Positions 1 to 64,000 of a DNA stretch of 64,000 nucleotides are shown here, piece after piece (positions within the stretch are counted from its first letter, which is position 1; every line of letters starts with the position of its first letter). Source of the DNA: Oceanipulchritudo coccoides. GTDB lineage: Bacteria; Verrucomicrobiota; Verrucomicrobiia; Opitutales; Oceanipulchritudinaceae. The notes below the pieces were generated by a model. It worked only from the letters and a program-made list of their open reading frames with translations. It was not told where the DNA came from and ran no database searches. The stretch covers positions 734,990-798,989 of the forward strand of contig NZ_JAAGNX010000002.1 in the NCBI RefSeq assembly GCF_010500615.1, in the 5' to 3' direction. A program made the position numbers and the translations under genes.

Positions 1-290
1 TCAGCCGACTCGTGGGCCGGTTGCTCGATCTCGGGCGGGCTTTCGCTTTCGAATTCGGTATCACCGGTATCATTTGACGAGACAGGCTCAGAACCATCCT
101 GTTGCTCCTCGATGGAGATATCATCATAAGGCAGCTCTTCCAGAGTCGGGTTTGCTTCAAGCTCCGCCAGGATGGCGGTTCGTAGCTCCATTGCTGGTAC
201 TTGAAGAATCTTAAGCGATTGCCTCAGTTGAGGCGCAAGCACCATCGACTGAGTCTGCTTCTGGGTCTGTTCAAATCCCTGGCGAGGCAT
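1..290 (-). CDS. rpoN: RNA polymerase sigma-54 factor, N-terminal part (cut by window edge)
   Basis: Only the first 96 codons are inside the window; the gene runs off the left edge. The protein starts [10 protein letters not shown] and then has a glutamine-rich stretch with [19 protein letters not shown], the typical region I of sigma-54, which contacts core polymerase and the enhancer-binding ATPase. After it comes [10 protein letters not shown] and an acidic linker matching region II. Sigma-54 directs transcription from -24/-12 promoters. The ATG lies 5 bases after the stop of the upstream protein kinase gene, so the two are very likely co-transcribed. No clear Shine-Dalgarno sequence precedes it. 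The core-binding and DNA-binding (RpoN box) domains cannot be checked here. Confidence 0.9.
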
Positions 291-295
291 GGATC

Positions 296-1297
296 TTATT
301 CGTCCTTGTCCGGGTTCAGTGCCATACTCACCGGCAGCTCGCTCATGTCATCCACATAAGCCTGCCCGTCCGCGTACAATTCTTTCAAGTAGAGGGCCAG
401 TTTTTCATTGGTCGGGCCATAGCCCTTTGCGTAGAGCAGCTTTTCAAGATCCACCATCAGGTCCTTGGCACTCTGGTATCGCTTTTCCCGCTCCCTCTCG
501 AGGCATTTGTACAAAATTGGTTTAAGCTTCGCCCCGTCCTTCGGGAGCAACTCCTCAAAATCTGACAGGGGCATGGAACAGATGTTATCCCTCGATTCCT
601 CTGGTGTCGCCCCAACGAACGGATTGTATCCCGTCAGCATTTCGGCCAGCACGACACCACAGGAGAACAAGTCTGCGCGCGGATCCGTGACTTCCAGATG
701 TGCCTGCTCGGGCGACAAGTAATCACTGCGTCCGGCAATGATCTCCCCTTCCTTGCTGTACATGAGATTGAAAGCCTTCGCTATGCCGAAATCCGTCAAC
801 TTCACATCGCCGGACTCGCCCAGCATGATATTTTTCGGACTGACATCCCGATGGACAATGCCCAGATGTTTGCCGTTTGCGTCACAATGGTCGTGGGCAC
901 AGGCAAGTGCTCGTGAAAGTCGCGAGATGACAAAGGCGGCTAGATCCCAGGGAAGGACCTTGTCGAGGGCCCGGTGCTGCAGCATGAATTGCTCAAGGTT
1001 AACCCCACGGACATACTCCATGACCATGTAATACTGGTTGTGGGCATGACCAAGGTGATAGGTCTGTACGATGTTGGCATGGATCAAGTCCGCCACCAGT
1101 TGGGCTTCCCCGATAAAGTTCTTCCTGAAGAGCGGAAGCTGGCTGTATTCCTGGCGAATGATCTTGATCGCCACACGCTTCCTGAAGCCGTCACTGCCCT
1201 CCTGGAGAGCTTCATAGACACAGCCCATCCCGCCCTGCGCGATAGGACGCAGCAACTGATACGGGACTTTGTCTGCAAATTTGCTCACCGGTCGCAT
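296..1297 (-). CDS. Eukaryotic-type serine/threonine protein kinase
   Basis: The protein has all the landmarks of a Hanks-type kinase. With the ATG at 1297 as residue 1, the glycine loop [10 protein letters not shown] is at 20-29, the ATP lysine (VAIKII) at 45, the helix C glutamate near 64, HRDVSPKN at 149-156 and DFGIAKAF from 169. These residues predict an active Ser/Thr kinase. No membrane segment or sensor domain is visible, so it is probably a soluble enzyme of about 333 residues. The reading frame stays open upstream to a TTG at 1333, so the start is uncertain; neither start has a clear ribosome binding site. It lies directly upstream of rpoN with a 5-base gap. Substrate unknown. Confidence 0.9.
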
Positions 1298-1430
1298 GAG
1301 ACAGTTTTTTGCTGGAATCAGGCCCTCTTGCAAGCGAAGTTTTCAAACTAGCACGATTTCTGCTTTGTTGGGGCGCTGGGGACATCCTGCTGGTTGACAA
1401 TGGGCAGGATTGGACTACCCATACCGTAGA

Positions 1431-1748
1431 ATGATACGGCTAACAAAACGAGCAATTGCGGCAATCCAGGGGTTATCTGAGGAGCGTGCCGCGCCGGGAC
1501 AGCTGATGCGGGTCTCAATCAAATCCGGAGGGTGTTCCGGATTGGAGTATGCGATGGAGTTTACGCAACCCGAGGAGACCGATGAGAAACTTGAACAGGA
1601 CGGCATGGCCTTCCTTGTCGACAAAAAGAGTCTCAAGCGCCTTGAAGGCTCAGAGATTGATTTTGACGACGGACTCACTGGCAAGGGATTCCAAATCACC
1701 AATCCCAACGCTGAATCAACCTGCGGTTGCGGAAAATCCTTCAACTGA
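1431..1748 (+). CDS. HesB/IscA-family iron-sulfur cluster assembly protein
   Basis: A 105-residue A-type carrier protein that holds iron-sulfur clusters and passes them to target enzymes. The three conserved cysteines are present: Cys35 in GGCSGLEY, and Cys98 and Cys100 in the C-terminal STCGCGKSF. Length and spacing match the IscA/ErpA/SufA family; I cannot say which subtype. The frame stays open to a TTG at 1410, but the ATG at 1431 gives the usual family start (IRLTKRA). It is divergent from the kinase gene and 44 bases upstream of miaA, with which it is probably co-transcribed. MiaB, which acts after MiaA, is an Fe-S enzyme, but no direct link can be shown here. Confidence 0.92.
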   Translation: MIRLTKRAIAAIQGLSEERAAPGQLMRVSIKSGGCSGLEYAMEFTQPEETDEKLEQDGMAFLVDKKSLKRLEGSEIDFDDGLTGKGFQITNPNAESTCGCGKSFN

Positions 1749-1792
1749 GGACAGGTTTCACTTCCGGGGACTAAAGACGGGAACACTTCACC

Positions 1793-2686
1793 ATGAGCCA
1801 CCCACGTCTTCTGTTCATTGTTGGTCCGACTGCATCCGGAAAGACTGAGATTGCCCTCCGTGAGGCTGAGCGAAACGGAGCCTCAATCCTGAGCTGTGAC
1901 AGCCTGTGCGTTTTCAAGGGAATGGATATAGGGACCGCTAAGCCCACTCCCGGTGAACAAAAGCGCGTGCCTCATTACGGGATTGATCTGGCTGAGCCGC
2001 GTGACCCCTTTTCTGTCTCGAAGTATATCGAATACCGGGATCAGGTCCTGGCAAAACACAGGGAGGAGAAGAGACCGATCATTGTCGCCGGAGGAAGCGG
2101 GTTTTACCTGAAAAGTTTTTTTGCCCCGGTGATCGATGAAATTGAGGTTCCCGAAAAAGTGAATTTACACGTTCAGGGAATCCATCAGTCAGGTGGATTG
2201 GAGGGCATGATAGAAGCGCTTATCGACTTGCATGAGGGAAACCGGGAATTTCCCGGGCTTGATCTGCAGAACCCGCGTCGGGTAGAGAAGGCCCTTGTCC
2301 GCTGCCTTGCTTCAGGAAAGAAATACGGAGAGTTGCTCAGTGCTTTCAAATCGCAGCCTGAACCGCTCGCTGACTGGGACAAGGAGGTTTGGTTGATTGA
2401 ACGGGACCGTGAGGATTTGCAGGAGCGTAATCGTCAACGGGTCCACCAGATGCTTCGTGCTGGTCTGATTGATGAGGTCCGGCGCTTACGCGCCGAGGGA
2501 TTTGAGCAAAACCCCAGCGCCAGCGGGTCGATTGGTTACAGGGAGGTTCTGGAGTATCTGGATAATCCAGGTTCCGAGGAAGATCTGGCCGAGAACATTT
2601 ATATTCATACCAACCAGCTTATGCGCAAGCAGCGCACCTGGTTTCGTCGCCAGATACCGGTGACCCGAACACTCAAACTGACCTGA
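1793..2686 (+). CDS. miaA: tRNA dimethylallyltransferase
   Basis: Transfers a dimethylallyl group to the N6 of adenosine 37 in tRNAs that read UNN codons. The Walker A loop GPTASGKT is at residues 11-18, and the substrate motif DSLCVFKGMDIGTAKP follows near residue 38. Most family members have DSxQVY there; in this protein Gln is Cys and Tyr is Phe. At 297 residues it is slightly shorter than the E. coli enzyme (about 316). The C-terminal part keeps SIGYREVLEYL and the RKQRTWFRR tail that contacts tRNA. It ends 3 bases before the stop of the convergent chaperone gene, and no bidirectional terminator is visible. Confidence 0.95.
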   Translation: MSHPRLLFIVGPTASGKTEIALREAERNGASILSCDSLCVFKGMDIGTAKPTPGEQKRVPHYGIDLAEPRDPFSVSKYIEYRDQVLAKHREEKRPIIVAGGSGFYLKSFFAPVIDEIEVPEKVNLHVQGIHQSGGLEGMIEALIDLHEGNREFPGLDLQNPRRVEKALVRCLASGKKYGELLSAFKSQPEPLADWDKEVWLIERDREDLQERNRQRVHQMLRAGLIDEVRRLRAEGFEQNPSASGSIGYREVLEYLDNPGSEEDLAENIYIHTNQLMRKQRTWFRRQIPVTRTLKLT

Positions 2687-2689
2687 GAC

Positions 2690-4345
2690 TTACTCGACTT
2701 CTCCCCTTGGGCCCAGGAGGGCGTTGAGGCTCTGGTCGGTTATTTCGCGAAGCCGCGCCCAGCCCATCGACTGATTCATGGCGAGGTTGCGTTGGCTGAG
2801 GAATGTCTGATACGCCTCGGATTCTGTATCGATTTCCGGTATCGACCTTTCCGCTACATAGGCGAATATCCCCTCGTTGGCCTGCAGGACCATATCCGTG
2901 AGGGACCCAGCCTCAAGATAACGGACTTGTTCCCAGAGTGGGCCGCCACGCAACTGTGTCGGAAGGTTGAGGCCTGTGAAGGAATCCAGTTCCTCGACTG
3001 TCAACCCGAGGGATGAGGCCAGCTCTGAAAATGAAGAGCCCTCAAGTCCTGCTTCAATGGACTGTTTGTACTCTGCGCCCTTTTCGGCAAAGAGGCGGCG
3101 TTTCTCAGCCAGATTGTAATCCCCTGTCACCGCCTCACGGACTTCCTCAAACTCCGGCATGCGGGCTTCCGTGATGCCGTTTGTCACAAGGACAACCGCC
3201 CCATTGGCAGTCTGGGCAATATCGGAGAAATAGCGGGCGGGATTACTGGTGTAGATCCACATGGAATTCAAAAGTTCGGCCGGGGCCTCGGGGATGGATG
3301 GAGCCTGATCCCGGGAATAAGCGGGAATCGGCATCGTCCGGATCTTGAATTCATCAAGCAAAGCCTTGTAAGCATCTGAATCAAGGAGCACGCCGTCCTG
3401 CCAGATTTTCAGGCTGAACTGCTCGCTTTTCTTGGCGGCAATCTTCGCTGCCTGCTCAAGCCGCCAGTCGGAAACCACCTGCTCGCGCACTTCGTCAAGG
3501 GTGATTTCCACCGGTTCAGCGCCCTCCTCGGGCTGTGGAGTATATTGGGCCTTCCGTACGGCGAAAAATGTTTCCAGCGCGCCGGCGTCCGGCATTGGTG
3601 CTTCGTCGAGATAAGCCTCGGCTTCAAAAAGCAGACCCGTTACTGAAATGGTCTCGGGGATTTCGTACCGGCTGGGGTTTTCCATGTAATATTGGTTCAG
3701 CGCTTCATCACTGGCTTCCAACTCAGGACTAAAGCTCTCATAGTCAAATGTGGCCAGTGCGACAGTGTAGGAGGTTTCCCGATCGATAAAGTCCTGCTGG
3801 CTTTCGAAGGGGAGGGCATAGACCGGGCCGCCAAGCGCTTCCCGCACCTTCGAGATGCGATAGTCCTCACGCAGGACAAGGGCCACTGATTCGCGATCAA
3901 AGCGGGCATTGCTCTGGAGCGCTTCAATCATCCGCTGGTAGGCCTCAGCGGAAAATTCACCGCTTTGAGGATCCTGGAAAATCTGCAGGGTCTCGACAAA
4001 TTTCGCGAGGGCCTCCTTGTCCGGATCAGGGATTCCCAATTGATTCGCCAAACCGAGAGCTGCCACACGGAGGTAGGCATAATCCATCAACTGCTCGCGG
4101 CGCAGACGCAGTTCAGGGTGCAAAATCGCACTAATTTCGGCAGTGAACCCCATGGCCCGTTGGTCAGCCTGCGAGCTCAAATCGTAGCCGTAGTATTTGA
4201 GGGCTTGGCGCTGCTGGGAGCCACCGCTTCCGAAAAAGCTTTGCGGTCCGATCGTCAGGACGAAGGTCACAATGATGACGACCAGAAGGCCGCCAAAGAG
4301 CCATTTATTATGTTTGAGAAAGAAATTCTGAAGCTTGGTAATCAT
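2690..4345 (-). CDS. SurA_N/PpiD-like periplasmic folding factor
   Basis: A 551-residue protein with one N-terminal membrane anchor (about residues 16-33, preceded by KLQNFFLKHNKW), then a long hydrophilic, helix-rich region. This architecture, including an N-terminal SurA_N-like domain, is that of PpiD, an inner-membrane chaperone for exported proteins. The parvulin-type peptidyl-prolyl isomerase region expected in the middle or C-terminal half is poorly recognisable, so isomerase activity is doubtful. It is convergent with miaA. The preceding gene on this strand, 75 bases away, is a YihY-family membrane protein. Name by analogy; family membership likely, catalytic role uncertain. Confidence 0.75.
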   Translation of the reverse strand: MITKLQNFFLKHNKWLFGGLLVVIIVTFVLTIGPQSFFGSGGSQQRQALKYYGYDLSSQADQRAMGFTAEISAILHPELRLRREQLMDYAYLRVAALGLANQLGIPDPDKEALAKFVETLQIFQDPQSGEFSAEAYQRMIEALQSNARFDRESVALVLREDYRISKVREALGGPVYALPFESQQDFIDRETSYTVALATFDYESFSPELEASDEALNQYYMENPSRYEIPETISVTGLLFEAEAYLDEAPMPDAGALETFFAVRKAQYTPQPEEGAEPVEITLDEVREQVVSDWRLEQAAKIAAKKSEQFSLKIWQDGVLLDSDAYKALLDEFKIRTMPIPAYSRDQAPSIPEAPAELLNSMWIYTSNPARYFSDIAQTANGAVVLVTNGITEARMPEFEEVREAVTGDYNLAEKRRLFAEKGAEYKQSIEAGLEGSSFSELASSLGLTVEELDSFTGLNLPTQLRGGPLWEQVRYLEAGSLTDMVLQANEGIFAYVAERSIPEIDTESEAYQTFLSQRNLAMNQSMGWARLREITDQSLNALLGPRGEVE

Positions 4346-4420
4346 AAAATTGATGCAATATTAAAGGCGGGGATGCTAGGTGTGGAGTACTCCCTGTCAA
4401 GGTTGTGGCGCATCTCTCCT

Positions 4421-5890
4421 TCAGTTGGAGAAGTGAGATTGGATATCCTTTTTGCAAAACGGGTCTTTTTCATGCCAGCGAAGGGCCTCATGGTACTCTA
4501 TCAGCAGGTTATCCGACTGCAGAAGGCCCTTTATAATGGCTGACTGCCCGAATTGCTCGATTGAGCTTTTGAACTTGGAAAGGGTGTACGCAGAAAGAGG
4601 TTTGCTTGGGCGGAAGCCAATCTTTTCCGTGGTGTCTTCCCCGTCATCCATGGAGACTTTAGTCACCCAATCCATATCCTCCAGTGTCTCGAGTGACTCG
4701 TTGAGGATATTTACAGGGACAGATAATTCCTCGCTCATCTCGATTAATGTGGGGGCCGGCTTACAGGCATGGAAGCGGCGGGCCAGGTTGACAAAGGTGG
4801 AGAGGACCAGAATTTCACGGGCAATCGGGCTGATTCGCTTCCAGGCAGACTGGTTGGCAAGGTAGCTGACATTCTGGACGGCATAGGTGAGCTGACCTCC
4901 AAGGAGAATGAGTACCCAGAAAAAGTAGAGGCCAATCATCAGGACCGGAATAATCCCGACCGAGCCGTACAGGCTCTGGAAGGAAATGACCCGGTGAACA
5001 TAGAGGATGCTGAGGTAATTATTCAGGAACAACAGGGCAGAGGTAAGGAGACTTCCTGTCAGCGCCGCCCTGAAACGAACCGTGGTGTTTGGAAAAAAGC
5101 GGTAGAACAGGGCCAACAGGAGGACCAGCATGGCAAATGACAATACCGGGCTGAAATTCAGCAGGGCGCCGGTCATTTCGCTGCCAAACGGCACCCAGTC
5201 CGTCATTTTGGCCAGGTTGGAAGCGGAAAAGAGGGCGGTTGACCCCAATCCAAGCAGGGCCCCCAAGCTGATAAAGGTCCAATAAAAGACGATCCGCTGG
5301 CTCCATGGCCGTCCTTGGTGAACTCCCCAAATCTGATTGAGCGTAGTCTCCACAGAGGTCAGCAACTGTATAACGACCCAAATCAAGATGATGCCGCCGA
5401 GAGCCCCGAAGGCCTTTGATCCGGATGTATTCACTTGATTCAGCAAACCCTCGGCTCCGTCCACAATTTGGGAGAGCAGCTCATCGAGGGCGGTGGCCAT
5501 TTCAGCGCCTTCAGAATCGGAATCCAAGGTGACCATCTCCTGCAGGGAAGGGGCAATAAAGAGGAGGGCCCGCTTGATTTGTGTCTCAGCATTCGTCTGC
5601 ACAAACGAGCTGGAAAGGATAACGATGATGGCGACAAGCGGCCCAAGGGCGATCAGCGAGGAGTAGCTCAGCGCCGCGGCTCGGCTGAAAAGCCGGTTTT
5701 CGTTCAGGCCTTTCCAGGAAATGGTCAGGATTCTCAGGAAGGATACCCAGCGGTTGTGCCTGCTCTCGCCCGTGCCCCAACCGGATTCCCAGATATCTTC
5801 CTGGATAAATTTTCTGGCACGCTCAATTCGGGAGCCGGGCTTGCCTTCCGATTCGGTTTTTTGCGGGGGACTTTTTGATTGCCGGTCCAT
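4421..5890 (-). CDS. YihY/BrkB-family inner-membrane protein
   Basis: An integral membrane protein of about 489 residues. The core has the family signature LFSRAAALSYSSLIALGPLVA in the first membrane segment, followed by a loop and several more hydrophobic segments ending near LILLGGQLTYAVQN. The C-terminal 120 residues look like the winged-helix extension of the longer members (PTLIEMSEELSVPVN). The family was once called RNase BN by error; its transport or envelope role is unknown. The frame is open to 5989, but that would overlap the GYF-domain gene; the ATG at 5890 leaves a 19-base gap and fits the homologous start. Confidence 0.85.
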   Translation of the reverse strand: MDRQSKSPPQKTESEGKPGSRIERARKFIQEDIWESGWGTGESRHNRWVSFLRILTISWKGLNENRLFSRAAALSYSSLIALGPLVAIIVILSSSFVQTNAETQIKRALLFIAPSLQEMVTLDSDSEGAEMATALDELLSQIVDGAEGLLNQVNTSGSKAFGALGGIILIWVVIQLLTSVETTLNQIWGVHQGRPWSQRIVFYWTFISLGALLGLGSTALFSASNLAKMTDWVPFGSEMTGALLNFSPVLSFAMLVLLLALFYRFFPNTTVRFRAALTGSLLTSALLFLNNYLSILYVHRVISFQSLYGSVGIIPVLMIGLYFFWVLILLGGQLTYAVQNVSYLANQSAWKRISPIAREILVLSTFVNLARRFHACKPAPTLIEMSEELSVPVNILNESLETLEDMDWVTKVSMDDGEDTTEKIGFRPSKPLSAYTLSKFKSSIEQFGQSAIIKGLLQSDNLLIEYHEALRWHEKDPFCKKDIQSHFSN

Positions 5891-5909
5891 CAAACAAGAA
5901 CCGGATCGG

Positions 5910-6713
5910 TCAGGATCCGAGGAGGAGAGGAACCAGGTTGCTGTACCAGATGACACCGAGCGCACCGGCAAAACCAAGAATTGCCGCACTCGTCATCAAC
6001 ACAAAATTCAGGGTGATGGTGCAGGTATACAGACCGACGGCGAAAGAAAGGGAGGATAGGGAGAGCCAGATGCCGGTAGGGTCGCCGTTCAACCAGGCGG
6101 CTGCATAGACAATCGTGAAAAATCCGCCTCCGACCATCGCGCGGAAGCGCAGAAGCGGGAAAACTTCTGTCGCATTCAGAAAGAGGAATGCCCCCATGAC
6201 CAAGTCAAATGCCCCGAGAAAAACAACCGGGTTTTGGAAGAGCTTGTGCATGGACCCATCCGTTTCATTCATGATACCGTCAATGATGCTCCAGCTTGGA
6301 TACAAAACCGACAGTGCGGAAATCAGGAGCAGGGTACCAAGGATCGGGACCGAAAATCCCGCTGCCCGATCTTCCCATTCCCTTTTGGTGCGAACATGCC
6401 TGGTCTCCTTGGTGTGGCCTTCGGCGGCCGCCAACATTTCATCCACTTTAACCTCAGGAAGGGACTCCTCCACGGATTCCAGTTCCTCGTCAGCTGCCTT
6501 CTGCCGAAGGGAAAGGCGTTTCTTTTCCGGAAAGACCTGTCCCATCAGGGCATCGTTGGAGCGGATCAAAGCCCAGCTCTCCATGCGCGGATCAAAATAA
6601 TAATGATCGGGGGTGATTTTGCCCGCTTCCGCAAGGGTCAACAACGCATCGATGGAGAAAGGCCCACTGGCGGTTTCTTCTTCGGGTCCACGGATAAAAT
6701 ATTCCTCAGCCAT
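5910..6713 (-). CDS. GYF-domain (DUF4339-like) membrane protein
   Basis: The first 60 residues (EEYFIRGPEEETASGPFS ... FDPRMESWALI) match the GYF_2/DUF4339 fold, which probably binds peptides, with the conserved GPFS turn and Trp. A charged linker follows at about residues 70-115. Then come at least four hydrophobic segments (for example VPILGTLLLISALSVL and VVFLGAFDLVMGAFLFL), so the GYF domain should face the cytoplasm at the inner membrane. The biological role is not known for this architecture. It is followed on the same strand by the YihY-family gene after 19 bases, so the two are probably co-transcribed. Confidence 0.75.
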   Translation of the reverse strand: MAEEYFIRGPEEETASGPFSIDALLTLAEAGKITPDHYYFDPRMESWALIRSNDALMGQVFPEKKRLSLRQKAADEELESVEESLPEVKVDEMLAAAEGHTKETRHVRTKREWEDRAAGFSVPILGTLLLISALSVLYPSWSIIDGIMNETDGSMHKLFQNPVVFLGAFDLVMGAFLFLNATEVFPLLRFRAMVGGGFFTIVYAAAWLNGDPTGIWLSLSSLSFAVGLYTCTITLNFVLMTSAAILGFAGALGVIWYSNLVPLLLGS

Positions 6714-6773
6714 GCCTCATCCGAGGGTGCGAATATTCAACTTTCCAGCAAGCAAAATTGACAATGCAGGGCC

Positions 6774-7478
6774 CTATTGGGGTAAATTCTCCTTCAGGAA
6801 GCCGCGCTCGAGGATATCTGCATTTTTCACAATATTGCGCAACCAGAGCCGGTAAATCTCATTTTTCCGACTCTCGGAAAGCTGCCAGGGCAAATCGCCT
6901 TGGACCAATTTCCGGCGCAACTCATAAAGGCACAAGGCCGCGCTGACCGAGATATTAAAACTCTGGGTGAAGCCATCCATGGGGATGTGGACATGTTCAT
7001 CAGCTGACTCGAGGACAGTCTGGCTCAGTCCTTCCTCCTCGGTACCGAACCAGAGGGAAGTGTTTTCATCGAGAGAGAATTCATCCAGTGGAACGGATCC
7101 CGGATCGAGGCTTGTGGCAACAATCCGGAAGCCCTTCTGCCGCAGAGCTTCCATACAGGTTTTTGTATTGTCAGCTGCCTCCTCCCGGTAGCGATGGAGT
7201 GTGATCCATTTTGAGGATCCCATGGCTACATCCCGGTTCACTGTATACTCGTAGCGGTTTTCAATGACATGCAGGTTTTGAATGCCGAAACATTCACATG
7301 ACCGCATAACCGCGCTCGCGTTATGCGGCTGGTAAATGTCCTCGAGGACCACCTGTATCCGGTCGGTCCGGCGAGCAATGACCGCTTCCATTCGCGCCCG
7401 CTTGGACGGGGTCACGAATTGGAGGAGATGCTCGACGAGTGCCGCCTCGGTCTGGGGATCAAGGGCAGACAAAATCAA
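6774..7478 (-). CDS. trmH: SpoU-family tRNA (guanosine-2'-O-)-methyltransferase, TrmH type
   Basis: A 234-residue SPOUT methyltransferase that uses S-adenosylmethionine, most likely to methylate the 2'-hydroxyl of G18 in the tRNA D loop. The three SpoU motifs are clear: [13 protein letters not shown] with the catalytic Arg near residue 59, [10 protein letters not shown] near 143, and [18 protein letters not shown] near 166, which form the knotted cofactor site. The C-terminal extension fits TrmH. The start is a TTG at 7478 that overlaps the glyA stop as TTGA, so translation is probably coupled to glyA. Confidence 0.9.
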
Positions 7479-8752
7479 TAGGGCAACGGGTGGGCTTCAC
7501 AAAGCTCGAGAGCCACTTTGCGAGCTGATTCAAAAGCGGCCTCGCTCTCGACATCTCCCAGGACCAGGTCGATAGCTTCCGCGATCTTCTGGAAATCAGA
7601 CTCAACCATACCCCGGCTTGTGCAAGCGGGAGAGCCCAGCCGCAATCCACTCGTCTGGAACGGGCTACGGGTTTCGCCGGGAACGGTGTTGCGATTGGTT
7701 GTAATGTGGGCCTTGTCGAGGGCGATTTGAGCCACTTTTCCGGTCAGGTCTGGATGACTCTTGCGCAGGTCGATTAAAATCAGGTGATTGTCGGTCCCGT
7801 TACTGCTTAGTTTGTAACCTTTATCGAGGAAGGTCTGAGCCATGGCCGCCGCATTTTTGCGGACCTGGCTCTGGTACGCTTTGAATTCTGGCTTCATGGC
7901 CTCGCGGAAGCACAGCGCCTTTGCGGCAATGACGTGCATGAGGGGCCCGCCCTGCCCGCCGGGGAAGATAGCGGAATTCAATTGCTTGGCATATTTTTCC
8001 TTTGCAAGGATCAAGCCACCCCGCGGCCCGCGAAGGGTTTTGTGGGTAGTTGTCGTGACAAAATCACAAAACGGGACGGGGTTTGGATGTTCGCCCGCGG
8101 CGACGAGTCCGGCGATATGGGCAATGTCGGCGAGGATGTAGGCCCCGACTTCCTTGGCAATGCCAGCCATTCGCTCAAAATCAATAATGCGCGGGTAAGC
8201 AGAGGCCCCGACGGTGATCATCTTCGGGCGCTCCTTGCGGGCCTGTTCCTCCAGGGAATCATAATCGATCAGCCCTGTCTCGGGATCCACACCGTAATGA
8301 ACGACTGAATACAGCTTGCCAGAAAAATTGACTGCACTCCCGTGCGTCAGGTGACCCCCATCGGACAGGTTCATCGTCAGGATTTTGTCACCCGGTTCGA
8401 GAACAGCCGTATAGACCCCGAAATTCGCCTGGCTGCCGGCATGTGGCTGGACGTTGGCGTACTCGGCCCCGAATAACTCCTTGGCCCGGTCGATGGCGAG
8501 TTGCTCGGCAACATCGACCCATTCACAGCCCCCGTAATAGCGTTTTCCCGGATAACCCTCAGCATATTTGTTGGTAAGAACACTGCCGGTCAGCTCCATG
8601 ATCGCGGGCAAGGTGAAGTTCTCCGAGGCGATTAGCTCGATGTGGTTTTGTTGTCGCTTCCATTCGCCTTGGATGGCGGCGTACAGCTCCGGGTCGAGCT
8701 GCTGGGTTGGAGTCGGGTCAAGATGGTTGATATTGGATTCGATTGTGCTCAT
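7475..8752 (-). CDS. glyA: Serine hydroxymethyltransferase
   Basis: A PLP enzyme that interconverts serine and glycine while loading one-carbon units on tetrahydrofolate. The 425-residue length is standard. Visible motifs include [27 protein letters not shown] (split over the N-terminal substrate region), the PLP-binding [12 protein letters not shown], and [14 protein letters not shown] carrying the Schiff-base lysine. It sits in a same-strand run of small phosphatase, rpiB, glyA and trmH, with the rpiB stop 40 bases upstream and trmH overlapping its 3' end. No Shine-Dalgarno sequence precedes the ATG; the leader is A/T rich. Confidence 0.97.
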
Positions 8753-8792
8753 TTTAAAAATTCAGTGTAGAGTGCTATTCAAAAGTTCCCCG

Positions 8793-9242
8793 TCAACTGC
8801 AGGATTCTTCCTCCAATTCCATGAACTTCGCCACTCGCCGCTCGTGACGCCCGCCTTCAAAGGCATTTTCGATGAAGCAATCGACCAAGCGACAGGCTTC
8901 GTAGGGGGTTGTGTGGAGGGCTCCAAAGCATATGACATTTGCATTATTGTGCCGGCGGGTAAGGGCAGCCTCGTCTTCATGTTGGACCAGTGCCGCCCGG
9001 ATTCCCTTGAATTTATTTGCTGACATGCTCATTCCGATGCCGGTTGTGCAGCAGAGAATACCGATTTCCGCCCGTTGCTCCGTCACGTCCTTGCAGACTT
9101 CCCTGGAAAAGTCCGGATAGTCCACAGAAGCGGGTGAATCGGTTCCATGGTCGATGATCTCATGACCGCCGGATTGAAGGTGTTCCAGAAGCGCTTGGCG
9201 GAGCGGAAGAGCTCCGTGGTCAAAACCTATGCTGATTTTCAT
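8793..9242 (-). CDS. rpiB: Ribose-5-phosphate isomerase B
   Basis: A 149-residue RpiB/LacAB-family enzyme that interconverts ribose 5-phosphate and ribulose 5-phosphate in the pentose phosphate pathway. The N-terminal IGFDHGALPLR phosphate-binding region, the catalytic cysteine in GILCCTTGIGMSMSANK (near residue 64) and the RHNNANVICFGA active-site segment are all present. Its ATG overlaps the phosphatase stop as ATGA, which suggests translational coupling. Transaldolase at 62-63 kb is another enzyme of the same pathway in this window. Confidence 0.95.
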   Translation of the reverse strand: MKISIGFDHGALPLRQALLEHLQSGGHEIIDHGTDSPASVDYPDFSREVCKDVTEQRAEIGILCCTTGIGMSMSANKFKGIRAALVQHEDEAALTRRHNNANVICFGALHTTPYEACRLVDCFIENAFEGGRHERRVAKFMELEEESCS

Positions 9243-9721
9243 TGTTGTGGGGATTCCTTGAGAAACTTGATGATGGAAGGGACAGCCTCGGCCAGGTGAT
9301 CCCTTGTTTCAACATACAAATCAAGAGGGCCGCCAAAGGGATCAGGCACCTCCTTTGATCCTGATTCAACCCATTCCCGAAACCGGTAAACAGGGGCCTT
9401 CAGATCCGGATGGTGCAGTCGAATGGCTTCGATATGGCCCGAGGTCATTGTCAGGATAAGATCTGATTCGTCAGCAAGCTGGTCTGAAAGGGGACGACTC
9501 CGGTGTGCGGAAATATCCAGATTGACCGGCTGCAGAGCCTTGCAGGCATTTCTTGATGCTGGATCCCCGGAGAAGGCTGACACCCCAGCCGAATGAACAA
9601 TGATGGAGCGAAGCGGTTCTTCCTCAGCTTTCAAGGCGTGCTTGAGCAGACTGGCCGCCATTGGGCTCCGGCAGACATTGCCGGTACAGACTACGGTAAT
9701 TATTCGAGGATGGCCTTCCAT
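9239..9721 (-). CDS. Low-molecular-weight protein tyrosine phosphatase family
   Basis: The P-loop CTGNVCRSPMA (CX5R) near residues 12-22 and the general-acid loop DPFGGPLDLY near 130 define the LMW-PTP fold; length is 160 residues. The gene order phosphatase, rpiB, glyA recalls ywlE-ywlF-ywlG-glyA of Bacillus. In YwlE, a phosphoarginine phosphatase, the P-loop has Thr where this protein has Val; Ile is usual in tyrosine phosphatases, so a phosphotyrosine substrate is more likely here. That is an inference from one residue. The ATG at 9721 has no clear ribosome binding site. Confidence 0.9.
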   Translation of the reverse strand: MEGHPRIITVVCTGNVCRSPMAASLLKHALKAEEEPLRSIIVHSAGVSAFSGDPASRNACKALQPVNLDISAHRSRPLSDQLADESDLILTMTSGHIEAIRLHHPDLKAPVYRFREWVESGSKEVPDPFGGPLDLYVETRDHLAEAVPSIIKFLKESPQQ

Positions 9722-9779
9722 AACTGCTCAATTGAGATTGAAGGAAGGATGCCTCAGTTGCCTTGTCAAGCGCGCGACT

Positions 9780-10322
9780 TTAAAGGCGGGTGTCGTCGGA
9801 ATAAGGCCGGTCGTCTTCCGAATCCCTCGGAATCGTTTCATCCTCAAATTCATCTCCCGGAAGAGCTTCCATTGAGTCGGAATCCTTGGGGACGGAGGCA
9901 ACCGGATCGCCGACAATCCGGGTGACGCGGATATGGATCGGGTCGACGGTTTCCATGCCAAACTGATCCAGCAAAGTTGCCCGGATCCGTTGCTTGATCA
10001 TTGTCTCGACATCCTTCAACCGGTGATTGGCGCGGAGATGCACAGCCACTTTCACGCCGACATTCCTGCCTTTCATGAAGTGACGGCAGGCCGCTTTGTC
10101 GATTCCCTCAACGCTATTGGCGGCGTTCTGCATGACGCTCCGAAGCGTTTGAGGGGCAATTTCAATCGTGCCTCCCTGGGTCTTGAAGGGAACAATGCCT
10201 TGGTTTGCCCGTCGGTAACTGCGGAAAAGATACAAGGCCACCAATAGAACCACGGCAACCGCCGCGTAGTAGAGGTAGGGAACCCTCAACAGATGTTCAA
10301 GCGATTCAATGGTTGTCTTCAT
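9780..10322 (-). CDS. AmaP-like membrane anchor protein next to Asp23
   Basis: A 180-residue protein with one membrane segment near residues 17-33 (YYAAVAVVLLVALYLF) followed by a basic stop-transfer, a region about 100 residues long with a weak Asp23-like pattern (TIEIAPQTLRSVM, VKVAVHLRANHRLKDVETMI), and an acidic tail. This resembles AmaP, which anchors Asp23 to the membrane in Firmicutes. It lies 35 bases after the Asp23-family gene, which supports that pairing. The function in this lineage is not established, and the assignment rests on layout plus weak similarity. Confidence 0.6.
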   Translation of the reverse strand: MKTTIESLEHLLRVPYLYYAAVAVVLLVALYLFRSYRRANQGIVPFKTQGGTIEIAPQTLRSVMQNAANSVEGIDKAACRHFMKGRNVGVKVAVHLRANHRLKDVETMIKQRIRATLLDQFGMETVDPIHIRVTRIVGDPVASVPKDSDSMEALPGDEFEDETIPRDSEDDRPYSDDTRL

Positions 10323-10357
10323 GGGTAGTCCCTGTCTTCGAGGGGGTTAACTCTGCC

Positions 10358-10789
10358 TTATTCGGTTTCCGTCTCTTCAGGAGAAGCGGCGTCTTCCCGG
10401 CGCACGCCATCCACGATCACATCAACCTTGGAAACATCCTTGTTGGTCATGTTTTCCACTTGGTCGCGAACGGCCTCCTGGACACTTTGGGCCACCTTGG
10501 CCAACTGGACCCCAAAGGTCAGGATCAGCTTTGCCTTGATGTGGTAGGATCCGTCAGCAGCCTCTGAGATCGAGACTGCTGAACTGCTGTCGCGCTTGCC
10601 ACCAAATAGACCTGCGATGTCGTCCTTGATGCCACCACTGGCAAGCCCGACGACACCGGGAACTTCCTTGGCCGCCATGGCGACGATGTTGGCCACAACC
10701 TCGTTGTTGATACTGATGCTCCCGAGACCGGAGTCCTCCTGGAGGGTATCGAAATTTTCACTCTGCTCTTCTTGATGACTTTCTTCCAT
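10358..10789 (-). CDS. Asp23/Gls24 (DUF322)-family protein
   Basis: A 143-residue acidic protein. The central part, GSISINNEVVANIVAMAAKEVPGVVGLASG, is the family hallmark, followed by the beta-rich SYHIKAKLILTFGVQLAKVAQSVQEAVRDQVENM and VDVIVDGV. Asp23 proteins are small, non-enzymatic and often bound at the membrane by AmaP; in Bacillus the homologue YqhY is encoded with accB and accC. The same order is seen here: accC ends 26 bases upstream and an AmaP-like gene follows. The ATG lies in an A/T-rich leader with no Shine-Dalgarno sequence. Confidence 0.88.
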   Translation of the reverse strand: MEESHQEEQSENFDTLQEDSGLGSISINNEVVANIVAMAAKEVPGVVGLASGGIKDDIAGLFGGKRDSSSAVSISEAADGSYHIKAKLILTFGVQLAKVAQSVQEAVRDQVENMTNKDVSKVDVIVDGVRREDAASPEETETE

Positions 10790-10815
10790 GACGTGTATTG
10801 GGTTAAATGGTTATT

Positions 10816-12195
10816 TTAGGGACGGTGCTTCGATTCGAAAAGAGTTTTCGGTGTTCGTTGCATGAATTCCTCGATAAAGCGGGTGGTATAGTTGCCCCGC
10901 ACAAAATCCGGATCATTGATAATGGATTGGGCAAAGCTGATATTTGTAAAGATACCACGAATAAGGTATTCATTCAAGGCCCGGTTCATACGGGAAAGCG
11001 CAAGTTCGCGGTTGCGACCAACAGTAATGACCTTGGCAATCATGCTGTCGTAATATTTTGGAATCGTGTAGCCGCCGTAAATATGGCTGTCCACCCGGAC
11101 ACCGTGCCCGCCCGGCGGGTAGTAAAGACTGATCTCTCCCGGGCTGGGAGCAAAATTCATACTGGGGTTTTCCGCGCAGATCCGGCATTCAATGGCATGG
11201 CCTTTCATCTGGACATCCTTCTGCTCGAGAAGAAGCTTCTCGCCTGAGGCGATCCGGAACTGCTCCTTGATGAGATCGATTCCCGTGACTTCCTCGGTGA
11301 CAGGATGCTCCACCTGGATCCGGGTGTTCATTTCGATGAAATAGAAGTTCCGGTGCTTATCGACGAGGAATTCGATTGTTCCTGCATTCCAATAATTGCA
11401 TGCCTTGGCTGCCTTTATGGCGGCGTCGCCCATTTTCTCCCTTAATTCGGGCGTCATGAACGGGGAGGGGGATTCCTCAATCACCTTCTGGTGGCGTCTC
11501 TGGATGGAACAATCCCGCTCTCCGAGGTGGATGACATTACCGTGCTCGTCGGCCAGGATCTGGAATTCGATATGGCGGGGTTCCTCGATGAATTTCTCGA
11601 TGTAGACCGCTCCATTACCAAAGGCTTTCTCCGCTTCGGAGCTGGCTGCCGTGAACTCCTTCTGGAAGGAAATAGAGTTGTGGGCGAGGCGCATTCCACG
11701 GCCACCGCCTCCAGCAACGGCCTTAATGATGACTGGATAGCCGATTTTCTCGGCAATTTTGAGTCCATCCTCAGGATGTTTAACGACGCCTTCGCTGCCC
11801 GGGACGGTCGGCACTCCAGCCGCGGCTACAGTAGCGCGCGCGGTCGCCTTGTCACCCATTTGGCGGATGTGCTCTGAATTCGGGCCAATAAACTTGATTT
11901 TGCATTCTTCGCATTGTTCCGCGAAGTCCGGATCCTCCGACAAGAAGCCGTATCCCGGATGGATTGCATCCACGTCCGTGATTTCCGCAGCGGCAATAAT
12001 ACGCTCCGCCCGGAGGTAAGAATCACTTCCAGCGGCGGGACCGATACAGATTGCCCCGTCGGCGAGCTGCACATGAAGGGATTGTTCGTCCGCTTCCGAG
12101 TAAACAGCCACAGTTTCAACTCCGAGCTCCTTGCAGGCCCGGATGATGCGCAGGGCTATTTCCCCACGGTTTGCGATGAGGATCTTCTTAAACAT
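10816..12195 (-). CDS. accC: Biotin carboxylase subunit of acetyl-CoA carboxylase
   Basis: Carboxylates the biotin on AccB with ATP and bicarbonate in the first step of fatty acid synthesis. The 459-residue protein has the biotin carboxylase N-domain ([22 protein letters not shown]), the ATP-grasp glycine loop [11 protein letters not shown] near residue 163, and the catalytic [18 protein letters not shown] segment near 288-305. Length is normal. It follows accB after 25 bases and precedes the Asp23 gene by 26, in one probable operon. The carboxyltransferase genes accA and accD are not in the window. Confidence 0.97.
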
Positions 12196-12220
12196 TTTAT
12201 TGGATTGTTTGCCGATCGCG

Positions 12221-12697
12221 TTATTTCAGCCTGAACAAGGCCTGCCCGTATTCGATGTTGTCCCCGTTTTCAACCAGGATTTCGGCGATGCTGCCTTTTG
12301 CTTCGGCCTTGATCTCGTTCATGACCTTCATTGCCTCGACAATGCAGACCACGGTGTCATCGGAGACGCTATCACCAACGGCTACGAACGGCGGGCTTTC
12401 CGGTGAGGGGGAACTGTAGAAGGTGCCGACCATGGGAGATTTGATCAATTTGCTTTCATCGACTTCCTTGGCTGCCTCCGGCGCCGCACTGGCTTGTTCA
12501 GCCCCACCGGCAGGCGTTGCGGGAAACGGCATTGCCGTCGAATTGAAGGGGACTGGCGTTCCTCCCTGAAAGATTGCCTGGACTTCATCGCTCTTGCGGC
12601 AGAGACGCAATTTGAAGTCCTTCTCCTCAAGCTCAAATTCGGTGAGCCCGCTGCGTTTCACTAAGTCGACTATCTGTTTTATATGTTTGAATTCCAA
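12221..12697 (-). CDS. accB: Biotin carboxyl carrier protein of acetyl-CoA carboxylase
   Basis: The C-terminal biotinyl domain has the biotin lysine in [10 protein letters not shown] and ends [10 protein letters not shown]. The N-terminal part ([25 protein letters not shown]) is the standard AccB start, with an Ala/Pro-rich linker between. The start is a TTG at 12697: an AGGAGGA sits 7 bases upstream and homology begins right there. A longer frame open to 12766 is not supported. It leads the accB-accC-asp23-amaP run and lies 88 bases downstream of the AsmA-like gene. Confidence 0.95.
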
Positions 12698-12704
12698 GGT
12701 TGGT

Positions 12705-12711
12705 TCCTCCT
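12705..12711 (-). promoter_or_regulatory. Strong ribosome binding site of accB
   Basis: AGGAGGA on the minus strand, 7 bases before the TTG start of accB. It is the only full-length Shine-Dalgarno sequence I noticed at a gene start in the window, and it decides the start choice. Confidence 0.85.
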
Positions 12712-12785
12712 GTGAATAGTTTCTGTATTCTGGCGAAGTTTGAAAAGGTTTCGCGCCCGAGGGCAATGGAAATCGACTCGGGACC

Positions 12786-15536
12786 CTATGGGCCTGCGGA
12801 AGTGCCCTGCTGTCCGGGAAGGCGTTTTTGGAACCATCGGAGCGGGTTCAGGCGAAGCTTCCAGATGGGGTTTTCCAGGGGGCCAGTGATATCAAACTGG
12901 AAATTATCACTCACCGGAGTCAGCATTTTGCTCACAAACCCGCTAAAGAACTGGGCGTCCGCCTGCAGTTTCAGCTGCTTGTCAATCACGTCAACATCAC
13001 CGGTTAAGCTCAATTTCAATACCGGCCCGGTAAGGAAACAGCGGGGAATACTCAGGACACCGTCGCTCAACCGCCACTCAATACTGCCTGATTTCAAGTC
13101 AAGGGTGCTGAATCCGAGACCGATGCCTGAGAAAAAGCGCGAAAGGCCACCGAACAGATGGATTTGCCCGATATCTGCCCCACTCAACGTGATTTGTCCT
13201 GAACCCCGGTTGGTCAATGGATTGGGACCCATCGACAAGTCCATGCTGGTATCGATCTTGCCTCCGCCTGTTTCCGAGGCCAGTGCCATCCGATATATGC
13301 TGGAACTTTCATCGGGAACAGCCTGCGCCAATACCGCCCCGTAATCCGCGTCGATCAACTCAAAATCTATATGGGTCTCCCTGATGGCGGGTTCCTGCCA
13401 GTGGCGAATATCCAGGGTTCCTGTAAAAATCCCATCGGCAAGCGTTCCTGACATCCGTTCAAGGATAATTGCCTCCCCCGTAACCCGCCCGGCAATGGCT
13501 AATCCGCTCAGGCTCCACCCGGCAATCTCGCTCATCGCATTGCGGTGGCTCAATTCTATCCGCAGATCGGGAATCATCTCTTCCAAATTATTTCCGTCTT
13601 CTCCTTTTTCCCTCCAGATAGTACCGGCCACATGAATTTCGGGATTCCCTTCCAGTTTCATTTCCTTGAGGGCTGGAACTCCACTTGCCACCTGCACGAT
13701 CGGCCATGGAGCGTCACTCTTCAGGTCCATGAGCATGGGAATTCTCCCTTCCTTTTGGGCAAGCCGGGTTGGCCATGCCAGTGAGCCCCGGATGAAGGTT
13801 TCCCCAATGCGCCCCTTCAAGTGCTCCAGATACGCCCAGTCCGCATTGCTCCTGACCCGCACTTCCATTTCTTCCACGGGAACTCCCCGATAGCTCACAT
13901 TGTGCCCCAGAACACTCGTCATGCTGTTCACGGAGCCCCGCTCACGCCATCGACCCCACACTGTGACATCCGCCTTGGGTGGCTTATCAAGCTCAATATG
14001 GGTGAAGATTGGTGACCACCAGTCCCCAAGGATGGAATCCAGGGCTTTGGGAAAGCTGGAGCCGTAGGCGTTGAGTGAAAAGCGCGAGGAAGGAAAATCC
14101 TGGAAATAGGCGCCCTGGGCATACTCGTTGGCTGATCGCTGGACATGGATCCGGGTCAAATCCAGTTTCTCACGGGAGAGGAAGAAGTTGCTCTTAAGGT
14201 GTGAGAAGTCTGTTTGCCCAATATAAAGGTTATCTGACAGGAGGATCCCCGAAGCGCTTTTGTCATTGGGGGAGAGGGTAGCGTGCAGATTTAGGCGACC
14301 CGCTTTGGTATCCTTCAAGAGCCGGTGATACGGAAGGTCCGGGAAAAAGGCATGCAGGACTGGATTGGCAAGGTCTGCGCGAAGGTCAATTATCCAAGGC
14401 TTCGAACTATCCGGTGTATCCGGATTGACTGGTTCAACCTGCCTTGCTGATCCAGCTGCGAAGAGGTTTTTGCCGCTGAGGGACCAACGAAGGGCCGGGG
14501 AGGCCAGGCCAAGGGAGGTTTCGGCAATCATGACATCGACAGGGAAATTTTCACTGAACGGGTCCGTAAAGTTAATCCGGATATTCTCTGGTGCGAGCAG
14601 TGGGCCGGCTTGGATGGGATTCCCGGTGGCGCTGAAGGAGATGGGGACGGGCGGTTCCAAGGGCCAGGGAACAAGAGCTCGGGGAATGGTTTTCGGGTTT
14701 AAAAAAGTCAGGATGCTTTGTCCGCTCAAGCTGGTCAGGGTGATCCTTTCTGAATTGATCTGCAGACCTGCGCGGAGGCTCACTTCTTCAATCTCTGCCA
14801 TCGGCAAAACCAGGGATTGTGAGAGAAGGAACAAATCGAGTCGGTGATTGAGGGCGTCTTCTCCGGACCATTTGACAAAGCAATCGAGGTCGAGGTTGGT
14901 TGGGAAGCGTTGTATTCTCACCAGCAGGTTCCTGAAAAAATCCTTGGACTGGCCGGGTTGTTCCGTGTCCCTGCTTCCCAGTAGTGGTTCGATCGGGCAC
15001 GACCCGGTGAGATAAAAACGCATGCCACGAGTGCTGAGATTCAGGTGATCAACAACCAGTTGGTTTTGCTTTTTCAGAAGATGTGCATGGGAGATCCGCA
15101 TGACGGACTCGTTCAAGCCGGAAGGGGAATCACTTGCTGAAATGAACAGATTGACCCCGGTTGAATTGATCTCGTCGATGGGCAAGGGCTGGTTGAAAAG
15201 AAGATCAAAAAAGGATACATCGATCCGAATCATATCTGCGGTCAGAATGGATTCAGTATTGCGTGCCCGCATCAGCCTGAAGTCCTCTAAGTGGAGTCCA
15301 CCCCGGAGGTCAAAAACCGCTGCTGACCAAGCGGTATTCAATTCATTCCCGAGGACTTTCCCCATTGTCCATTGGGCCAGGTTGTCGGGGAGCGGGACTT
15401 CCTTATGGAGACTGTTGAGCGTCACCAAGCCGGTCAGCATGACCGCGATAAAAGCCAACAGGATGTTCAGGCAGTGAAGAAAGCCGCAACCGGCTTTCCA
15501 GCAACACCAACGAAAGATGCGTATTCCTTGACCCAT
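12786..15536 (-). CDS. Large AsmA-like envelope protein
   Basis: A 916-residue protein with one N-terminal membrane segment (about residues 23-42, ILLAFIAVMLTGLVTL) and then almost entirely alternating beta-strand-like sequence. The C-terminal part (LTNRGSGQITLSGADIGQIHL, GLGFSTLDLKSGSIEW, LTGDVDVIDKQLKLQADAQ) is typical of AsmA/TamB-like bridge proteins with an AsmA C-terminal domain, which span the periplasm and are linked to lipid transport and outer-membrane homeostasis. I infer a similar place and type of function. The gene starts 4 bases after the DUF4340 stop, so it is probably the last gene of that transport block. No close named homologue recognised. Confidence 0.7.
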   Translation of the reverse strand: MGQGIRIFRWCCWKAGCGFLHCLNILLAFIAVMLTGLVTLNSLHKEVPLPDNLAQWTMGKVLGNELNTAWSAAVFDLRGGLHLEDFRLMRARNTESILTADMIRIDVSFFDLLFNQPLPIDEINSTGVNLFISASDSPSGLNESVMRISHAHLLKKQNQLVVDHLNLSTRGMRFYLTGSCPIEPLLGSRDTEQPGQSKDFFRNLLVRIQRFPTNLDLDCFVKWSGEDALNHRLDLFLLSQSLVLPMAEIEEVSLRAGLQINSERITLTSLSGQSILTFLNPKTIPRALVPWPLEPPVPISFSATGNPIQAGPLLAPENIRINFTDPFSENFPVDVMIAETSLGLASPALRWSLSGKNLFAAGSARQVEPVNPDTPDSSKPWIIDLRADLANPVLHAFFPDLPYHRLLKDTKAGRLNLHATLSPNDKSASGILLSDNLYIGQTDFSHLKSNFFLSREKLDLTRIHVQRSANEYAQGAYFQDFPSSRFSLNAYGSSFPKALDSILGDWWSPIFTHIELDKPPKADVTVWGRWRERGSVNSMTSVLGHNVSYRGVPVEEMEVRVRSNADWAYLEHLKGRIGETFIRGSLAWPTRLAQKEGRIPMLMDLKSDAPWPIVQVASGVPALKEMKLEGNPEIHVAGTIWREKGEDGNNLEEMIPDLRIELSHRNAMSEIAGWSLSGLAIAGRVTGEAIILERMSGTLADGIFTGTLDIRHWQEPAIRETHIDFELIDADYGAVLAQAVPDESSSIYRMALASETGGGKIDTSMDLSMGPNPLTNRGSGQITLSGADIGQIHLFGGLSRFFSGIGLGFSTLDLKSGSIEWRLSDGVLSIPRCFLTGPVLKLSLTGDVDVIDKQLKLQADAQFFSGFVSKMLTPVSDNFQFDITGPLENPIWKLRLNPLRWFQKRLPGQQGTSAGP

Positions 15537-15540
15537 GGGA

Positions 15541-17403
15541 TCAGGGGACCGGTTCCATTACTTCGACTGCGGGTTGCTCTTCGAGTGGCTCCGGGGTGTC
15601 CGGATATTCAGCAAGAAAACTGTCGAGGATCTCAATCATCCTAATTGGGAGGAAGCCTACCAAGCCACTTTCCGGATCGCCGATGTATTGGCTTGTGCCG
15701 CCAAGCCGTTCTGAGAGGTAGAGCCGAATGGTTTCAGCATCTTCAGGATTGGAAGGGTACTGGACAGATGCCTCGACGATATATTTCCATTCGAGCTCCC
15801 TGTCGTCGGCCAGTACCAGCGGGTCGCTGAAGGGCCGGTTTGTGAACCGATCAACGCGTACGGTGCCCACAAAATCCCGTAAAGCTGCCTGCACAGCGCG
15901 GGCGATATCCGAGCTTTCCGGGTCCATTGGCACTGCCAATCCGGAGGGTCGGTGAATGAGCGATAAGCCTGAAATCCTGGCTGTTCCGGGCAGTTTGCGG
16001 ATGATGCGCTCCCGGTAATTAAAGGGATCAAGGGAAAGAGAAGAGAGCACATACGGGCGAACCAGGAATACAGAATCTGATTGGTCCGTGGAGGCATAAA
16101 AGAGTGTTTGCCCCTCGTCCGAATAAAGCCCTCCAATCTTGAGTTCGACGGATTCCTGACTGCCTTTGCGGACTTGAAGCCGGCGCTGAGGTTCATTCAA
16201 TCCGAAGCGAACGAGGTCTGCTTCTGAAGGAGCATCCGTGACAAATCGTTCTGCCTCCATTGTGTTCAAAAGCTCCTTCATTGCGTTCACCGCTTCCGCT
16301 GCCGCCGGCATGGATCGAAGCTGTTTTTCCTTATCTGTGTAGAGGACTTGCCAGGAATCATTCTCCAAACGCTGCAAGGTCACTCCAAGCTCCCCGAAAT
16401 TGATGGCCAGACTGCTCCAGTCTTCGCTGTAACGTTTCAAAACGCGCTTCTCCCGCAGGTCCTCCTGAACCGATCGCAGTCGCTCCACCTTGCCCGCTTG
16501 AACCCGGAAAACTGTCGGAAAGCCCTCCAGCCTTGCCAAATAAGTCATCCCTGCTTCTTCACCCTCAGTCACTGGTGTGAGGATGATTGACTGCCTTTCA
16601 CTCGACCCTTCCAGACTCAGGCGGATGGCATTGCCGTTCAACGTGATTTCACCCTCTTGAGTATTCTCAAAGCCTTCCACTTCGAGCCCTTGCCATTCGG
16701 TCAGCAGGGTCTTGACGCGATCGGCGTCTGCAGCGGTTTCTATTGGGGAAACAAAGGCCCATTTGTCTTCATTCCTTTCAAGACGTACCCGGATGTTGCT
16801 CGCTGAACGGTCTTGGATTTGCATGGCCCGGGTTTCTTCCACCGAAATCGAGAAAATCCGCCTGTCGAGAAACGCTTCCAAGTCACGCTGGAGCGAATCC
16901 AGTAGTCCCCGAGCAACTACATAAATATATTCACCATCTGGTGATAACAAGTAGAGGCGATTTCCAATTTCCGTAGGAGCGCCAAGGGAGAGGTCCAATG
17001 ATGATTCGCCCCCTTCAAGGGTGAGGGTGATCGTGGGATTGGCGAGATCGTAGGACTCGAGGGATTGCCCGGAGGACTCCAGCCCGGAAACCGGAAAGCG
17101 TGATTCCCATGCCAGACGTCGGAGTTGGAAGATGAGCTGCTCGACAGCAAACGGGTTTGCTTTCCACTCAAAGGGTGAGGAGACAAGCCACTGATCTTTT
17201 TCACGCTCAAGAATCCACTCCTGATCGGTTTGGAGGCCCTTGATCTCAATCCTTTCAAGATCCTGGACAAAATCAGGATTGATGATCAGCCGGGAGGATT
17301 CATCGAGAAGGTTTTGCGTACTCTGGACCTTGTCAAAATAGAAGATGATGCAGGCCAGGGCGGCATTCAGGGCAAGAAGCAGGATGGTCAGTTTAAAGCG
17401 CAT
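15541..17403 (-). CDS. DUF4340-domain protein
   Basis: A 620-residue protein with a short hydrophobic N-terminus (LTILLLALNAALACIIFYF, about residues 4-22) and repeated beta-rich units typical of DUF4340, for example LERIEIKGLQTDQEWILERE, FAVEQLIFQLRRLAWESRF and LDLSLGAPTEIGNRLYLLS. DUF4340 proteins are commonly encoded directly beside GldG-like ABC components and are thought to work with them at the membrane; the substrate is unknown. Here the gene starts 9 bases after the GldG-like stop. A proline/glutamate-rich tail (PDTPEPLEEQPAVEV) ends the protein. Confidence 0.82.
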   Translation of the reverse strand: MRFKLTILLLALNAALACIIFYFDKVQSTQNLLDESSRLIINPDFVQDLERIEIKGLQTDQEWILEREKDQWLVSSPFEWKANPFAVEQLIFQLRRLAWESRFPVSGLESSGQSLESYDLANPTITLTLEGGESSLDLSLGAPTEIGNRLYLLSPDGEYIYVVARGLLDSLQRDLEAFLDRRIFSISVEETRAMQIQDRSASNIRVRLERNEDKWAFVSPIETAADADRVKTLLTEWQGLEVEGFENTQEGEITLNGNAIRLSLEGSSERQSIILTPVTEGEEAGMTYLARLEGFPTVFRVQAGKVERLRSVQEDLREKRVLKRYSEDWSSLAINFGELGVTLQRLENDSWQVLYTDKEKQLRSMPAAAEAVNAMKELLNTMEAERFVTDAPSEADLVRFGLNEPQRRLQVRKGSQESVELKIGGLYSDEGQTLFYASTDQSDSVFLVRPYVLSSLSLDPFNYRERIIRKLPGTARISGLSLIHRPSGLAVPMDPESSDIARAVQAALRDFVGTVRVDRFTNRPFSDPLVLADDRELEWKYIVEASVQYPSNPEDAETIRLYLSERLGGTSQYIGDPESGLVGFLPIRMIEILDSFLAEYPDTPEPLEEQPAVEVMEPVP

Positions 17404-17412
17404 GGAATTAAA

Positions 17413-18888
17413 TCAGGATTTGCGTACCCAGTAGATGAGAAGCCCACAAAGGGCCAGAGCTCCGGGAACAATCAGGTACATAAGGCCAATTTTTTTGAGA
17501 TCGTTCTGACTGAGGGAAAGCTGATAGGTGGCGACCGGGCGTGGAGGGATCACCAGCATTTTGTCCCGGTCGAGCATCCAGTTGATCGTATTGAACAAGA
17601 CAGAGACATTTCCAAGTGAGGAGATGCGCTGGTTGGAAAATATGTCCGGGGAACCGAAGACAACCAGGCGTCCGCCTTGAACCTTGATGCCCAGTTGACT
17701 TGAGGCCCGTCTTTCGGTTGCGACGGCGACCGGTACAGGACCTGAAAAGTCCGGTCCGGGATTGAAGGTTGGGGCCTCTTCCTGCTGGTAGGAGGATTCA
17801 CTCCACGATGTATTCGAGGTGGCAAACAAGGGGATAAAATGGAGCCGTTCATCGGCTGGTTGCGGGTTGCCGGGAATGACCGGGCGATTGAGACCGGTAA
17901 TGACGTAAGTCTGGTTCTGGATAAGGGAGCTGGTGATGGGATGTTCCCCAAAATTCCGGATAAGGATGCTTTGGGTCGATTCCCGGTAGGCGGGATCAGG
18001 CTCAATAACCAGTTGGTCTGGAAGGAGGAGGCCCCATTCCCGGAGCAAGGATTTCATGCCTGTATCGACACCGGGCCGCGTCCACAGAATTACCCGTCCA
18101 GCCTTGTCGAACAGGTAGGTCCGGATCTTATCCACCTCAGATGGCAGGAGTGGGCCCTTGGGATCCGGGATCAGCAGGATGGCGGTATCCTCGGGGACGC
18201 CACTCACGGCCGTCAGGTCCAGCTGTTCGAGGGTGAAGTTGCGCAACTGCAGTTCACGGGCAATCTGGGAAAGGCCACCCCTTGGTGAGGTGTCGTCGGG
18301 CGCTACTTCCCGGTGTCCCGTAAGGAAATAAAGTTTAGGGGATTTTTCCTGGGAAACCTCCATGATGGCAGCGGTGAGGGCAGATTCTCCCTTGAATGCC
18401 ACGGCTTTTCGATCAACGAAGGAGACCATCTCATCCGCCCGGACGAGGCGTTTCCGGTTTTCGGAGTAGATAAGGATGGCGTTGACCTGATCGAGACCAA
18501 ACTCTCTCGCCAAGGCATCCGCCTCGGCCAAATCCTTGTATATATCAACAAACCTGACAGAGATGAGAAATTCCCCATTGCGGCGGCTTTGATAAGCATA
18601 TTCCGCGAGGAGTTGTTCCACGTAACGGTAAAGAACTTGCTCCTCCTGACGGGGAGAGTCGGCAGGAATCGTGACAACAATTTCCACCGGTTCCCGCAGT
18701 TCCGAAAGATAGGCCTTTGACTCGGGGGACAAGGCGTATCGGTGGTTTTGTGTCAGATCGTACCGGACAAAATGCTTCAAGGCAAAGTGGTTCATCCCGA
18801 GGATCAGGGAGAAAATCAGGAGGATCTGAAGCCAGTGGTTACCCTGCTTCAGACGGTTGGCAAATTGGTATAATTCCCAGCGGCGCAT
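17413..18888 (-). CDS. GldG-like auxiliary component of an ABC transporter
   Basis: A 491-residue protein of the GldG/ABC_transp_aux family. A membrane segment near residues 21-36 (LQILLIFSLILGMNHF) is followed by the family motif RYDLTQNHRYALSPESKAYL. A large extracytoplasmic domain with LYFLTGHREVAPDD and ILLIPDPKGPLLPSEV follows, and a second membrane segment lies at the C-terminus (IGLMYLIVPGALALCGLLIYW). In Bacteroidetes, GldG with GldA and GldF forms an ABC complex needed for gliding, but most homologues occur in non-gliding bacteria and the cargo is unknown. It lies 6 bases after the permease gene. Confidence 0.85.
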   Translation of the reverse strand: MRRWELYQFANRLKQGNHWLQILLIFSLILGMNHFALKHFVRYDLTQNHRYALSPESKAYLSELREPVEIVVTIPADSPRQEEQVLYRYVEQLLAEYAYQSRRNGEFLISVRFVDIYKDLAEADALAREFGLDQVNAILIYSENRKRLVRADEMVSFVDRKAVAFKGESALTAAIMEVSQEKSPKLYFLTGHREVAPDDTSPRGGLSQIARELQLRNFTLEQLDLTAVSGVPEDTAILLIPDPKGPLLPSEVDKIRTYLFDKAGRVILWTRPGVDTGMKSLLREWGLLLPDQLVIEPDPAYRESTQSILIRNFGEHPITSSLIQNQTYVITGLNRPVIPGNPQPADERLHFIPLFATSNTSWSESSYQQEEAPTFNPGPDFSGPVPVAVATERRASSQLGIKVQGGRLVVFGSPDIFSNQRISSLGNVSVLFNTINWMLDRDKMLVIPPRPVATYQLSLSQNDLKKIGLMYLIVPGALALCGLLIYWVRKS

Positions 18889-18894
18889 GATGGA

Positions 18895-19659
18895 TCAGCG
18901 TTTGGATTCCACGACAAGGACAGCTAAGCCAAGAACAGCGAAGCAACTGGAGAGATAATAGATAAACGGACGGCTATCTATAATTCCCCGGCTGAAATCC
19001 TCAAAGTGGTCGAATACTTGGAAATAGGTTAACGCGGCATCCGAGAAGATAGAGGAATCTCCCGGGTCAAATTGAAGAAGGCGGATGGACGCCACCCCGA
19101 CAATCAGCATGAATAAGATACTGAAGGAAAGCATCCCGGCAACCAGTTGGCTGCGGGTCAAACTGCTTGTGAAAATACCGATACCAACAAAGAGGGTGCC
19201 CGAAGCCGCGATGAAGAGAAATCCCCCGAGCAGGGCTCCGATATTGAGTAGCTTCTCACTGATTTCCGGTTGATTGACGACCATACTTGTGATGACCGGG
19301 TAGGCGAAGGATATGACCCACACGAGAAGATAAAAACCGTACGCGGCGATGAACTTTGCCGTGACAAGGTGAGCCGGCCGGATAGGCGCTGTGAGCAGTG
19401 TTTCAATGGTCCCAAGCCGGCGTTCCTCAGCGAAACTGCGCATGGTCAGCATCGGGACAATCAGCAACACAGGGACCCAGAAGAGGCTGAAATACAGGGT
19501 GGCTGGCAATTGCTCCTGCTCCTCGGCACTGACGGTCAGGAGTGTGATGTAATAAAAGAAGCCCATCAGGAGCAGGGAAAGCACCATCGCGAGATAGGTG
19601 CTTGGAGCGTAGAAGAGGCTACGCAGCTCATGCCGGATTAGATAAATGAGTTTCAGCAT
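18895..19659 (-). CDS. ABC transporter permease, GldF/ABC-2 type
   Basis: A 254-residue membrane protein with six hydrophobic segments, starting LIYLIRHELRSLFYAPSTYLAMVLSLLLMG. The loop MRSFAEERRLGTIETLLTAPI is the ABC-2 permease signature found in NosY/GldF-type proteins. Its ATG overlaps the stop of the ATPase gene (TGATG), so the pair is translationally coupled. With the ATPase, the GldG-like protein and DUF4340 it should form one transport complex in the inner membrane. The substrate cannot be read from the sequence. Confidence 0.88.
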   Translation of the reverse strand: MLKLIYLIRHELRSLFYAPSTYLAMVLSLLLMGFFYYITLLTVSAEEQEQLPATLYFSLFWVPVLLIVPMLTMRSFAEERRLGTIETLLTAPIRPAHLVTAKFIAAYGFYLLVWVISFAYPVITSMVVNQPEISEKLLNIGALLGGFLFIAASGTLFVGIGIFTSSLTRSQLVAGMLSFSILFMLIVGVASIRLLQFDPGDSSIFSDAALTYFQVFDHFEDFSRGIIDSRPFIYYLSSCFAVLGLAVLVVESKR

Positions 19660-20675
19660 CAGGAATCTGTTGGGAATGGTGCGCCCGTTTCCTTGTTTTC
19701 ATCGCCAGTGAGTTCCCAGCTGCGCTGAGTGGCTGTGAGGAAAATGTCTTCCAGACTTGGCTGGACCGCCTGAAACTGGCGAACGGCAAGCCTGTCCGAC
19801 TGGATAAGCTGCCGGAGGATACCTTCCCCATTCTGCCCGTTCTTGGGATTCACGAGGTTAACACTAAAAGAGTCCTCCTGTGATTGTGGATGGATTTGAA
19901 TTTCCCATAAGTCGCCGAGTTTGCGCAAGGCATCCATGATCTCCTGCCGTCCACCCGATACTTCAAGGCGATACCTCGATCCGGGCAGGAACTGTTTCCG
20001 CAACTCATCCGATGTCCCTTGTGCCACGAGGCGGCCTTGATTCAGGATAAGGACACGGTCGCAAGTGATTTCCACTTCGGAAAGGATATGGCTTGAAAAG
20101 AGGACGGTTGTCTCGCCTCGCAAATTAGCAAGCAGGCGCCTGATCGCAATCACTTGATGGGGATCCAGCCCGATGGTCGGTTCATCGAGGATAGTGATCG
20201 CCGGAGAGGCCAGTATTGCGTCCGCGATGCCGACTCTTTGGCGGAATCCCTTGGAAAGGTTGCCGATGATTTTCCGGCGAGCCTTCCGGTGTAACTCACA
20301 TACTTCAAGGGCACGCTCAATGGCTGCCTTCCGGCGAAGCAAGGGGATGCCTTTGATCTGGGCCCGGAAACGCAGGTATTCGATAACCCGCATATGCTCG
20401 GGCAGGGGATTGTTTTCGGGCATGTATCCGATGAAATTCTTCACTTCATCCGGGTGGTAGGGTACCGATTTGCCGCAAACCGAGAGATATCCGGAATCAG
20501 CGGGCAAGATGCCGGTCAGGATGCGCAGGGTTGTGCTTTTCCCGGCTCCATTCGGGCCGAGAAATCCGACAATCTCACCCTTTTCGATGCGAAAGGACAA
20601 ATTGCGTACGGCTTTATGCCCGCCAAAGCTTTTGCTCAGGCCGTCTGCGACGATGCTGGTTTCCTTTTCAGGCAT
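19659..20675 (-). CDS. ABC transporter ATP-binding protein, GldA-like
   Basis: A canonical ABC ATPase of about 338 residues. Walker A is GPNGAGKST, the signature LSKGFRQRVGIA, Walker B ITILDEPTIGLDP, and the H-loop LFSSHILSEVE. The C-terminal 100 residues are a regulatory extension common in the NosF/GldA group. The frame extends to 20804, but that would overlap the end of trkH; the ATG at 20675 (MPEKETSIVADGLSKSFGG) fits the family start. It heads a run of permease, GldG-like, DUF4340 and AsmA-like genes. No clear Shine-Dalgarno sequence. Confidence 0.93.
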   Translation of the reverse strand: MPEKETSIVADGLSKSFGGHKAVRNLSFRIEKGEIVGFLGPNGAGKSTTLRILTGILPADSGYLSVCGKSVPYHPDEVKNFIGYMPENNPLPEHMRVIEYLRFRAQIKGIPLLRRKAAIERALEVCELHRKARRKIIGNLSKGFRQRVGIADAILASPAITILDEPTIGLDPHQVIAIRRLLANLRGETTVLFSSHILSEVEITCDRVLILNQGRLVAQGTSDELRKQFLPGSRYRLEVSGGRQEIMDALRKLGDLWEIQIHPQSQEDSFSVNLVNPKNGQNGEGILRQLIQSDRLAVRQFQAVQPSLEDIFLTATQRSWELTGDENKETGAPFPTDS

Positions 20676-20748
20676 TAGATTTATAAGACGGTTCCGGACG
20701 GGAATCCGTTCGGAACTTTGTGGCAGTGTGGGCTCTTGTCCGGATGCG

Positions 20749-22224
20749 TCAAAACCGTTTCCACAAGGAAGGTGAAAATAGGACCAGAAGGGCAAAGAGC
20801 TCAAGGCGCCCCATGATCATGAGAAAGGACAGGAAAATTTGTGAATAAGCATGCAGGCCGGCAAAATTGTGGGATGGTCCGACTTCGGCAAAGCCCGGAC
20901 CAATATTGAAGAGGCAGGCAGCCATGGCTGAAACTATTCCCTCAAAACTCATGTTGGGCTCCAGGAAGGAAACAATGACGGTCCCGGAAAAGACAATCAA
21001 GGACAGGATCACCACATAGACCACGATGGACTCTTGTTCCCCAAGGGAGAGGCTTTTTCCGTTCACTTTGAGTGCTCGAACGACTCTCGAACGATACGCT
21101 TTCTCAATATGCTGACCGGAGACCTTGAGGGCGACTATGAACCGGATGACCTTGGTCCCTCCGGCGGTGGAGCCGGAGCAGCCACCGATGAACATGAGCG
21201 CCAGCAGGAGGATATGGGTCACCGGCAGCCAGAGGTCAAAATCAACAGTGGCAAAGCCTGTAGTGGTCATGATGGAAATCACCTGGAAGGTAGCCGCCCG
21301 GATCAGGCCGTGTGAATCCGGGTTGTCCCCCGAATGAGTCACAAGAAAGATGAAGATCAGCAGACTAAATGAGAGGATAAGAACAACGTATGCCTTGAAT
21401 TCGGTGGAAGTTTTCAGGGCCTTCCAGTTGCGGCGCAGGAGTTCGATAATCAACAGAAAACTGGTTCCTCCAATTGCCATGAAGACGATAATGGCCCATT
21501 CCAGGGCGGGATTGGCGAAGTCTGCAATGCTGCCGGACCTGGTGCTGAAGCCGCCTGTGCTAAGGGTCGTGAACATGTGAATAATGGCTTCAAACCAGCC
21601 CAGGCCGCAGATCCAATAAACCACTGTGCAGATCACTGAGAGACCGAAGTAGAGGTAGAGCAGGTGGAGAACGCCGTCTTGCACCCGAGAGGTATTCAGG
21701 TCCGCGGCCTGGGCCGAGGATTCACGCGAATACAGGACCTTGGCGCCCGCGCCCAGAAAGGAGAGGACAGCCACGAAAAAGACCACAACTCCCAGTCCGC
21801 CCATCCACTGGCTGATGGCGCGCCAGAAATGCAGGCTTCGGGGAAGGGTTTCCAGATCGCTGAGGACGGAGGCCCCGGTCGTTGTGAGCCCCGAAGCAGA
21901 CTCGAAAAAGGCCCCTGAAAATGAAACATCGGGTAAAATAAGGAAGTAGGGAATGGCTCCAACCAGACTGGCCAGAAGCCATCCGGTACCAATTGTGGCA
22001 AGGGCCTCCTTGCGAAAGAGGGTATTGTCACCCGTTCGGCCAAGAAGCAGAAATCCGCCCGAGAGACAGGCCGCAACGAGAAAGCTGACCCCGAATCCAG
22101 TGACCGCCAGCTCGTGCGTGGAATGGGTATCATAGACCATGGCAATCCCAAGGGACAGGGCAAACGCGAAGGCGATGGCCCCCATGATAAAGCCCTGTAG
22201 CTTGAAGAGGATTGCGTAATTCAT
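20749..22224 (-). CDS. trkH: Trk-type potassium uptake channel subunit
   Basis: A 491-residue polytopic membrane protein of the TrkH/KtrB superfamily that carries K+ into the cell. All four selectivity-filter loops can be found: SGLTTTGASVL, TLSTGGFSTRSGS, STTGFATVD-like (MTTTGFATVDFDL) and FNIGPGFAEVGPSHNFAGL. Each has the conserved glycine. It follows trkA after 32 bases, so channel and regulatory subunit are probably made from one transcript. The frame ends at 20749, and the next gene (ABC ATPase) starts 73 bases later. Confidence 0.95.
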   Translation of the reverse strand: MNYAILFKLQGFIMGAIAFAFALSLGIAMVYDTHSTHELAVTGFGVSFLVAACLSGGFLLLGRTGDNTLFRKEALATIGTGWLLASLVGAIPYFLILPDVSFSGAFFESASGLTTTGASVLSDLETLPRSLHFWRAISQWMGGLGVVVFFVAVLSFLGAGAKVLYSRESSAQAADLNTSRVQDGVLHLLYLYFGLSVICTVVYWICGLGWFEAIIHMFTTLSTGGFSTRSGSIADFANPALEWAIIVFMAIGGTSFLLIIELLRRNWKALKTSTEFKAYVVLILSFSLLIFIFLVTHSGDNPDSHGLIRAATFQVISIMTTTGFATVDFDLWLPVTHILLLALMFIGGCSGSTAGGTKVIRFIVALKVSGQHIEKAYRSRVVRALKVNGKSLSLGEQESIVVYVVILSLIVFSGTVIVSFLEPNMSFEGIVSAMAACLFNIGPGFAEVGPSHNFAGLHAYSQIFLSFLMIMGRLELFALLVLFSPSLWKRF

Positions 22225-22256
22225 GCCGCTTGAAATTTAAATCGAGGGTTGGCTGA

Positions 22257-23612
22257 TCAGCTGTCGTGGAGAAGCTGGAGCAAGTCCTTGATGTTTTCCT
22301 CTCTTGTGATCACCACGACACGGTCGCCGGCGAGGATCCGGTCTTCCGCACCCGGGACTTTGACTTGGAATTTGTGGAGGAGAGCCACCAGGACGGCATG
22401 TTTGGGCCAGGGGATTTCCTTGAGAGCCTTGCCTGCGCACTTGCTGTTGGAGGTTACCTGTATTTCAAGAATGCGGGCTTTCTGGTCGGGGAAATTGAAG
22501 AGCTCGAAAAAGGGTTCCTCCGACAAATAGCGAAGGACTTCGTTTGCGGTGACGATCCGGGGGGAAACTATCGTCTCAATTTCAAGCGCCGATTTAAGGT
22601 TGAGAAGCATCTCCTCGTAATCGGATTTGTTAATGACCGTCTGCACATGCTTGGCACCCAGCTTTGCTGCCTGCACACTGGTCATTACGTTCCGTTCGTC
22701 ATCACTTGTTGAGGCGACGAAGAAATCCGTGTTACCGATCTGCTCTTCCTCAAGAAGGCGCAGGGAGGTGCCATCTCCATTGATGAAAGTGACCTGTGGA
22801 AAGCGTTCCGCGAGGCGGCGACATTTTTCCTCATCCTGCTCGATGACGCGCACCTTGAAGCGAGGATTACTGAGCAGCCGGACAAGGGCGACAGCTGTTT
22901 CGCTGCCACCAAAAATCACTACACGGACCTCTTTCCCGGTGGTGCTGGGATCAAGCTTTGTGCGAAGTTTGTACAACTCGTTGGGCGGCCCGAAAACTGT
23001 TACTTGATCACCCGCCTGAAGAACTGTATCAGCGGAGGGGATATCCTGTTCCTCGTCGCGCTGGTAATATCCAAATTTGACTTCCGGGTGCAGCTTGATC
23101 TCCCGAAGGGGCTGTCCGAGGAACTTGGAACGCTTGTCGACCTCGATGCGTTGAGCCTCGATCTGGCCGCGGGCAAAATTTTCCACAGCAATCCTGGCAG
23201 GATTGCGGATTGACTTGGCCAACTCGGCGGCACACAGGCCTTCGGGATTCAGCATCATGTCAATCCCGAAGTGCAACGGGTAATTGACATGTGAAATGTC
23301 GGTGAAGGTCTGGTCGTGAATGCGGCTGATGACAGTCTTGGCCCCGAGAACGCGGGCGAGTGAACAGGCAATAAGATTGGTCTCATCCCGACTTGTCATC
23401 GCGATGAAATGGTCACAACCGCCTGCGATGGCGCGCTTCAGCGTTTCGGCGCTACTGCCGCTCCCGTGGATGACCCGCACGTTGTGCACCTCCTCAATGT
23501 GCGAGGCAATATCCGAGTCCTGTTCAATCACAGTGACGTCGTGACCAGCATTGCTCAGTACATGGCTAAGATGTCCGCCAACCTCGCCCACGCCAATTAT
23601 GACCACTTTCAT
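22257..23612 (-). CDS. trkA: Trk system regulatory NAD-binding protein
   Basis: A 451-residue cytosolic protein with two RCK units, each an N-terminal Rossmann part plus a C-terminal TrkA_C part. The first nucleotide loop is VIIGVGEVGGHL near residues 4-15. The second is VVIFGGSETAVALVRLL near 230, where the second and third glycines of GxGxxG are changed, so the second site may bind weakly. The protein gates TrkH in response to nucleotides. It precedes trkH on the same strand. The ATG at 23612 opens directly into the first Rossmann strand. Confidence 0.95.
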   Translation of the reverse strand: MKVVIIGVGEVGGHLSHVLSNAGHDVTVIEQDSDIASHIEEVHNVRVIHGSGSSAETLKRAIAGGCDHFIAMTSRDETNLIACSLARVLGAKTVISRIHDQTFTDISHVNYPLHFGIDMMLNPEGLCAAELAKSIRNPARIAVENFARGQIEAQRIEVDKRSKFLGQPLREIKLHPEVKFGYYQRDEEQDIPSADTVLQAGDQVTVFGPPNELYKLRTKLDPSTTGKEVRVVIFGGSETAVALVRLLSNPRFKVRVIEQDEEKCRRLAERFPQVTFINGDGTSLRLLEEEQIGNTDFFVASTSDDERNVMTSVQAAKLGAKHVQTVINKSDYEEMLLNLKSALEIETIVSPRIVTANEVLRYLSEEPFFELFNFPDQKARILEIQVTSNSKCAGKALKEIPWPKHAVLVALLHKFQVKVPGAEDRILAGDRVVVITREENIKDLLQLLHDS

Positions 23613-23680
23613 TGTTGGGTGAGGTTAGCAGGGATCTGCTTCAAAGGAAGGAAATTAACGGGATGCTCCCAAGGCTCACA

Positions 23681-26107
23681 TCAAGCCTCGTCTTCGTCTA
23701 TTTCAACGATCTTGTTGATCCCAATCAGTTTGTCTTTTTTGCCGAGGTTGATCAATCGCACTCCTTGTGTGGTGCGGCCGATCACCCGTATCTCGTTCAC
23801 ACGGGTCCGGACAGCCTGGCCGCCATTGGTCAGCATCATGATCTCGTCATCTTCCATGACGCTCAAGGCACCGGCAACGCCGTCTGTCCGCATTGCAATG
23901 ATGCCGCTTCCACCGCGGCCCTGGGTGCGGTATTGATCAAAAGCCGTCCGCTTGCCCTGGCCGTTTTCACCGGCGATAAGGAGAGTCGCGTTGTTGTTGA
24001 CGACCTCAATTGTGACCAAGCAGTCATCCTTGCCCTTGAGTCGGATGCCTTTGACACCACGTGTTGCCCGGCCCTGATCACGCAGGTCTGTCTCCTTGAA
24101 ACGAATCGACATCCCTTTGCGCGTGATCATGCAGAGCTCGTCCTCACCGTTGGTCAGTTTGACGCCGATGAGTTTGTCTTCGTCATCAATGTTGATCCCA
24201 ATGATGCCCCCGCGCCGGAAATTCTTGTATGCGCTGAGGTTGGTTTTCTTGATGATGCCTTTGCGGGTCGCCATGACAAGATGCTGGCTTTCATCAAATT
24301 CCTTCACGGGAATCATGGCGGCAATTCGCTCGTCCTTCTGGAGCTCGAGCACGTTCACAATACTGCGTCCCTTGGAGATACGCGTGCCTTCCGGGATATC
24401 AAAAACCTTCTCCACATAGACGCGCCCGTTTGTCATGAAAAACATCATGTAGTCGTGCGTGCTGGCAGTGAAGAGATGCTCGACAAAATCCTCATCATGA
24501 GAGCCTGCGCCGATAACACCTTTTCCGCCTCGTCGTTGTGAGCGGAAACTGCTGACAGGAGTGCGCTTGATGAATCCCTTGTGGGAGACAGTGATGCAGC
24601 ACCCTTCATTGACAATGAGGTCCTCCATACGGAATTCACCTTCTGCTGGAAGGATCTGGGTCCCGCGCGGAGTGGCGTATTTGTCCCGCATCTCGGAGAG
24701 TTCATCCTTGATCACGCCGAGCAGGCGGTCCTCGTTCTCGAGAATTTCCGTCAGTTCCTGGATCAGCTTGATGAGTTCAAGATACTCCGCCTCGATTTTT
24801 TCGCGTTCAAGGCCGGTCAGCTGGTAGAGTCGCATGTCGAGGATAGCATCCGTCTGCTTGATGGAGAGAGGATACTTCTCCATCAGGCGGATCTTGGCTT
24901 CGTCACGGTTGCGGCTTGCCCGGATGATACGGACAAAGTCGTCCAGATTATCGAGGGCGATCTTGAGACCTTCGAGAATGTGTGCCCGGGCCTCTGCCTT
25001 TGCGCGCCGGAATTCAGTCCGGCGGCGAATGACTTCACGGCGATGCTCGATGTAGACCTCGAGCATTTCCTTCATGTTCATTTCCTTCGGGCGCCGGTCA
25101 ACAAGGGCCAGCATGATGACACCGAAGGAGGATTCCAGAGGCGTGTGCTTGAAAAGTTTATTAACCGTCACGCGCGGGATTTCGCCACGCTTCAACTCGA
25201 TGACAATACGGGTATTCTCGTCGGACTCATCGCGGAGATCGCTGATGCCTTCGATGACCTTGCCCTGGACAAGCTCGGCAATCTTGGTAACGAGGTTGGC
25301 CCGGTTCACGTTGTAGGGGATTTCCGTGATAACGAGCTGTTCCTTGCCCTGCTTGAGTTCTTCCGTGTGGATCGTGCCGCGCATGCGCACAATGCCGCGA
25401 CCGGTGCGTATGTATTTATGGATACCTTCGCTCCCGAGAATGGAGCCGCCGGTTGGAAAATCTGGTCCCTGGATGATTTTGGCCAGGTCTTCAATGTCCA
25501 GATTCGGGTTATCGATGAGCGCACAGGCTCCGTCGATCAGTTCACCGAGGTTGTGTGGCGGGATGTTGGTTGTCATCCCGACTGCAATCCCCGTCGACCC
25601 GTTCATGAGCAGGCTTGGAAGCGCCGCCGGAAGGACACTCGGTTCGGTGGTGTCCTCCTTGTAGTTGGGGACAAAGTCGACCGTGTTCTCATCGATCTGG
25701 CGGATGAGCTCTTCGGCAGCCGAAGTCAGACGACACTCTGTATACCGGTAGGCCGCAGGCGGATCCCCGTCGATTGAACCAAAATTCCCCTGTGGATCCA
25801 CAAGTGGTACCCGCATGACCCATTTTTGCGCCATGCGCACAAGGGTGTCATAAACGGAGGCATCCCCATGCGGGTGATACTTTCCGAGCACTTCCCCGAC
25901 GACCGCGGCGCACTTGTCGAAGCTGCGGTTGTGGATCAGTCCTTGACGGAGCATCGAGTAAAGGATGCGCCGCTGGACTGGCTTCAAGCCATCGCGTGCA
26001 TCCGGCAGGGCCCGGCTGATAATGACCGACATCGAGTAATCGATGTAGGCTCGTTCCATCACGTCGGTGATGTTGGACTGCGTAAGATTTTCTTTTTCGG
26101 TATACAT
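23681..26107 (-). CDS. gyrA: DNA gyrase subunit A
   Basis: The 808-residue breakage-reunion subunit of gyrase. The catalytic tyrosine is in AAYRYTECRL near residue 120. The quinolone region reads HPHGDASVYDT, with Ala where E. coli has Ser83. The GyrA box needed for DNA wrapping and negative supercoiling is QRRGGKG, so this is gyrase rather than topoisomerase IV. The C-terminal blades repeat motifs such as RATRGVKGIRL and GRTTQGVRLINL. It follows gyrB after 33 bases. The protein ends in an acidic tail. Confidence 0.98.
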   Translation of the reverse strand: MYTEKENLTQSNITDVMERAYIDYSMSVIISRALPDARDGLKPVQRRILYSMLRQGLIHNRSFDKCAAVVGEVLGKYHPHGDASVYDTLVRMAQKWVMRVPLVDPQGNFGSIDGDPPAAYRYTECRLTSAAEELIRQIDENTVDFVPNYKEDTTEPSVLPAALPSLLMNGSTGIAVGMTTNIPPHNLGELIDGACALIDNPNLDIEDLAKIIQGPDFPTGGSILGSEGIHKYIRTGRGIVRMRGTIHTEELKQGKEQLVITEIPYNVNRANLVTKIAELVQGKVIEGISDLRDESDENTRIVIELKRGEIPRVTVNKLFKHTPLESSFGVIMLALVDRRPKEMNMKEMLEVYIEHRREVIRRRTEFRRAKAEARAHILEGLKIALDNLDDFVRIIRASRNRDEAKIRLMEKYPLSIKQTDAILDMRLYQLTGLEREKIEAEYLELIKLIQELTEILENEDRLLGVIKDELSEMRDKYATPRGTQILPAEGEFRMEDLIVNEGCCITVSHKGFIKRTPVSSFRSQRRGGKGVIGAGSHDEDFVEHLFTASTHDYMMFFMTNGRVYVEKVFDIPEGTRISKGRSIVNVLELQKDERIAAMIPVKEFDESQHLVMATRKGIIKKTNLSAYKNFRRGGIIGINIDDEDKLIGVKLTNGEDELCMITRKGMSIRFKETDLRDQGRATRGVKGIRLKGKDDCLVTIEVVNNNATLLIAGENGQGKRTAFDQYRTQGRGGSGIIAMRTDGVAGALSVMEDDEIMMLTNGGQAVRTRVNEIRVIGRTTQGVRLINLGKKDKLIGINKIVEIDEDEA

Positions 26108-26140
26108 TGCGCGAACTCGCGTGGGTGAATGCGGAAAGGA

Positions 26141-28630
<2,490 letters not shown>

Positions 28631-28752
28631 TTATTAAGGAATTACAAAATTTCAAAAAAAGAGGGAGGGCCCCGTTGCGGCGCCCTCTCAGACCCTGTTC
28701 ATTAAGGCCGAAAGAGCGGGGGAAGGGCAAGAGAAAAACAGGGTTTTCGGGC

Positions 28753-28780
28753 CAAAAAAAAGCCCCTTTTAAAAGGGGCT
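28753..28780 (-). terminator. Rho-independent terminator after the TrpG/PabA gene
   Basis: On the minus strand AGCCCCTTTTAAAAGGGGCT forms a perfect 10-base-pair palindrome (28761-28780), followed at once by a run of T residues. It begins 9 bases after the amidotransferase stop and separates it from gyrB. Confidence 0.9.
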
Positions 28781-28788
28781 CCAAACGC

Positions 28789-29355
28789 TCAAAGTGTGAG
28801 GAAATTCTGGAGGATTTTCATGCCATTCTGCGTTGCCATGGACTCCGGGTGAAACTGGACCCCGTAGATCGGCAAATCCTTGTGTCGAAGACCCATTATT
28901 TCGCCTTCCCGGGTTTCTGCGGTGATTTCCAGACAGTCTGGAAAGGAGGCTTTCTCAACGATCAGGGAATGATAGCGGGTGGCTTCAAAATCCTGGGGGA
29001 CATTTTGGAAAAGGTCCGTGTTTCGATGATGGATGGGGGAGGTCTTGCCATGCATGAGGCGGTCTGCGCGGATGACCTTGCCGCCGAAATGCTGGCCGAT
29101 GCATTGGTGACCCAGGCAGACCCCGAATATGGGAATATCAGAACCAACAAACGCATCGAGGATCTGGAGGCTGTTGCCTGCCTCGCTGGGGCTGCAGGGA
29201 CCGGGCGAGAGGAGGAGTCTGTCGGGTTTCATGGCCAGTGCTTCCTCGCCGGTAATCTCATTATTCCGGAGTACCTTTTGCTCAATTCCCAGCTCCCCGA
29301 AGTACTGGACGAGGTTGAAGGTGAAGGAATCGAAGTTATCGATGACGAGAAGCAT
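28789..29355 (-). CDS. Glutamine amidotransferase component II (TrpG/PabA family)
   Basis: A 188-residue class I glutamine amidotransferase that supplies ammonia to anthranilate or aminodeoxychorismate synthase. It starts [20 protein letters not shown], the usual family beginning. The catalytic triad is Cys80 in FGVCLGHQ and His169/Glu171 in QFHPES. The large partner (TrpE or PabB) is not in the window, so tryptophan versus folate cannot be decided. The frame extends far upstream through the pnp end; the ATG at 29355 is the supported start. Flanked by strong terminators on both sides, it seems to be its own transcription unit. Confidence 0.93.
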
Positions 29356-29415
29356 GATCCGAGTTAATTTGGGGAAAGGAGGGCACTGGTCAATGCCACA
29401 GGCGCGGGAAGCGGA

Positions 29416-29460
29416 CAAAAAGAAGCCCGGCCGGGTATTTGGAGGGACCGGCCGGGCTTC
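29416..29460 (-). terminator. Rho-independent terminator after pnp
   Basis: On the minus strand a perfect 13-base-pair GC-rich stem (29448-29460 with 29422-29434, core CCCGGCCGG) is followed by five T residues. It lies 28 bases after the pnp stop and should end the rpsO-pnp transcript. Confidence 0.92.
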
Positions 29461-29488
29461 GGGTGTGGGTTTGTTGGGAAATTTATTC

Positions 29489-31792
29489 CTAGTCCTCTTC
29501 GCGCTTCCTGCGGGGAGCGCGACGACGGTCATCCTGGCGGCGGCGTGGGCGGTCACCGCCCCGGTCACCGCGATCACCCCGGTCGCCGCGATCACTGCGG
29601 CGCGGTTCCTGTGGTGAGGACTCAGCCTTTTCCTTGGCTGCCGCGACTTTCTCGCTGATCTCATCGCCTTCACCATTGCGTTCGGCAAGTGCGGCGGTAC
29701 GGCTCAGGCGCACGCGGCCCTTTTCGTCAATACCGATACACTTGACCCACATGAGGTCGCCCATGGCGCAGACGTCGTCGACATAATTGACACGGAAATC
29801 GGCCAGTTCGGAAACGTGCACGAGGCCTTCCTTTCCGGGAAGACATTCGACAAAGGCACCGAAGTCCTTCACGCCGCGGACAGTACCGTGGTAGAGCTTA
29901 CCTTCCTCGATCTCGGCCGTGAGGGCCTTGATTTCGTCGAGGGCGCGATCCATGGACTCGCCGCTGGTTGCATAAACGCTGATCTTACCGGAGTTGTCAT
30001 CGTGGATGTCCACTTCGGCACCGGAAACTTCGCAGATCCGGCGGATGGTTTTGCCGCCAGGGCCAATGATGAAGCCGATTTTCTCCGGATCAATTTCAAT
30101 GGTCTCGATACGCGGGGCGTACGGACTCAGTTCCTCACGCGGCTTGTCGATAGTCGACTTCATGGCTTCGAGGATCATTTCCCGGAGTTCGCGGTTACGG
30201 ACAATGGATTCCTTGGCAATCTCGTGGGGAAGGCCGTTAATCTTCAGGTCCAACTGGAATCCGGTGATCCCGTTCTTGGTACCGCAGATTTTGAAGTCCA
30301 TATCGCCGAAGTGGTCTTCCGCGCCAATGATGTCGGAGAGGAGCACGTGCTTGGCAATCTTGCCATCCTTGTCGGTCTTGGTGACAAGTCCAACGGAAAT
30401 CCCTGCGACCATATCGCTGATCGGCACACCGGCATCCATCAGGGACAGGCACCCGCCACAGACTGAAGCCATGGAGGTGGAACCGTTTGATTCCATGATT
30501 TCCGAAACCAGACGGACCGTGTAGGGGAACTCGTCCTCGGCCGGAAGGACCGGCAGGAGGGAGCGCTCAGCAAGGGCACCATGGCCAATTTCGCGTCGGC
30601 CCGGGCCCATGATGCGGCCTGTTTCACCGACCGAGAAATTCGGGAAGTTGTAATGCAGGAGGAAGCTCTTTTCGCGAGGACCACCAGTCAACCCGTCCAT
30701 GCTCTGTGAATCCGAGCGTGAGCCGAGAGTGGTGAAGACCATTCCCTGGGTTTCTCCGCGTTGGAAAAGAGCGGATCCATGGACTCGCGGGTAGAGGCCA
30801 ACATGGCACTCAATATCGCGGAGGTCCGATGGGCTGCGGCCATCAGCACGCTTGCCGGATTCAAGAATGTTTTCGCGGTAGATTTCCTCTTGGAGGACCT
30901 CGAAGGCGAGCATGACTTGGTTGGAGTCATAGTCGTCTCCATCGCGCTCAGCCATCTTTTCTTCGACTTCCTTCTTGAGGGCGTCGACAGCATCCTGACG
31001 GGCGGCCTTTTCTTCCTTGAAGACGGCCTCTGCCATTTTCTTGCCGACGATTTTGCGGGCGAAGTCGAGGTTTTCATCCGTCACGACGAAGAGGTCGAAG
31101 GTTTTCTTGGTCTTGCCGACCATCTTGGCGAGTTCCTTCTGTGCCTTGATGATGGGCTGGATTGCCTTCTGGGCATATTCCAGGGCTTCGACAAACTTGT
31201 CGTCCGGCAGCTCTTCGGCAGAGCCTTCGATCATCATCATTTCATTTTCGTTTCCGACGTAGATGAGATCCAGCTCGGATTCGTATTGCTGTTCGTGGGT
31301 CGGGTTGACGACGAATTCATCATCAATGAGTCCAAGGCGGATACAGGCAATCGGGCCATTCCATGGAATATCCGAGCAAACCAGCGCCGCCGAGGCACCG
31401 TTCACAAGAAGAACATCCGGTTCGTTGATGAGGTCGGCGGTGAGGAGGATTCCCTGCACCTGGACTTCATTGAAAAACCCTTTTGGAAAGAGCGGACGCA
31501 ATGGGCGGTCCGTCAGGCGTGAAGTGAGGATTTCCTTTTCAGAAGGACGACCCTCGCGTTTGAAGAAGCCACCGGGGATCCGGCCTGCGGCCGCGAATTT
31601 TTCGCGGTAATCGACGGTGAGTGGAAACCAGTCCTGTCCTTCACGGATTTTCGCGGCTGCGGTGGCAGCCACAAAAACGGTTGTTTCTCCGGACTGGATC
31701 GTCACGGCGCCGTTGGCCTGCTTGGCCACACTTCCTGTTTCAATGGTGATACCGTATTCTTCTACGGTAACGGAGTATTTCTGTTTCAGCAT
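29489..31792 (-). CDS. pnp: Polyribonucleotide nucleotidyltransferase (PNPase)
   Basis: The 767-residue phosphorolytic 3'-5' exoribonuclease of mRNA decay. Two RNase PH units are present, the first with [21 protein letters not shown] and the second with [32 protein letters not shown] and catalytic DxxGD-type acids in [17 protein letters not shown]. Then come a KH domain ([14 protein letters not shown]) and an S1 domain ([21 protein letters not shown]). The last 40 residues are an unusual Asp-Arg-Gly repeat tail rich in arginine. It follows rpsO after 193 bases containing a long hairpin, and is closed by a strong terminator. Confidence 0.97.
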
Positions 31793-31820
31793 GTATCTTT
31801 GACTTTATGTATGAACGGTA

Positions 31821-31838
31821 GATACGCGGATGCGTATC
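31821..31838 (-). promoter_or_regulatory. Small hairpin in the pnp leader
   Basis: A perfect 7-base-pair stem with a 4-base loop (ATCC in the transcript), 29 bases before the pnp start codon. Its core CGCATCCGCG recurs in a hairpin upstream of rpsO at 32340-32349. A role in control of pnp is an inference. Confidence 0.55.
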
Positions 31839-31848
31839 CTGTATGGTA

Positions 31849-31941
31849 GTTCTCCAAGACCAGCTGAGTTTAGGAAGCTCGCCTGCCTGGCTGTACCGGG
31901 CAGGCGGACTTCCTACAGCTTGCAGCCGTGGAATGGAGAAC
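31849..31941 (-). promoter_or_regulatory. Long imperfect hairpin in the rpsO-pnp spacer
   Basis: Four nested paired blocks fold into one 93-base stem-loop: 31849-31855 with 31935-31941, 31862-31866 with 31916-31920, 31871-31877 with 31909-31915, and 31880-31887 with 31899-31906. There is no T run, so it is not a terminator. In E. coli the rpsO-pnp spacer holds a long stem cut by RNase III, through which PNPase controls its own mRNA. The position is the same here; shared function is inferred. Confidence 0.7.
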
Positions 31942-31985
31942 CGGTAAATGTATGAAACTGCCCGGAAAGAGCAGGAAAGCCCAAC

Positions 31986-32255
31986 TTAGCGGCGGAGCTT
32001 CAAGCGTTCAAGCAATTCCTTGTACTTCTCAAGATCATGGCGTTTGACATAATCGAGAAGTTTGCGACGACGGCTGGTCATGGCGATCAGACCGCGGCGG
32101 CTGTGGAAATCCTTGCGATGAGTCCGCAAGTGCTCCGTCAGGTGAGTGACGCGCTGCGTGAGCAAGGCAATCTGGACCTCAGGGGAGCCTGTGTCCGAGT
32201 CGTGTACTTTGAAATCCGAGATGACGGATGATTTATCGAGTGGTGATTTAGCCAT
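31986..32255 (-). CDS. rpsO: 30S ribosomal protein S15
   Basis: An 89-residue primary 16S rRNA-binding protein of the small subunit. Hallmarks are TGSPEVQIALLTQRVTHLTEHLRTH, the KDFHSRRGL turn, and the C-terminal RRKLLDYVKRHDLEKYKELLERLKLRR. Length is exactly that of the family. It is followed by pnp, the order also found in E. coli. The 235-base upstream spacer has no gene; it contains a small hairpin whose loop motif is repeated before pnp. No Shine-Dalgarno sequence precedes the ATG. Confidence 0.97.
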   Translation of the reverse strand: MAKSPLDKSSVISDFKVHDSDTGSPEVQIALLTQRVTHLTEHLRTHRKDFHSRRGLIAMTSRRRKLLDYVKRHDLEKYKELLERLKLRR

Positions 32256-32337
32256 TTATTATTGTGAGTTTCACGACCACTGGAACCCTCTTGTGAGGAC
32301 TCGAAGGACTCGCCGGAGCCAATCCTACCGTCTATGG

Positions 32338-32351
32338 CCCGCGGATGCGGG
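32338..32351 (-). promoter_or_regulatory. Small hairpin upstream of rpsO
   Basis: CCCGC and GCGGG pair around the same 4-base loop as the hairpin in the pnp leader, about 83 bases before the rpsO start. The shared 10-mer is at 32340-32349. No T run follows. The rest of the 32256-32490 spacer holds no tRNA or other gene that I can see. Confidence 0.45.
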
Positions 32352-32490
32352 ACTGGTCGCGGAGGAGGGGCTTTCACCCGCCCTCTTGACGCGGAAAGGG
32401 AGGAAGGTGGTGATCCCGTTTGATTTTGCAAGTAGAAAAGATGAGGGACTCTGGACGAGCGGCCGGGTCAGTAAAACCGGGGATCAGCAA

Positions 32491-33246
32491 TCAGAGGGGA
32501 CAAGATGTCTGGATAAAATGGGAGGGAATCTGGAACTTGGAGGCCATTTGCCCGGCAAGGGCGGTGACTCCATAGCGTTCGGTGGCGTAATGCCCGCAAA
32601 GGTAGAGGTTAAATCGCTCTTCCTGGGCCAGATTGAAGTGCTCCTGTCTCAATTCGCCTGTGATAAGGGTGTCGGTATCGTTTTCACGAAGGCAGGAAAG
32701 GGCGCTGCGCCCGGAACCAGTGAGAATAGCAACGCGTTTTGGGGACTGGCTTCCGAATTCCAGCGCAGTCATGCCATCTTTGAATTCCTCTTGAAGTCGG
32801 GTTTTCAGGACATCCCGGCTTTCGGGGGCCTTGGCCAGCAAGGCAATAGGCGTACCTTCGAAGGGAAGAAACCAGTCTTCGGGCTCCAATCCGATGGCCT
32901 TGGCAAGAAGCCGGTTGTTGCCGATTTCCTGATGTGCATCGAGTGGGAGGTGCGAGCTGTAGACGGCCAGATTGTGATCCATGGCCAATTTCAGCTTCCG
33001 GTAAAGGACATCGGTGTAGCGTTCCGGGGTATTCCAGAAAAGGCCGTGGTGAACGATCAGGAAGTCCACTCCTGCCTCTATGGCCTTCTCAAAGGGAACT
33101 ATTCCCGCATCAACGGCGGCCCCGATTTTCGTGACTTCCCCGTTATTTTCGATCTGCAGGCCGTTATTGGCCCCGGGAAAGTCCTGGATGGAGGAGCGGT
33201 TGGTGACTTGGTCGCACGCGGTGACAATCTCGGATAAGCTGGGCAT
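32491..33246 (-). CDS. Nif3-like dinuclear metal-centre protein
   Basis: A 251-residue member of the Nif3/YbgI family, hexameric proteins with a two-metal site; some members have been proposed to act as GTP cyclohydrolase I type 2, but the general role is unknown. The metal ligands are recognisable in DFLIVHHGLFWN (near residues 66-77) and in the C-terminal LCGHYATERYGV. It lacks the PII-like insert of longer members. A TTG at 33282 could start it 12 codons earlier, but the ATG at 33246 fits homologues better. It is 53 bases downstream of astB. Confidence 0.9.
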   Translation of the reverse strand: MPSLSEIVTACDQVTNRSSIQDFPGANNGLQIENNGEVTKIGAAVDAGIVPFEKAIEAGVDFLIVHHGLFWNTPERYTDVLYRKLKLAMDHNLAVYSSHLPLDAHQEIGNNRLLAKAIGLEPEDWFLPFEGTPIALLAKAPESRDVLKTRLQEEFKDGMTALEFGSQSPKRVAILTGSGRSALSCLRENDTDTLITGELRQEHFNLAQEERFNLYLCGHYATERYGVTALAGQMASKFQIPSHFIQTSCPL

Positions 33247-33299
33247 GAGGTTGAGTGTGTTAAATGAAAAGGGAACCGGCAAGGCCGGGATCAGGCAAT

Positions 33300-34649
33300 T
33301 TACTGTTGAAAGGGATATATTGGCGGGAGCTCGAGAATACGCGTCAACTCATTGAGGGCCTGTCTCGATTCCTCCAGAAGCAGGGGATCCGCCAGATCTC
33401 CCGGGTGGAGCTCGGTGCGGTAATGGCGGTTAATCCACTTGAGGAGGTCATTGTACAGGGCATCATCGAGAATCAATCGTCCGGCCAGTGCTGCCTCTTC
33501 CGCTTCATTGAGGAGGATTCGCTGCCGGAGGCATGCTGGACCGCCTCCATTTCGCATGCTTTCCTTCAGGTCGAAGGAGAGCAGTTCGGAAATCGGGCAT
33601 GCCGGGTCGTCGAGCCATGCGCTGCAAAGGGCTTTAACCACAGGGCTCTCCTGGCACTCGGCGGGCATGACGAGGAGAAAGCTTTGGTCGGGCTTCTGTA
33701 GCAGCTGACTATTGAAAAGGTAGGTCTTGACCGATTCCTTCAGGGAGACCTGCGAGGCGCTGACTGGGATGAGCTGGAGCGGTTCACCGCTAAGGTGCTC
33801 AAAGGAGCGCTTCAAATTGTCAATGGCCTGCTCCTTGGCGAAAGCCTCTTCATGATAAAGGAATGCGCGGCCGCTGCCGACGGAAATGACATCATTGTGG
33901 AAGACCCCGGCATCAATAGCCTTCGGGGACTGTTGCAGGAAAAGAGTCTGCTCGGATTCCAAGGCATGTAGCCGGGCGATCGCCTGCCAGCTTTCGAGGG
34001 TTTGACGGGCGGGAAACCTCGAGGGAGCAGCAATAGTCGAGTCCAATGCGCTCCGTCCATAGACGAACAGATGGAGGCCCTTTCCCGAAGGTCTGCAGGA
34101 AAGCCGGGTGTGATTGGCGGCTCCTTCGTCGGCCATGGCTTCTCCGCCTGCGAGCGGCGGGTGGACCTGAAAATGGTCTGGGTCCTTGAAAATCGCCTTC
34201 AGCAGCGTCTCCGTGAAGCCTGCCTCGATCGACCGGTGCAGGTTGCCGCTCAGGTTGGCTGGGGTGAAGTGTGCGCGTCCGTCCGCGGTGTCACTGGAAG
34301 GTGCCATTGTACAGGCGTTGGCGGTCCACATTGCGGAGGCCGAACTGGCTGCACGAAGGAGGGCAGGCGACTCCCGGGCCGCCTTTTCGAGAATGCGGGC
34401 ATCATTTGAGCCCGTGAATCCCCAGCTCTGAAGGGCTGTTATGGATGGGCGTTCATGTGGCGGCAGAACAGCCTGAGGGAATCCCCGACGGGCGAGATCA
34501 GCGGCCTTTTCCAGTCCTTGCAGGGCGGCTTGGCGGGGATTGGATGTGGCCGCCTTGTTTGATTCCGAGGCGATATTTCCATGAGAAAGGCCGGCGTAGT
34601 TATGGGTGGGTCCGACCAGGCCATCAAAGTTGAACTCGCGGGTTTCCAT
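33300..34649 (-). CDS. astB: N-succinylarginine dihydrolase
   Basis: A 449-residue enzyme of the guanidine-modifying superfamily that cleaves N2-succinylarginine to succinylornithine, ammonia and CO2. It begins EFNFDGLVGPTHNYAGLSHGN, a near-diagnostic AstB start, and has the catalytic cysteine in GGGPACLRQR near residue 367. In proteobacteria AstB is step two of the arginine succinyltransferase pathway together with AstA, C, D and E; none of those is seen nearby, so its substrate source is unclear. It is divergent from cimA across 91 bases. Confidence 0.93.
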   Translation of the reverse strand: METREFNFDGLVGPTHNYAGLSHGNIASESNKAATSNPRQAALQGLEKAADLARRGFPQAVLPPHERPSITALQSWGFTGSNDARILEKAARESPALLRAASSASAMWTANACTMAPSSDTADGRAHFTPANLSGNLHRSIEAGFTETLLKAIFKDPDHFQVHPPLAGGEAMADEGAANHTRLSCRPSGKGLHLFVYGRSALDSTIAAPSRFPARQTLESWQAIARLHALESEQTLFLQQSPKAIDAGVFHNDVISVGSGRAFLYHEEAFAKEQAIDNLKRSFEHLSGEPLQLIPVSASQVSLKESVKTYLFNSQLLQKPDQSFLLVMPAECQESPVVKALCSAWLDDPACPISELLSFDLKESMRNGGGPACLRQRILLNEAEEAALAGRLILDDALYNDLLKWINRHYRTELHPGDLADPLLLEESRQALNELTRILELPPIYPFQQ

Positions 34650-34740
34650 TAACGAATCAGGATGCCCGGATTCACCCGGGAAGGGAAGTGCAAAGCGATT
34701 TTACGTTGACCAAAAGCGCTAAAGGGCAAACACCGGAGTG

Positions 34741-36321
34741 ATGAAAGACGCGGATTCAATCCTGATCTACGACACGACTTTGCGGGACGGAACGCAAGGC
34801 GAGGGGATATCCTTCTCTGCGGAAGACAAGATTCTGGTCGCCGAGAAGCTCGATTCATTTGGGATTGATTACATTGAGGGCGGCTGGCCCGGCTCGAACC
34901 CGCGTGACATGGTTTTCTTCGACCTGGCGAAGAAGAAGACTTTCAAACATGCCAAAATCACGGCCTTCGGGTCGACACGCCGTGCCAACTTGAAAGCTGA
35001 AGATGATCCCCAGCTGGCGACCCTGCTGGAGGCGGAGACTCCGGTTGTGACGATTTTCGGCAAGACCTGGCTGCTTCACGTGACCGAAGTGCTCCGGACC
35101 ACACCGGAGGAGAACCTTGCCATGATCGAGGACTCGGTCCGCTTCCTGAAGGAGGCTGGGCGCGAGGTTATCTACGACGCGGAACACTTTTTCGATGGGT
35201 TCAAGGACAATCCGGAATACGCCCTCAAGACCTTGAAGGCGGCCGCAAAAGGCGGTGCTGACTGGGTTGTCCTATGCGACACCAACGGGGGTTCCCAGGT
35301 CACTTGGTTGCAGGGCGTCGTGAAGCAGGCTGTTGAGGAAGTGTCACCAGTGCCGGTGGGCATGCATTGCCATAACGATTGTGGCATCGGGGTGGCTCTT
35401 TCCCTTGCCGGTGTGGAAGCCGGGGCACGCATGGTACAGGGTACGCAGAACGGATACGGTGAGCGCGTGGGTAATGCCAATCTCACTACAGTGATGCCGA
35501 GTTTGTGCTTTAAACTTGGATACCATTTTGCCGCTGAGCAAAACCTGGAAAAGCTTTCCCGTCTGGCCCATTCAATCGACAAGTTGGCCAACCTCGTACC
35601 TGACTCCAAGGCTCCCTACATTGGGCGGAGTGCTTTCGCCCACAAGGGTGGGGTGCATGCCAATGCAGCCCAAAAAGTTTCCCGCAGCTACGAACACATT
35701 GAACCCGAGTTGGTCGGGAATCGCCAACGGATTCTTCTTTCCGACATGGCGGGTGGCAGCAGTGTGGCCATGAAAGCTGGTGAATTGGGAATAGAGGTGG
35801 ATCCGAAGTCTTCGGAAATGCGGTCCTTCATTAAACGGCTCAAGGAACGCGAGGCGCGGGGGTACGAATACGAAAACGCGGATGCCAGTTTTCAGGTTTT
35901 GCTCAGTCGCCACTTCCACGGCACAACGGATAATTTCAAGCTGGTCAGTTACCGGACCATCTCCGAAGTGGTGCGGGACAACCACGAGAACATTTCCGAG
36001 GCGGTTGTGAAGATACGCGTCGAGGGGGAAGAAGACATTAAGATTACCGTTGCCGAGTCGACCGGTCCTGTGGGCGCATTGGATCATGCCATGCGTCTGG
36101 CATTCGGGGCTCATTTCCCTGAACTGCGGAATGTCCAGTTGATCGACTACAAGGTACGGATCCTGCAAACCGGTCTGGGGACGGATTCGGTGGTCCAGGT
36201 GCTGATGCTTTCCGGTGACGGGGAAAAGACCTGGTGGACCTGCGGGGCTAATCCCAATATCATTGAGGCTAGCTGGCAGGCTCTGCGTGATTCCTACCGA
36301 TATAAGCTGCTTGAACGATAG
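34741..36321 (+). CDS. cimA: Citramalate synthase
   Basis: Condenses pyruvate and acetyl-CoA to citramalate, giving 2-oxobutanoate for isoleucine without threonine. The HMGL-like barrel starts with IYDTTLRDGTQGEGISFSAEDK (split across residues 8-29), carries VGMHCHNDCGIG and HKGGVHANAAQKV, and is followed by a C-terminal LeuA-type allosteric domain from about residue 400. At 526 residues, its length and the EGGWPGSNPRD segment favour citramalate synthase over isopropylmalate or homocitrate synthase. A GTG directly before the ATG (34738) is an alternative start. It is the first plus-strand gene after the long minus-strand block. Confidence 0.93.
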   Translation: MKDADSILIYDTTLRDGTQGEGISFSAEDKILVAEKLDSFGIDYIEGGWPGSNPRDMVFFDLAKKKTFKHAKITAFGSTRRANLKAEDDPQLATLLEAETPVVTIFGKTWLLHVTEVLRTTPEENLAMIEDSVRFLKEAGREVIYDAEHFFDGFKDNPEYALKTLKAAAKGGADWVVLCDTNGGSQVTWLQGVVKQAVEEVSPVPVGMHCHNDCGIGVALSLAGVEAGARMVQGTQNGYGERVGNANLTTVMPSLCFKLGYHFAAEQNLEKLSRLAHSIDKLANLVPDSKAPYIGRSAFAHKGGVHANAAQKVSRSYEHIEPELVGNRQRILLSDMAGGSSVAMKAGELGIEVDPKSSEMRSFIKRLKEREARGYEYENADASFQVLLSRHFHGTTDNFKLVSYRTISEVVRDNHENISEAVVKIRVEGEEDIKITVAESTGPVGALDHAMRLAFGAHFPELRNVQLIDYKVRILQTGLGTDSVVQVLMLSGDGEKTWWTCGANPNIIEASWQALRDSYRYKLLER

Positions 36322-36448
36322 AGCCGTTTGAACCGTGACGGATTTGTCACATCTTGACCTGGGTTTGACGTAATCAGACACGGCTTGCCTTTGATTGGAC
36401 TGGCGGTCATGGCTGACTTGTGCAGTTTTTTATGTGCTCAAGACAGGC

Positions 36449-38278
36449 ATGAATCCATCCCAGGCAAAAGTCATTGATTTTCGGGAGCTTTCCAGCAACC
36501 GGCTAGTGCGCGCGTTTCTTGGATGTGCCCAATGGATTTTGGAGCCACTCTTGCGGACGCATAAAACCAATGTCACTTACCGGAAGTTGCTGGAGTTGCG
36601 GAAGGAGGATCCGGCAATTTCTTTCTATGACCATGGACTTGAAGCCTTGGGCGTGGTCTATGACATCAGTGAGAAGGATCTTTCAAGAATCCCCTCCGAG
36701 GGACCGGTGTTTCTTCTGGCCAACCACCCCTATGGAGGAGTTGACGGTCTTGTATTGGGATCGCTCCTCGACCGGATCCGGCCGGACAGTCGTTTGCTGG
36801 CCAATTCACTCCTGGACAGGATTGACCACATGGGTGGCCGGTGTTTTTACGTCAACCCGTTTGGGACACCCGACGCGACAAGGGGCAACTTCAAAGGGCT
36901 CAAGCAGACCCTTAAATGGTTAAGGGAAGGACACGCCATGGCGACCTTTCCATCAGGGACCGTTTCGCATCTCAAGTGGGGTTCAAAACGGGTCACTGAT
37001 CCGCTCTGGGCGGAGAACCTGGTCCCCATCATTTTAAAAACCGGTGCAACAATTGTCCCGGTTTATTTTCCCGGCCGTAACAGCGACATCTTCCAGTTAG
37101 CCGGTTTGATTCATCCGTTTCTTCGCACCCTGATGCTTCCGCGGGAGATGGTGAACGCGGCGCAACGGCGGGTCGAAGTCCGGATCGGGAATCCTATCTC
37201 GGCGAAGCGCCTACAACACTTCGGGAATAACCGTGAAGTGATGGATTTCCTGCGCTTGCGGACATACATCCTGCAAAACCGTGAAGTGGCAAAGAAGACA
37301 AAATTCACCTCGGATGCCCGTAAGGCGCATAGCGGTGAACCCATTGTCGATCCCCAACCCCCGGAACTGCTGATCCAGGAGATAGAGAGTCTTAAGAAAA
37401 GCGCCTTATTGCTCGAGCATGGACCGTTTGCGGTTTACGCCGCACAGGCAAATGATATCCCCAACATCCTCCTTGAGATTGGCCGTTTGCGCGAGATCAC
37501 TTTCCGTGCGGTCGGGGAGGGGACTGGTACGCCGCGGGACCTCGACAAGTTTGACGATGATTACTGGCACCTCTTTGTCTGGAACAGGGAAGAATATGAG
37601 CTGCTTGGAGCCTACCGTCTCGGCCTGACGAATGAAATCCTGCCGGTCAAAGGCAAGCGGGGGCTCTATACATCGACCCTTTTCCGCTTCAAGACGAAGC
37701 TTATCCAATCGCTGGATCCGGCGATTGAGTTGGGTCGTTCCTTTGTCGTCGAAAAGTACCAGCGCAAACCATTGTCGCTGGGTTTGCTCTGGAAGGGGAT
37801 CGGGCAGTTTGTCGTGCAACACCCGGATCATTGTCATCTCTTCGGGCCGGTCAGTATCAGCAACGATTACAAGGGCCTCTCGAAGAATCTCATGGTGACC
37901 TATTTGCGGGAACATGCTTTGGACCCTGTCCTTGCCTCGAAGGTAAAGGCCCGGCATCCCACCCGCTCGCGCAATCTGGGCTCACTTGATCGTCGATCAT
38001 TCAAGCGCTCAGTGCGTGATATCGAGGATGTCTCAGCATTGATTTCCGAAATTGAGCGGGAAGAGCGCGGGGTGCCGGTATTGCTACGGCAGTACCTGAA
38101 GTTGAATGCAACCATGTTGAGCTTCAATGTGGACCCGGCCTTTAATGACAGCCTCGATGGCTTGATCCTGATCGACCTGAGGCGGACCTCCATGAAGACG
38201 CTTGAACGCTACATGGGCAAGGACGGTGCAGAGCGGTTTTATGAGCATCACCGCCAGTCGATATCAAGCCTCCCTTAA
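36449..38278 (+). CDS. Fused lysophospholipid acyltransferase / GNAT protein, OlsF-like
   Basis: A 609-residue two-domain protein. The N-terminal half (about residues 80-270) is a PlsC-type acyltransferase with LLANHPYGGVDGLVLGS and FPSGTVSHLKWGS. The C-terminal half (about 310-590) resembles the OlsB-like N-acyltransferase fold: LREITFRAVGEGTGTPRDLDKFDDDYWHL is a typical segment, split here between residues. Fusions of this kind include OlsF, which makes ornithine lipids from ornithine and acyl-ACP. Ornithine-lipid synthesis is therefore the best guess but is not proven; a hemolysin-like annotation is common for such proteins. Start uncertain: a frame-open site at 36395 would add 18 residues. 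Confidence 0.72.
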   Translation: MNPSQAKVIDFRELSSNRLVRAFLGCAQWILEPLLRTHKTNVTYRKLLELRKEDPAISFYDHGLEALGVVYDISEKDLSRIPSEGPVFLLANHPYGGVDGLVLGSLLDRIRPDSRLLANSLLDRIDHMGGRCFYVNPFGTPDATRGNFKGLKQTLKWLREGHAMATFPSGTVSHLKWGSKRVTDPLWAENLVPIILKTGATIVPVYFPGRNSDIFQLAGLIHPFLRTLMLPREMVNAAQRRVEVRIGNPISAKRLQHFGNNREVMDFLRLRTYILQNREVAKKTKFTSDARKAHSGEPIVDPQPPELLIQEIESLKKSALLLEHGPFAVYAAQANDIPNILLEIGRLREITFRAVGEGTGTPRDLDKFDDDYWHLFVWNREEYELLGAYRLGLTNEILPVKGKRGLYTSTLFRFKTKLIQSLDPAIELGRSFVVEKYQRKPLSLGLLWKGIGQFVVQHPDHCHLFGPVSISNDYKGLSKNLMVTYLREHALDPVLASKVKARHPTRSRNLGSLDRRSFKRSVRDIEDVSALISEIEREERGVPVLLRQYLKLNATMLSFNVDPAFNDSLDGLILIDLRRTSMKTLERYMGKDGAERFYEHHRQSISSLP

Positions 38279-38293
38279 TGTAGTGAAAATAGA

Positions 38294-40042
38294 CTACAAG
38301 GAAGCTGACTCGGGGATAAGGTCGTTCTGATAGCTCCAGAGGCGCGCATAATGGCCATCCTGTGACAGGAGCTCATCATGTGTGCCAAGTTCAATGATTT
38401 CACCCTCGCGCATGCAGACGATCTGGTCCGCCTTCCGGACTGTCGAGAGACGGTGGGCAATGATAAGGACCGTGCGGTCTGCGGTAAGGTTTTCGAGGGC
38501 TTGCTGGATGAGACGCTCGGTGATCGTGTCAACGCTGGCAGTTGCTTCATCAAGGATCACGAATGGAGGATTCTTGAGAAGCACGCGGGCGATTGTCAGG
38601 CGCTGCTTCTCGCCTTGCGATAGGCGAATTCCCTTTTCACCGATATTCGTATCCAGCCCTTCGGGCAGCTTCAGGACAAACTCCAGAGCGCAAGCTCCGT
38701 CAAGGGCGGCTTTGATATCCTCTTCGCTTGCCTCGGGGCAGGCCAGCAGAAGGTTATCGCGGACAGAACCCTCGAACAGGAATGGATCCTGGGCAACATG
38801 ACCAACCTTTGAATGGATATCCTCCAGGTTCAGTTGGCGGATATCAATTCCATTTACGGTGACATTCCCGCTCGTGACATCATAAGTCCGCATCGTCAGG
38901 TTGGCGACTGTGCTCTTGCCTGCGCCGGTGTGGCCCACGAGTGCCGTGACCTTTCCGGATGGCAACTCCAGATTGAAATTGGAAAGTACTTCCGGCCGTC
39001 CGGGATATTTGAAGGAAACCTGATCAAAGCGGATATGGAGGGCTCCTTCCGGGAATGGTTCCGGGTTGGCCGGAGTCTCCACCTCGACCTCGGCGTCAAG
39101 AATTTCAAAGACACGATCCCCCGAGGCCTTACCGGCGGCGAGCATATGATTGATCCCATGGAGCTGGCCGATCGGCATGTAGAGCATGTTGGCGTACATG
39201 AGAAAGGCCACCAGCTGAGGAAATCCAAACTCCGAGTTTCCATTGAGAATCATCCATCCACCGAAGCCGATGACGGAAACAATTCCAAGGTTGGTCATGA
39301 ATGTGGTACTGGGATTGTAGGCGGCCCAGCGGAACATGGCCTTCAAAGTCCGGGTCCGGAGCAGGGAGGCCTTGGTGTCGAAGCGTTGCCCCTCCCTTTT
39401 CTGCAGCCCGAAGGTCTGGATCAGCCGGTTGCCCTGGATGTCCTCCACAAGGAGACTGTTGAGGTCCCCTGCGGACTCCCGGACATGCTTCCAGACCTTG
39501 CGCGAGCCGCGTGAGTAGAAAATGCCCAGGACAATAAGGATCGGTACCGGTAGGAATACAAACCAGGCGAGAACGGGATTGGTCAGGAAGAGCATGATGG
39601 AGACCCCGATGATCATGACCAATGCGCGACCGCCCATTTCGGTTCCATCCAGCAGGGCCCGCTCGACAGCCATGACATCCTCAATGACACGGGAGGAAAT
39701 TTCACCTGATTTACGCGCATCATAGAAAGAAACCGGAAGAATCAGCAGCTTCTGGTGGAGGTCGCGGCGCATGTCAAAAAGGACCTTTTGTTCGAGGGTG
39801 TTATTGCAGATAATCCGCAGGCCGTTGAGGATTTCGCTACCGAGGTAGAGCAGGATAATGCCCACAATACCGCTGACCAGCGTGCCGGCGGCTCCCTGAT
39901 CCTGGATCTTTGTGAGAATGTTCTCGATGAATTTTGGGATGGCGATGGCGAGCAGGGTCATCCCGACTGCCAGGACCTGAACCATTGTAAAAAGGGCCGG
40001 GTAGCGGAAAAGGTATTGGGATACTCGCCAAATGACTTTCAT
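38294..40042 (-). CDS. ABC exporter with fused membrane and ATPase domains (MsbA-like)
   Basis: A half-transporter of about 582 residues: six predicted membrane helices in the first 320 residues, then an ABC ATPase with Walker A GHTGAGKST, signature LSQGEKQRLTIA, Walker B FVILDEATASVD and H-loop IIAHRLST. It should act as a homodimer exporting a lipid or drug. It is convergent with the OlsF-like gene, so a lipid substrate is attractive but unproven. Two ATGs are possible (40087 and 40042); homologues start at MKVIWRVSQYLFRYPALF, which favours 40042. Confidence 0.9.
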   Translation of the reverse strand: MKVIWRVSQYLFRYPALFTMVQVLAVGMTLLAIAIPKFIENILTKIQDQGAAGTLVSGIVGIILLYLGSEILNGLRIICNNTLEQKVLFDMRRDLHQKLLILPVSFYDARKSGEISSRVIEDVMAVERALLDGTEMGGRALVMIIGVSIMLFLTNPVLAWFVFLPVPILIVLGIFYSRGSRKVWKHVRESAGDLNSLLVEDIQGNRLIQTFGLQKREGQRFDTKASLLRTRTLKAMFRWAAYNPSTTFMTNLGIVSVIGFGGWMILNGNSEFGFPQLVAFLMYANMLYMPIGQLHGINHMLAAGKASGDRVFEILDAEVEVETPANPEPFPEGALHIRFDQVSFKYPGRPEVLSNFNLELPSGKVTALVGHTGAGKSTVANLTMRTYDVTSGNVTVNGIDIRQLNLEDIHSKVGHVAQDPFLFEGSVRDNLLLACPEASEEDIKAALDGACALEFVLKLPEGLDTNIGEKGIRLSQGEKQRLTIARVLLKNPPFVILDEATASVDTITERLIQQALENLTADRTVLIIAHRLSTVRKADQIVCMREGEIIELGTHDELLSQDGHYARLWSYQNDLIPESASL

Positions 40043-40101
40043 GGTTAGGGGAAGGTCTTCCTGTATACAGTGTTTGTCAAAACGCATTTGGAAATGCCAC
40101 T

Positions 40102-40131
40102 TTGCTTCGACGCTTTACAAGGGGGAATAAT
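40102..40131 (+). promoter_or_regulatory. Candidate sigma-70 promoter of the DUF5069 gene
   Basis: TTGCTT and AATAAT are separated by 18 bases, and the second box ends 17 bases before the ATG. Each box is a 4-5 of 6 match to consensus. It lies in the divergent spacer with the ABC exporter gene. Confidence 0.4.
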
Positions 40132-40148
40132 CGGACACTTTCGCAGAT

Positions 40149-40604
40149 ATGAGCAATGAAGACCTTGGTCCTACGGGAGCCATCTGCCGCGATTTACCTT
40201 CCGCCTACCTGCCGCATGCCGCAACCGGGCTGCTACACCTGCCCCGCTTTGTTGCGAAAATCCGGAAAGATTTGAAAGGTGAGTTGCCAGCCTCTTACCA
40301 GCGTAATTTCTGCCGCGGGTTTGACCGTTTTCTCTGCCTGCATCTGGGAGTGGACCCGGAGGCCGTTGTCGGAATCGTAAAGGAGGCGGGAGACGATGAT
40401 GCGGAGCTGGATCGGCGCCTGCTGGAGCTTTTTCCGGCTGATGTCCGGGCCGCCAAGTGGAATCGCGAACTCGTGCAGAAGGGAATGAGCGAGATGGGCC
40501 GGGAGGCCCTTCAACAGGCCAAGGAAAAGATGGGGGCGGGTGATCGTGAAGACCTGATTTCTTTCGCCGACATGATCGATTTTGACGAAGGCCGTATTTC
40601 CTGA
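40149..40604 (+). CDS. DUF5069-family protein
   Basis: A 151-residue soluble protein. The start DLPSAYLPHAATGLLHLPRFVAKIRKDLKGELP, read in pieces, matches the DUF5069 pattern of a leading loop and LPR-x-x-x-K segment. The domain is frequent in Verrucomicrobia and Planctomycetes and has no known function. No signal peptide, membrane segment or catalytic motif is visible. It ends 13 bases before the aminotransferase start, so the two are probably one operon. Confidence 0.65.
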   Translation: MSNEDLGPTGAICRDLPSAYLPHAATGLLHLPRFVAKIRKDLKGELPASYQRNFCRGFDRFLCLHLGVDPEAVVGIVKEAGDDDAELDRRLLELFPADVRAAKWNRELVQKGMSEMGREALQQAKEKMGAGDREDLISFADMIDFDEGRIS

Positions 40605-40617
40605 TAGGACGTTGACT

Positions 40618-41901
40618 ATGAGTGTTGAGAGGCCGGAAAGCAGGCTTTCCTTTTCCACGTTGGGAAGTTGCGCAAGGGGAATAGATTCAGTCATCACAAG
40701 GCTGATGGCCGCCAAGCTGGCCCAGCCTGAAATGCTGTCACTGGCCGCCGGGTTTACGGATAATGGCCTTCTCCCACAGGAGCTTGTCGGGGAGGCAGTC
40801 GCCCACTTGGCGGGCACCGAGAAGAAAGCCCACTTTCAATACGGCATGAACCGTGGACGTCCGGGCTTGCGGAATTGTGTCATCGATCTCCTGAAGACCT
40901 ATCCGGGTGAAGCGTCTCTAAGTTTGTCTCCGGAAAACATTCTGATCACCAATGGATCCCAGCAGGGCTTGTATATTCTTGTGCAGATGCTGTGTGATCC
41001 CGGCGACATCGTTCTTGTCGAAAGCCCCAGCTACTTTGTTTTTTTGGAATTACTGAAGGGACTTGGGGTGAAGGCAGTATCCATTCCCATGGATGCCGAG
41101 GGCCGTATTGATGCCGATGGCCTGCAGGCGCTGATTGACACCTACAAGGCCGATGGAATTTTCGATCGGGTTAAACTGGTTTATCTCATGGGGGCTTATG
41201 CAAACCCCTCGACACGCTGCATTGACGAGTCTGAGAAGGCAGCACTGGCAGGTGTCCTTCACGCCCTTGAGCGACCGATTCCGGTCATCGAGGACATGGC
41301 CTATCGGGAACTGTACTTTGAGGAACCCTTTCCAGCCAGGAGCCTCCTCGCGATGAGCGAGTGGGATGACTATCCGGTCATTTACGCCGGGACTTTCACA
41401 AAACCCTTCGCGACGGGAATGAAAGTGGGGTTCATCGTCAGTCGCGACCGGGAGTGTCTGGATACTGTGGCAAGCATCAAGGGCCATCAGGATTTCGGGA
41501 CCGCTCATTTTCCGCAGGCCATTCTTGAGTATGTTTTGAGCTCCGGTGCTTATTCGGCCCACTTGTCACATATCCGGCAGGCCTACATGAAGAAGCGTGA
41601 CTTGCTTGAAAGCGCACTTGAGGAACACGGATTTCGGGATGCAGGCTGGTCGTGGCAACAGCCGCGGGGCGGCCTCCTTCTCTGGGCCCGTGGCCCGGAA
41701 GGAACCGATACGCGCATCGGATCGGCGTTCCATCGGATTTGCCTCGAAAAGGAGATTCTGTATGTCCCGGGCGATCTTTGCTTCGCCGAAGGAAGCCCGC
41801 ATGGCCATGTGCGGTTGAGTTTTGGCGCACTGGAAAGTGCCCTGATCCCGGAAGCAGCGCGTCGCTTTTGTGAGGCTGCTCTTGCGGCGGAAAAGGGTTG
41901 A
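40618..41901 (+). CDS. PLP-dependent class I aminotransferase
   Basis: A fold-type I aminotransferase of 427 residues. Visible are the substrate-loop FTDNGLLPQEL, the cofactor region ITNGSQQGLYILVQMLCDPGD, the aspartate-containing VIEDMAYRELYF, and the Schiff-base lysine in AGTFTKPFATGMKVGF near residue 270. It most resembles the LysN/2-aminoadipate and MocR-C-terminal type of aminotransferase but lacks a GntR DNA-binding domain. The amino donor and product cannot be told. A start 12 codons upstream (40582) would overlap the DUF5069 gene; the ATG at 40618 is preferred. Confidence 0.87.
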   Translation: MSVERPESRLSFSTLGSCARGIDSVITRLMAAKLAQPEMLSLAAGFTDNGLLPQELVGEAVAHLAGTEKKAHFQYGMNRGRPGLRNCVIDLLKTYPGEASLSLSPENILITNGSQQGLYILVQMLCDPGDIVLVESPSYFVFLELLKGLGVKAVSIPMDAEGRIDADGLQALIDTYKADGIFDRVKLVYLMGAYANPSTRCIDESEKAALAGVLHALERPIPVIEDMAYRELYFEEPFPARSLLAMSEWDDYPVIYAGTFTKPFATGMKVGFIVSRDRECLDTVASIKGHQDFGTAHFPQAILEYVLSSGAYSAHLSHIRQAYMKKRDLLESALEEHGFRDAGWSWQQPRGGLLLWARGPEGTDTRIGSAFHRICLEKEILYVPGDLCFAEGSPHGHVRLSFGALESALIPEAARRFCEAALAAEKG

Positions 41902-41913
41902 AACAGGTGCGCT

Positions 41914-42426
41914 TTACTGCCTTGTGATTCCCGGTTCAGCAGGCTCCTTGCCCCTGCTGCGCAAAGCCTCGGCAAGCAGTTCCATATCCATGCGAACTCC
42001 TGGGAAGAGCCCATTACGGGCAAACCAGCCGGAGTTCATTTCGAGCGCGTATTGCAAGTCCTTGCCTCTTGAGACTGTTCTGGTCGTATCAAAAGGGACC
42101 ATGCGGTGCACCTCACAGAGCAAGCCCGTCTCATCAAAAAAACCGATATCGAGGGGAATCCGCGTATTGGCCATCCAGAAGGCGAGTTGCCGGGGTGAGT
42201 CGTAAGGAAAGAGCATTCCCCGGTTTTCCCCGAGGCTATCCCGGTACATGAGTCCTTTGCGCTGTTCAGCCTGTGTCAGGACAATTTGTGCCTCGAGGGT
42301 GACATCACCTACTTTAAGGGCAATCCAAGCTTCCGGTCCGAGTGGATCGACGGATGTATCGGCTTCCTTCTGGCAGCCGGCAAAAAGAAAAAACATGGGG
42401 AGGATCAGGCAGAACAGCTTGCGCAT
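41914..42426 (-). CDS. DUF192-family lipoprotein
   Basis: A 170-residue protein with a lipoprotein signal peptide: hydrophobic LFCLILPMFFLFAGC ends in a lipobox with Cys18 as the modified residue. The rest is a DUF192 domain with the typical pattern AEQRKGLMYRDSLGENRGMLFPY, FWMANTRIPLDIGFFDETG and VLEMNSGWF-like (YALEMNSGWFARNG). DUF192 proteins are small beta-rich exported proteins of unknown function. It is convergent with the aminotransferase gene and divergent from the M24 peptidase gene across a 44-base spacer. Confidence 0.9.
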   Translation of the reverse strand: MRKLFCLILPMFFLFAGCQKEADTSVDPLGPEAWIALKVGDVTLEAQIVLTQAEQRKGLMYRDSLGENRGMLFPYDSPRQLAFWMANTRIPLDIGFFDETGLLCEVHRMVPFDTTRTVSRGKDLQYALEMNSGWFARNGLFPGVRMDMELLAEALRSRGKEPAEPGITRQ

Positions 42427-42470
42427 GGATTGAATTAACTAGACATGATGCGGGGCATCTCAATTTTAAA

Positions 42471-43610
42471 ATGATGAAGAGCAAGCGAACCAAGCCCGCA
42501 AGTGAAGTCCTCCTGTACGCCGATTCAGAGTCGAGTGCCGACATGTTGTATTTCGGGGAGGTCTTTGTCCCCGATCCATTCATCGCATTCTCGTGCGAAG
42601 GTAAGCGGGTGGCAGTGGTCAGCCAGCTTGAATTTGGCCGGGTTCGCGCGGAGAGCCGGTTTGATGAAGTCCTTTCGCTCGAGGAATTGGCCAGGGAATC
42701 CGATCGCAAGCACGGTTACCCGGCGGGATTAATTCTGCACCTGGCAAAGAAATTCCGGATTCGCCGCTTCCGTGTGGCCGCTGACTTTCCGTGTGGCCTT
42801 GCCTTCAAGTTAAAAGAGGCTGGCTTGAAATTTGATATTGAGGAGGGCGCGCTCTTCCCTGAGCGGGAACTGAAAAGCGACGAGGAAGCCAAGCTCATCA
42901 GGGAGGGCAACATGGCCTCTTCAGCTGGATTTAGGGTGGTTGAAAAGATTCTCCGGGAATCTGAAATCCGGAAGGGATATCTGTACCACGGAGGGCGGCG
43001 CCTGACGTCGGAACAGGTTCAAGAGGCTATCGCGGTGGCCTGTCTCAAGCGCGGAGCAGTGGCGGCCAATACGATTGTCGCCGGAGGAGACCAAGCCTGC
43101 GATCCACATTGCCGCGGCACGGGTCCTTTGCGGGCCAATGAGTTGATCATCGTTGATATCTTTCCGCGTGTAGCGAAAAGCGGATACCACGGTGACATGA
43201 CCCGCACCTACCTGAAGGGGAGGGCAACCGAGGCGCAGAAGGCCTTGTACAATACGGTCTTTGAGGCAGAACAAAACTCCCTTGCGGAACACCGGAGTGG
43301 CAAGTCGGCCTCACGGATCTATAAGGACGTGGTCAAGTTTTTCAACGAGAAGGGCTATACGACACGCCGGGACAATGGTGTACCGGTCGGGTTTATCCAT
43401 GGCCTTGGGCATGGCCTCGGGCTTGCCGTGCACGAACCTCCCCGTGTCAACCCGAGTGGATCACGACTCCGCAAGGGACAGGTGATTACCGTCGAACCCG
43501 GACTGTATTACCCCGGTCTGGGCGGCGTGCGCGTGGAGGATGTGATTCGGGTGACGACCGGGAAGCCGGAGATGCTTTCCAGCCATCCGTACCGTTGGCA
43601 GATCCGCTAG
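42471..43610 (+). CDS. M24-family metallopeptidase (Xaa-Pro aminopeptidase-like)
   Basis: A 379-residue pita-bread-fold peptidase that should remove N-terminal residues next to proline. The two-metal ligands are visible: Asp in IIVDIFPRV and Asp in YHGDMTRTY, His in HGLGHGLGLAVHE, Glu in ITVEPGLYYPG and Glu in VRVEDVIRV. The N-terminal half is the creatinase-like domain. The frame extends to 42342 through the divergent lipoprotein gene; the ATG at 42471 is the reasonable start. It is convergent with argS, with an 11-base gap. Confidence 0.9.
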   Translation: MMKSKRTKPASEVLLYADSESSADMLYFGEVFVPDPFIAFSCEGKRVAVVSQLEFGRVRAESRFDEVLSLEELARESDRKHGYPAGLILHLAKKFRIRRFRVAADFPCGLAFKLKEAGLKFDIEEGALFPERELKSDEEAKLIREGNMASSAGFRVVEKILRESEIRKGYLYHGGRRLTSEQVQEAIAVACLKRGAVAANTIVAGGDQACDPHCRGTGPLRANELIIVDIFPRVAKSGYHGDMTRTYLKGRATEAQKALYNTVFEAEQNSLAEHRSGKSASRIYKDVVKFFNEKGYTTRRDNGVPVGFIHGLGHGLGLAVHEPPRVNPSGSRLRKGQVITVEPGLYYPGLGGVRVEDVIRVTTGKPEMLSSHPYRWQIR

Positions 43611-43621
43611 GACCCGACGGA

Positions 43622-45388
43622 CTACATCCGCTGGAGTGTTTCGAGGCCGAGGAGGTGAAGACCCGTCTCCATGATGGTCAGGGTCCGCGCGCAGAGTAAA
43701 AGGCGGCGTGCCCGGACATCCTCTTCCTCCACAATGACCTTGTTGGCATTGTAGAATGAGCTGAATACGCCCGCCAACTCGAAGAGATAGGTGCAGAGGA
43801 TGTGGGGGCGGAGATCCGCCAAGACCAGGTCAATGGTGCTCGGGAAAGCGAGGAGCTTGCGCGATAGGGCCCGTTCCTCGTTTGTCTGGAAATCCGTGGC
43901 ACTTTCAAATGTAGCGGATTCCTCGATACCTGCTTTCCGGAAAATGCTGTGTATGCGAGCCACTGCGTAAAGGAGATAGGGGGCCGTGTTGCCTTCGAAG
44001 CCAAGCATTTTTTCCCATGAGAACAGGTAGTCGCTGGTGCGATTTTGGGACAGGTCGGCGTAGCGAATTGCCCCCAACCCGACCACGCGTGCCACCTCCG
44101 CGATTTCCTCCGCGGAAAGATCCGGGTTCTTTTCCCGCACAATTGCGGCCGAGCGACTAACGGCTTCCGCGAGCAGTTCCTTCAGTTTGACCGAGCCCCC
44201 TTCCTTTGTCTTGATGGGCTTGCCGTTTTCCCCGAGTACACTGCCAAAGGAGACATGCTCCATCTGCGGGATAACCCGGCCAGCTGTCTTGAACCACTTC
44301 TCAACGGTTAGAAACAGCTGTTGAAAGTGGTCAGCCTGACGGGAGTCGACGACATAAAGCATCCCGTCTGCCTTCATTTCCTCAACCCGGTAAAGGACTG
44401 AAGCGAGGTCGGTGGTGGCGTAGTTGCTGGCCCCGTCGCTTTTCCTGATCAGGAAGGGCTGTTTGGCGAAGCGCTTGTGTTCAGGGTGGAAGACGACAAT
44501 TGCGCCATCACTTTCCTCGGAGAGTCCGGTTTTTTCTAGCTCCTCGTAAATTCTATCCACCTTGTCGCGGTAGAAACTTTCCCCGAGAACCACATCGAAC
44601 TTGATGCCCAGCTGGCTGTAGATGTGATCGAAGGATTTCCAACTCACCTCGGTAATGGAATTCCAGATACGCGTGTTCTCAGCATCCCCGTTCTGCAGCT
44701 TGACAAGTTCTTCCCTGATCTCAGTGGCCTGTTCCGTCGATTCCTTGTAGGCGGCATGGCCTTCCTTGTATAGCGCTTCCAGTTCCGCGACAGCGGTGTC
44801 CGGGTCCGCTGATTCGAGGTCATAGCCCTTGCGCTTGATGGCCCAGATGAGCATTCCAAACTGGGTTCCCCAATCCCCGATATGGTTGTCCCGTGTGACT
44901 GTGGCCCCGGCAAATGAAAGCAGGCGACTGAGGCATTCCCCGATCACCGTCGAGCGGATATGGCCGACATGCATTTCCTTGGCTGTGTTGGGCGAACTGT
45001 AATCGACCACCATGACACGGTCCTTGAGCCGTGAGCCGGCACCCGACTTCAGGTCATCTTCGGAGACGAAGCGATGAAGCCACTGAAGGGAGAAGCGGGG
45101 AGTGAGCGTGAAATTGATGAACCCAGGGCCCGCGATACTCCATTCCATCAACGCGGGATCCAGCAGATTACCGGCTACCGCTGATTCAAGCAGAGCGGTC
45201 GCCACCTCACGCGGGTTCTTGCCCGCTTTTTTTGCATAAGGGAGTACGCCGTTGACTTGGTAATCCCCGAAGCGCGGATCAGCGGGCCGGACAACCGGAT
45301 CAAAGGATTCCGCGGAGAGCCCGGCTTCGAGGGCCGCCTTCCGCATGGCGCGATCAATGAGGTCCGCAGGATTGAAGAGTATTTCCAT
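43622..45388 (-). CDS. argS: Arginyl-tRNA synthetase
   Basis: Charges tRNA-Arg. The class I HIGH box appears as MHVGHIRSTVIGECLSRLL near residue 125. As in E. coli ArgRS there is no canonical KMSKS; the equivalent is PIKTKEGGSVKLKELL. The N-terminal domain (Add1) and a C-terminal DALR anticodon-binding domain ending GLHLLGLETLQRM are present. The frame stays open to 45661, but the ATG at 45388 gives the family start MEILFNPADLIDRAM and a normal 588-residue length. It is divergent from an exonuclease gene across 121 bases. Confidence 0.96.
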   Translation of the reverse strand: MEILFNPADLIDRAMRKAALEAGLSAESFDPVVRPADPRFGDYQVNGVLPYAKKAGKNPREVATALLESAVAGNLLDPALMEWSIAGPGFINFTLTPRFSLQWLHRFVSEDDLKSGAGSRLKDRVMVVDYSSPNTAKEMHVGHIRSTVIGECLSRLLSFAGATVTRDNHIGDWGTQFGMLIWAIKRKGYDLESADPDTAVAELEALYKEGHAAYKESTEQATEIREELVKLQNGDAENTRIWNSITEVSWKSFDHIYSQLGIKFDVVLGESFYRDKVDRIYEELEKTGLSEESDGAIVVFHPEHKRFAKQPFLIRKSDGASNYATTDLASVLYRVEEMKADGMLYVVDSRQADHFQQLFLTVEKWFKTAGRVIPQMEHVSFGSVLGENGKPIKTKEGGSVKLKELLAEAVSRSAAIVREKNPDLSAEEIAEVARVVGLGAIRYADLSQNRTSDYLFSWEKMLGFEGNTAPYLLYAVARIHSIFRKAGIEESATFESATDFQTNEERALSRKLLAFPSTIDLVLADLRPHILCTYLFELAGVFSSFYNANKVIVEEEDVRARRLLLCARTLTIMETGLHLLGLETLQRM

Positions 45389-45509
45389 TACCCGATTCAC
45401 GAAAGTGTATCCCCATTTTCGGGGCAAGTGGATAACGCAGTAAATTTCGACGAGTTTGCGCCTGCGGACTTGCCCAAAAGGGAGGCTTTGCTGCATCGTC
45501 TTCTCCTGA

Positions 45510-46169
45510 ATGGCTTTGGTTGATTGGAAGAGAGCTCCCGTTTGCATGATGGATTTTGAAGGAAGTCCCTCCAGCGGTGTGGTTGAATTTGGTGTGGTGA
45601 TTCTCGAGAACGGTGAAATCCGTGAGACGCACACGGCCCTCTGCAAGCCGACGGGAAGCATTTCCGAGAGGGATCGCGAGGTCCACGGAATCAGTGAACA
45701 GACAACCCGGTCAAAGCAGCCATTCTCGGACGCCTACGAGCAATTCACGGCCTTTCGGCGGGAAGGGGTTTTTGCGGCGCACAACCGGCACGCGGAAAAC
45801 AGTTTCCTGAAAAAGACCTGGGCCGTTCCTCCCGCTGTTCCAGATTGGCGTGGCAACAACGAGACCGCCCAGGAATGGGGCCCGTGGATTGATACACTGA
45901 GCATTTACCGGGTACTCTACCGGGGTCTCGAATCCTACGGCCTTGGGGAACTCGTCGATGCTTTCAATTTGCGCGCTTCACTTGAAGAGCTGTCGCTTGA
46001 GCGCTGTCCCGAAGGCCGTCAATCAGCCCACTGCGCTCTTTATGATGCCCTTGCCTCCGCACTTCTTTTATTACGCCTTGAATCCGAGGATTCCCTCCGG
46101 GGTCGCATTTCAATCCCTTGGCTCCTTGAATTGAGCGATCAGGCCGACGCCCAGCAAGAACTCTTTTGA
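45510..46169 (+). CDS. DnaQ-like 3'-5' exonuclease
   Basis: A 219-residue DEDDh exonuclease of the DnaQ fold. Motif I is MMDFEGSP (Asp and Glu near residues 14-16), motif II VFAAHNRHAENSFL, and motif III with His and Asp in SAHCALYDALAS. These residues predict 3'-5' exonuclease activity on DNA or RNA; whether it serves as polymerase III proofreading or RNA trimming cannot be told. The ATG at 45510 is needed to include the first beta strand. Its stop overlaps an upstream TTG of the decarboxylase gene. Confidence 0.85.
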   Translation: MALVDWKRAPVCMMDFEGSPSSGVVEFGVVILENGEIRETHTALCKPTGSISERDREVHGISEQTTRSKQPFSDAYEQFTAFRREGVFAAHNRHAENSFLKKTWAVPPAVPDWRGNNETAQEWGPWIDTLSIYRVLYRGLESYGLGELVDAFNLRASLEELSLERCPEGRQSAHCALYDALASALLLLRLESEDSLRGRISIPWLLELSDQADAQQELF

Positions 46170-46201
46170 CTCCCCGGCCATGGCTGCTTCCTCTTATCCA
46201 T

Positions 46202-47110
46202 ATGCGTGGTGAGCCCATAGAAATTTTCGACCGATATACCGGCCAAGAGCTGCAGGAGGCCGTTTACGGTGAATCTTCGCTTCGGCTTGTCTACGAGACC
46301 TCTGTTGGAAGAGCTGGCGCCGCCTGCCTGTTTTCGCGGCCATTCATTTCACGGCTTTTCGGCTGGTATATGAAGCGTCCGGCCTCCGCCAAAAAAGTCC
46401 GCCCCTTTGTCAAGAGATACGGGCTCAATGAGGCTGAGTTCAGTCGACCTCTTGATGCCTATGAATCTTTCAACGCCTTTTTCTGCCGGGAACTGCATCC
46501 GGAGGCCCGCCCGGTGGATGCCGACCCGGATTCCGTTGTATTCCCGGCCGATGCCCGGCATCTGGGATTTCAGGAACTGGGATCCGAGGAACGGGTATTC
46601 GTGAAAGGCCAGTCATGGGATCTTGGCAAACTGCTTGGTGGTGATGCGGAATTGATCCGCCGGTTCAGTGGAGGGAGTCTGGTCCTCAGTCGGTTGTGTC
46701 CGGTTGATTATCACCACTTCCATTATCCCGCCAGCGGGACTGTTGAGTCCGCCAACTGGCTTGGCCAGCGCCTGTATTCGGTCAGTCCAATTGCCCTGCG
46801 CCAACGGCTTGCCTATCTCTGGGAGAACTTGCGCTACCTGACCCGCATCAAGACGGACTCGATCGGCGAAGTCTGTTTTATCGAGGTGGGGGCAACCAAT
46901 GTGGGCTCAATCCAGCATCGACCCCTGCCTCCGGATGGCAAAGTGACAAAGGGGGAACCAAAGGGCTGGTTTGAGTTTGGCGGTTCCTCCGTTATCACGC
47001 TGTTTGAGCCGGGGAAGGTCATACTCAGCGATGATTTGATCACTTGTTCAGCCAAGGGCATTGAGCTGTATGCCCGATGTGGCGATAAAATGGGGATTTT
47101 TTCCCGCTAA
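46202..47110 (+). CDS. psd: Phosphatidylserine decarboxylase proenzyme
   Basis: Makes phosphatidylethanolamine at the inner membrane. The protein (302 residues from this ATG) has the family start IEIFDRYTGQ, the histidine motif PVDYHHFHYPASG near residue 175, and the self-cleavage site FEFGGSSVITLF near 270, where the serine becomes the pyruvoyl cofactor. The larger length and ADARHLGF segment fit the Psd type 2-like group. A TTG at 46166 overlapping the exonuclease stop (TTGA) is an alternative start. The downstream DUF294 gene starts 61 bases later. Confidence 0.93.
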   Translation: MRGEPIEIFDRYTGQELQEAVYGESSLRLVYETSVGRAGAACLFSRPFISRLFGWYMKRPASAKKVRPFVKRYGLNEAEFSRPLDAYESFNAFFCRELHPEARPVDADPDSVVFPADARHLGFQELGSEERVFVKGQSWDLGKLLGGDAELIRRFSGGSLVLSRLCPVDYHHFHYPASGTVESANWLGQRLYSVSPIALRQRLAYLWENLRYLTRIKTDSIGEVCFIEVGATNVGSIQHRPLPPDGKVTKGEPKGWFEFGGSSVITLFEPGKVILSDDLITCSAKGIELYARCGDKMGIFSR

Positions 47111-47171
47111 TGGCTTGCCGTCGCGCGGCTCTGCGGTTGCATTTCAATCAACTCCCCTTTGTTGCCCACAG

Positions 47172-49124
47172 ATGAAAGGTTCCTCGATCTCTGTCCGTAT
47201 CGCCGACTTCCTGAAGGACTACCCGCCCTTTGAGTTTCTTGAAGTCGAAGCCCTCCGCGAGCTTGCCGGGAAAAGCAAGGTCAAGTTTCATGAAGACGGG
47301 GAGATTGTCTTTTCCCAGGGCCAGCCCCGGGACCAGTGGATTTATGTGATCCAGCAGGGGAATATCCGCGTAATCGACGAGGAGGGGGAGACTGAACAAC
47401 TGATTGACCTGCGCGGCCCGGGTGACCTTCTGGGGCTGCAGGGCATCCGTTCGGAAGAACCCTACGTTCATACCTGCAAGACTGAAACGGAAACGATCCT
47501 CTACGGCCTCCCGCGGGAAAAATTTGTCGAGGAAGCCCAGAAGTCAGGGAAGGCGCGGCGATATCTGGCGGCCTACTTCAGTCTGAATCCGGCCTATGTC
47601 TGGAGCCGCAACCCACATCACGACGATTCAGACCAAGGCCCGATTACCCTTCGCCGGGGAGGCTTGGAGGAAGTTGGACCCCCGCAATCCGGTGCACGGC
47701 AGGCGCTCGTCACCGTCATGGCGGATACCCCCATTCGCGAAGTGGCCCTGAAACTCCAATCCAAGAGAGTGGAGTGCGTCCTGGTCGTCGATGAAGACCA
47801 CCGGCCGATTGGGAAATTGACCGATGCTGATTTGCGTGACCGCCTCCTGGACGGATCGGTCCAGCCCTTTGCCCCGGTTCGCGACCTCATGTTTACGGAC
47901 CTGATCACCGCTTCCCCGACCGAAAACACCGGTGACTTGCTGGTTAAGCTGACTCGATACGGCAAGAATTTCCTTGTTGTGACCGAAGACGGAACAGCCC
48001 ACTCCCGGGCCCTCGGGCTTGTATCCGAGCGGAATCTCTTTCTCCAATACGGGCGTTTTCCAACAGTGGTCGGTGAAGCAATCAGTTCTGCTCCAGATCT
48101 GTTTTCCCTGAGATCCCTGCGCGACCGTCTGGAATCCCTGATTCTCGAATTTCTCGACAGCCGTCACTCCCTCAAGTGGCTCATGGAGATGGTCGGGGTC
48201 CTGAACCGAAAGTTGAATTCACGGGTTGTTGAGCTGGTTGTCTCCGCCATGGAAAAAGAGGGCTGGGGGGCAGCCCCTTCAGACTTTGCCTGGCTAATGA
48301 TGGGCAGTGGCGGTCGGGATGAGCTGTTGATCCGTTCAGCTGTCTACCATGCCCTCGTCTATGCCGATCCTCCTGCAGGCGAAGAGGAACCCTACCAGAC
48401 ATATTTTCGTGAGCTGGCGCACCGGGCAGCGGATGCTTTGCGTCAATGTGGATTTCTTGAAAGTCCGCAGAATATACTCGCCCAGAATCCGGACTGGTGC
48501 CTGCCCCTGCAGGCTATGAAAGCCCGTTTTTCGGCCCTTATTGCCAATCCGGTGAGTAACCATGTTTACAGCGCCCGGGACGCCTTTGATTTTTATCCAC
48601 TCCGGGAGACACATTGCCCGCTGGCTGAATCCTTGAGCAAGCATATTGACCAGGAATTGCTCAAATATCCGGATTTTATCCGTCACATGGCGAGTGACTC
48701 ATTGATGAATCAGCCTCCCCGTACCATCTTCAAGGGTTATGTTGTCGACAAGGAAGGGACCCGCCGGGACGAGTTGGCGATTAAATTCCACGCGCTTCTT
48801 CCCTTGGTCGATGTCGGCCGGGTTTTGTCCCTTGAAGCAGGATTGCGCAAGCCGACAGCCACCTACAAACGCTTTGAAAAGGCAGCGGACCGGGCAGGAC
48901 GAGACACGCCTTTGGGCAACCTTTATCAGGAGGCCTCGGGGGCGTTTCTGGTCGCTCAATACGCACGGATTTCACAAGGGCTTCGTACCGGGACGGACGG
49001 GGCTGTTATTCATCCGTCCGCCCTTGATGCGGAAACCCGCACCCTCTTGATCACTTCCTTCCGGACCATCTATTCGACGTTGGAAGCGACGGCGCAGCAC
49101 TTTAGTCTTAACTGGCGTGGATAA
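47172..49124 (+). CDS. Cyclic-nucleotide-binding / CBS / DUF294 protein with degenerate nucleotidyltransferase site
   Basis: A 650-residue signalling protein. The order is a cNMP-binding domain (about residues 10-130, FHEDGEIVFSQGQPRDQWIYVI), a CBS pair (about 180-300), a DUF294 nucleotidyltransferase-like domain (about 330-470) and its C-terminal helical domain. The usual catalytic stretch GSxGRxEQxLxTDQDNALIYADPP reads here GSGGRDELLIRSAVYHALVYADPP in two overlapping pieces, so both metal-binding aspartates are lost. The protein is therefore probably a regulator and not an active transferase. Its stop overlaps the start of the next exonuclease gene (TAATG), a pairing also common in proteobacteria. 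Confidence 0.88.
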   Translation: MKGSSISVRIADFLKDYPPFEFLEVEALRELAGKSKVKFHEDGEIVFSQGQPRDQWIYVIQQGNIRVIDEEGETEQLIDLRGPGDLLGLQGIRSEEPYVHTCKTETETILYGLPREKFVEEAQKSGKARRYLAAYFSLNPAYVWSRNPHHDDSDQGPITLRRGGLEEVGPPQSGARQALVTVMADTPIREVALKLQSKRVECVLVVDEDHRPIGKLTDADLRDRLLDGSVQPFAPVRDLMFTDLITASPTENTGDLLVKLTRYGKNFLVVTEDGTAHSRALGLVSERNLFLQYGRFPTVVGEAISSAPDLFSLRSLRDRLESLILEFLDSRHSLKWLMEMVGVLNRKLNSRVVELVVSAMEKEGWGAAPSDFAWLMMGSGGRDELLIRSAVYHALVYADPPAGEEEPYQTYFRELAHRAADALRQCGFLESPQNILAQNPDWCLPLQAMKARFSALIANPVSNHVYSARDAFDFYPLRETHCPLAESLSKHIDQELLKYPDFIRHMASDSLMNQPPRTIFKGYVVDKEGTRRDELAIKFHALLPLVDVGRVLSLEAGLRKPTATYKRFEKAADRAGRDTPLGNLYQEASGAFLVAQYARISQGLRTGTDGAVIHPSALDAETRTLLITSFRTIYSTLEATAQHFSLNWRG

Positions 49125-49795
49125 TGCCCGAAATTGAGCACTACAGGCAGATCAACCAGCTCAAGTTGTCCCTTGAGGCAAACTGGGAGAACTTTCGCTT
49201 TGCCTGCATTGATTCGGAAAGCACGGGCCTCGATCCCAAGCGGGATGCGATCATCAGTCTGGCTGGGGTAGGGCTGCAAAACGGGGAAATCTGTCTGTGG
49301 GACCAGTTTTCCGTCATTCTGCCCATAGCCTACAACACCTCTTCCGTCACGGTCCACGGAATCACCCGTGAGGAGGCCTCGGATGGGGTCGAGGCACCGG
49401 TGGCATTGAGAGCCTTTCTTGATTGGCTGGGAGATGGGATCATCGTCGGGCATCATATCCAGCACGATGTCACCCTGATCAATTTTGCCCTCGAAAAGCA
49501 CTTTGCCATCAAACTACAGAATGTCGTCATCGACACCATGGAAGCATTTCTGGCCGTCAGTGAGATAGGCGGATTTGCCTCCTTGGGAGAGCCCCGGGGC
49601 TACTCCCTGGATGCCTTGTGCGACCACTTCAATATTGTCCCTCATGACCGCCATACAGCGCTGGGAGACGGCTTTCTGACAGCCCAGATTCTTCTGCGCA
49701 TCTTGAAGGAGGCCGCCAAGTATGGACAATGGAATCTCCATGATCTGCGCGCCTGGCACGCCGATGAGCCAATTCCGGAAAAGGAAGGCAAATAG
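49124..49795 (+). CDS. DnaQ-like 3'-5' exonuclease coupled to the DUF294 gene
   Basis: A 223-residue DEDDh exonuclease. Motif I is CIDSESTGLDP (Asp and Glu near residues 29-31), motif II IIVGHHIQHDVTLINF, and motif III has His and Asp in HTALGDGFLTAQIL. It resembles the epsilon-like exonucleases that in many proteobacteria sit directly behind a DUF294 protein, sometimes near acetate genes; no acetate genes are present here. The one-base overlap with DUF294 (TAATG) suggests coupled translation and a shared task. rpsT starts 56 bases later. Confidence 0.88.
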   Translation: MPEIEHYRQINQLKLSLEANWENFRFACIDSESTGLDPKRDAIISLAGVGLQNGEICLWDQFSVILPIAYNTSSVTVHGITREEASDGVEAPVALRAFLDWLGDGIIVGHHIQHDVTLINFALEKHFAIKLQNVVIDTMEAFLAVSEIGGFASLGEPRGYSLDALCDHFNIVPHDRHTALGDGFLTAQILLRILKEAAKYGQWNLHDLRAWHADEPIPEKEGK

Positions 49796-49851
49796 CCTTG
49801 ACAGGGGAGTGGGCTCACCTACTTTCTGCCGTTTCTTTAAAGCAATCAATC

Positions 49852-50103
49852 ATGGCTAATCTACAATCATCCAAGAAAGACGTCCGTCGGATTTCCCGTC
49901 GCACCGAGCGCAATCTGGCCGTTAAGAGCCGCCTCAAGACTCTTCGTAAGAAGGCTTTGGGCGAAGCTTCCGCTGAAGACAAAAGCGCTTACGCCTCTGC
50001 CCTTGATAAGGCTGTCAAGGCCGGTGTCCTGCACAAAAACAAGGCAAACACGGAAAAGGCCAAACTTGCCAAGAATGGCCTCCATTCTAAAAGCCTGCAT
50101 TAA
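49852..50103 (+). CDS. rpsT: 30S ribosomal protein S20
   Basis: An 83-residue lysine- and arginine-rich primary 16S rRNA-binding protein. It has the typical N-terminal QSSKKDVRRISRRTERNLAVKSRLKTLRKK (in pieces), the middle ALDKAVKAGVLHKNKAN and the closing KAKLAK. The ATG at 49852 gives the normal length; the frame is open 18 codons further upstream. A strong terminator follows. No Shine-Dalgarno sequence is seen. Confidence 0.96.
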   Translation: MANLQSSKKDVRRISRRTERNLAVKSRLKTLRKKALGEASAEDKSAYASALDKAVKAGVLHKNKANTEKAKLAKNGLHSKSLH

Positions 50104-50129
50104 TCTTGCTTGATTTTTATCTTTTCGTG

Positions 50130-50163
50130 CCCTCCGGTCTAATGGTCGGAGGGTTTCTTTTTT
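50130..50163 (+). terminator. Rho-independent terminator after rpsT
   Basis: CCCTCCG and CGGAGGG pair around a 10-base loop and are followed by TTTCTTTTTT. It begins 27 bases after the rpsT stop. Confidence 0.92.
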
Positions 50164-50191
50164 CCCGCTTCGCAACACTTTTTCAAATCCG

Positions 50192-50989
50192 ATGAGTAAA
50201 CAGCCGCATCTAGGGTTTCCAGCGCCGCTTCTTGGCGTTGATCCCATCCGGCTTCCCGTCCTTCATGATGACGGGGAGATGCTGATTCTGGCTAAGTTGC
50301 CCGGCATTCTCCTGCAGCAGGATGCCTGGTATCCACGCCTTCCAATCCTCATTGAGGCGATCCGTTACCAGGCGGCCCAGGGAAAGCCGGAGCTGGTAAA
50401 AATGGGCATCAGTCCATCGGGGCTCTGGGCAGTGACAGACATCGATGCCGAGTGCGCAGGTCCAGTCCTCCTGACGAGATCGCGTGAGGCGGCTGAGGAA
50501 CTGAAGAACCAGTTTGGATCCGGTGCATTTTCCTTCACCTACGAATTTATCACGCAGTCCACACCCAGCGAGGATAAGTTGGAGTGCGATTTGCCCCTTT
50601 CCAGACATGGGCGCCTTCCAAGAATGCTGGTTTCCCACACCACGGGGAAAATTACCCACACCACTTTTTCGATGGTCGACAGCGTGGGATCCTACACCCT
50701 TTGTTCCGCACAAACCCGCTTTCCACGGCGTCACCAGGTGCTCTTGCATGCCCTGGAGTCTGGATTACCCGTCCTCGGGGACAGAATCTACGCTAAAAGC
50801 AACCCTATCATGCTCTCGCGTATCAAACGGGACTATCATTTTCGCCGGGATCAGGACGAGCGACCCCTCTACGATGGCCCAGCCTATTATCTCAAGGAGC
50901 TGACCATCAGTGAGAATTTAACGATTTCCATGCCCGCTCCGCCCCGTTGGCAGGGCCTTGTGAAACAGCTTCAAAAATATTCTCACTAG
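50192..50989 (+). CDS. Divergent RluA-family pseudouridine synthase-like protein
   Basis: A 265-residue protein with the RluA fold but no S4 RNA-binding domain. The catalytic motif, normally HRLDxxTSGxLLLA, reads TDIDAECAGPVLLT near residues 82-95. The aspartate nucleophile position is kept, while the Arg and Leu before it are replaced. The C-terminal RRHQVLLHALESGLPVLGDRIYA matches the HQIRxHLxxxGxPIxGDxxY motif with changes. It could be an active enzyme on an unknown uridine or a non-catalytic RNA binder. It lies between rpsT and the COX24-type gene as its own unit. Confidence 0.75.
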   Translation: MSKQPHLGFPAPLLGVDPIRLPVLHDDGEMLILAKLPGILLQQDAWYPRLPILIEAIRYQAAQGKPELVKMGISPSGLWAVTDIDAECAGPVLLTRSREAAEELKNQFGSGAFSFTYEFITQSTPSEDKLECDLPLSRHGRLPRMLVSHTTGKITHTTFSMVDSVGSYTLCSAQTRFPRRHQVLLHALESGLPVLGDRIYAKSNPIMLSRIKRDYHFRRDQDERPLYDGPAYYLKELTISENLTISMPAPPRWQGLVKQLQKYSH

Positions 50990-51068
50990 TCAAAGGGGCT
51001 TTTTTCAAGAAAAGGCTTTACTTGTAGCCTGAAAACAAAAAGTGTCCTCCGCTTTATTCATTTAAGCT

Positions 51069-51167
51069 ATGGGAAATCTCAGAAAGAAACGTCGCCGCAA
51101 AATTTCACAGCACAAGCGCAAGAAGCGCTCGCGCTCGAATCGCCATAAGAAGCGGACATGGGGTTAA
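51069..51167 (+). CDS. COX24/AURKAIP1-type small basic protein
   Basis: A 32-codon gene encoding [20 protein letters not shown] followed by [12 protein letters not shown]. Short Lys/Arg-rich proteins of this form (AURKAIP1/COX24 domain) occur in Bacteroidetes and related bacteria and resemble a mitochondrial small-subunit protein; ribosome association is inferred. A terminator begins 29 bases after the stop, which supports a real, separately transcribed gene. It has no Shine-Dalgarno sequence; TTTAAGCT precedes the ATG. Confidence 0.8.
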
Positions 51168-51195
51168 TGCCTCAAACACACCGGTAATTTTCAAC

Positions 51196-51226
51196 AGCCA
51201 CGGCAGGATTCTGTCGTGGCTTTTTT
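51196..51226 (+). terminator. Rho-independent terminator after the small basic protein gene
   Basis: AGCCACGGCAG and CTGTCGTGGCT form an 11-base-pair stem with one G-T pair and a GATT loop, followed by TTTTT. Confidence 0.92.
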
Positions 51227-51531
51227 ATTTGCCCAGGCAGGGGGTGACGGAGACTGCTCCACAATCCCCCAGTCTTGCCAGTAGATGGAAGCCCCCATAT
51301 TTGTATTACAACGAATCATAACAGGTATTAGTTGGGCCAATCCAGAATGGTTCACCTGTAAGAGCCTTTTCACTACGTGATGCGGTTAGCATCGGCATTA
51401 TCTTGGGCATTCAACCCGCACGACCTTCTTTTTTAAACTTGTAATCTAATGAGCGGAACTTATCTAAATACTCCATAGGCGAGGGGCTCTTTCCTCTCCG
51501 ATGTCTTATTTAATCTACCAAGTTGCATTAG
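51227..51531. other. 305-base spacer upstream of the PilM-like operon
   Basis: No gene, tRNA or convincing terminator is visible. It must hold the promoter of the five-gene secretin operon. The last 110 bases are A/T rich with weak candidates such as TTGTAA (51438-51443) followed by TATCTA, but none reaches good consensus. The length is notable because most spacers in the window are below 100 bases. Confidence 0.5.
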
Positions 51532-52557
51532 ATGTTATCGAAAAAAGCGAAAGGTCTTTTCGTTGAAGTCAATGGGTTCTCATATCATGTGGCTGCCGTA
51601 TCGGGACTTGCTCCTCCCTTCACTGTTGATTCCATTCTGGAGATCCCCCGGCATGAACCCGGAAAGTTGAAGGATCTGCTTGAGAAGGCTTCCGTTGGTC
51701 GTCGCAACCGCTTCTTCAACTCCCATTGCGGGATCGTTCCCGAGAGCCGGTTTTTCCGACTTCATACAATCGAGTCGATGACCCGTGCCAAGGAGCCGGG
51801 CTACTTCAACCAAGTTCTGGAGCAGCAATTCCGGATCAATCCCAATTCGTCCCGGATGGTTGCCTTGAACGCTGTCAACGGAGCGCCATTCAGTCCGGAG
51901 AAGTCACTGGCCACCCAGAAGGAGTTAATTCTGTGTGGGGCGGACTCACGCGAATTCAGCGCCTTCCAGGAAAATCTTGTGGAATGTGGCGTTTATCCGC
52001 AGAGCTTGCAGATCAGTACCTTGTCGAGTCTTGCTGGCCTGAAGAATTATCTCACGGTGAAGGAGATTGAGCAACCGGTTCTCCTGGTTGAAATGACACA
52101 AAACTCGGCCAATCTTTTTATTCTCTCCAAGGACAAGGTCGACTTGTGCCGGCCGGTCAATTTCGGATTCAACGGCGTGCTGCCGGTAATCCAGAAGGAA
52201 CTCGGTCTAAAGGACGAGGATTCTGCGCGGGATCTTTTCTTTTCCAACACCTTTGATTTCAGGGAAATCGGTCCGAAGCTCTTGCGGCGGATATTGAAGG
52301 AATTGAATGCCTCGACCGGATTTTACGAGGTCCAGACTGGACAGACAATTCCACAAATTTACATGACCTCCCTTCCGGAAAACCTGTCGTGGATTCCGGA
52401 GGTTGTGGCGGCTGAAATGGATATCAGCCTGTTGGAAATTGATTGGGAAGGTTGGGCCTCGAGTATCGGGGTGTCGTTCGGGGATGATTGTGCTGCCTCC
52501 AGTTTTGATGCCTCGAAGTTTGGTTTATTCAGCTTGTTCGTGAATTTTGAAAGGTAA
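51532..52557 (+). CDS. PilM/GspL-like cytoplasmic protein of a secretin system
   Basis: A 341-residue protein I place in the PilM/GspL actin-like group from context and fold pattern (FLLVEMTQNSANLFILSKDKVDL-like central strand pair, SRPVNFGFNGVLPVIQKEL-like helix). PilM normally binds ATP and the PilN tail and links the inner-membrane ring to the motor. The phosphate-binding start GIDIGSSSVK of active PilM is replaced by GLFVEVNGFSYHV, so nucleotide binding may be lost. It is the first gene of a tightly packed operon (3 bases to the next). No membrane segment is visible. Confidence 0.68.
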   Translation: MLSKKAKGLFVEVNGFSYHVAAVSGLAPPFTVDSILEIPRHEPGKLKDLLEKASVGRRNRFFNSHCGIVPESRFFRLHTIESMTRAKEPGYFNQVLEQQFRINPNSSRMVALNAVNGAPFSPEKSLATQKELILCGADSREFSAFQENLVECGVYPQSLQISTLSSLAGLKNYLTVKEIEQPVLLVEMTQNSANLFILSKDKVDLCRPVNFGFNGVLPVIQKELGLKDEDSARDLFFSNTFDFREIGPKLLRRILKELNASTGFYEVQTGQTIPQIYMTSLPENLSWIPEVVAAEMDISLLEIDWEGWASSIGVSFGDDCAASSFDASKFGLFSLFVNFER

Positions 52558-52560
52558 GAG

Positions 52561-53214
52561 ATGGCCCTTGGGAGCAATAAAAAGAAGGTCTCACAGCGAT
52601 TGTGGCGTCCCGATTTCCGGGAAGTCAGTGTATTGCCGGACACGAAGGTTATCCGCACTGGATTCCTTATTAATTTCGTGGCCATATCCATCGCCCTGCT
52701 TGTGGTGACGATCTACGTGATCAAGGAGTATTCACTGCAGAGCCTCACAGCACAGGTGCGTGAATTACAATCGCAGGTAGCGGATAACACAGCCAGCAAC
52801 CGAAGCATTCTGGATACCAATAAGCGATTCAAGCAGAGCTCCTCTATCATGGAAGAGGTCATTGCCTTCGACCAGCAGCTACTTGAATTCCCTCTGTTCA
52901 TTAAGGAAATCACTCTCATTCTTCCCCAGCGGGTCATCCTTTCCGAGATTCAGATGAAGTCTGCCGAGGGTTTGGATGGAGAGACGAATGCCCCTTATTT
53001 TTCAGTGGATCTTAAGGGTCGTATCCTTGCTGGTTCGGTCATGACGCCTTCGCAAGTCCTCTCCAACTTCCAGGATGAAATCAACAAGCTTCCCAGTATG
53101 AAAGGCCGCCAAATCGAAATGGACCTTGTTCAATTCAGACGGAATAACGAGCAGGGATACTTTGATTTTACGTTAGAGTTGATGATTCCTCCGGAAAAGG
53201 GCTCCAAATCATGA
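52561..53214 (+). CDS. PilN-like inner-membrane assembly protein
   Basis: A 217-residue bitopic protein: basic cytoplasmic N-terminus (residues 1-32), one membrane helix (about 34-54, GFLINFVAISIALLVVTIYVI), a coiled-coil region (about 58-100) and a ferredoxin-like periplasmic part. This is the PilN/GspL-C layout. The INLLP-type motif with which PilN normally docks into PilM is not seen in the N-terminal tail; REVSVLPDTK is the only similar stretch. Its stop overlaps the start of the PilO-like gene (ATGA). Confidence 0.72.
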   Translation: MALGSNKKKVSQRLWRPDFREVSVLPDTKVIRTGFLINFVAISIALLVVTIYVIKEYSLQSLTAQVRELQSQVADNTASNRSILDTNKRFKQSSSIMEEVIAFDQQLLEFPLFIKEITLILPQRVILSEIQMKSAEGLDGETNAPYFSVDLKGRILAGSVMTPSQVLSNFQDEINKLPSMKGRQIEMDLVQFRRNNEQGYFDFTLELMIPPEKGSKS

Positions 53215-53795
53215 ATTTGTCAGTAATCAGTAAAAAATTCTCTGAGTATCCCGTTATTTTTGTCTGCGGGGTGATTACGCCCTTGGCTTTGGTTCTTCTT
53301 TTCATGCGAGCACCAAAACTAGAGCAGTACGAGACCGAGCTTTCGGACCTTGAGCGGGAGTGGGAACAAATTCTCACGAACACCGAGCGTTCCAATGGCC
53401 TGGAGGAAGATATCGCTGCTCTCGAGTCCGGTCTCGAAGATATCGAAAGCCGCCTCATGAGAGTCGAGAACGTGGCGATCAATTACGAGTTTTTCTACGA
53501 CCTCGAGGAAGAGACAGGGGTGACCCTGAACCAGTTTTCCCAGGGAGTTGCCTCCGACGGATCCGAGATTCCGATGGGCCTCGAGAAAATGAAGCATTTC
53601 TCGGTGATTCCTTACGATCTTACGATTGCCGGATCAATGGATCAGTTACTTGGATTCATGGATGTATTGAACCGGCAGAATTACATTGTCCGCCTCGATA
53701 TGCTTCGTCTTTTCCCCTCAATCGGAGAACAGGGGGATGAGGACAATTTAGGTGGTCGTCTGCGCTGTTATGTCCTTGCCGAAAAGCATGAATAA
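53211..53795 (+). CDS. PilO-like inner-membrane assembly protein
   Basis: A 194-residue bitopic protein with a membrane helix at about residues 13-31 (YPVIFVCGVITPLALVLLF), a coiled coil at about 36-85 (LEQYETELSDLEREWEQIL, LEEDIAALESGLEDIESRL) and a compact periplasmic domain ending in a beta-rich MDQLLGFMDVLNRQNYIVRLDML stretch, which is typical of PilO/GspM. It should pair with the PilN-like protein through the coiled coils. It overlaps the next gene by 8 bases. Confidence 0.75.
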   Translation: MNLSVISKKFSEYPVIFVCGVITPLALVLLFMRAPKLEQYETELSDLEREWEQILTNTERSNGLEEDIAALESGLEDIESRLMRVENVAINYEFFYDLEEETGVTLNQFSQGVASDGSEIPMGLEKMKHFSVIPYDLTIAGSMDQLLGFMDVLNRQNYIVRLDMLRLFPSIGEQGDEDNLGGRLRCYVLAEKHE

Positions 53796-54303
53796 AAAAC
53801 ATACAATTTTCGTTATTACCTGCCTGATGGCCTTGAGCACAGGCGCCCTTGGACAGGTGATTATTCCGGTCGGGGAGCGTACTGAATTAATCAGTGGTAT
53901 GCAGAGTGTCGTTGGTAACATGGACAAGGAAGCGGGCGATTTCACAGGACTGGGTTCCCCATTCAGCAAGAAGGCCGAAGCGGATCTAGCGGCTGAGATG
54001 TCAGAAGGCCCGGTGGATATCGAGGAGGATGTGCTCCCGGAAGTGATTTCCGATGAGATTGCCTTGGATGTTATTTCACGCAGCTTCAAACCGGACGGAA
54101 GCATGATTTTCGGAAACCGGGGAATTCTCAAGCTCGGAAACGGTGAGACAATTGAAGAAGGCGAAAGCTTTCCCGCAGAGATCCGGGGAACCACTTACAC
54201 GGTGGAAATCGTCAAAGTCACCGCTCGCGGATACACCCTCAAGGTCGGCGATGCGACCGTGGACAAAACATTTCTGAAGTCTGTTAATCAATCTGGTAAA
54301 TAG
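53788..54303 (+). CDS. Small exported protein between PilO-like and secretin genes, possible PilP/GspC counterpart
   Basis: A 171-residue protein I do not recognise by family. It has a signal peptide or N-terminal anchor (about residues 4-22, HTIFVITCLMALSTGALG), an acidic middle and a C-terminal beta-rich module (GILKLGNGETIEEGESF, TYTVEIVKVTARGYTLKVG). Position and this module recall PilP or the GspC HR domain, which tie the inner-membrane ring to the secretin N0 domain. The start at 53788 (MNKKHTIF) overlaps the PilO-like stop by 8 bases. Function is inferred from context. Confidence 0.6.
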   Translation: MNKKHTIFVITCLMALSTGALGQVIIPVGERTELISGMQSVVGNMDKEAGDFTGLGSPFSKKAEADLAAEMSEGPVDIEEDVLPEVISDEIALDVISRSFKPDGSMIFGNRGILKLGNGETIEEGESFPAEIRGTTYTVEIVKVTARGYTLKVGDATVDKTFLKSVNQSGK

Positions 54304-54358
54304 TCTTTATCTCAAGCCAAACAAAATTCCAACTAGACAATCAAGAAAGGATAAACCG

Positions 54359-56041
54359 ATGAAAGGTCTACAAACCATAGCGATATTATCAGCCTTGCTG
54401 GTAACGACAGTGTCGGCGCAGACCGCAGGCGATCCTGTGGACGCGCAGGCAGATGCCATGATGGCAGATGCCCAACAAGAATCCCTGCAGGCATCCGAAT
54501 TGCCGGAACTACCTGACGAACCAACTTTCGAAGTCCCGGAGGAGGAGGTCTTCCTCGATCTTCCCGGAAGCGACTCTGTCGGCACCGCTGTTGCCAGTGA
54601 TGCCGAAACCATCTCGGTCGACTTTCCAGAAGAGGATGTCCGGGACATCATCCGGAGTGTTGCAGAGCTCTATGAGCTGAATGTGGTCATTCCAGACAGC
54701 TTGGCTGGCAGTGTCAGCATCAAGCTTCGTGACGTTTCCTGGCAGCAGGTTTTTGATGTGGTCCTCGAGCCGCTCAATTTCACCTACATCATTGATGGGA
54801 ACATCATCAAGATCAAGAGTCAGGACGAGCTCGCCGTTGAGCCGGTCGACACACGCGTTTTCATTGTGGACTTTGCCAATGCTGGCGAAATTCGCAGTTC
54901 GGTTGAGCCGCTCATCGATGCGGCCGCCGGGGGCAAGATTCAAGTGGATACTCGCAGTAATGCGCTTGTCATCACTGAACGTCCGAGTCGCATGAATGAC
55001 ATCCAGGAAATCATTGAGACCCTGGACCGTCCGACCGAGCAAGTAATGATCGAATCAAAGTTTGTCGAAATCCAAGGTCGTGAAAATGATTCCCTTGGTG
55101 TTGACTGGCAATCTTTGGTCGGTTGGGGCGTTTCGATGGAACAGGGCCTGAACGGTATTCTGGGTCGTCAGTATGACAGGATATCCGGCAGCGGAATTCC
55201 CACCACGACAACCCGGCAAGACACCGCGGTTTTATCCTCGGACGCCTTCAGCGTTGTCCTGAGTGCCCTTGAGGCAAACTCTGATATCGAGCTGGTTTCC
55301 AATCCAACGATCGTCACCATGAACAACAAGAAGGCGACGATTAACATTGGTGAGGAGTATCCAATCCCGAGTTACCGCTACAATGACGAAGTGGGTCAGT
55401 TTGAAGTGAGTCAATTCGAGTACAAGAATATCGGGATCAACCTGAATGTTATCCCGCAAATCAACAGTGCCGGATTCATCAACCTGAATATTCAACCGGA
55501 AATCAGCAGCCGTAGTGGTGAGGTTTCCTTTGGTGGAGCTTCCGGTGCGCTCATTCCGATTATTTCGACCCGCAAGACGGACAGCAGTGTCACCATCAAG
55601 AGTGGATACACGCTGGCGATTGGTGGGCTGATCGAGCAGTCGGAAGAGTTGACGGATTCGAAGGTGCCGATTCTTGGCTCAATCCCGGGCCTTGGGCGTC
55701 TATTCAGCAGCAAGGGCACGGACATCAATCGTCGTAACCTTATCATCTTCATCACGGCCAAAATCTTGAGTGCAAGTGGAGCCACGTACGAGGATGTCTT
55801 CTCCAAGAAGACCCTGTATGAAATGGGGATTTCCAGCAGCGACATTCCCGGCTATGAGCCATCCGAAGAAGAGGATGCGCTTCTGGACAAGGTAAAGGCC
55901 TCCCGCGATGAGGTTGAGCAACTTGAAGCCCAGCGTAAGCTGCAGGAAAAGATCCAGATGCTGGATGCGGTCAAGAATGCTTCCAAAGAGAACCTCACGG
56001 TCGCTGAGGAGGAAGAATCCTATCCTCGCCGCTTTCAATAA
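54359..56041 (+). CDS. Secretin (GspD/PilQ family)
   Basis: A 560-residue outer-membrane channel subunit. A signal peptide (residues 1-22, ending VSAQT) is followed by an acidic linker, an N0/STN-type domain at about 80-160 (ISVDFPEEDVRDIIRSVAEL), one N1-type domain at about 165-235, and the secretin barrel at about 240-490 with the hallmark SNPTIVTMNNKKATINIGEEYPI (in pieces) and VPILGSIPGLGRLFSSK. The tail (500-560) is a predicted coiled coil rich in Glu and Lys. AAAGGA sits 9 bases before the ATG. It is the last gene of the operon and is followed by a terminator. Confidence 0.93.
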   Translation: MKGLQTIAILSALLVTTVSAQTAGDPVDAQADAMMADAQQESLQASELPELPDEPTFEVPEEEVFLDLPGSDSVGTAVASDAETISVDFPEEDVRDIIRSVAELYELNVVIPDSLAGSVSIKLRDVSWQQVFDVVLEPLNFTYIIDGNIIKIKSQDELAVEPVDTRVFIVDFANAGEIRSSVEPLIDAAAGGKIQVDTRSNALVITERPSRMNDIQEIIETLDRPTEQVMIESKFVEIQGRENDSLGVDWQSLVGWGVSMEQGLNGILGRQYDRISGSGIPTTTTRQDTAVLSSDAFSVVLSALEANSDIELVSNPTIVTMNNKKATINIGEEYPIPSYRYNDEVGQFEVSQFEYKNIGINLNVIPQINSAGFINLNIQPEISSRSGEVSFGGASGALIPIISTRKTDSSVTIKSGYTLAIGGLIEQSEELTDSKVPILGSIPGLGRLFSSKGTDINRRNLIIFITAKILSASGATYEDVFSKKTLYEMGISSSDIPGYEPSEEEDALLDKVKASRDEVEQLEAQRKLQEKIQMLDAVKNASKENLTVAEEEESYPRRFQ

Positions 56042-56063
56042 TTGAGCGGATAATCTAATTTGC

Positions 56064-56098
56064 GCGGGCGGTTCTGAATGGAGCCGCCCGCTTTATTT
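56064..56098 (+). terminator. Rho-independent terminator after the secretin gene
   Basis: GCGGGCGG and CCGCCCGC form an 8-base-pair GC stem, extended by three weaker pairs, followed by TTTATTTT. It lies between the convergent secretin and Sua5/YwlC genes and overlaps the stop of the latter. Confidence 0.9.
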
Positions 56099-57136
56099 TA
56101 TCGATGCCGCACGGGACAAGCGATCGCGGATAGCCAAAACAAGGCCGTCGGCGTTGGCGGGGGGCAGTTCGCAGAAAATTCTTTCGAAGCCCTTTGCATC
56201 CAGCTTGCGGAGCAAATCGAAGAGGGTCCGGGCCACGATTTCCATGTCTCCGTCCTCGGAAAACCAGAATGTTGCCTGCTCCCGTGACGGATTGAGCGTG
56301 CCGGGCCTTTGGAGGAAAGCTATCGCCTCGTTTTTGGCAGTTTTGGGAATAGACCCCAGTTCAAAGGCAATCATTTTGGTTTTGGGGCTGTAGTGGCGGA
56401 GCATGGTCCCCGGGGCGGTGGCGGCCTCGGTCTCTTCGAGGTTCAAAAGCTTTGTTTGGACGGGTAGGCGCAGGTGATCTGAAATCTGCTCAGCGGTTAC
56501 GGCTCCGGGCCTGAGGATGGCCGGATTCTTCCCCTTTGACAGATCCACGATGGTGGATTCCAGCCCAACCTCGCACGGCCCCCCATCCAGGACAAAAGGA
56601 ACCTTGTCCCCAAATGCCGATGTCACGTGCTCAGGCCGGGTCGGGGAAACGTAGCCAAAGGGGTTTGCACTAGGCGCAGCCAAGGGCGCATTGAGCTGGT
56701 GGAGGAGCTTTTTAGCGACGGGATGCCGTGGCATCCTGATGGCGACGGTTTCCTTTCCCGCGGTAATCAGATCGGGCACAATCGATCTCTTTTTAAGGAC
56801 AAGGGTGAGGGGACCCGGCCAGAATGCTTCGGCAAGGATACGGCCATCCTCGGGTACAATGGCCAGGCTGCGGGCCATTTCCAGATCAGCCACATGGACG
56901 ATCAGGGGGTCCATCAAGGGGCGGCCCTTGATCGAAAAGATCGAGTGGCATGCCTGCTCGTCGAGCGCAAGTGCCGCCAAGCCGTAAACAGTCTCGGTTG
57001 GAAGGCCAACAACGCAGCCATTCTGCAGGGCCTCTGCGAAAAAACGGATATTTGCTTCGCTAGGCGGATAGACAAAAGAAGAGGCTCCCCCGTCAGGAGG
57101 AGCCTTCTTGTAAAATTCAAAACTGGATTTACTCAC
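56093..57136 (-). CDS. L-threonylcarbamoyladenylate synthase (Sua5/YwlC)
   Basis: Makes the activated threonylcarbamoyl-AMP used for the t6A modification at position 37 of ANN-reading tRNAs. The YrdC domain (about residues 20-215) has VVGLPTETVYGLAA, SIKGRPLMDPLIVHV and SANPFGYVSPT, the threonine and ATP contacts. The C-terminal 110 residues are the Sua5 domain, so this is the long form (347 residues), not the short TsaC. The TsaB, TsaD and TsaE partners are not in the window. It is convergent with the secretin operon. Confidence 0.94.
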   Translation of the reverse strand: MSKSSFEFYKKAPPDGGASSFVYPPSEANIRFFAEALQNGCVVGLPTETVYGLAALALDEQACHSIFSIKGRPLMDPLIVHVADLEMARSLAIVPEDGRILAEAFWPGPLTLVLKKRSIVPDLITAGKETVAIRMPRHPVAKKLLHQLNAPLAAPSANPFGYVSPTRPEHVTSAFGDKVPFVLDGGPCEVGLESTIVDLSKGKNPAILRPGAVTAEQISDHLRLPVQTKLLNLEETEAATAPGTMLRHYSPKTKMIAFELGSIPKTAKNEAIAFLQRPGTLNPSREQATFWFSEDGDMEIVARTLFDLLRKLDAKGFERIFCELPPANADGLVLAIRDRLSRAASIK

Positions 57137-57163
57137 TAGGACTGCGGGATACCGCAGGCGGCG

Positions 57164-57352
57164 TTACTTCATGAGAAGTAGATTCCTGGCCTGCTTGATT
57201 ACCCGGGTAAGGTGTCGCTGCTGCACAGCTGTGAAGCCGGTGATGCGGCGAGGAAGGATTTTACCCGTGTCGGTAACGTAGCGGGTAAGGATCTCAACGT
57301 CGGTATGCGTGAGTTCGAGCGGGTTCTTCTGGCGTTGTTCCTCAGTTGTCAT
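57164..57352 (-). CDS. rpsR: 30S ribosomal protein S18
   Basis: A 62-residue protein with the S18 core TDVEILTRYVTDTGKILPRRITGFTAVQQRHLTRVIKQARNLLLM, read in pieces. It is shorter than usual (about 75 residues) because the N-terminal Cys-containing segment is missing; such zinc-free forms are known. A start 11 codons upstream (57385) is possible. In many bacteria rpsR lies with rpsF and rplI; here it stands alone between Sua5 and the divergent exosortase gene. Confidence 0.92.
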   Translation of the reverse strand: MTTEEQRQKNPLELTHTDVEILTRYVTDTGKILPRRITGFTAVQQRHLTRVIKQARNLLLMK

Positions 57353-57493
57353 AAGCGGAACAAAGAAGGTGCTTAAAATTTGCATGGCAAGAAAAAAGTC
57401 ATTTCGTAGATTCCTTTTCTCTGGGCTCGAAGGGTCCATTGGTCTTGAGTTCGCAGAAGGCATTTGCCAACGTCCCCCCTGAATTTTCCCGAT

Positions 57494-58519
57494 ATGAGAT
57501 TTCGTCAACTTCCCCAACCGACCCAATGGGCGGCCTTTGCGCTGCTTGGCCTCGTCCTCTTTTTGATCTGGGACCAGTATTTCTGGTGGAAACTCCGGGA
57601 TGAATATGCCTTCGGGTTTATCGTGCCGCTTTTTGTGGCCTATGTTCTCTTTGAGCGCTGGCCGCGTCTGGCAAAGGGGTTGATTGGAGATGCTGACACG
57701 CAGGAAGCTGCTTCCAATCCTTCCAGCGACGGACCTGCATCGACCTTTTCCAGCCTTTTGGAGAAGGCCCTTATCACGATTTCCGTCCTGATGGTTGCCG
57801 GGGGATTTGTCTCCTTTTTTGCCGGCTCGCTCTATCGTGCCATGGAGGGGCAAAACCTGATTTCCTCCAATTTTCTGGCTTTCGGCTTTGCCAATATTCT
57901 TCTTGGGGGAGCATTTCTCTATTCCGGGAAAAAGGCCGACGGGACGCCAAATCCACTCAAGGAGCGCTGGCATCTGGCTCTCCTGTTCCTTTTCCCAGCC
58001 TTGATCTGGATGTTGTCGGTCCCCATGTTTAATGCGGTCTACAAGACCATCAGCACTTTCCTGATGAACAAGGTGGCGGTCGTCGTCTACCACTCCTTCG
58101 ATTTACTTGGTTATGCGGTGGTTCGCGAAGGCAGTGTCCTGAAGCTGCCTCTCGGAGACGTGGGTGTGGAGGATGCCTGCTCCGGGATTCGTTCCCTCAC
58201 GGCCTGTCTTTTCGCCGGCTCTTTCCTTGGATCGGTCTATTTTGATAAATTATGGAAAAAGGTGTTCCTTGTCGGGACCGCCATGGTGTTCGCCTTTATC
58301 AACAACATCTTCCGGAGCCTATTCCTGACTGCATGGGCGTATGCAAAAGGTCCCACTGGACTGGATACGCATGTTATTGTCTGGGGCCAGGACCTGGGGA
58401 ATGTGCATGACTTTACCGGTTGGGTCGTTCTTGGCCTGACGGTTATTTGCCTGCTGGCACTGGTTAAATTATTCAGCATCCGGCTGGAATATGAACTCAA
58501 ACCCGGAGAGACCTTATGA
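57494..58519 (+). CDS. Exosortase (PEP-CTERM-type sorting transpeptidase)
   Basis: A 341-residue protein with about eight membrane segments. The three conserved active-site features are present: catalytic Cys in VEDACSGIRSLTAC (near residue 228), Arg in NNIFRSLFLT (near 270), and His in VHDFTGWVVL (near 300). Exosortases recognise a short C-terminal tag (PEP-CTERM) on exported proteins and move them to the surface or into the extracellular polysaccharide matrix. No PEP-CTERM substrate is seen in the window. The TTG at 57464 would add ten residues; ATG 57494 is preferred. Its stop overlaps the glycosyltransferase start (ATGA). Confidence 0.92.
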   Translation: MRFRQLPQPTQWAAFALLGLVLFLIWDQYFWWKLRDEYAFGFIVPLFVAYVLFERWPRLAKGLIGDADTQEAASNPSSDGPASTFSSLLEKALITISVLMVAGGFVSFFAGSLYRAMEGQNLISSNFLAFGFANILLGGAFLYSGKKADGTPNPLKERWHLALLFLFPALIWMLSVPMFNAVYKTISTFLMNKVAVVVYHSFDLLGYAVVREGSVLKLPLGDVGVEDACSGIRSLTACLFAGSFLGSVYFDKLWKKVFLVGTAMVFAFINNIFRSLFLTAWAYAKGPTGLDTHVIVWGQDLGNVHDFTGWVVLGLTVICLLALVKLFSIRLEYELKPGETL

Positions 58520-59718
58520 AACCACTCTTAATGACCAATGAGTATCCCCCCAACGTCTATGGTGGCGCGGGGGTCCACGTGGAATACCTGAGCCGGGAAC
58601 TCAGTAAATTGATGCCGGTTGAGGTCCGCTCTTTCGGTTCGCAGAATATCGAGGACCCAAAATTGTCAGTCTTTGGGACCGGCCTGGACGATTCGGGCTT
58701 CACTTGTCCCAAAGGGCTGAGAAGCGTTTTTGGAGCCCTTCAAAGAAACCTTGGATTCAATACCCGGGCGATTGATGCGGATCTGGTCCACTGCCACACT
58801 TGGTATACGCACTTTGGTGGCATCATGGCCAAGTTGAATTACGGGATTCCCCTTGTCCTGACTGTTCACTCACTTGAACCACTCCGTCCATGGAAGCGCG
58901 AGCAACTTGGTGGTGGTTATGATTTCAGTTCCTGGGTGGAGAGGACGGCCATTGAAATGGCGGATGCGATCATCGCCGTTTCTGAGGGAACTCGCGTTGA
59001 CGTCCTGAAACACTTCCATGTGGATCCCGAAAAGATTCACATTATCTATAACGGTATTGACCCGGATGAATACCAGAAAGTAGATCCGACCGCGGCGCTT
59101 GAAAAGTTCGGGATAGATCCCAAACAGCCCTATGTGCTTTTTGTCGGGCGCATCACCCGGCAAAAGGGTATCATCTATCTGGTAAATGCGATTCGTCATA
59201 TGAATCCTGATTTCCAGATTGTTCTGTGTGCGGGTGCCCCGGACACACCCGAGATTGCCGCTGAGATGAAGACAGCTGTGGCGGAGGCCAGCAAGAACCG
59301 GTCCGGTGTTTTCTGGATAGATGAGATGGTGGACAAGAAAACCGTGATCCAGCTCTACTCCGGTGCGGAGGTATTCTGTTGTCCCTCCATTTACGAGCCG
59401 TTTGGCATTATCAATCTGGAGGCAATGGCCTGCGAGACAGCAGTCGTTGGGGCGAGTGTGGGAGGAATCCCCGAAGTGGTTGTCCATGACCAGACAGGCT
59501 ATCTTGTTCCTGTTGCCCAAATCCATGAATCACCTTTTACGCCGCTGGAGCCGGAGCATTTTTCCAAGGATATCGCTTCCCAGATTAATCGCCTCATGGC
59601 AAACCCGGAGCGACGTGCGGCGTTTGCCAAGGCCGGACGGCAACGTGCCATCGATACCTTCAGTTGGGCTGCCATCGCCAAGGAGACGTCAGAGCTTTAC
59701 GCCTCACTTGTGAAATAA
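58516..59718 (+). CDS. GlgA/GlgM-type glycosyltransferase (alpha-maltose-1-phosphate or glycogen synthase)
   Basis: A 400-residue GT4/GT5-like enzyme of the actinobacterial glgA type. It opens LLMTNEYPPNVYGGAGVHVEYL (in pieces), has DLVHCHTWYTHFGG and a C-terminal nucleotide-sugar domain with YVLFVGRITRQKGIIYLV and SIYEPFGIINLEAMA, where the Glu is the donor-binding acid. In Mycobacterium the homologue GlgM makes alpha-maltose 1-phosphate from ADP-glucose and glucose 1-phosphate. The adjacent glgE gene uses that product, so the GlgM role is likely. It starts inside the exosortase stop codon. Confidence 0.9.
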   Translation: MKPLLMTNEYPPNVYGGAGVHVEYLSRELSKLMPVEVRSFGSQNIEDPKLSVFGTGLDDSGFTCPKGLRSVFGALQRNLGFNTRAIDADLVHCHTWYTHFGGIMAKLNYGIPLVLTVHSLEPLRPWKREQLGGGYDFSSWVERTAIEMADAIIAVSEGTRVDVLKHFHVDPEKIHIIYNGIDPDEYQKVDPTAALEKFGIDPKQPYVLFVGRITRQKGIIYLVNAIRHMNPDFQIVLCAGAPDTPEIAAEMKTAVAEASKNRSGVFWIDEMVDKKTVIQLYSGAEVFCCPSIYEPFGIINLEAMACETAVVGASVGGIPEVVVHDQTGYLVPVAQIHESPFTPLEPEHFSKDIASQINRLMANPERRAAFAKAGRQRAIDTFSWAAIAKETSELYASLVK

Positions 59719-59743
59719 CCCGGAATTCCAAACAAATACCCTT

Positions 59744-61717
59744 ATGACACCTGTCTCCAAGTTTCCCGGCCCCTCAAGGGTCGTCATTGATCATGTCACT
59801 CCGTCAATCGGCGGCGGGATGTTTCCCGTCAAGCGTCCATTGGGCGATGACTTCCATGTGGAGGCCCACGTCATTGCCGATGGGCACGACCACCTTGATG
59901 TGGTTCTCGCTTATCGGAAAATCGGGCAAAAGCGTTGGGAAGAAGTTCCAATGCAGGACCTTGGTAATGATGAGTTCGGGGGAACCTTCCGGGCGGAGCA
60001 GATAGGATTGCACGAATACCGTGTGATCGGGTGGGCAGATGAGTTTCGCAACTGGCACGTAGGCTTTGTGAAGAAGTCTGATGCCGGGGATTCGAAAATT
60101 GGAGTGGAACTCGACATCGGGGCCCGATTGGTAGCGGAGGCCGCCTCCCGGGCAAAAGGTAAGGATGCCAAACAGCTCAAGGGATGGGCAGGTTTTCTTG
60201 GAGATCACTCCCGCGACCTGATGCAGAAAGTGAACCTCGCCAGACAGGGTGACTTTTTCGAAACTGTTCGGCGTTACCCGGATCGAAGCCTGCAAACACA
60301 GGGTACCGTTTCCCACCTTCTTGTTGAACGGGAAAAAGCCTATTTCAGCACCTGGTACGAATTTTTCCCCCGCTCGTGCGCCAATGATGCCAGCCGTCAC
60401 GGGACCTTCAAAGATGCTATTAGCAGGTTCCCGGAAATTGCCCGTATGGGGTTTGATGTGGTGTACTTCCCCCCGATTCATCCCATTGGGGAAAAGTTCC
60501 GGAAGGGGCGTAACAATGCCCTTGAGGCGGCCCCGGAGGATGTGGGCAGCCCATGGGCGATCGGTTCCTCACAGGGAGGACACAAATCCCTGCATCCTGA
60601 ACTTGGATCAATGGAGGACTTCAAAGATCTGATCGAGGCGGCTGATAAACATGGCCTGGAGGTGGCCTTGGACATTGCCTTCCAATGTGCTCCCGACCAC
60701 CCATATGTAAAAGAGCATCCCCAGTGGTTCAAGTGGCGTCCGGACGGAACAGTCCAGTATGCCGAGAATCCCCCTAAGAAATATCAGGATATCCTGCCGT
60801 TCGACTTTGAAACAGAGGATTGGAAGGCACTCTGGCTCGAGCTGAAGAGTATTTTTGACTTCTGGATTGAGGCCGAGGTGAAAATCTTCCGGGTGGATAA
60901 TCCGCACACCAAGCCGATGGAATTCTGGCGCTGGTGTATTGGGGAATTGAAGGTCACGCATCCCGAAGTCCTCTTTCTCGCGGAGGCCTTTACCCGACCC
61001 AAGCGCAAATACCGGTTGGCCAAGGCAGGATTTACACAGGGCTACACGTACTTTACCTGGCGCAACTTTCCCCAGGAGGTGAGGGAGTACGTCGAAGAGT
61101 TGACCCAGTCGGAAGTGAAGGAATTCTTTTTGCCGAATTTCTGGCCAAATACGCCGGATATTCTTCATGAGGATCTTCAGAAAGGGAATCGGGCAACTTT
61201 TCTCGGTCGCTACATTCTTGCCGCGACTTTATCCTCCAATATCGGCATTTATGGACCCGCCTTTGAATTGATGGAGAAGGAGCCATTCCCCGGCAAAGAG
61301 GAGTACAATCACAATGAAAAGTACGAACTCAAAAACTGGAATTGGGATCGGCCGGGGAATCTCAAGAACGACATTTCCCGCGTAAACGGCATCCGGCGTG
61401 ATCATCCAGCCATGCATCGCACGGCGAATATCCGGTTTGTCGACACGGACAATGCGAGTATCCTGGCCTATATCAAGCAGACTCCGGACCGGAAGGACCA
61501 GCTACTGGTGATCGTCAACTTCGACTGGCACAAGCAGCAAGAAGGGAATGTCCACCTGCCGCTGTCTGAAATGGGTATCGGCTCAGACAAGGCATTTGAA
61601 GTGAAAGACCTCTTTGATCCGACACAGCCGGCCTATATGTGGCGGGGATCACGGAACTTCTTCAGCCTCAACCCGATCAAGTCACCTGCCCATATTTTCC
61701 AGATCAACCTGGGTTAG
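59744..61717 (+). CDS. glgE: Alpha-1,4-glucan:maltose-1-phosphate maltosyltransferase
   Basis: A 657-residue GH13_3 enzyme that extends alpha-glucan with maltosyl units from maltose 1-phosphate. The N-terminal carbohydrate-binding-like domain is followed by the catalytic barrel: MGFDVVYFPPIHPIGEKFRKG, the nucleophile Asp in KIFRVDNPHTKPMEFW near residue 385, the acid/base Glu in VLFLAEAFTRPK near 415, and the conserved NFWPNTPDIL. These are standard GlgE residues. It follows the GlgM-type gene after 25 bases. Its stop overlaps the convergent Dabb gene by 4 bases. Confidence 0.96.
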   Translation: MTPVSKFPGPSRVVIDHVTPSIGGGMFPVKRPLGDDFHVEAHVIADGHDHLDVVLAYRKIGQKRWEEVPMQDLGNDEFGGTFRAEQIGLHEYRVIGWADEFRNWHVGFVKKSDAGDSKIGVELDIGARLVAEAASRAKGKDAKQLKGWAGFLGDHSRDLMQKVNLARQGDFFETVRRYPDRSLQTQGTVSHLLVEREKAYFSTWYEFFPRSCANDASRHGTFKDAISRFPEIARMGFDVVYFPPIHPIGEKFRKGRNNALEAAPEDVGSPWAIGSSQGGHKSLHPELGSMEDFKDLIEAADKHGLEVALDIAFQCAPDHPYVKEHPQWFKWRPDGTVQYAENPPKKYQDILPFDFETEDWKALWLELKSIFDFWIEAEVKIFRVDNPHTKPMEFWRWCIGELKVTHPEVLFLAEAFTRPKRKYRLAKAGFTQGYTYFTWRNFPQEVREYVEELTQSEVKEFFLPNFWPNTPDILHEDLQKGNRATFLGRYILAATLSSNIGIYGPAFELMEKEPFPGKEEYNHNEKYELKNWNWDRPGNLKNDISRVNGIRRDHPAMHRTANIRFVDTDNASILAYIKQTPDRKDQLLVIVNFDWHKQQEGNVHLPLSEMGIGSDKAFEVKDLFDPTQPAYMWRGSRNFFSLNPIKSPAHIFQINLG

Positions 61718-62034
61718 CGGCTTTCGTAATCTACCACTGCCCGCTCTGAGGTCGTCTTCTGGACAAATTTGACCACCTTTTGGTGCTCTGGATGGATACG
61801 GTAAGTCTCCAAGTCTTCCTTGTTCTCAAATTGGGTCAGTAGCCCAACATCAAAAGAAGCAGGAGTCCTGCTGAAGTCCCTTCCGGCCTCCAACTTGACC
61901 AGCTCGGGAATTTTCCCCGGTAGCTTCATGAGCATTTCAACGAGTTCGGCAGCGTTTTCCTCTCCCGTTGAACCTTCGGCTTCCGGGAGCATTCTGAAAA
62001 ATACGAGGTGCGTGATCATTTTCTCTGCGCTCAT
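61714..62034 (-). CDS. Dabb-family (stress-responsive A/B barrel) protein
   Basis: A 106-residue protein with the dimeric alpha-beta barrel pattern: THLVFFRMLPEAEG at the start, SFDVGLLTQFENKEDLETYRIHPEHQKVVKFV in the middle. Dabb proteins are small dimers; most have no known reaction. Its ATG overlaps the transaldolase stop (TAATG), so it is coupled to that gene. A second ATG five codons in (62019) is an equally good start. It ends inside the glgE stop. Confidence 0.85.
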   Translation of the reverse strand: MSAEKMITHLVFFRMLPEAEGSTGEENAAELVEMLMKLPGKIPELVKLEAGRDFSRTPASFDVGLLTQFENKEDLETYRIHPEHQKVVKFVQKTTSERAVVDYESR

Positions 62035-63026
62035 TAATCAATGACTTCCCGCTCAATCAAGTCGCTCAGGTTATCCGTGTCAGCAGCAAATTTCCGGATG
62101 CCTTCAGCCAGTTTGTCAGTTGCCATGGGATCGGCATTCATGTGCCAGCGAAAGGTCTTTTCGTCCACTACCATTTTCTGGATCGGCTCAACCTTCGCTC
62201 GTTCGACAGTCAGTTGCCGCTCAAGCGGACGATGATCATTTTGCAGCTTCTTCAGCAGATCCGGGCTGATTGTTAGCAGATCACATCCCGCAAGGGCTTG
62301 TATTTGCCCGATATTGCGAAAACTGGCCCCCATTACCTCGGTCTTGTGGTTGTGGTGCTTCAGGTAATGGTAAATCTGCGTCACTGATTGGACTCCCGGA
62401 TCATCCTGGGCCTCGTACTCGCCGCCGGTTTGTGCGACATACCAATCAAGAATGCGGCCCACAAAAGGGCTGATCAGAGTGCATCCGTTCTGGGCTGCCG
62501 TGATCGCCTGAATGAGTGAGAAAAGGAGTGTCAGGTTGCAATGAATGCCTTCTTTTTCCAACACCTTGGCTGCCTCGAGTCCTTCCCATGTGGAAGCAAT
62601 CTTGATCAGTACGCGGTCCTTTTTCACCTCTTGCGCTTCGTAGAGGGAGATGATGTGGCGTGCCTTCCTGATAGTACCTTCCTTGTCGAAGGAAAGCCGG
62701 GCATCCACTTCGGTCGATACCCGCCCGGGAATGATCTTGAGGATTTCCGTGCCAAACAGGACCAGTAAATGATCGATCACATCGTCTATCAGTTCGCTTC
62801 CGTGCCGGTTTTCCTTTTCGGCCAGGGTGGCTGCCTTCTCCAGAAGATGCGCATAGGCATCCATTTGCACGGCCTTATAGATCAGGGTCGGGTTGGTTGT
62901 CGCATCCTGTGGGGCATAGGATTCGATCGACTCAAAGTCTCCCGTGTCCGCCACAACGGTTGTGAACTGCTTTAATTGCGATAACTGATCCGCAATGATT
63001 GGAAGGTCCCCTGTTGCTGAACTCAT
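62034..63026 (-). CDS. tal: Transaldolase
   Basis: A 330-residue transaldolase that moves the dihydroxyacetone unit of sedoheptulose 7-phosphate to glyceraldehyde 3-phosphate. It has the [12 protein letters not shown] motif near residue 40, the Schiff-base lysine in [16 protein letters not shown] near 146, and [30 protein letters not shown] near 180-210, which marks the long TalB-type subfamily. It is followed by the Dabb gene with a one-base overlap and is divergent from the TorF-like gene across 206 bases. Confidence 0.95.
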
Positions 63027-63181
63027 GCTTTCCAGCTTGGGCTATTCCCCGGACTTTGACAACCCCGTTCACGCCAGAGGAGGTAATTTGCCGGCGTTGT
63101 GATTAAAATGAAAAAAAATCACTTTTTGGGACAAATTGGAACGCAATTGGCTTCATTTATACGATTGACAGATTTAGGTTA

Positions 63182-63210
63182 TTGGCTGTCATTCTTGCTT
63201 TGGTTATAAA
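63182..63210 (+). promoter_or_regulatory. Candidate sigma-70 promoter of the TorF-like gene
   Basis: TTGGCT and TATAAA are separated by 17 bases (4 of 6 and 5 of 6 matches). The second box ends 22 bases before the ATG, which leaves a very short A-rich leader without a Shine-Dalgarno sequence. Confidence 0.55.
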
Positions 63211-63232
63211 CCAATAACTAAAACTACAAAAC

Positions 63233-63925
63233 ATGAAAACGAAAATGAAAAAGATTACTGCTATCCTCGCTGCCTCTGTGGCAGGCGCAACGATTGCTGG
63301 TGCCCAGGAATTGTCCGTGAGCACTGGTGTTGCCTGGGAATCGGATTACATCTTCCGCGGCGTTCAGCTTGCTGAAGAGTACTTCGCTCCTTCGGTTGAC
63401 GTGAGCTATGGCGATTTCTACGCAGGCATGTGGGCCGCTTTGCCGGTCGATGCTGAATTTGCGAATGAAATCGACTTCTACGCTGGCTATGGCTTCGGCA
63501 TCAACGAAACTGTGAGTGGCGACTTCGGTGTCACCTACTACACTTACCCGGAAGACGGCGTTGGTGAAGACACAGTTGAACTATATGCTGGTCTCAGCTT
63601 CGAAGCTACCCTCAGCCCGGCGATCTACGTCTTCTATGATTTCGATCTGGAAGCCCTGACGCTTGAAGGTTCAATCGGCCACTCAGTTGAGCTGAGCGAA
63701 GAAGGATCCGTGGATATGTCCGCTTACCTCGGTTGGGTTGATCCTGACTTGGGTGATGACTGGAACTACTACGGAGCCGGTGTTGCTTACAACTACGCAT
63801 TCACGGAAAGTGCCAGTTTCAGCATTGGCCTGAACTGGTATGCTTCTTCTGAAGACACGATCGGCGAAAGCGGTGGCGACGACAACGAGTTCACCCTCGC
63901 GACAAGCATCACAGCCGGATTCTAA
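63233..63925 (+). CDS. TorF-family putative outer-membrane porin
   Basis: A 230-residue protein with a signal peptide (about residues 1-25, ending AGAQ). The rest alternates aromatic and polar residues as in a beta barrel and ends in Phe, the usual outer-membrane barrel terminus. The opening SVSTGVAWESDYIFRGVQLAEEYFAPSVDVSY (in pieces) is typical of the TorF family. The barrel is strongly acidic and poor in Lys. TorF function is not well known. The gene uses highly expressed-type codons and has a good promoter and a terminator, so it is probably abundant. ATG at 63245 is a possible alternative start. Confidence 0.8.
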   Translation: MKTKMKKITAILAASVAGATIAGAQELSVSTGVAWESDYIFRGVQLAEEYFAPSVDVSYGDFYAGMWAALPVDAEFANEIDFYAGYGFGINETVSGDFGVTYYTYPEDGVGEDTVELYAGLSFEATLSPAIYVFYDFDLEALTLEGSIGHSVELSEEGSVDMSAYLGWVDPDLGDDWNYYGAGVAYNYAFTESASFSIGLNWYASSEDTIGESGGDDNEFTLATSITAGF

Positions 63926-63949
63926 ATTGATTTAGATCTGATTTTTGAG

Positions 63950-63986
63950 CCCCGGTCCCGCAGCAGTGGGATCGGGGTTTTCTTTT
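63950..63986 (+). terminator. Rho-independent terminator after the TorF-like gene
   Basis: CCCCGGTCCC and GGGATCGGGG form a 10-base-pair stem with one G-T pair and an 8-base loop, followed by TTTTCTTTTT. Confidence 0.92.
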
Positions 63987-64000
63987 TGGACAAATTGAGT

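Follow-up and report, generated by a model that had tools for sequence, protein, structure and literature searches.

A PilMNOPQ-type operon of the Opitutales with a PilM lacking nucleotide motifs: a probable envelope-spanning part of a type IVa-like pilus with dispersed genes

The stretch of DNA analysed here (the window, 64,000 nucleotides) contains a tightly packed operon of five genes at positions 51532-56041, which resemble envelope components of type IV pilus and type II secretion machines. The locus raises the question to which machine the five proteins belong, and an earlier note on this DNA proposed three readings: a split type IV pilus locus, a type II secretion locus, or a reduced envelope machine that has drifted from both. 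The open reading frame listing shows all five genes on the + strand and bears out the positions given in that note (Table 1). For the fourth gene, the most likely start is the ATG listed there, rather than a GTG further upstream at 53752; read from this ATG, the gene has an 8-base overlap with the end of the PilO gene. The operon is flanked by two terminator-like hairpins, a type of element that is not enriched over the whole scan (8 found, 6.3 expected). The window genome (G000) measures 3.52 Mb, is 99.4% complete and belongs to the order Opitutales of the Verrucomicrobiota. Among its named relatives, Puniceicoccales/Opitutales MAGs come nearest, with Coraliomargarita, Cerasicoccus, Lacunisphaera and Opitutus among the more distant ones.

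Table 1. Features of the five-gene operon and its flanks, in window coordinates.
Feature	Position	Strand	Remarks
Terminator-like hairpin before operon	51196..51221	+	11-pair stem, T-rich tail
PilM-like protein, 341 aa	51532..52557	+	predicted actin-fold, without nucleotide motifs
Phosphate-1 site, PilM residues 10-19	51559..51588	+	outgroup GLDVASSGVK, window FVEVNGFSYH
Phosphate-2 site, PilM residues 185-193	52084..52110	+	outgroup VIDFGDTTT, window LVEMTQNSA
Adenosine-motif site, PilM residues 277-283	52360..52380	+	outgroup FTSGGLS, window YMTSLPE
PilN-like protein, 217 aa	52561..53214	+	short cytoplasmic N-terminus, one membrane helix, periplasmic domain
W[R/H]P..R...LPDxKxxRTxF motif, PilN residues 15-35	52603..52665	+	replaces INLLP
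PilO-like protein, 194 aa	53211..53795	+	profile and Pfam matches
PilP-like exported protein, 171 aa from ATG at 53788	53788..54303	+	C-terminal domain of predicted GspC-HR/PilP-type beta fold
PilQ-like secretin, 560 aa	54359..56041	+	N0, N1, secretin core
Terminator-like hairpin 3' of secretin gene	56064..56091	+	12-pair stem, 9 G-C pairs, T-rich tail

The first four proteins of the window operon (PilM, PilN, PilO and PilP) do not score above the curated cut-off of any NCBIfam or Pfam model. For the window PilM, Pfam gives no match and TIGR01175 (pilM) reaches only E = 0.01, with 14.9 bits against a cut-off of 133 bits; among 21 members of the PilM family, TIGR01175 matches 10 (best E 1.4e-7) and Pfam matches none. 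Sequence searches of the PDB with the window PilM and PilO, and with the family profiles of PilM, PilN and PilP, return nothing relevant. The AlphaFold2 model of the window PilM (pLDDT 90.4) has the PilM-PilN complex 2ych as its closest VIA-align match (Z 22.2 over 311 residues), and the predicted fold is that of PilM, an actin-like fold of the FtsA type. Pfam PilN is matched by one member of the PilN family. The PilO profile matches the PilO protein of 3jc8 with an E-value of 2.5e-4, and members of the PilO family match either Pfam PilO (6.1e-7) or T2SSM_b.

The fourth protein, which the earlier note had left as an unassigned exported protein, is PilP-like. Its C-terminal domain is modelled with pLDDT values of 96-98 in most ten-residue blocks, and the top six VIA-align rows for this domain are all GspC HR, PilP, PulC HR or GspB structures, with Z-scores of 5.5-6.7. 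The best of these rows (Z 6.7, 62 residues, 2.3 Å) has a middling Z-score, within a consistent family. Foldseek returned no match for this protein at E <= 0.001, whereas VIA-align of the same candidates did. The predicted fold, the position of the gene and the ranking of the outgroup proteins described below together support an HR-type domain. In the fifth protein, Pfam locates an STN/N0 domain (residues 107-154), a Secretin_N domain (165-228) and a secretin core (303-470), in agreement with the single N0 and single N1 domain noted before; no AMIN domain is matched in the window secretin. The scores of this secretin for PilQ (TIGR02515, 7.3e-69) and GspD (TIGR02517, 1.4e-70) are both under their cut-offs.

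The five window proteins have orthologues in a PilMNOPQ locus from another part of the phylum. Genome G248, from another family of the Verrucomicrobiota, contains a five-gene PilMNOPQ locus (L159:7474-12178) of which the PilM protein matches Pfam PilM_2 above the cut-off. Each of the five family profiles of the window proteins ranks its own positional counterpart first among the five proteins of this outgroup locus, with E-values of 6.5e-14 for PilM, 1.4e-10 for PilN (its best match), 9.5e-12 for PilO, 2.2e-4 for PilP and 1.9e-62 for PilQ. In G248 the PilB and PilC genes lie approximately 4 kb upstream of pilM. This PilC is 41% identical to one PilC of the window genome (C2:240389-241546, locus L012), versus 23-24% to the other two PilC-like proteins, while the outgroup PilB is equally near to the T2SS GspE (362 bits) and to the PilB of locus L010 (361 bits). 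The order M-N-O-P-Q is complete in 18 of the 20 fetched relatives, the remaining two being cut by the end of a contig or stretch. Among 80 named loci it is complete in 63, and contig ends interrupt many of the others. In a sample of 387 genomes from the phylum, the PilM family occurs in this order only, apart from one weak outgroup match.

Although the outgroup PilM retains all three nucleotide motifs, these have been replaced throughout the order. In an alignment of 122 Opitutales sequences (some genomes being represented twice) with the PilM of G248, the phosphate-1, phosphate-2 and adenosine motifs are present in the outgroup protein only. Pattern searches match the two phosphate motifs in none of the 122 sequences, so that the missing phosphate motif reported for the window protein is a feature of the whole order, and the GG pair of the adenosine motif is likewise retained by none. 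The lysine column of phosphate-1, which is equated with K26 of the Thermus thermophilus protein through the motif alignment with the outgroup PilM, holds H in the window protein and, across the 122 sequences, L in 73, M in 12 and K in none. Elsewhere PilM is strongly conserved, with 32 invariant alignment columns, including residues of the LGLKD, SNTFDF and GF.EVQTG blocks.

The PilN protein shows a related change. The earlier note described a PilN tail without the INLLP docking motif; the absence holds, as an [IV][ND]LLP pattern occurs in none of 118 PilN sequences, but the segment concerned is the cytoplasmic N-terminus and it carries another motif. Near the N-terminus, LP..K..RT.F is found in 111 of the 118 sequences, with small-genome lineages among the exceptions, and the W, LPD, K, RT and F residues of this region are invariant in a 21-member alignment. 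This segment (LPDxKxxRTxF) is a candidate PilM-docking peptide.

Judged from these replacements, PilM in this order probably binds no nucleotide, and the simplest reading is that it has turned into a structural coupler, with its partner PilN changed to match. In T. thermophilus, ATP binding by PilM requires lysine K26, and the K26A variant, which is unable to bind ATP, still binds PilF and, together with PilN, stimulates PilF in vitro (PMC6325625). A nucleotide-free PilM is therefore workable. Within the part of the literature that was covered, no paper deals with an Opitutales PilM or with any pilus system having a naturally pocket-less PilM. It might be argued that nucleotide is still bound in a pocket rebuilt from other residues, since the actin fold is predicted to be intact and acidic residues persist at both aspartate positions (E or D at residue 12 in 108 of the 122 sequences, E at residue 187 in 114). 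However, the lysine, most of the glycines and the adenosine GG pair are gone, mostly swapped for larger residues, and we consider such a rebuilt pocket unlikely.

No homologue of PilB, PilC or PilT was found beside the operon in the window, and the flanks of 80 named loci, covered over 8 kb or up to the contig end, contain none either. The absence of an adjacent motor, correctly observed in the earlier note for the window, is therefore a property of the clade. Such a distribution is not unusual, as genes for type IVa pili (T4aP) are commonly scattered over several loci (PMC6668835). A search of the window genome finds PilB, PilC and prepilins, all away from the operon: the matching PilB is encoded at C1:647007-648815 and the matching PilC at C2:240389-241546, while 12 prepilin-type N-termini and one prepilin peptidase N-terminal domain (C1:295796) are present. 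A second PilB, like that at C1:428214-430001, occurs in about half of the genomes. In the same phylum, pili have been observed on the cultured strain ISCC53 (PMC10284914).

The association of these distant motor genes with the operon is close. PilM, PilC and PilB were scored in 89 relatives, of which 75 are good genomes (>=90% complete, <=5% contaminated). Orthologues are separated from the next class, at >=44% versus <=40% identity for PilC and >=51% versus <=45% for PilB; the cut-offs used for co-occurrence (E < 1e-90 for PilC, E < 1e-160 plus two fragmentary genes for PilB) were chosen after the gap in the scores had been seen. In the good genomes PilM and PilB are both present in 41 and both absent in 33, with one genome having PilM only and none PilB only (phi 0.97); for PilM and PilC the corresponding numbers are 40, 33, two and none (phi 0.95), and as the genomes are related, Fisher p-values for these co-occurrences overstate independence. 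In six families both states are found (f1, f5, f8, f11, f22 and f26), and there the operon-less good genomes do not have the two motor orthologues. Co-occurrence tied no major pilin to the operon. Two other motor candidates were rejected. The PulE-PilT-PulE cassette of L012 as motor partner has related cassettes (PilT, PilB and a PilC of another type) in operon-less genomes, and the L011-type PilB as core motor never occurs without the operon, yet is found in 22 of the 42 good operon-bearing genomes and is regarded as an extra.

The window genome contains further secretin machines, and the motor might serve more than one of them. An operon of the Amuc_1098 type lies at C2:917.6-922 kb (L048; 324 bits against a cut-off of 750). 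It is not the window operon, as the genome holds both separately, and the window secretin scores 127.9 bits with the Amuc_1098 model NF042912 (cut-off 750), mainly over the shared core. The motor may be common to both operons: in G041 a PilC gene of the L012 type immediately precedes an operon of the Amuc_1098 type, and in G037 and G083 such a gene lies within about 5 kb of one. The window operon could then encode a second envelope complex using the same PilB/PilC motor, with one motor driving two secretins, and the presence of both operons in the window genome fits this arrangement. The distribution of the two secretins argues against it: in the 75 good genomes PilM and the Amuc_1098-type secretin are both present in 39 and both absent in six, whereas 27 have this secretin without the operon and three show the reverse (phi 0.17). 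This arrangement has only a small probability.

Less probable still is an assignment of the operon to type II secretion, in which it would supply the envelope part of a system whose motor is encoded elsewhere. The secretin scores, which are about equal for GspD and PilQ, and the matches of T2SSM_b to 7 of 21 PilO members are compatible with this reading. However, GspE, GspF, GspD, GspM and several pseudopilins, with GspG over the cut-off, are encoded in the window genome by a T2SS-like cluster of their own at C2:698-710 kb, and the type II reading is disfavoured for that reason. In addition, GspL/PulL combines both parts in one fused polypeptide (PMC10191384), but the window operon encodes PilM and PilN separately, and neither a GspL fusion nor a set of own pseudopilins with gspE, gspF and gspD was found beside the window operon. 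The retraction ATPase family points the same way: PilT is present in 40 of the 42 good operon-bearing genomes, the window genome encoding two PilT-family proteins (TIGR01420, 459 and 368 bits, cut-off 319), and the matching PilC scores slightly better with the PilC model than with that of GspF. A reduced, drifted machine is disfavoured as well, none of the core T4aP parts having been found absent. That the operon is a decaying remnant in which the function of PilM is being lost is hardly credible: all three nucleotide motifs are gone, G047 has a truncated PilM with no N-O-P-Q genes behind it and G411 a PilM fragment, but many families retain all five genes with open reading frames and unchanged order, and PilM keeps its invariant columns.

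The five genes thus very probably supply the envelope-bridging PilMNOPQ part of a type IVa-like pilus with dispersed genes and a nucleotide-free PilM, and the split pilus is the one of the three original readings that is upheld. Of the findings that the earlier note had set against a deviant machine, a known PilMNOPQ set with its other parts elsewhere in the genome is what emerges from the profile rankings and the co-occurrence, and a normal ATP pocket in PilM is not. In the proposed mechanism PilB, with the second PilB where present, and PilC would polymerise prepilins after cleavage by the single prepilin peptidase. At the cytoplasmic face PilM would hold the N-terminus of PilN via the LPDxKxxRTxF peptide, acting as a purely structural coupler without bound nucleotide. 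PilN and PilO would cross the periplasm, and PilP would connect this pair with the N0 domain of PilQ, the secretin by which the pilus would exit; PilT (C2:246462) may retract it.

Whether the order as a whole operates a type IVa pilus in which PilM is permanently free of nucleotide and the PilN docking peptide was rebuilt alongside is, in our judgement, evenly balanced. If so, the order would be a natural demonstration that pilus assembly can dispense with ATP on PilM or, alternatively, that the task of this ATP has moved elsewhere, for example to the MshEN protein encoded beside PilB. A clade in which the machine has been kept and the pocket lost amounts to a natural experiment on the role of ATP in PilM. 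The analysis also ties the operon to PilB and PilC genes that lie far from it, and shows that five genes which curated models barely recognise can still be assigned from their order, from fold and from an intermediate locus in the same phylum.

Comparison with known systems defines what has been retained and what has changed. The operon agrees with the T4aP PilMNOPQ sets of Pseudomonas aeruginosa, Thermus thermophilus and Myxococcus xanthus in the number and order of the genes, in the predicted folds of PilM (2ych, 5eou, 3jc8) and PilP (2y4y, 2lc4), and in system content, with motor genes in other loci. It differs in two sequence motifs, as PilM is without the phosphate-1, phosphate-2 and adenosine motifs and PilN has LPDxKxxRTxF instead of INLLP, in the secretin, where no AMIN domain was found, and in sequences that have diverged too far for curated models, PilM included. 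Unlike the window operon, the G248 locus combines a PilM having all three nucleotide motifs with PilB and PilC genes just upstream rather than elsewhere. The Amuc_1098-1102 (MUL2) cluster of Akkermansia, from the same phylum, also has a PilM-like protein as partner of a secretin of the type IV pilus type (PMC10688800, PMC13174399), but the window genome holds a separate operon of that type. The cytoplasmic domain of GspL and BfpC likewise rely on an actin-like fold as the link between motor ATPase and periplasmic complex (PMC4471445). GspL, however, is fused to its own periplasmic part, whereas the window PilM is encoded apart from PilN, and its model comes closest to PilM in fold. The window operon is a known machine in altered form, and not a novel one.

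The top prepilin score in the window genome belongs to the single prepilin of locus L151, which is a candidate for the major pilin. A second envelope operon of this genome contains an Amuc_1098-like secretin, scoring 324 bits against a cut-off of 750. Upstream of this secretin lie genes for a 430-aa protein, which reads like a GspL-type fusion, and for two small proteins, neither of which has an NCBIfam match. One ORF in the window reads, by eye from its sequence, like an exosortase. Elsewhere in the genome, the C-terminal end of an L152 gene product visually resembles a PEP-CTERM protein.

Positions of the features discussed
Feature	Location	Strand	Details
Single prepilin	L151:1986-2330	-	114 aa, GFTLVEIMIVVVIIGLLAAMAIPAF
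Second envelope operon, with Amuc_1098-like secretin	C2:917601-922004 (L048:5602-10005)		
Exosortase-like ORF	window 57464-58519		
PulE-PilT-PulE cassette	L012:8716-13017		
Stand-alone MshEN-domain protein	L010:8414-9004		196 aa

The operons of family f4 (loci L167, L169, L170, L172 and L173) have the gene order PilM-N-O-P, with no secretin gene found behind it; in its place, a nucleotide-sugar epimerase-like gene comes next after PilP in the four f4 loci that were read (L167, L169, L172 and L173). In two further relatives PilM is shortened, to about 200 aa in G047 (L177) and about 130 aa in G411 (L186), and N-O-P-Q genes were found behind it in neither locus. Despite the shortened PilM, PilB and PilC genes are still present in G047; this lineage is apparently on its way to losing the pilus system.

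Both PulE proteins of the cassette in L012, the partner PilC locus, are short and divergent. In many relatives, the matching cassette carries a PilC of its own alongside two PilB genes of full length. The MshEN-domain gene, preceded by two response-regulator-like genes, lies directly upstream of the partner PilB. In the outgroup genome G248, from another family of Verrucomicrobiota, PilC is separated from the pilM operon by two genes, one for a response regulator and the other sensor-like.
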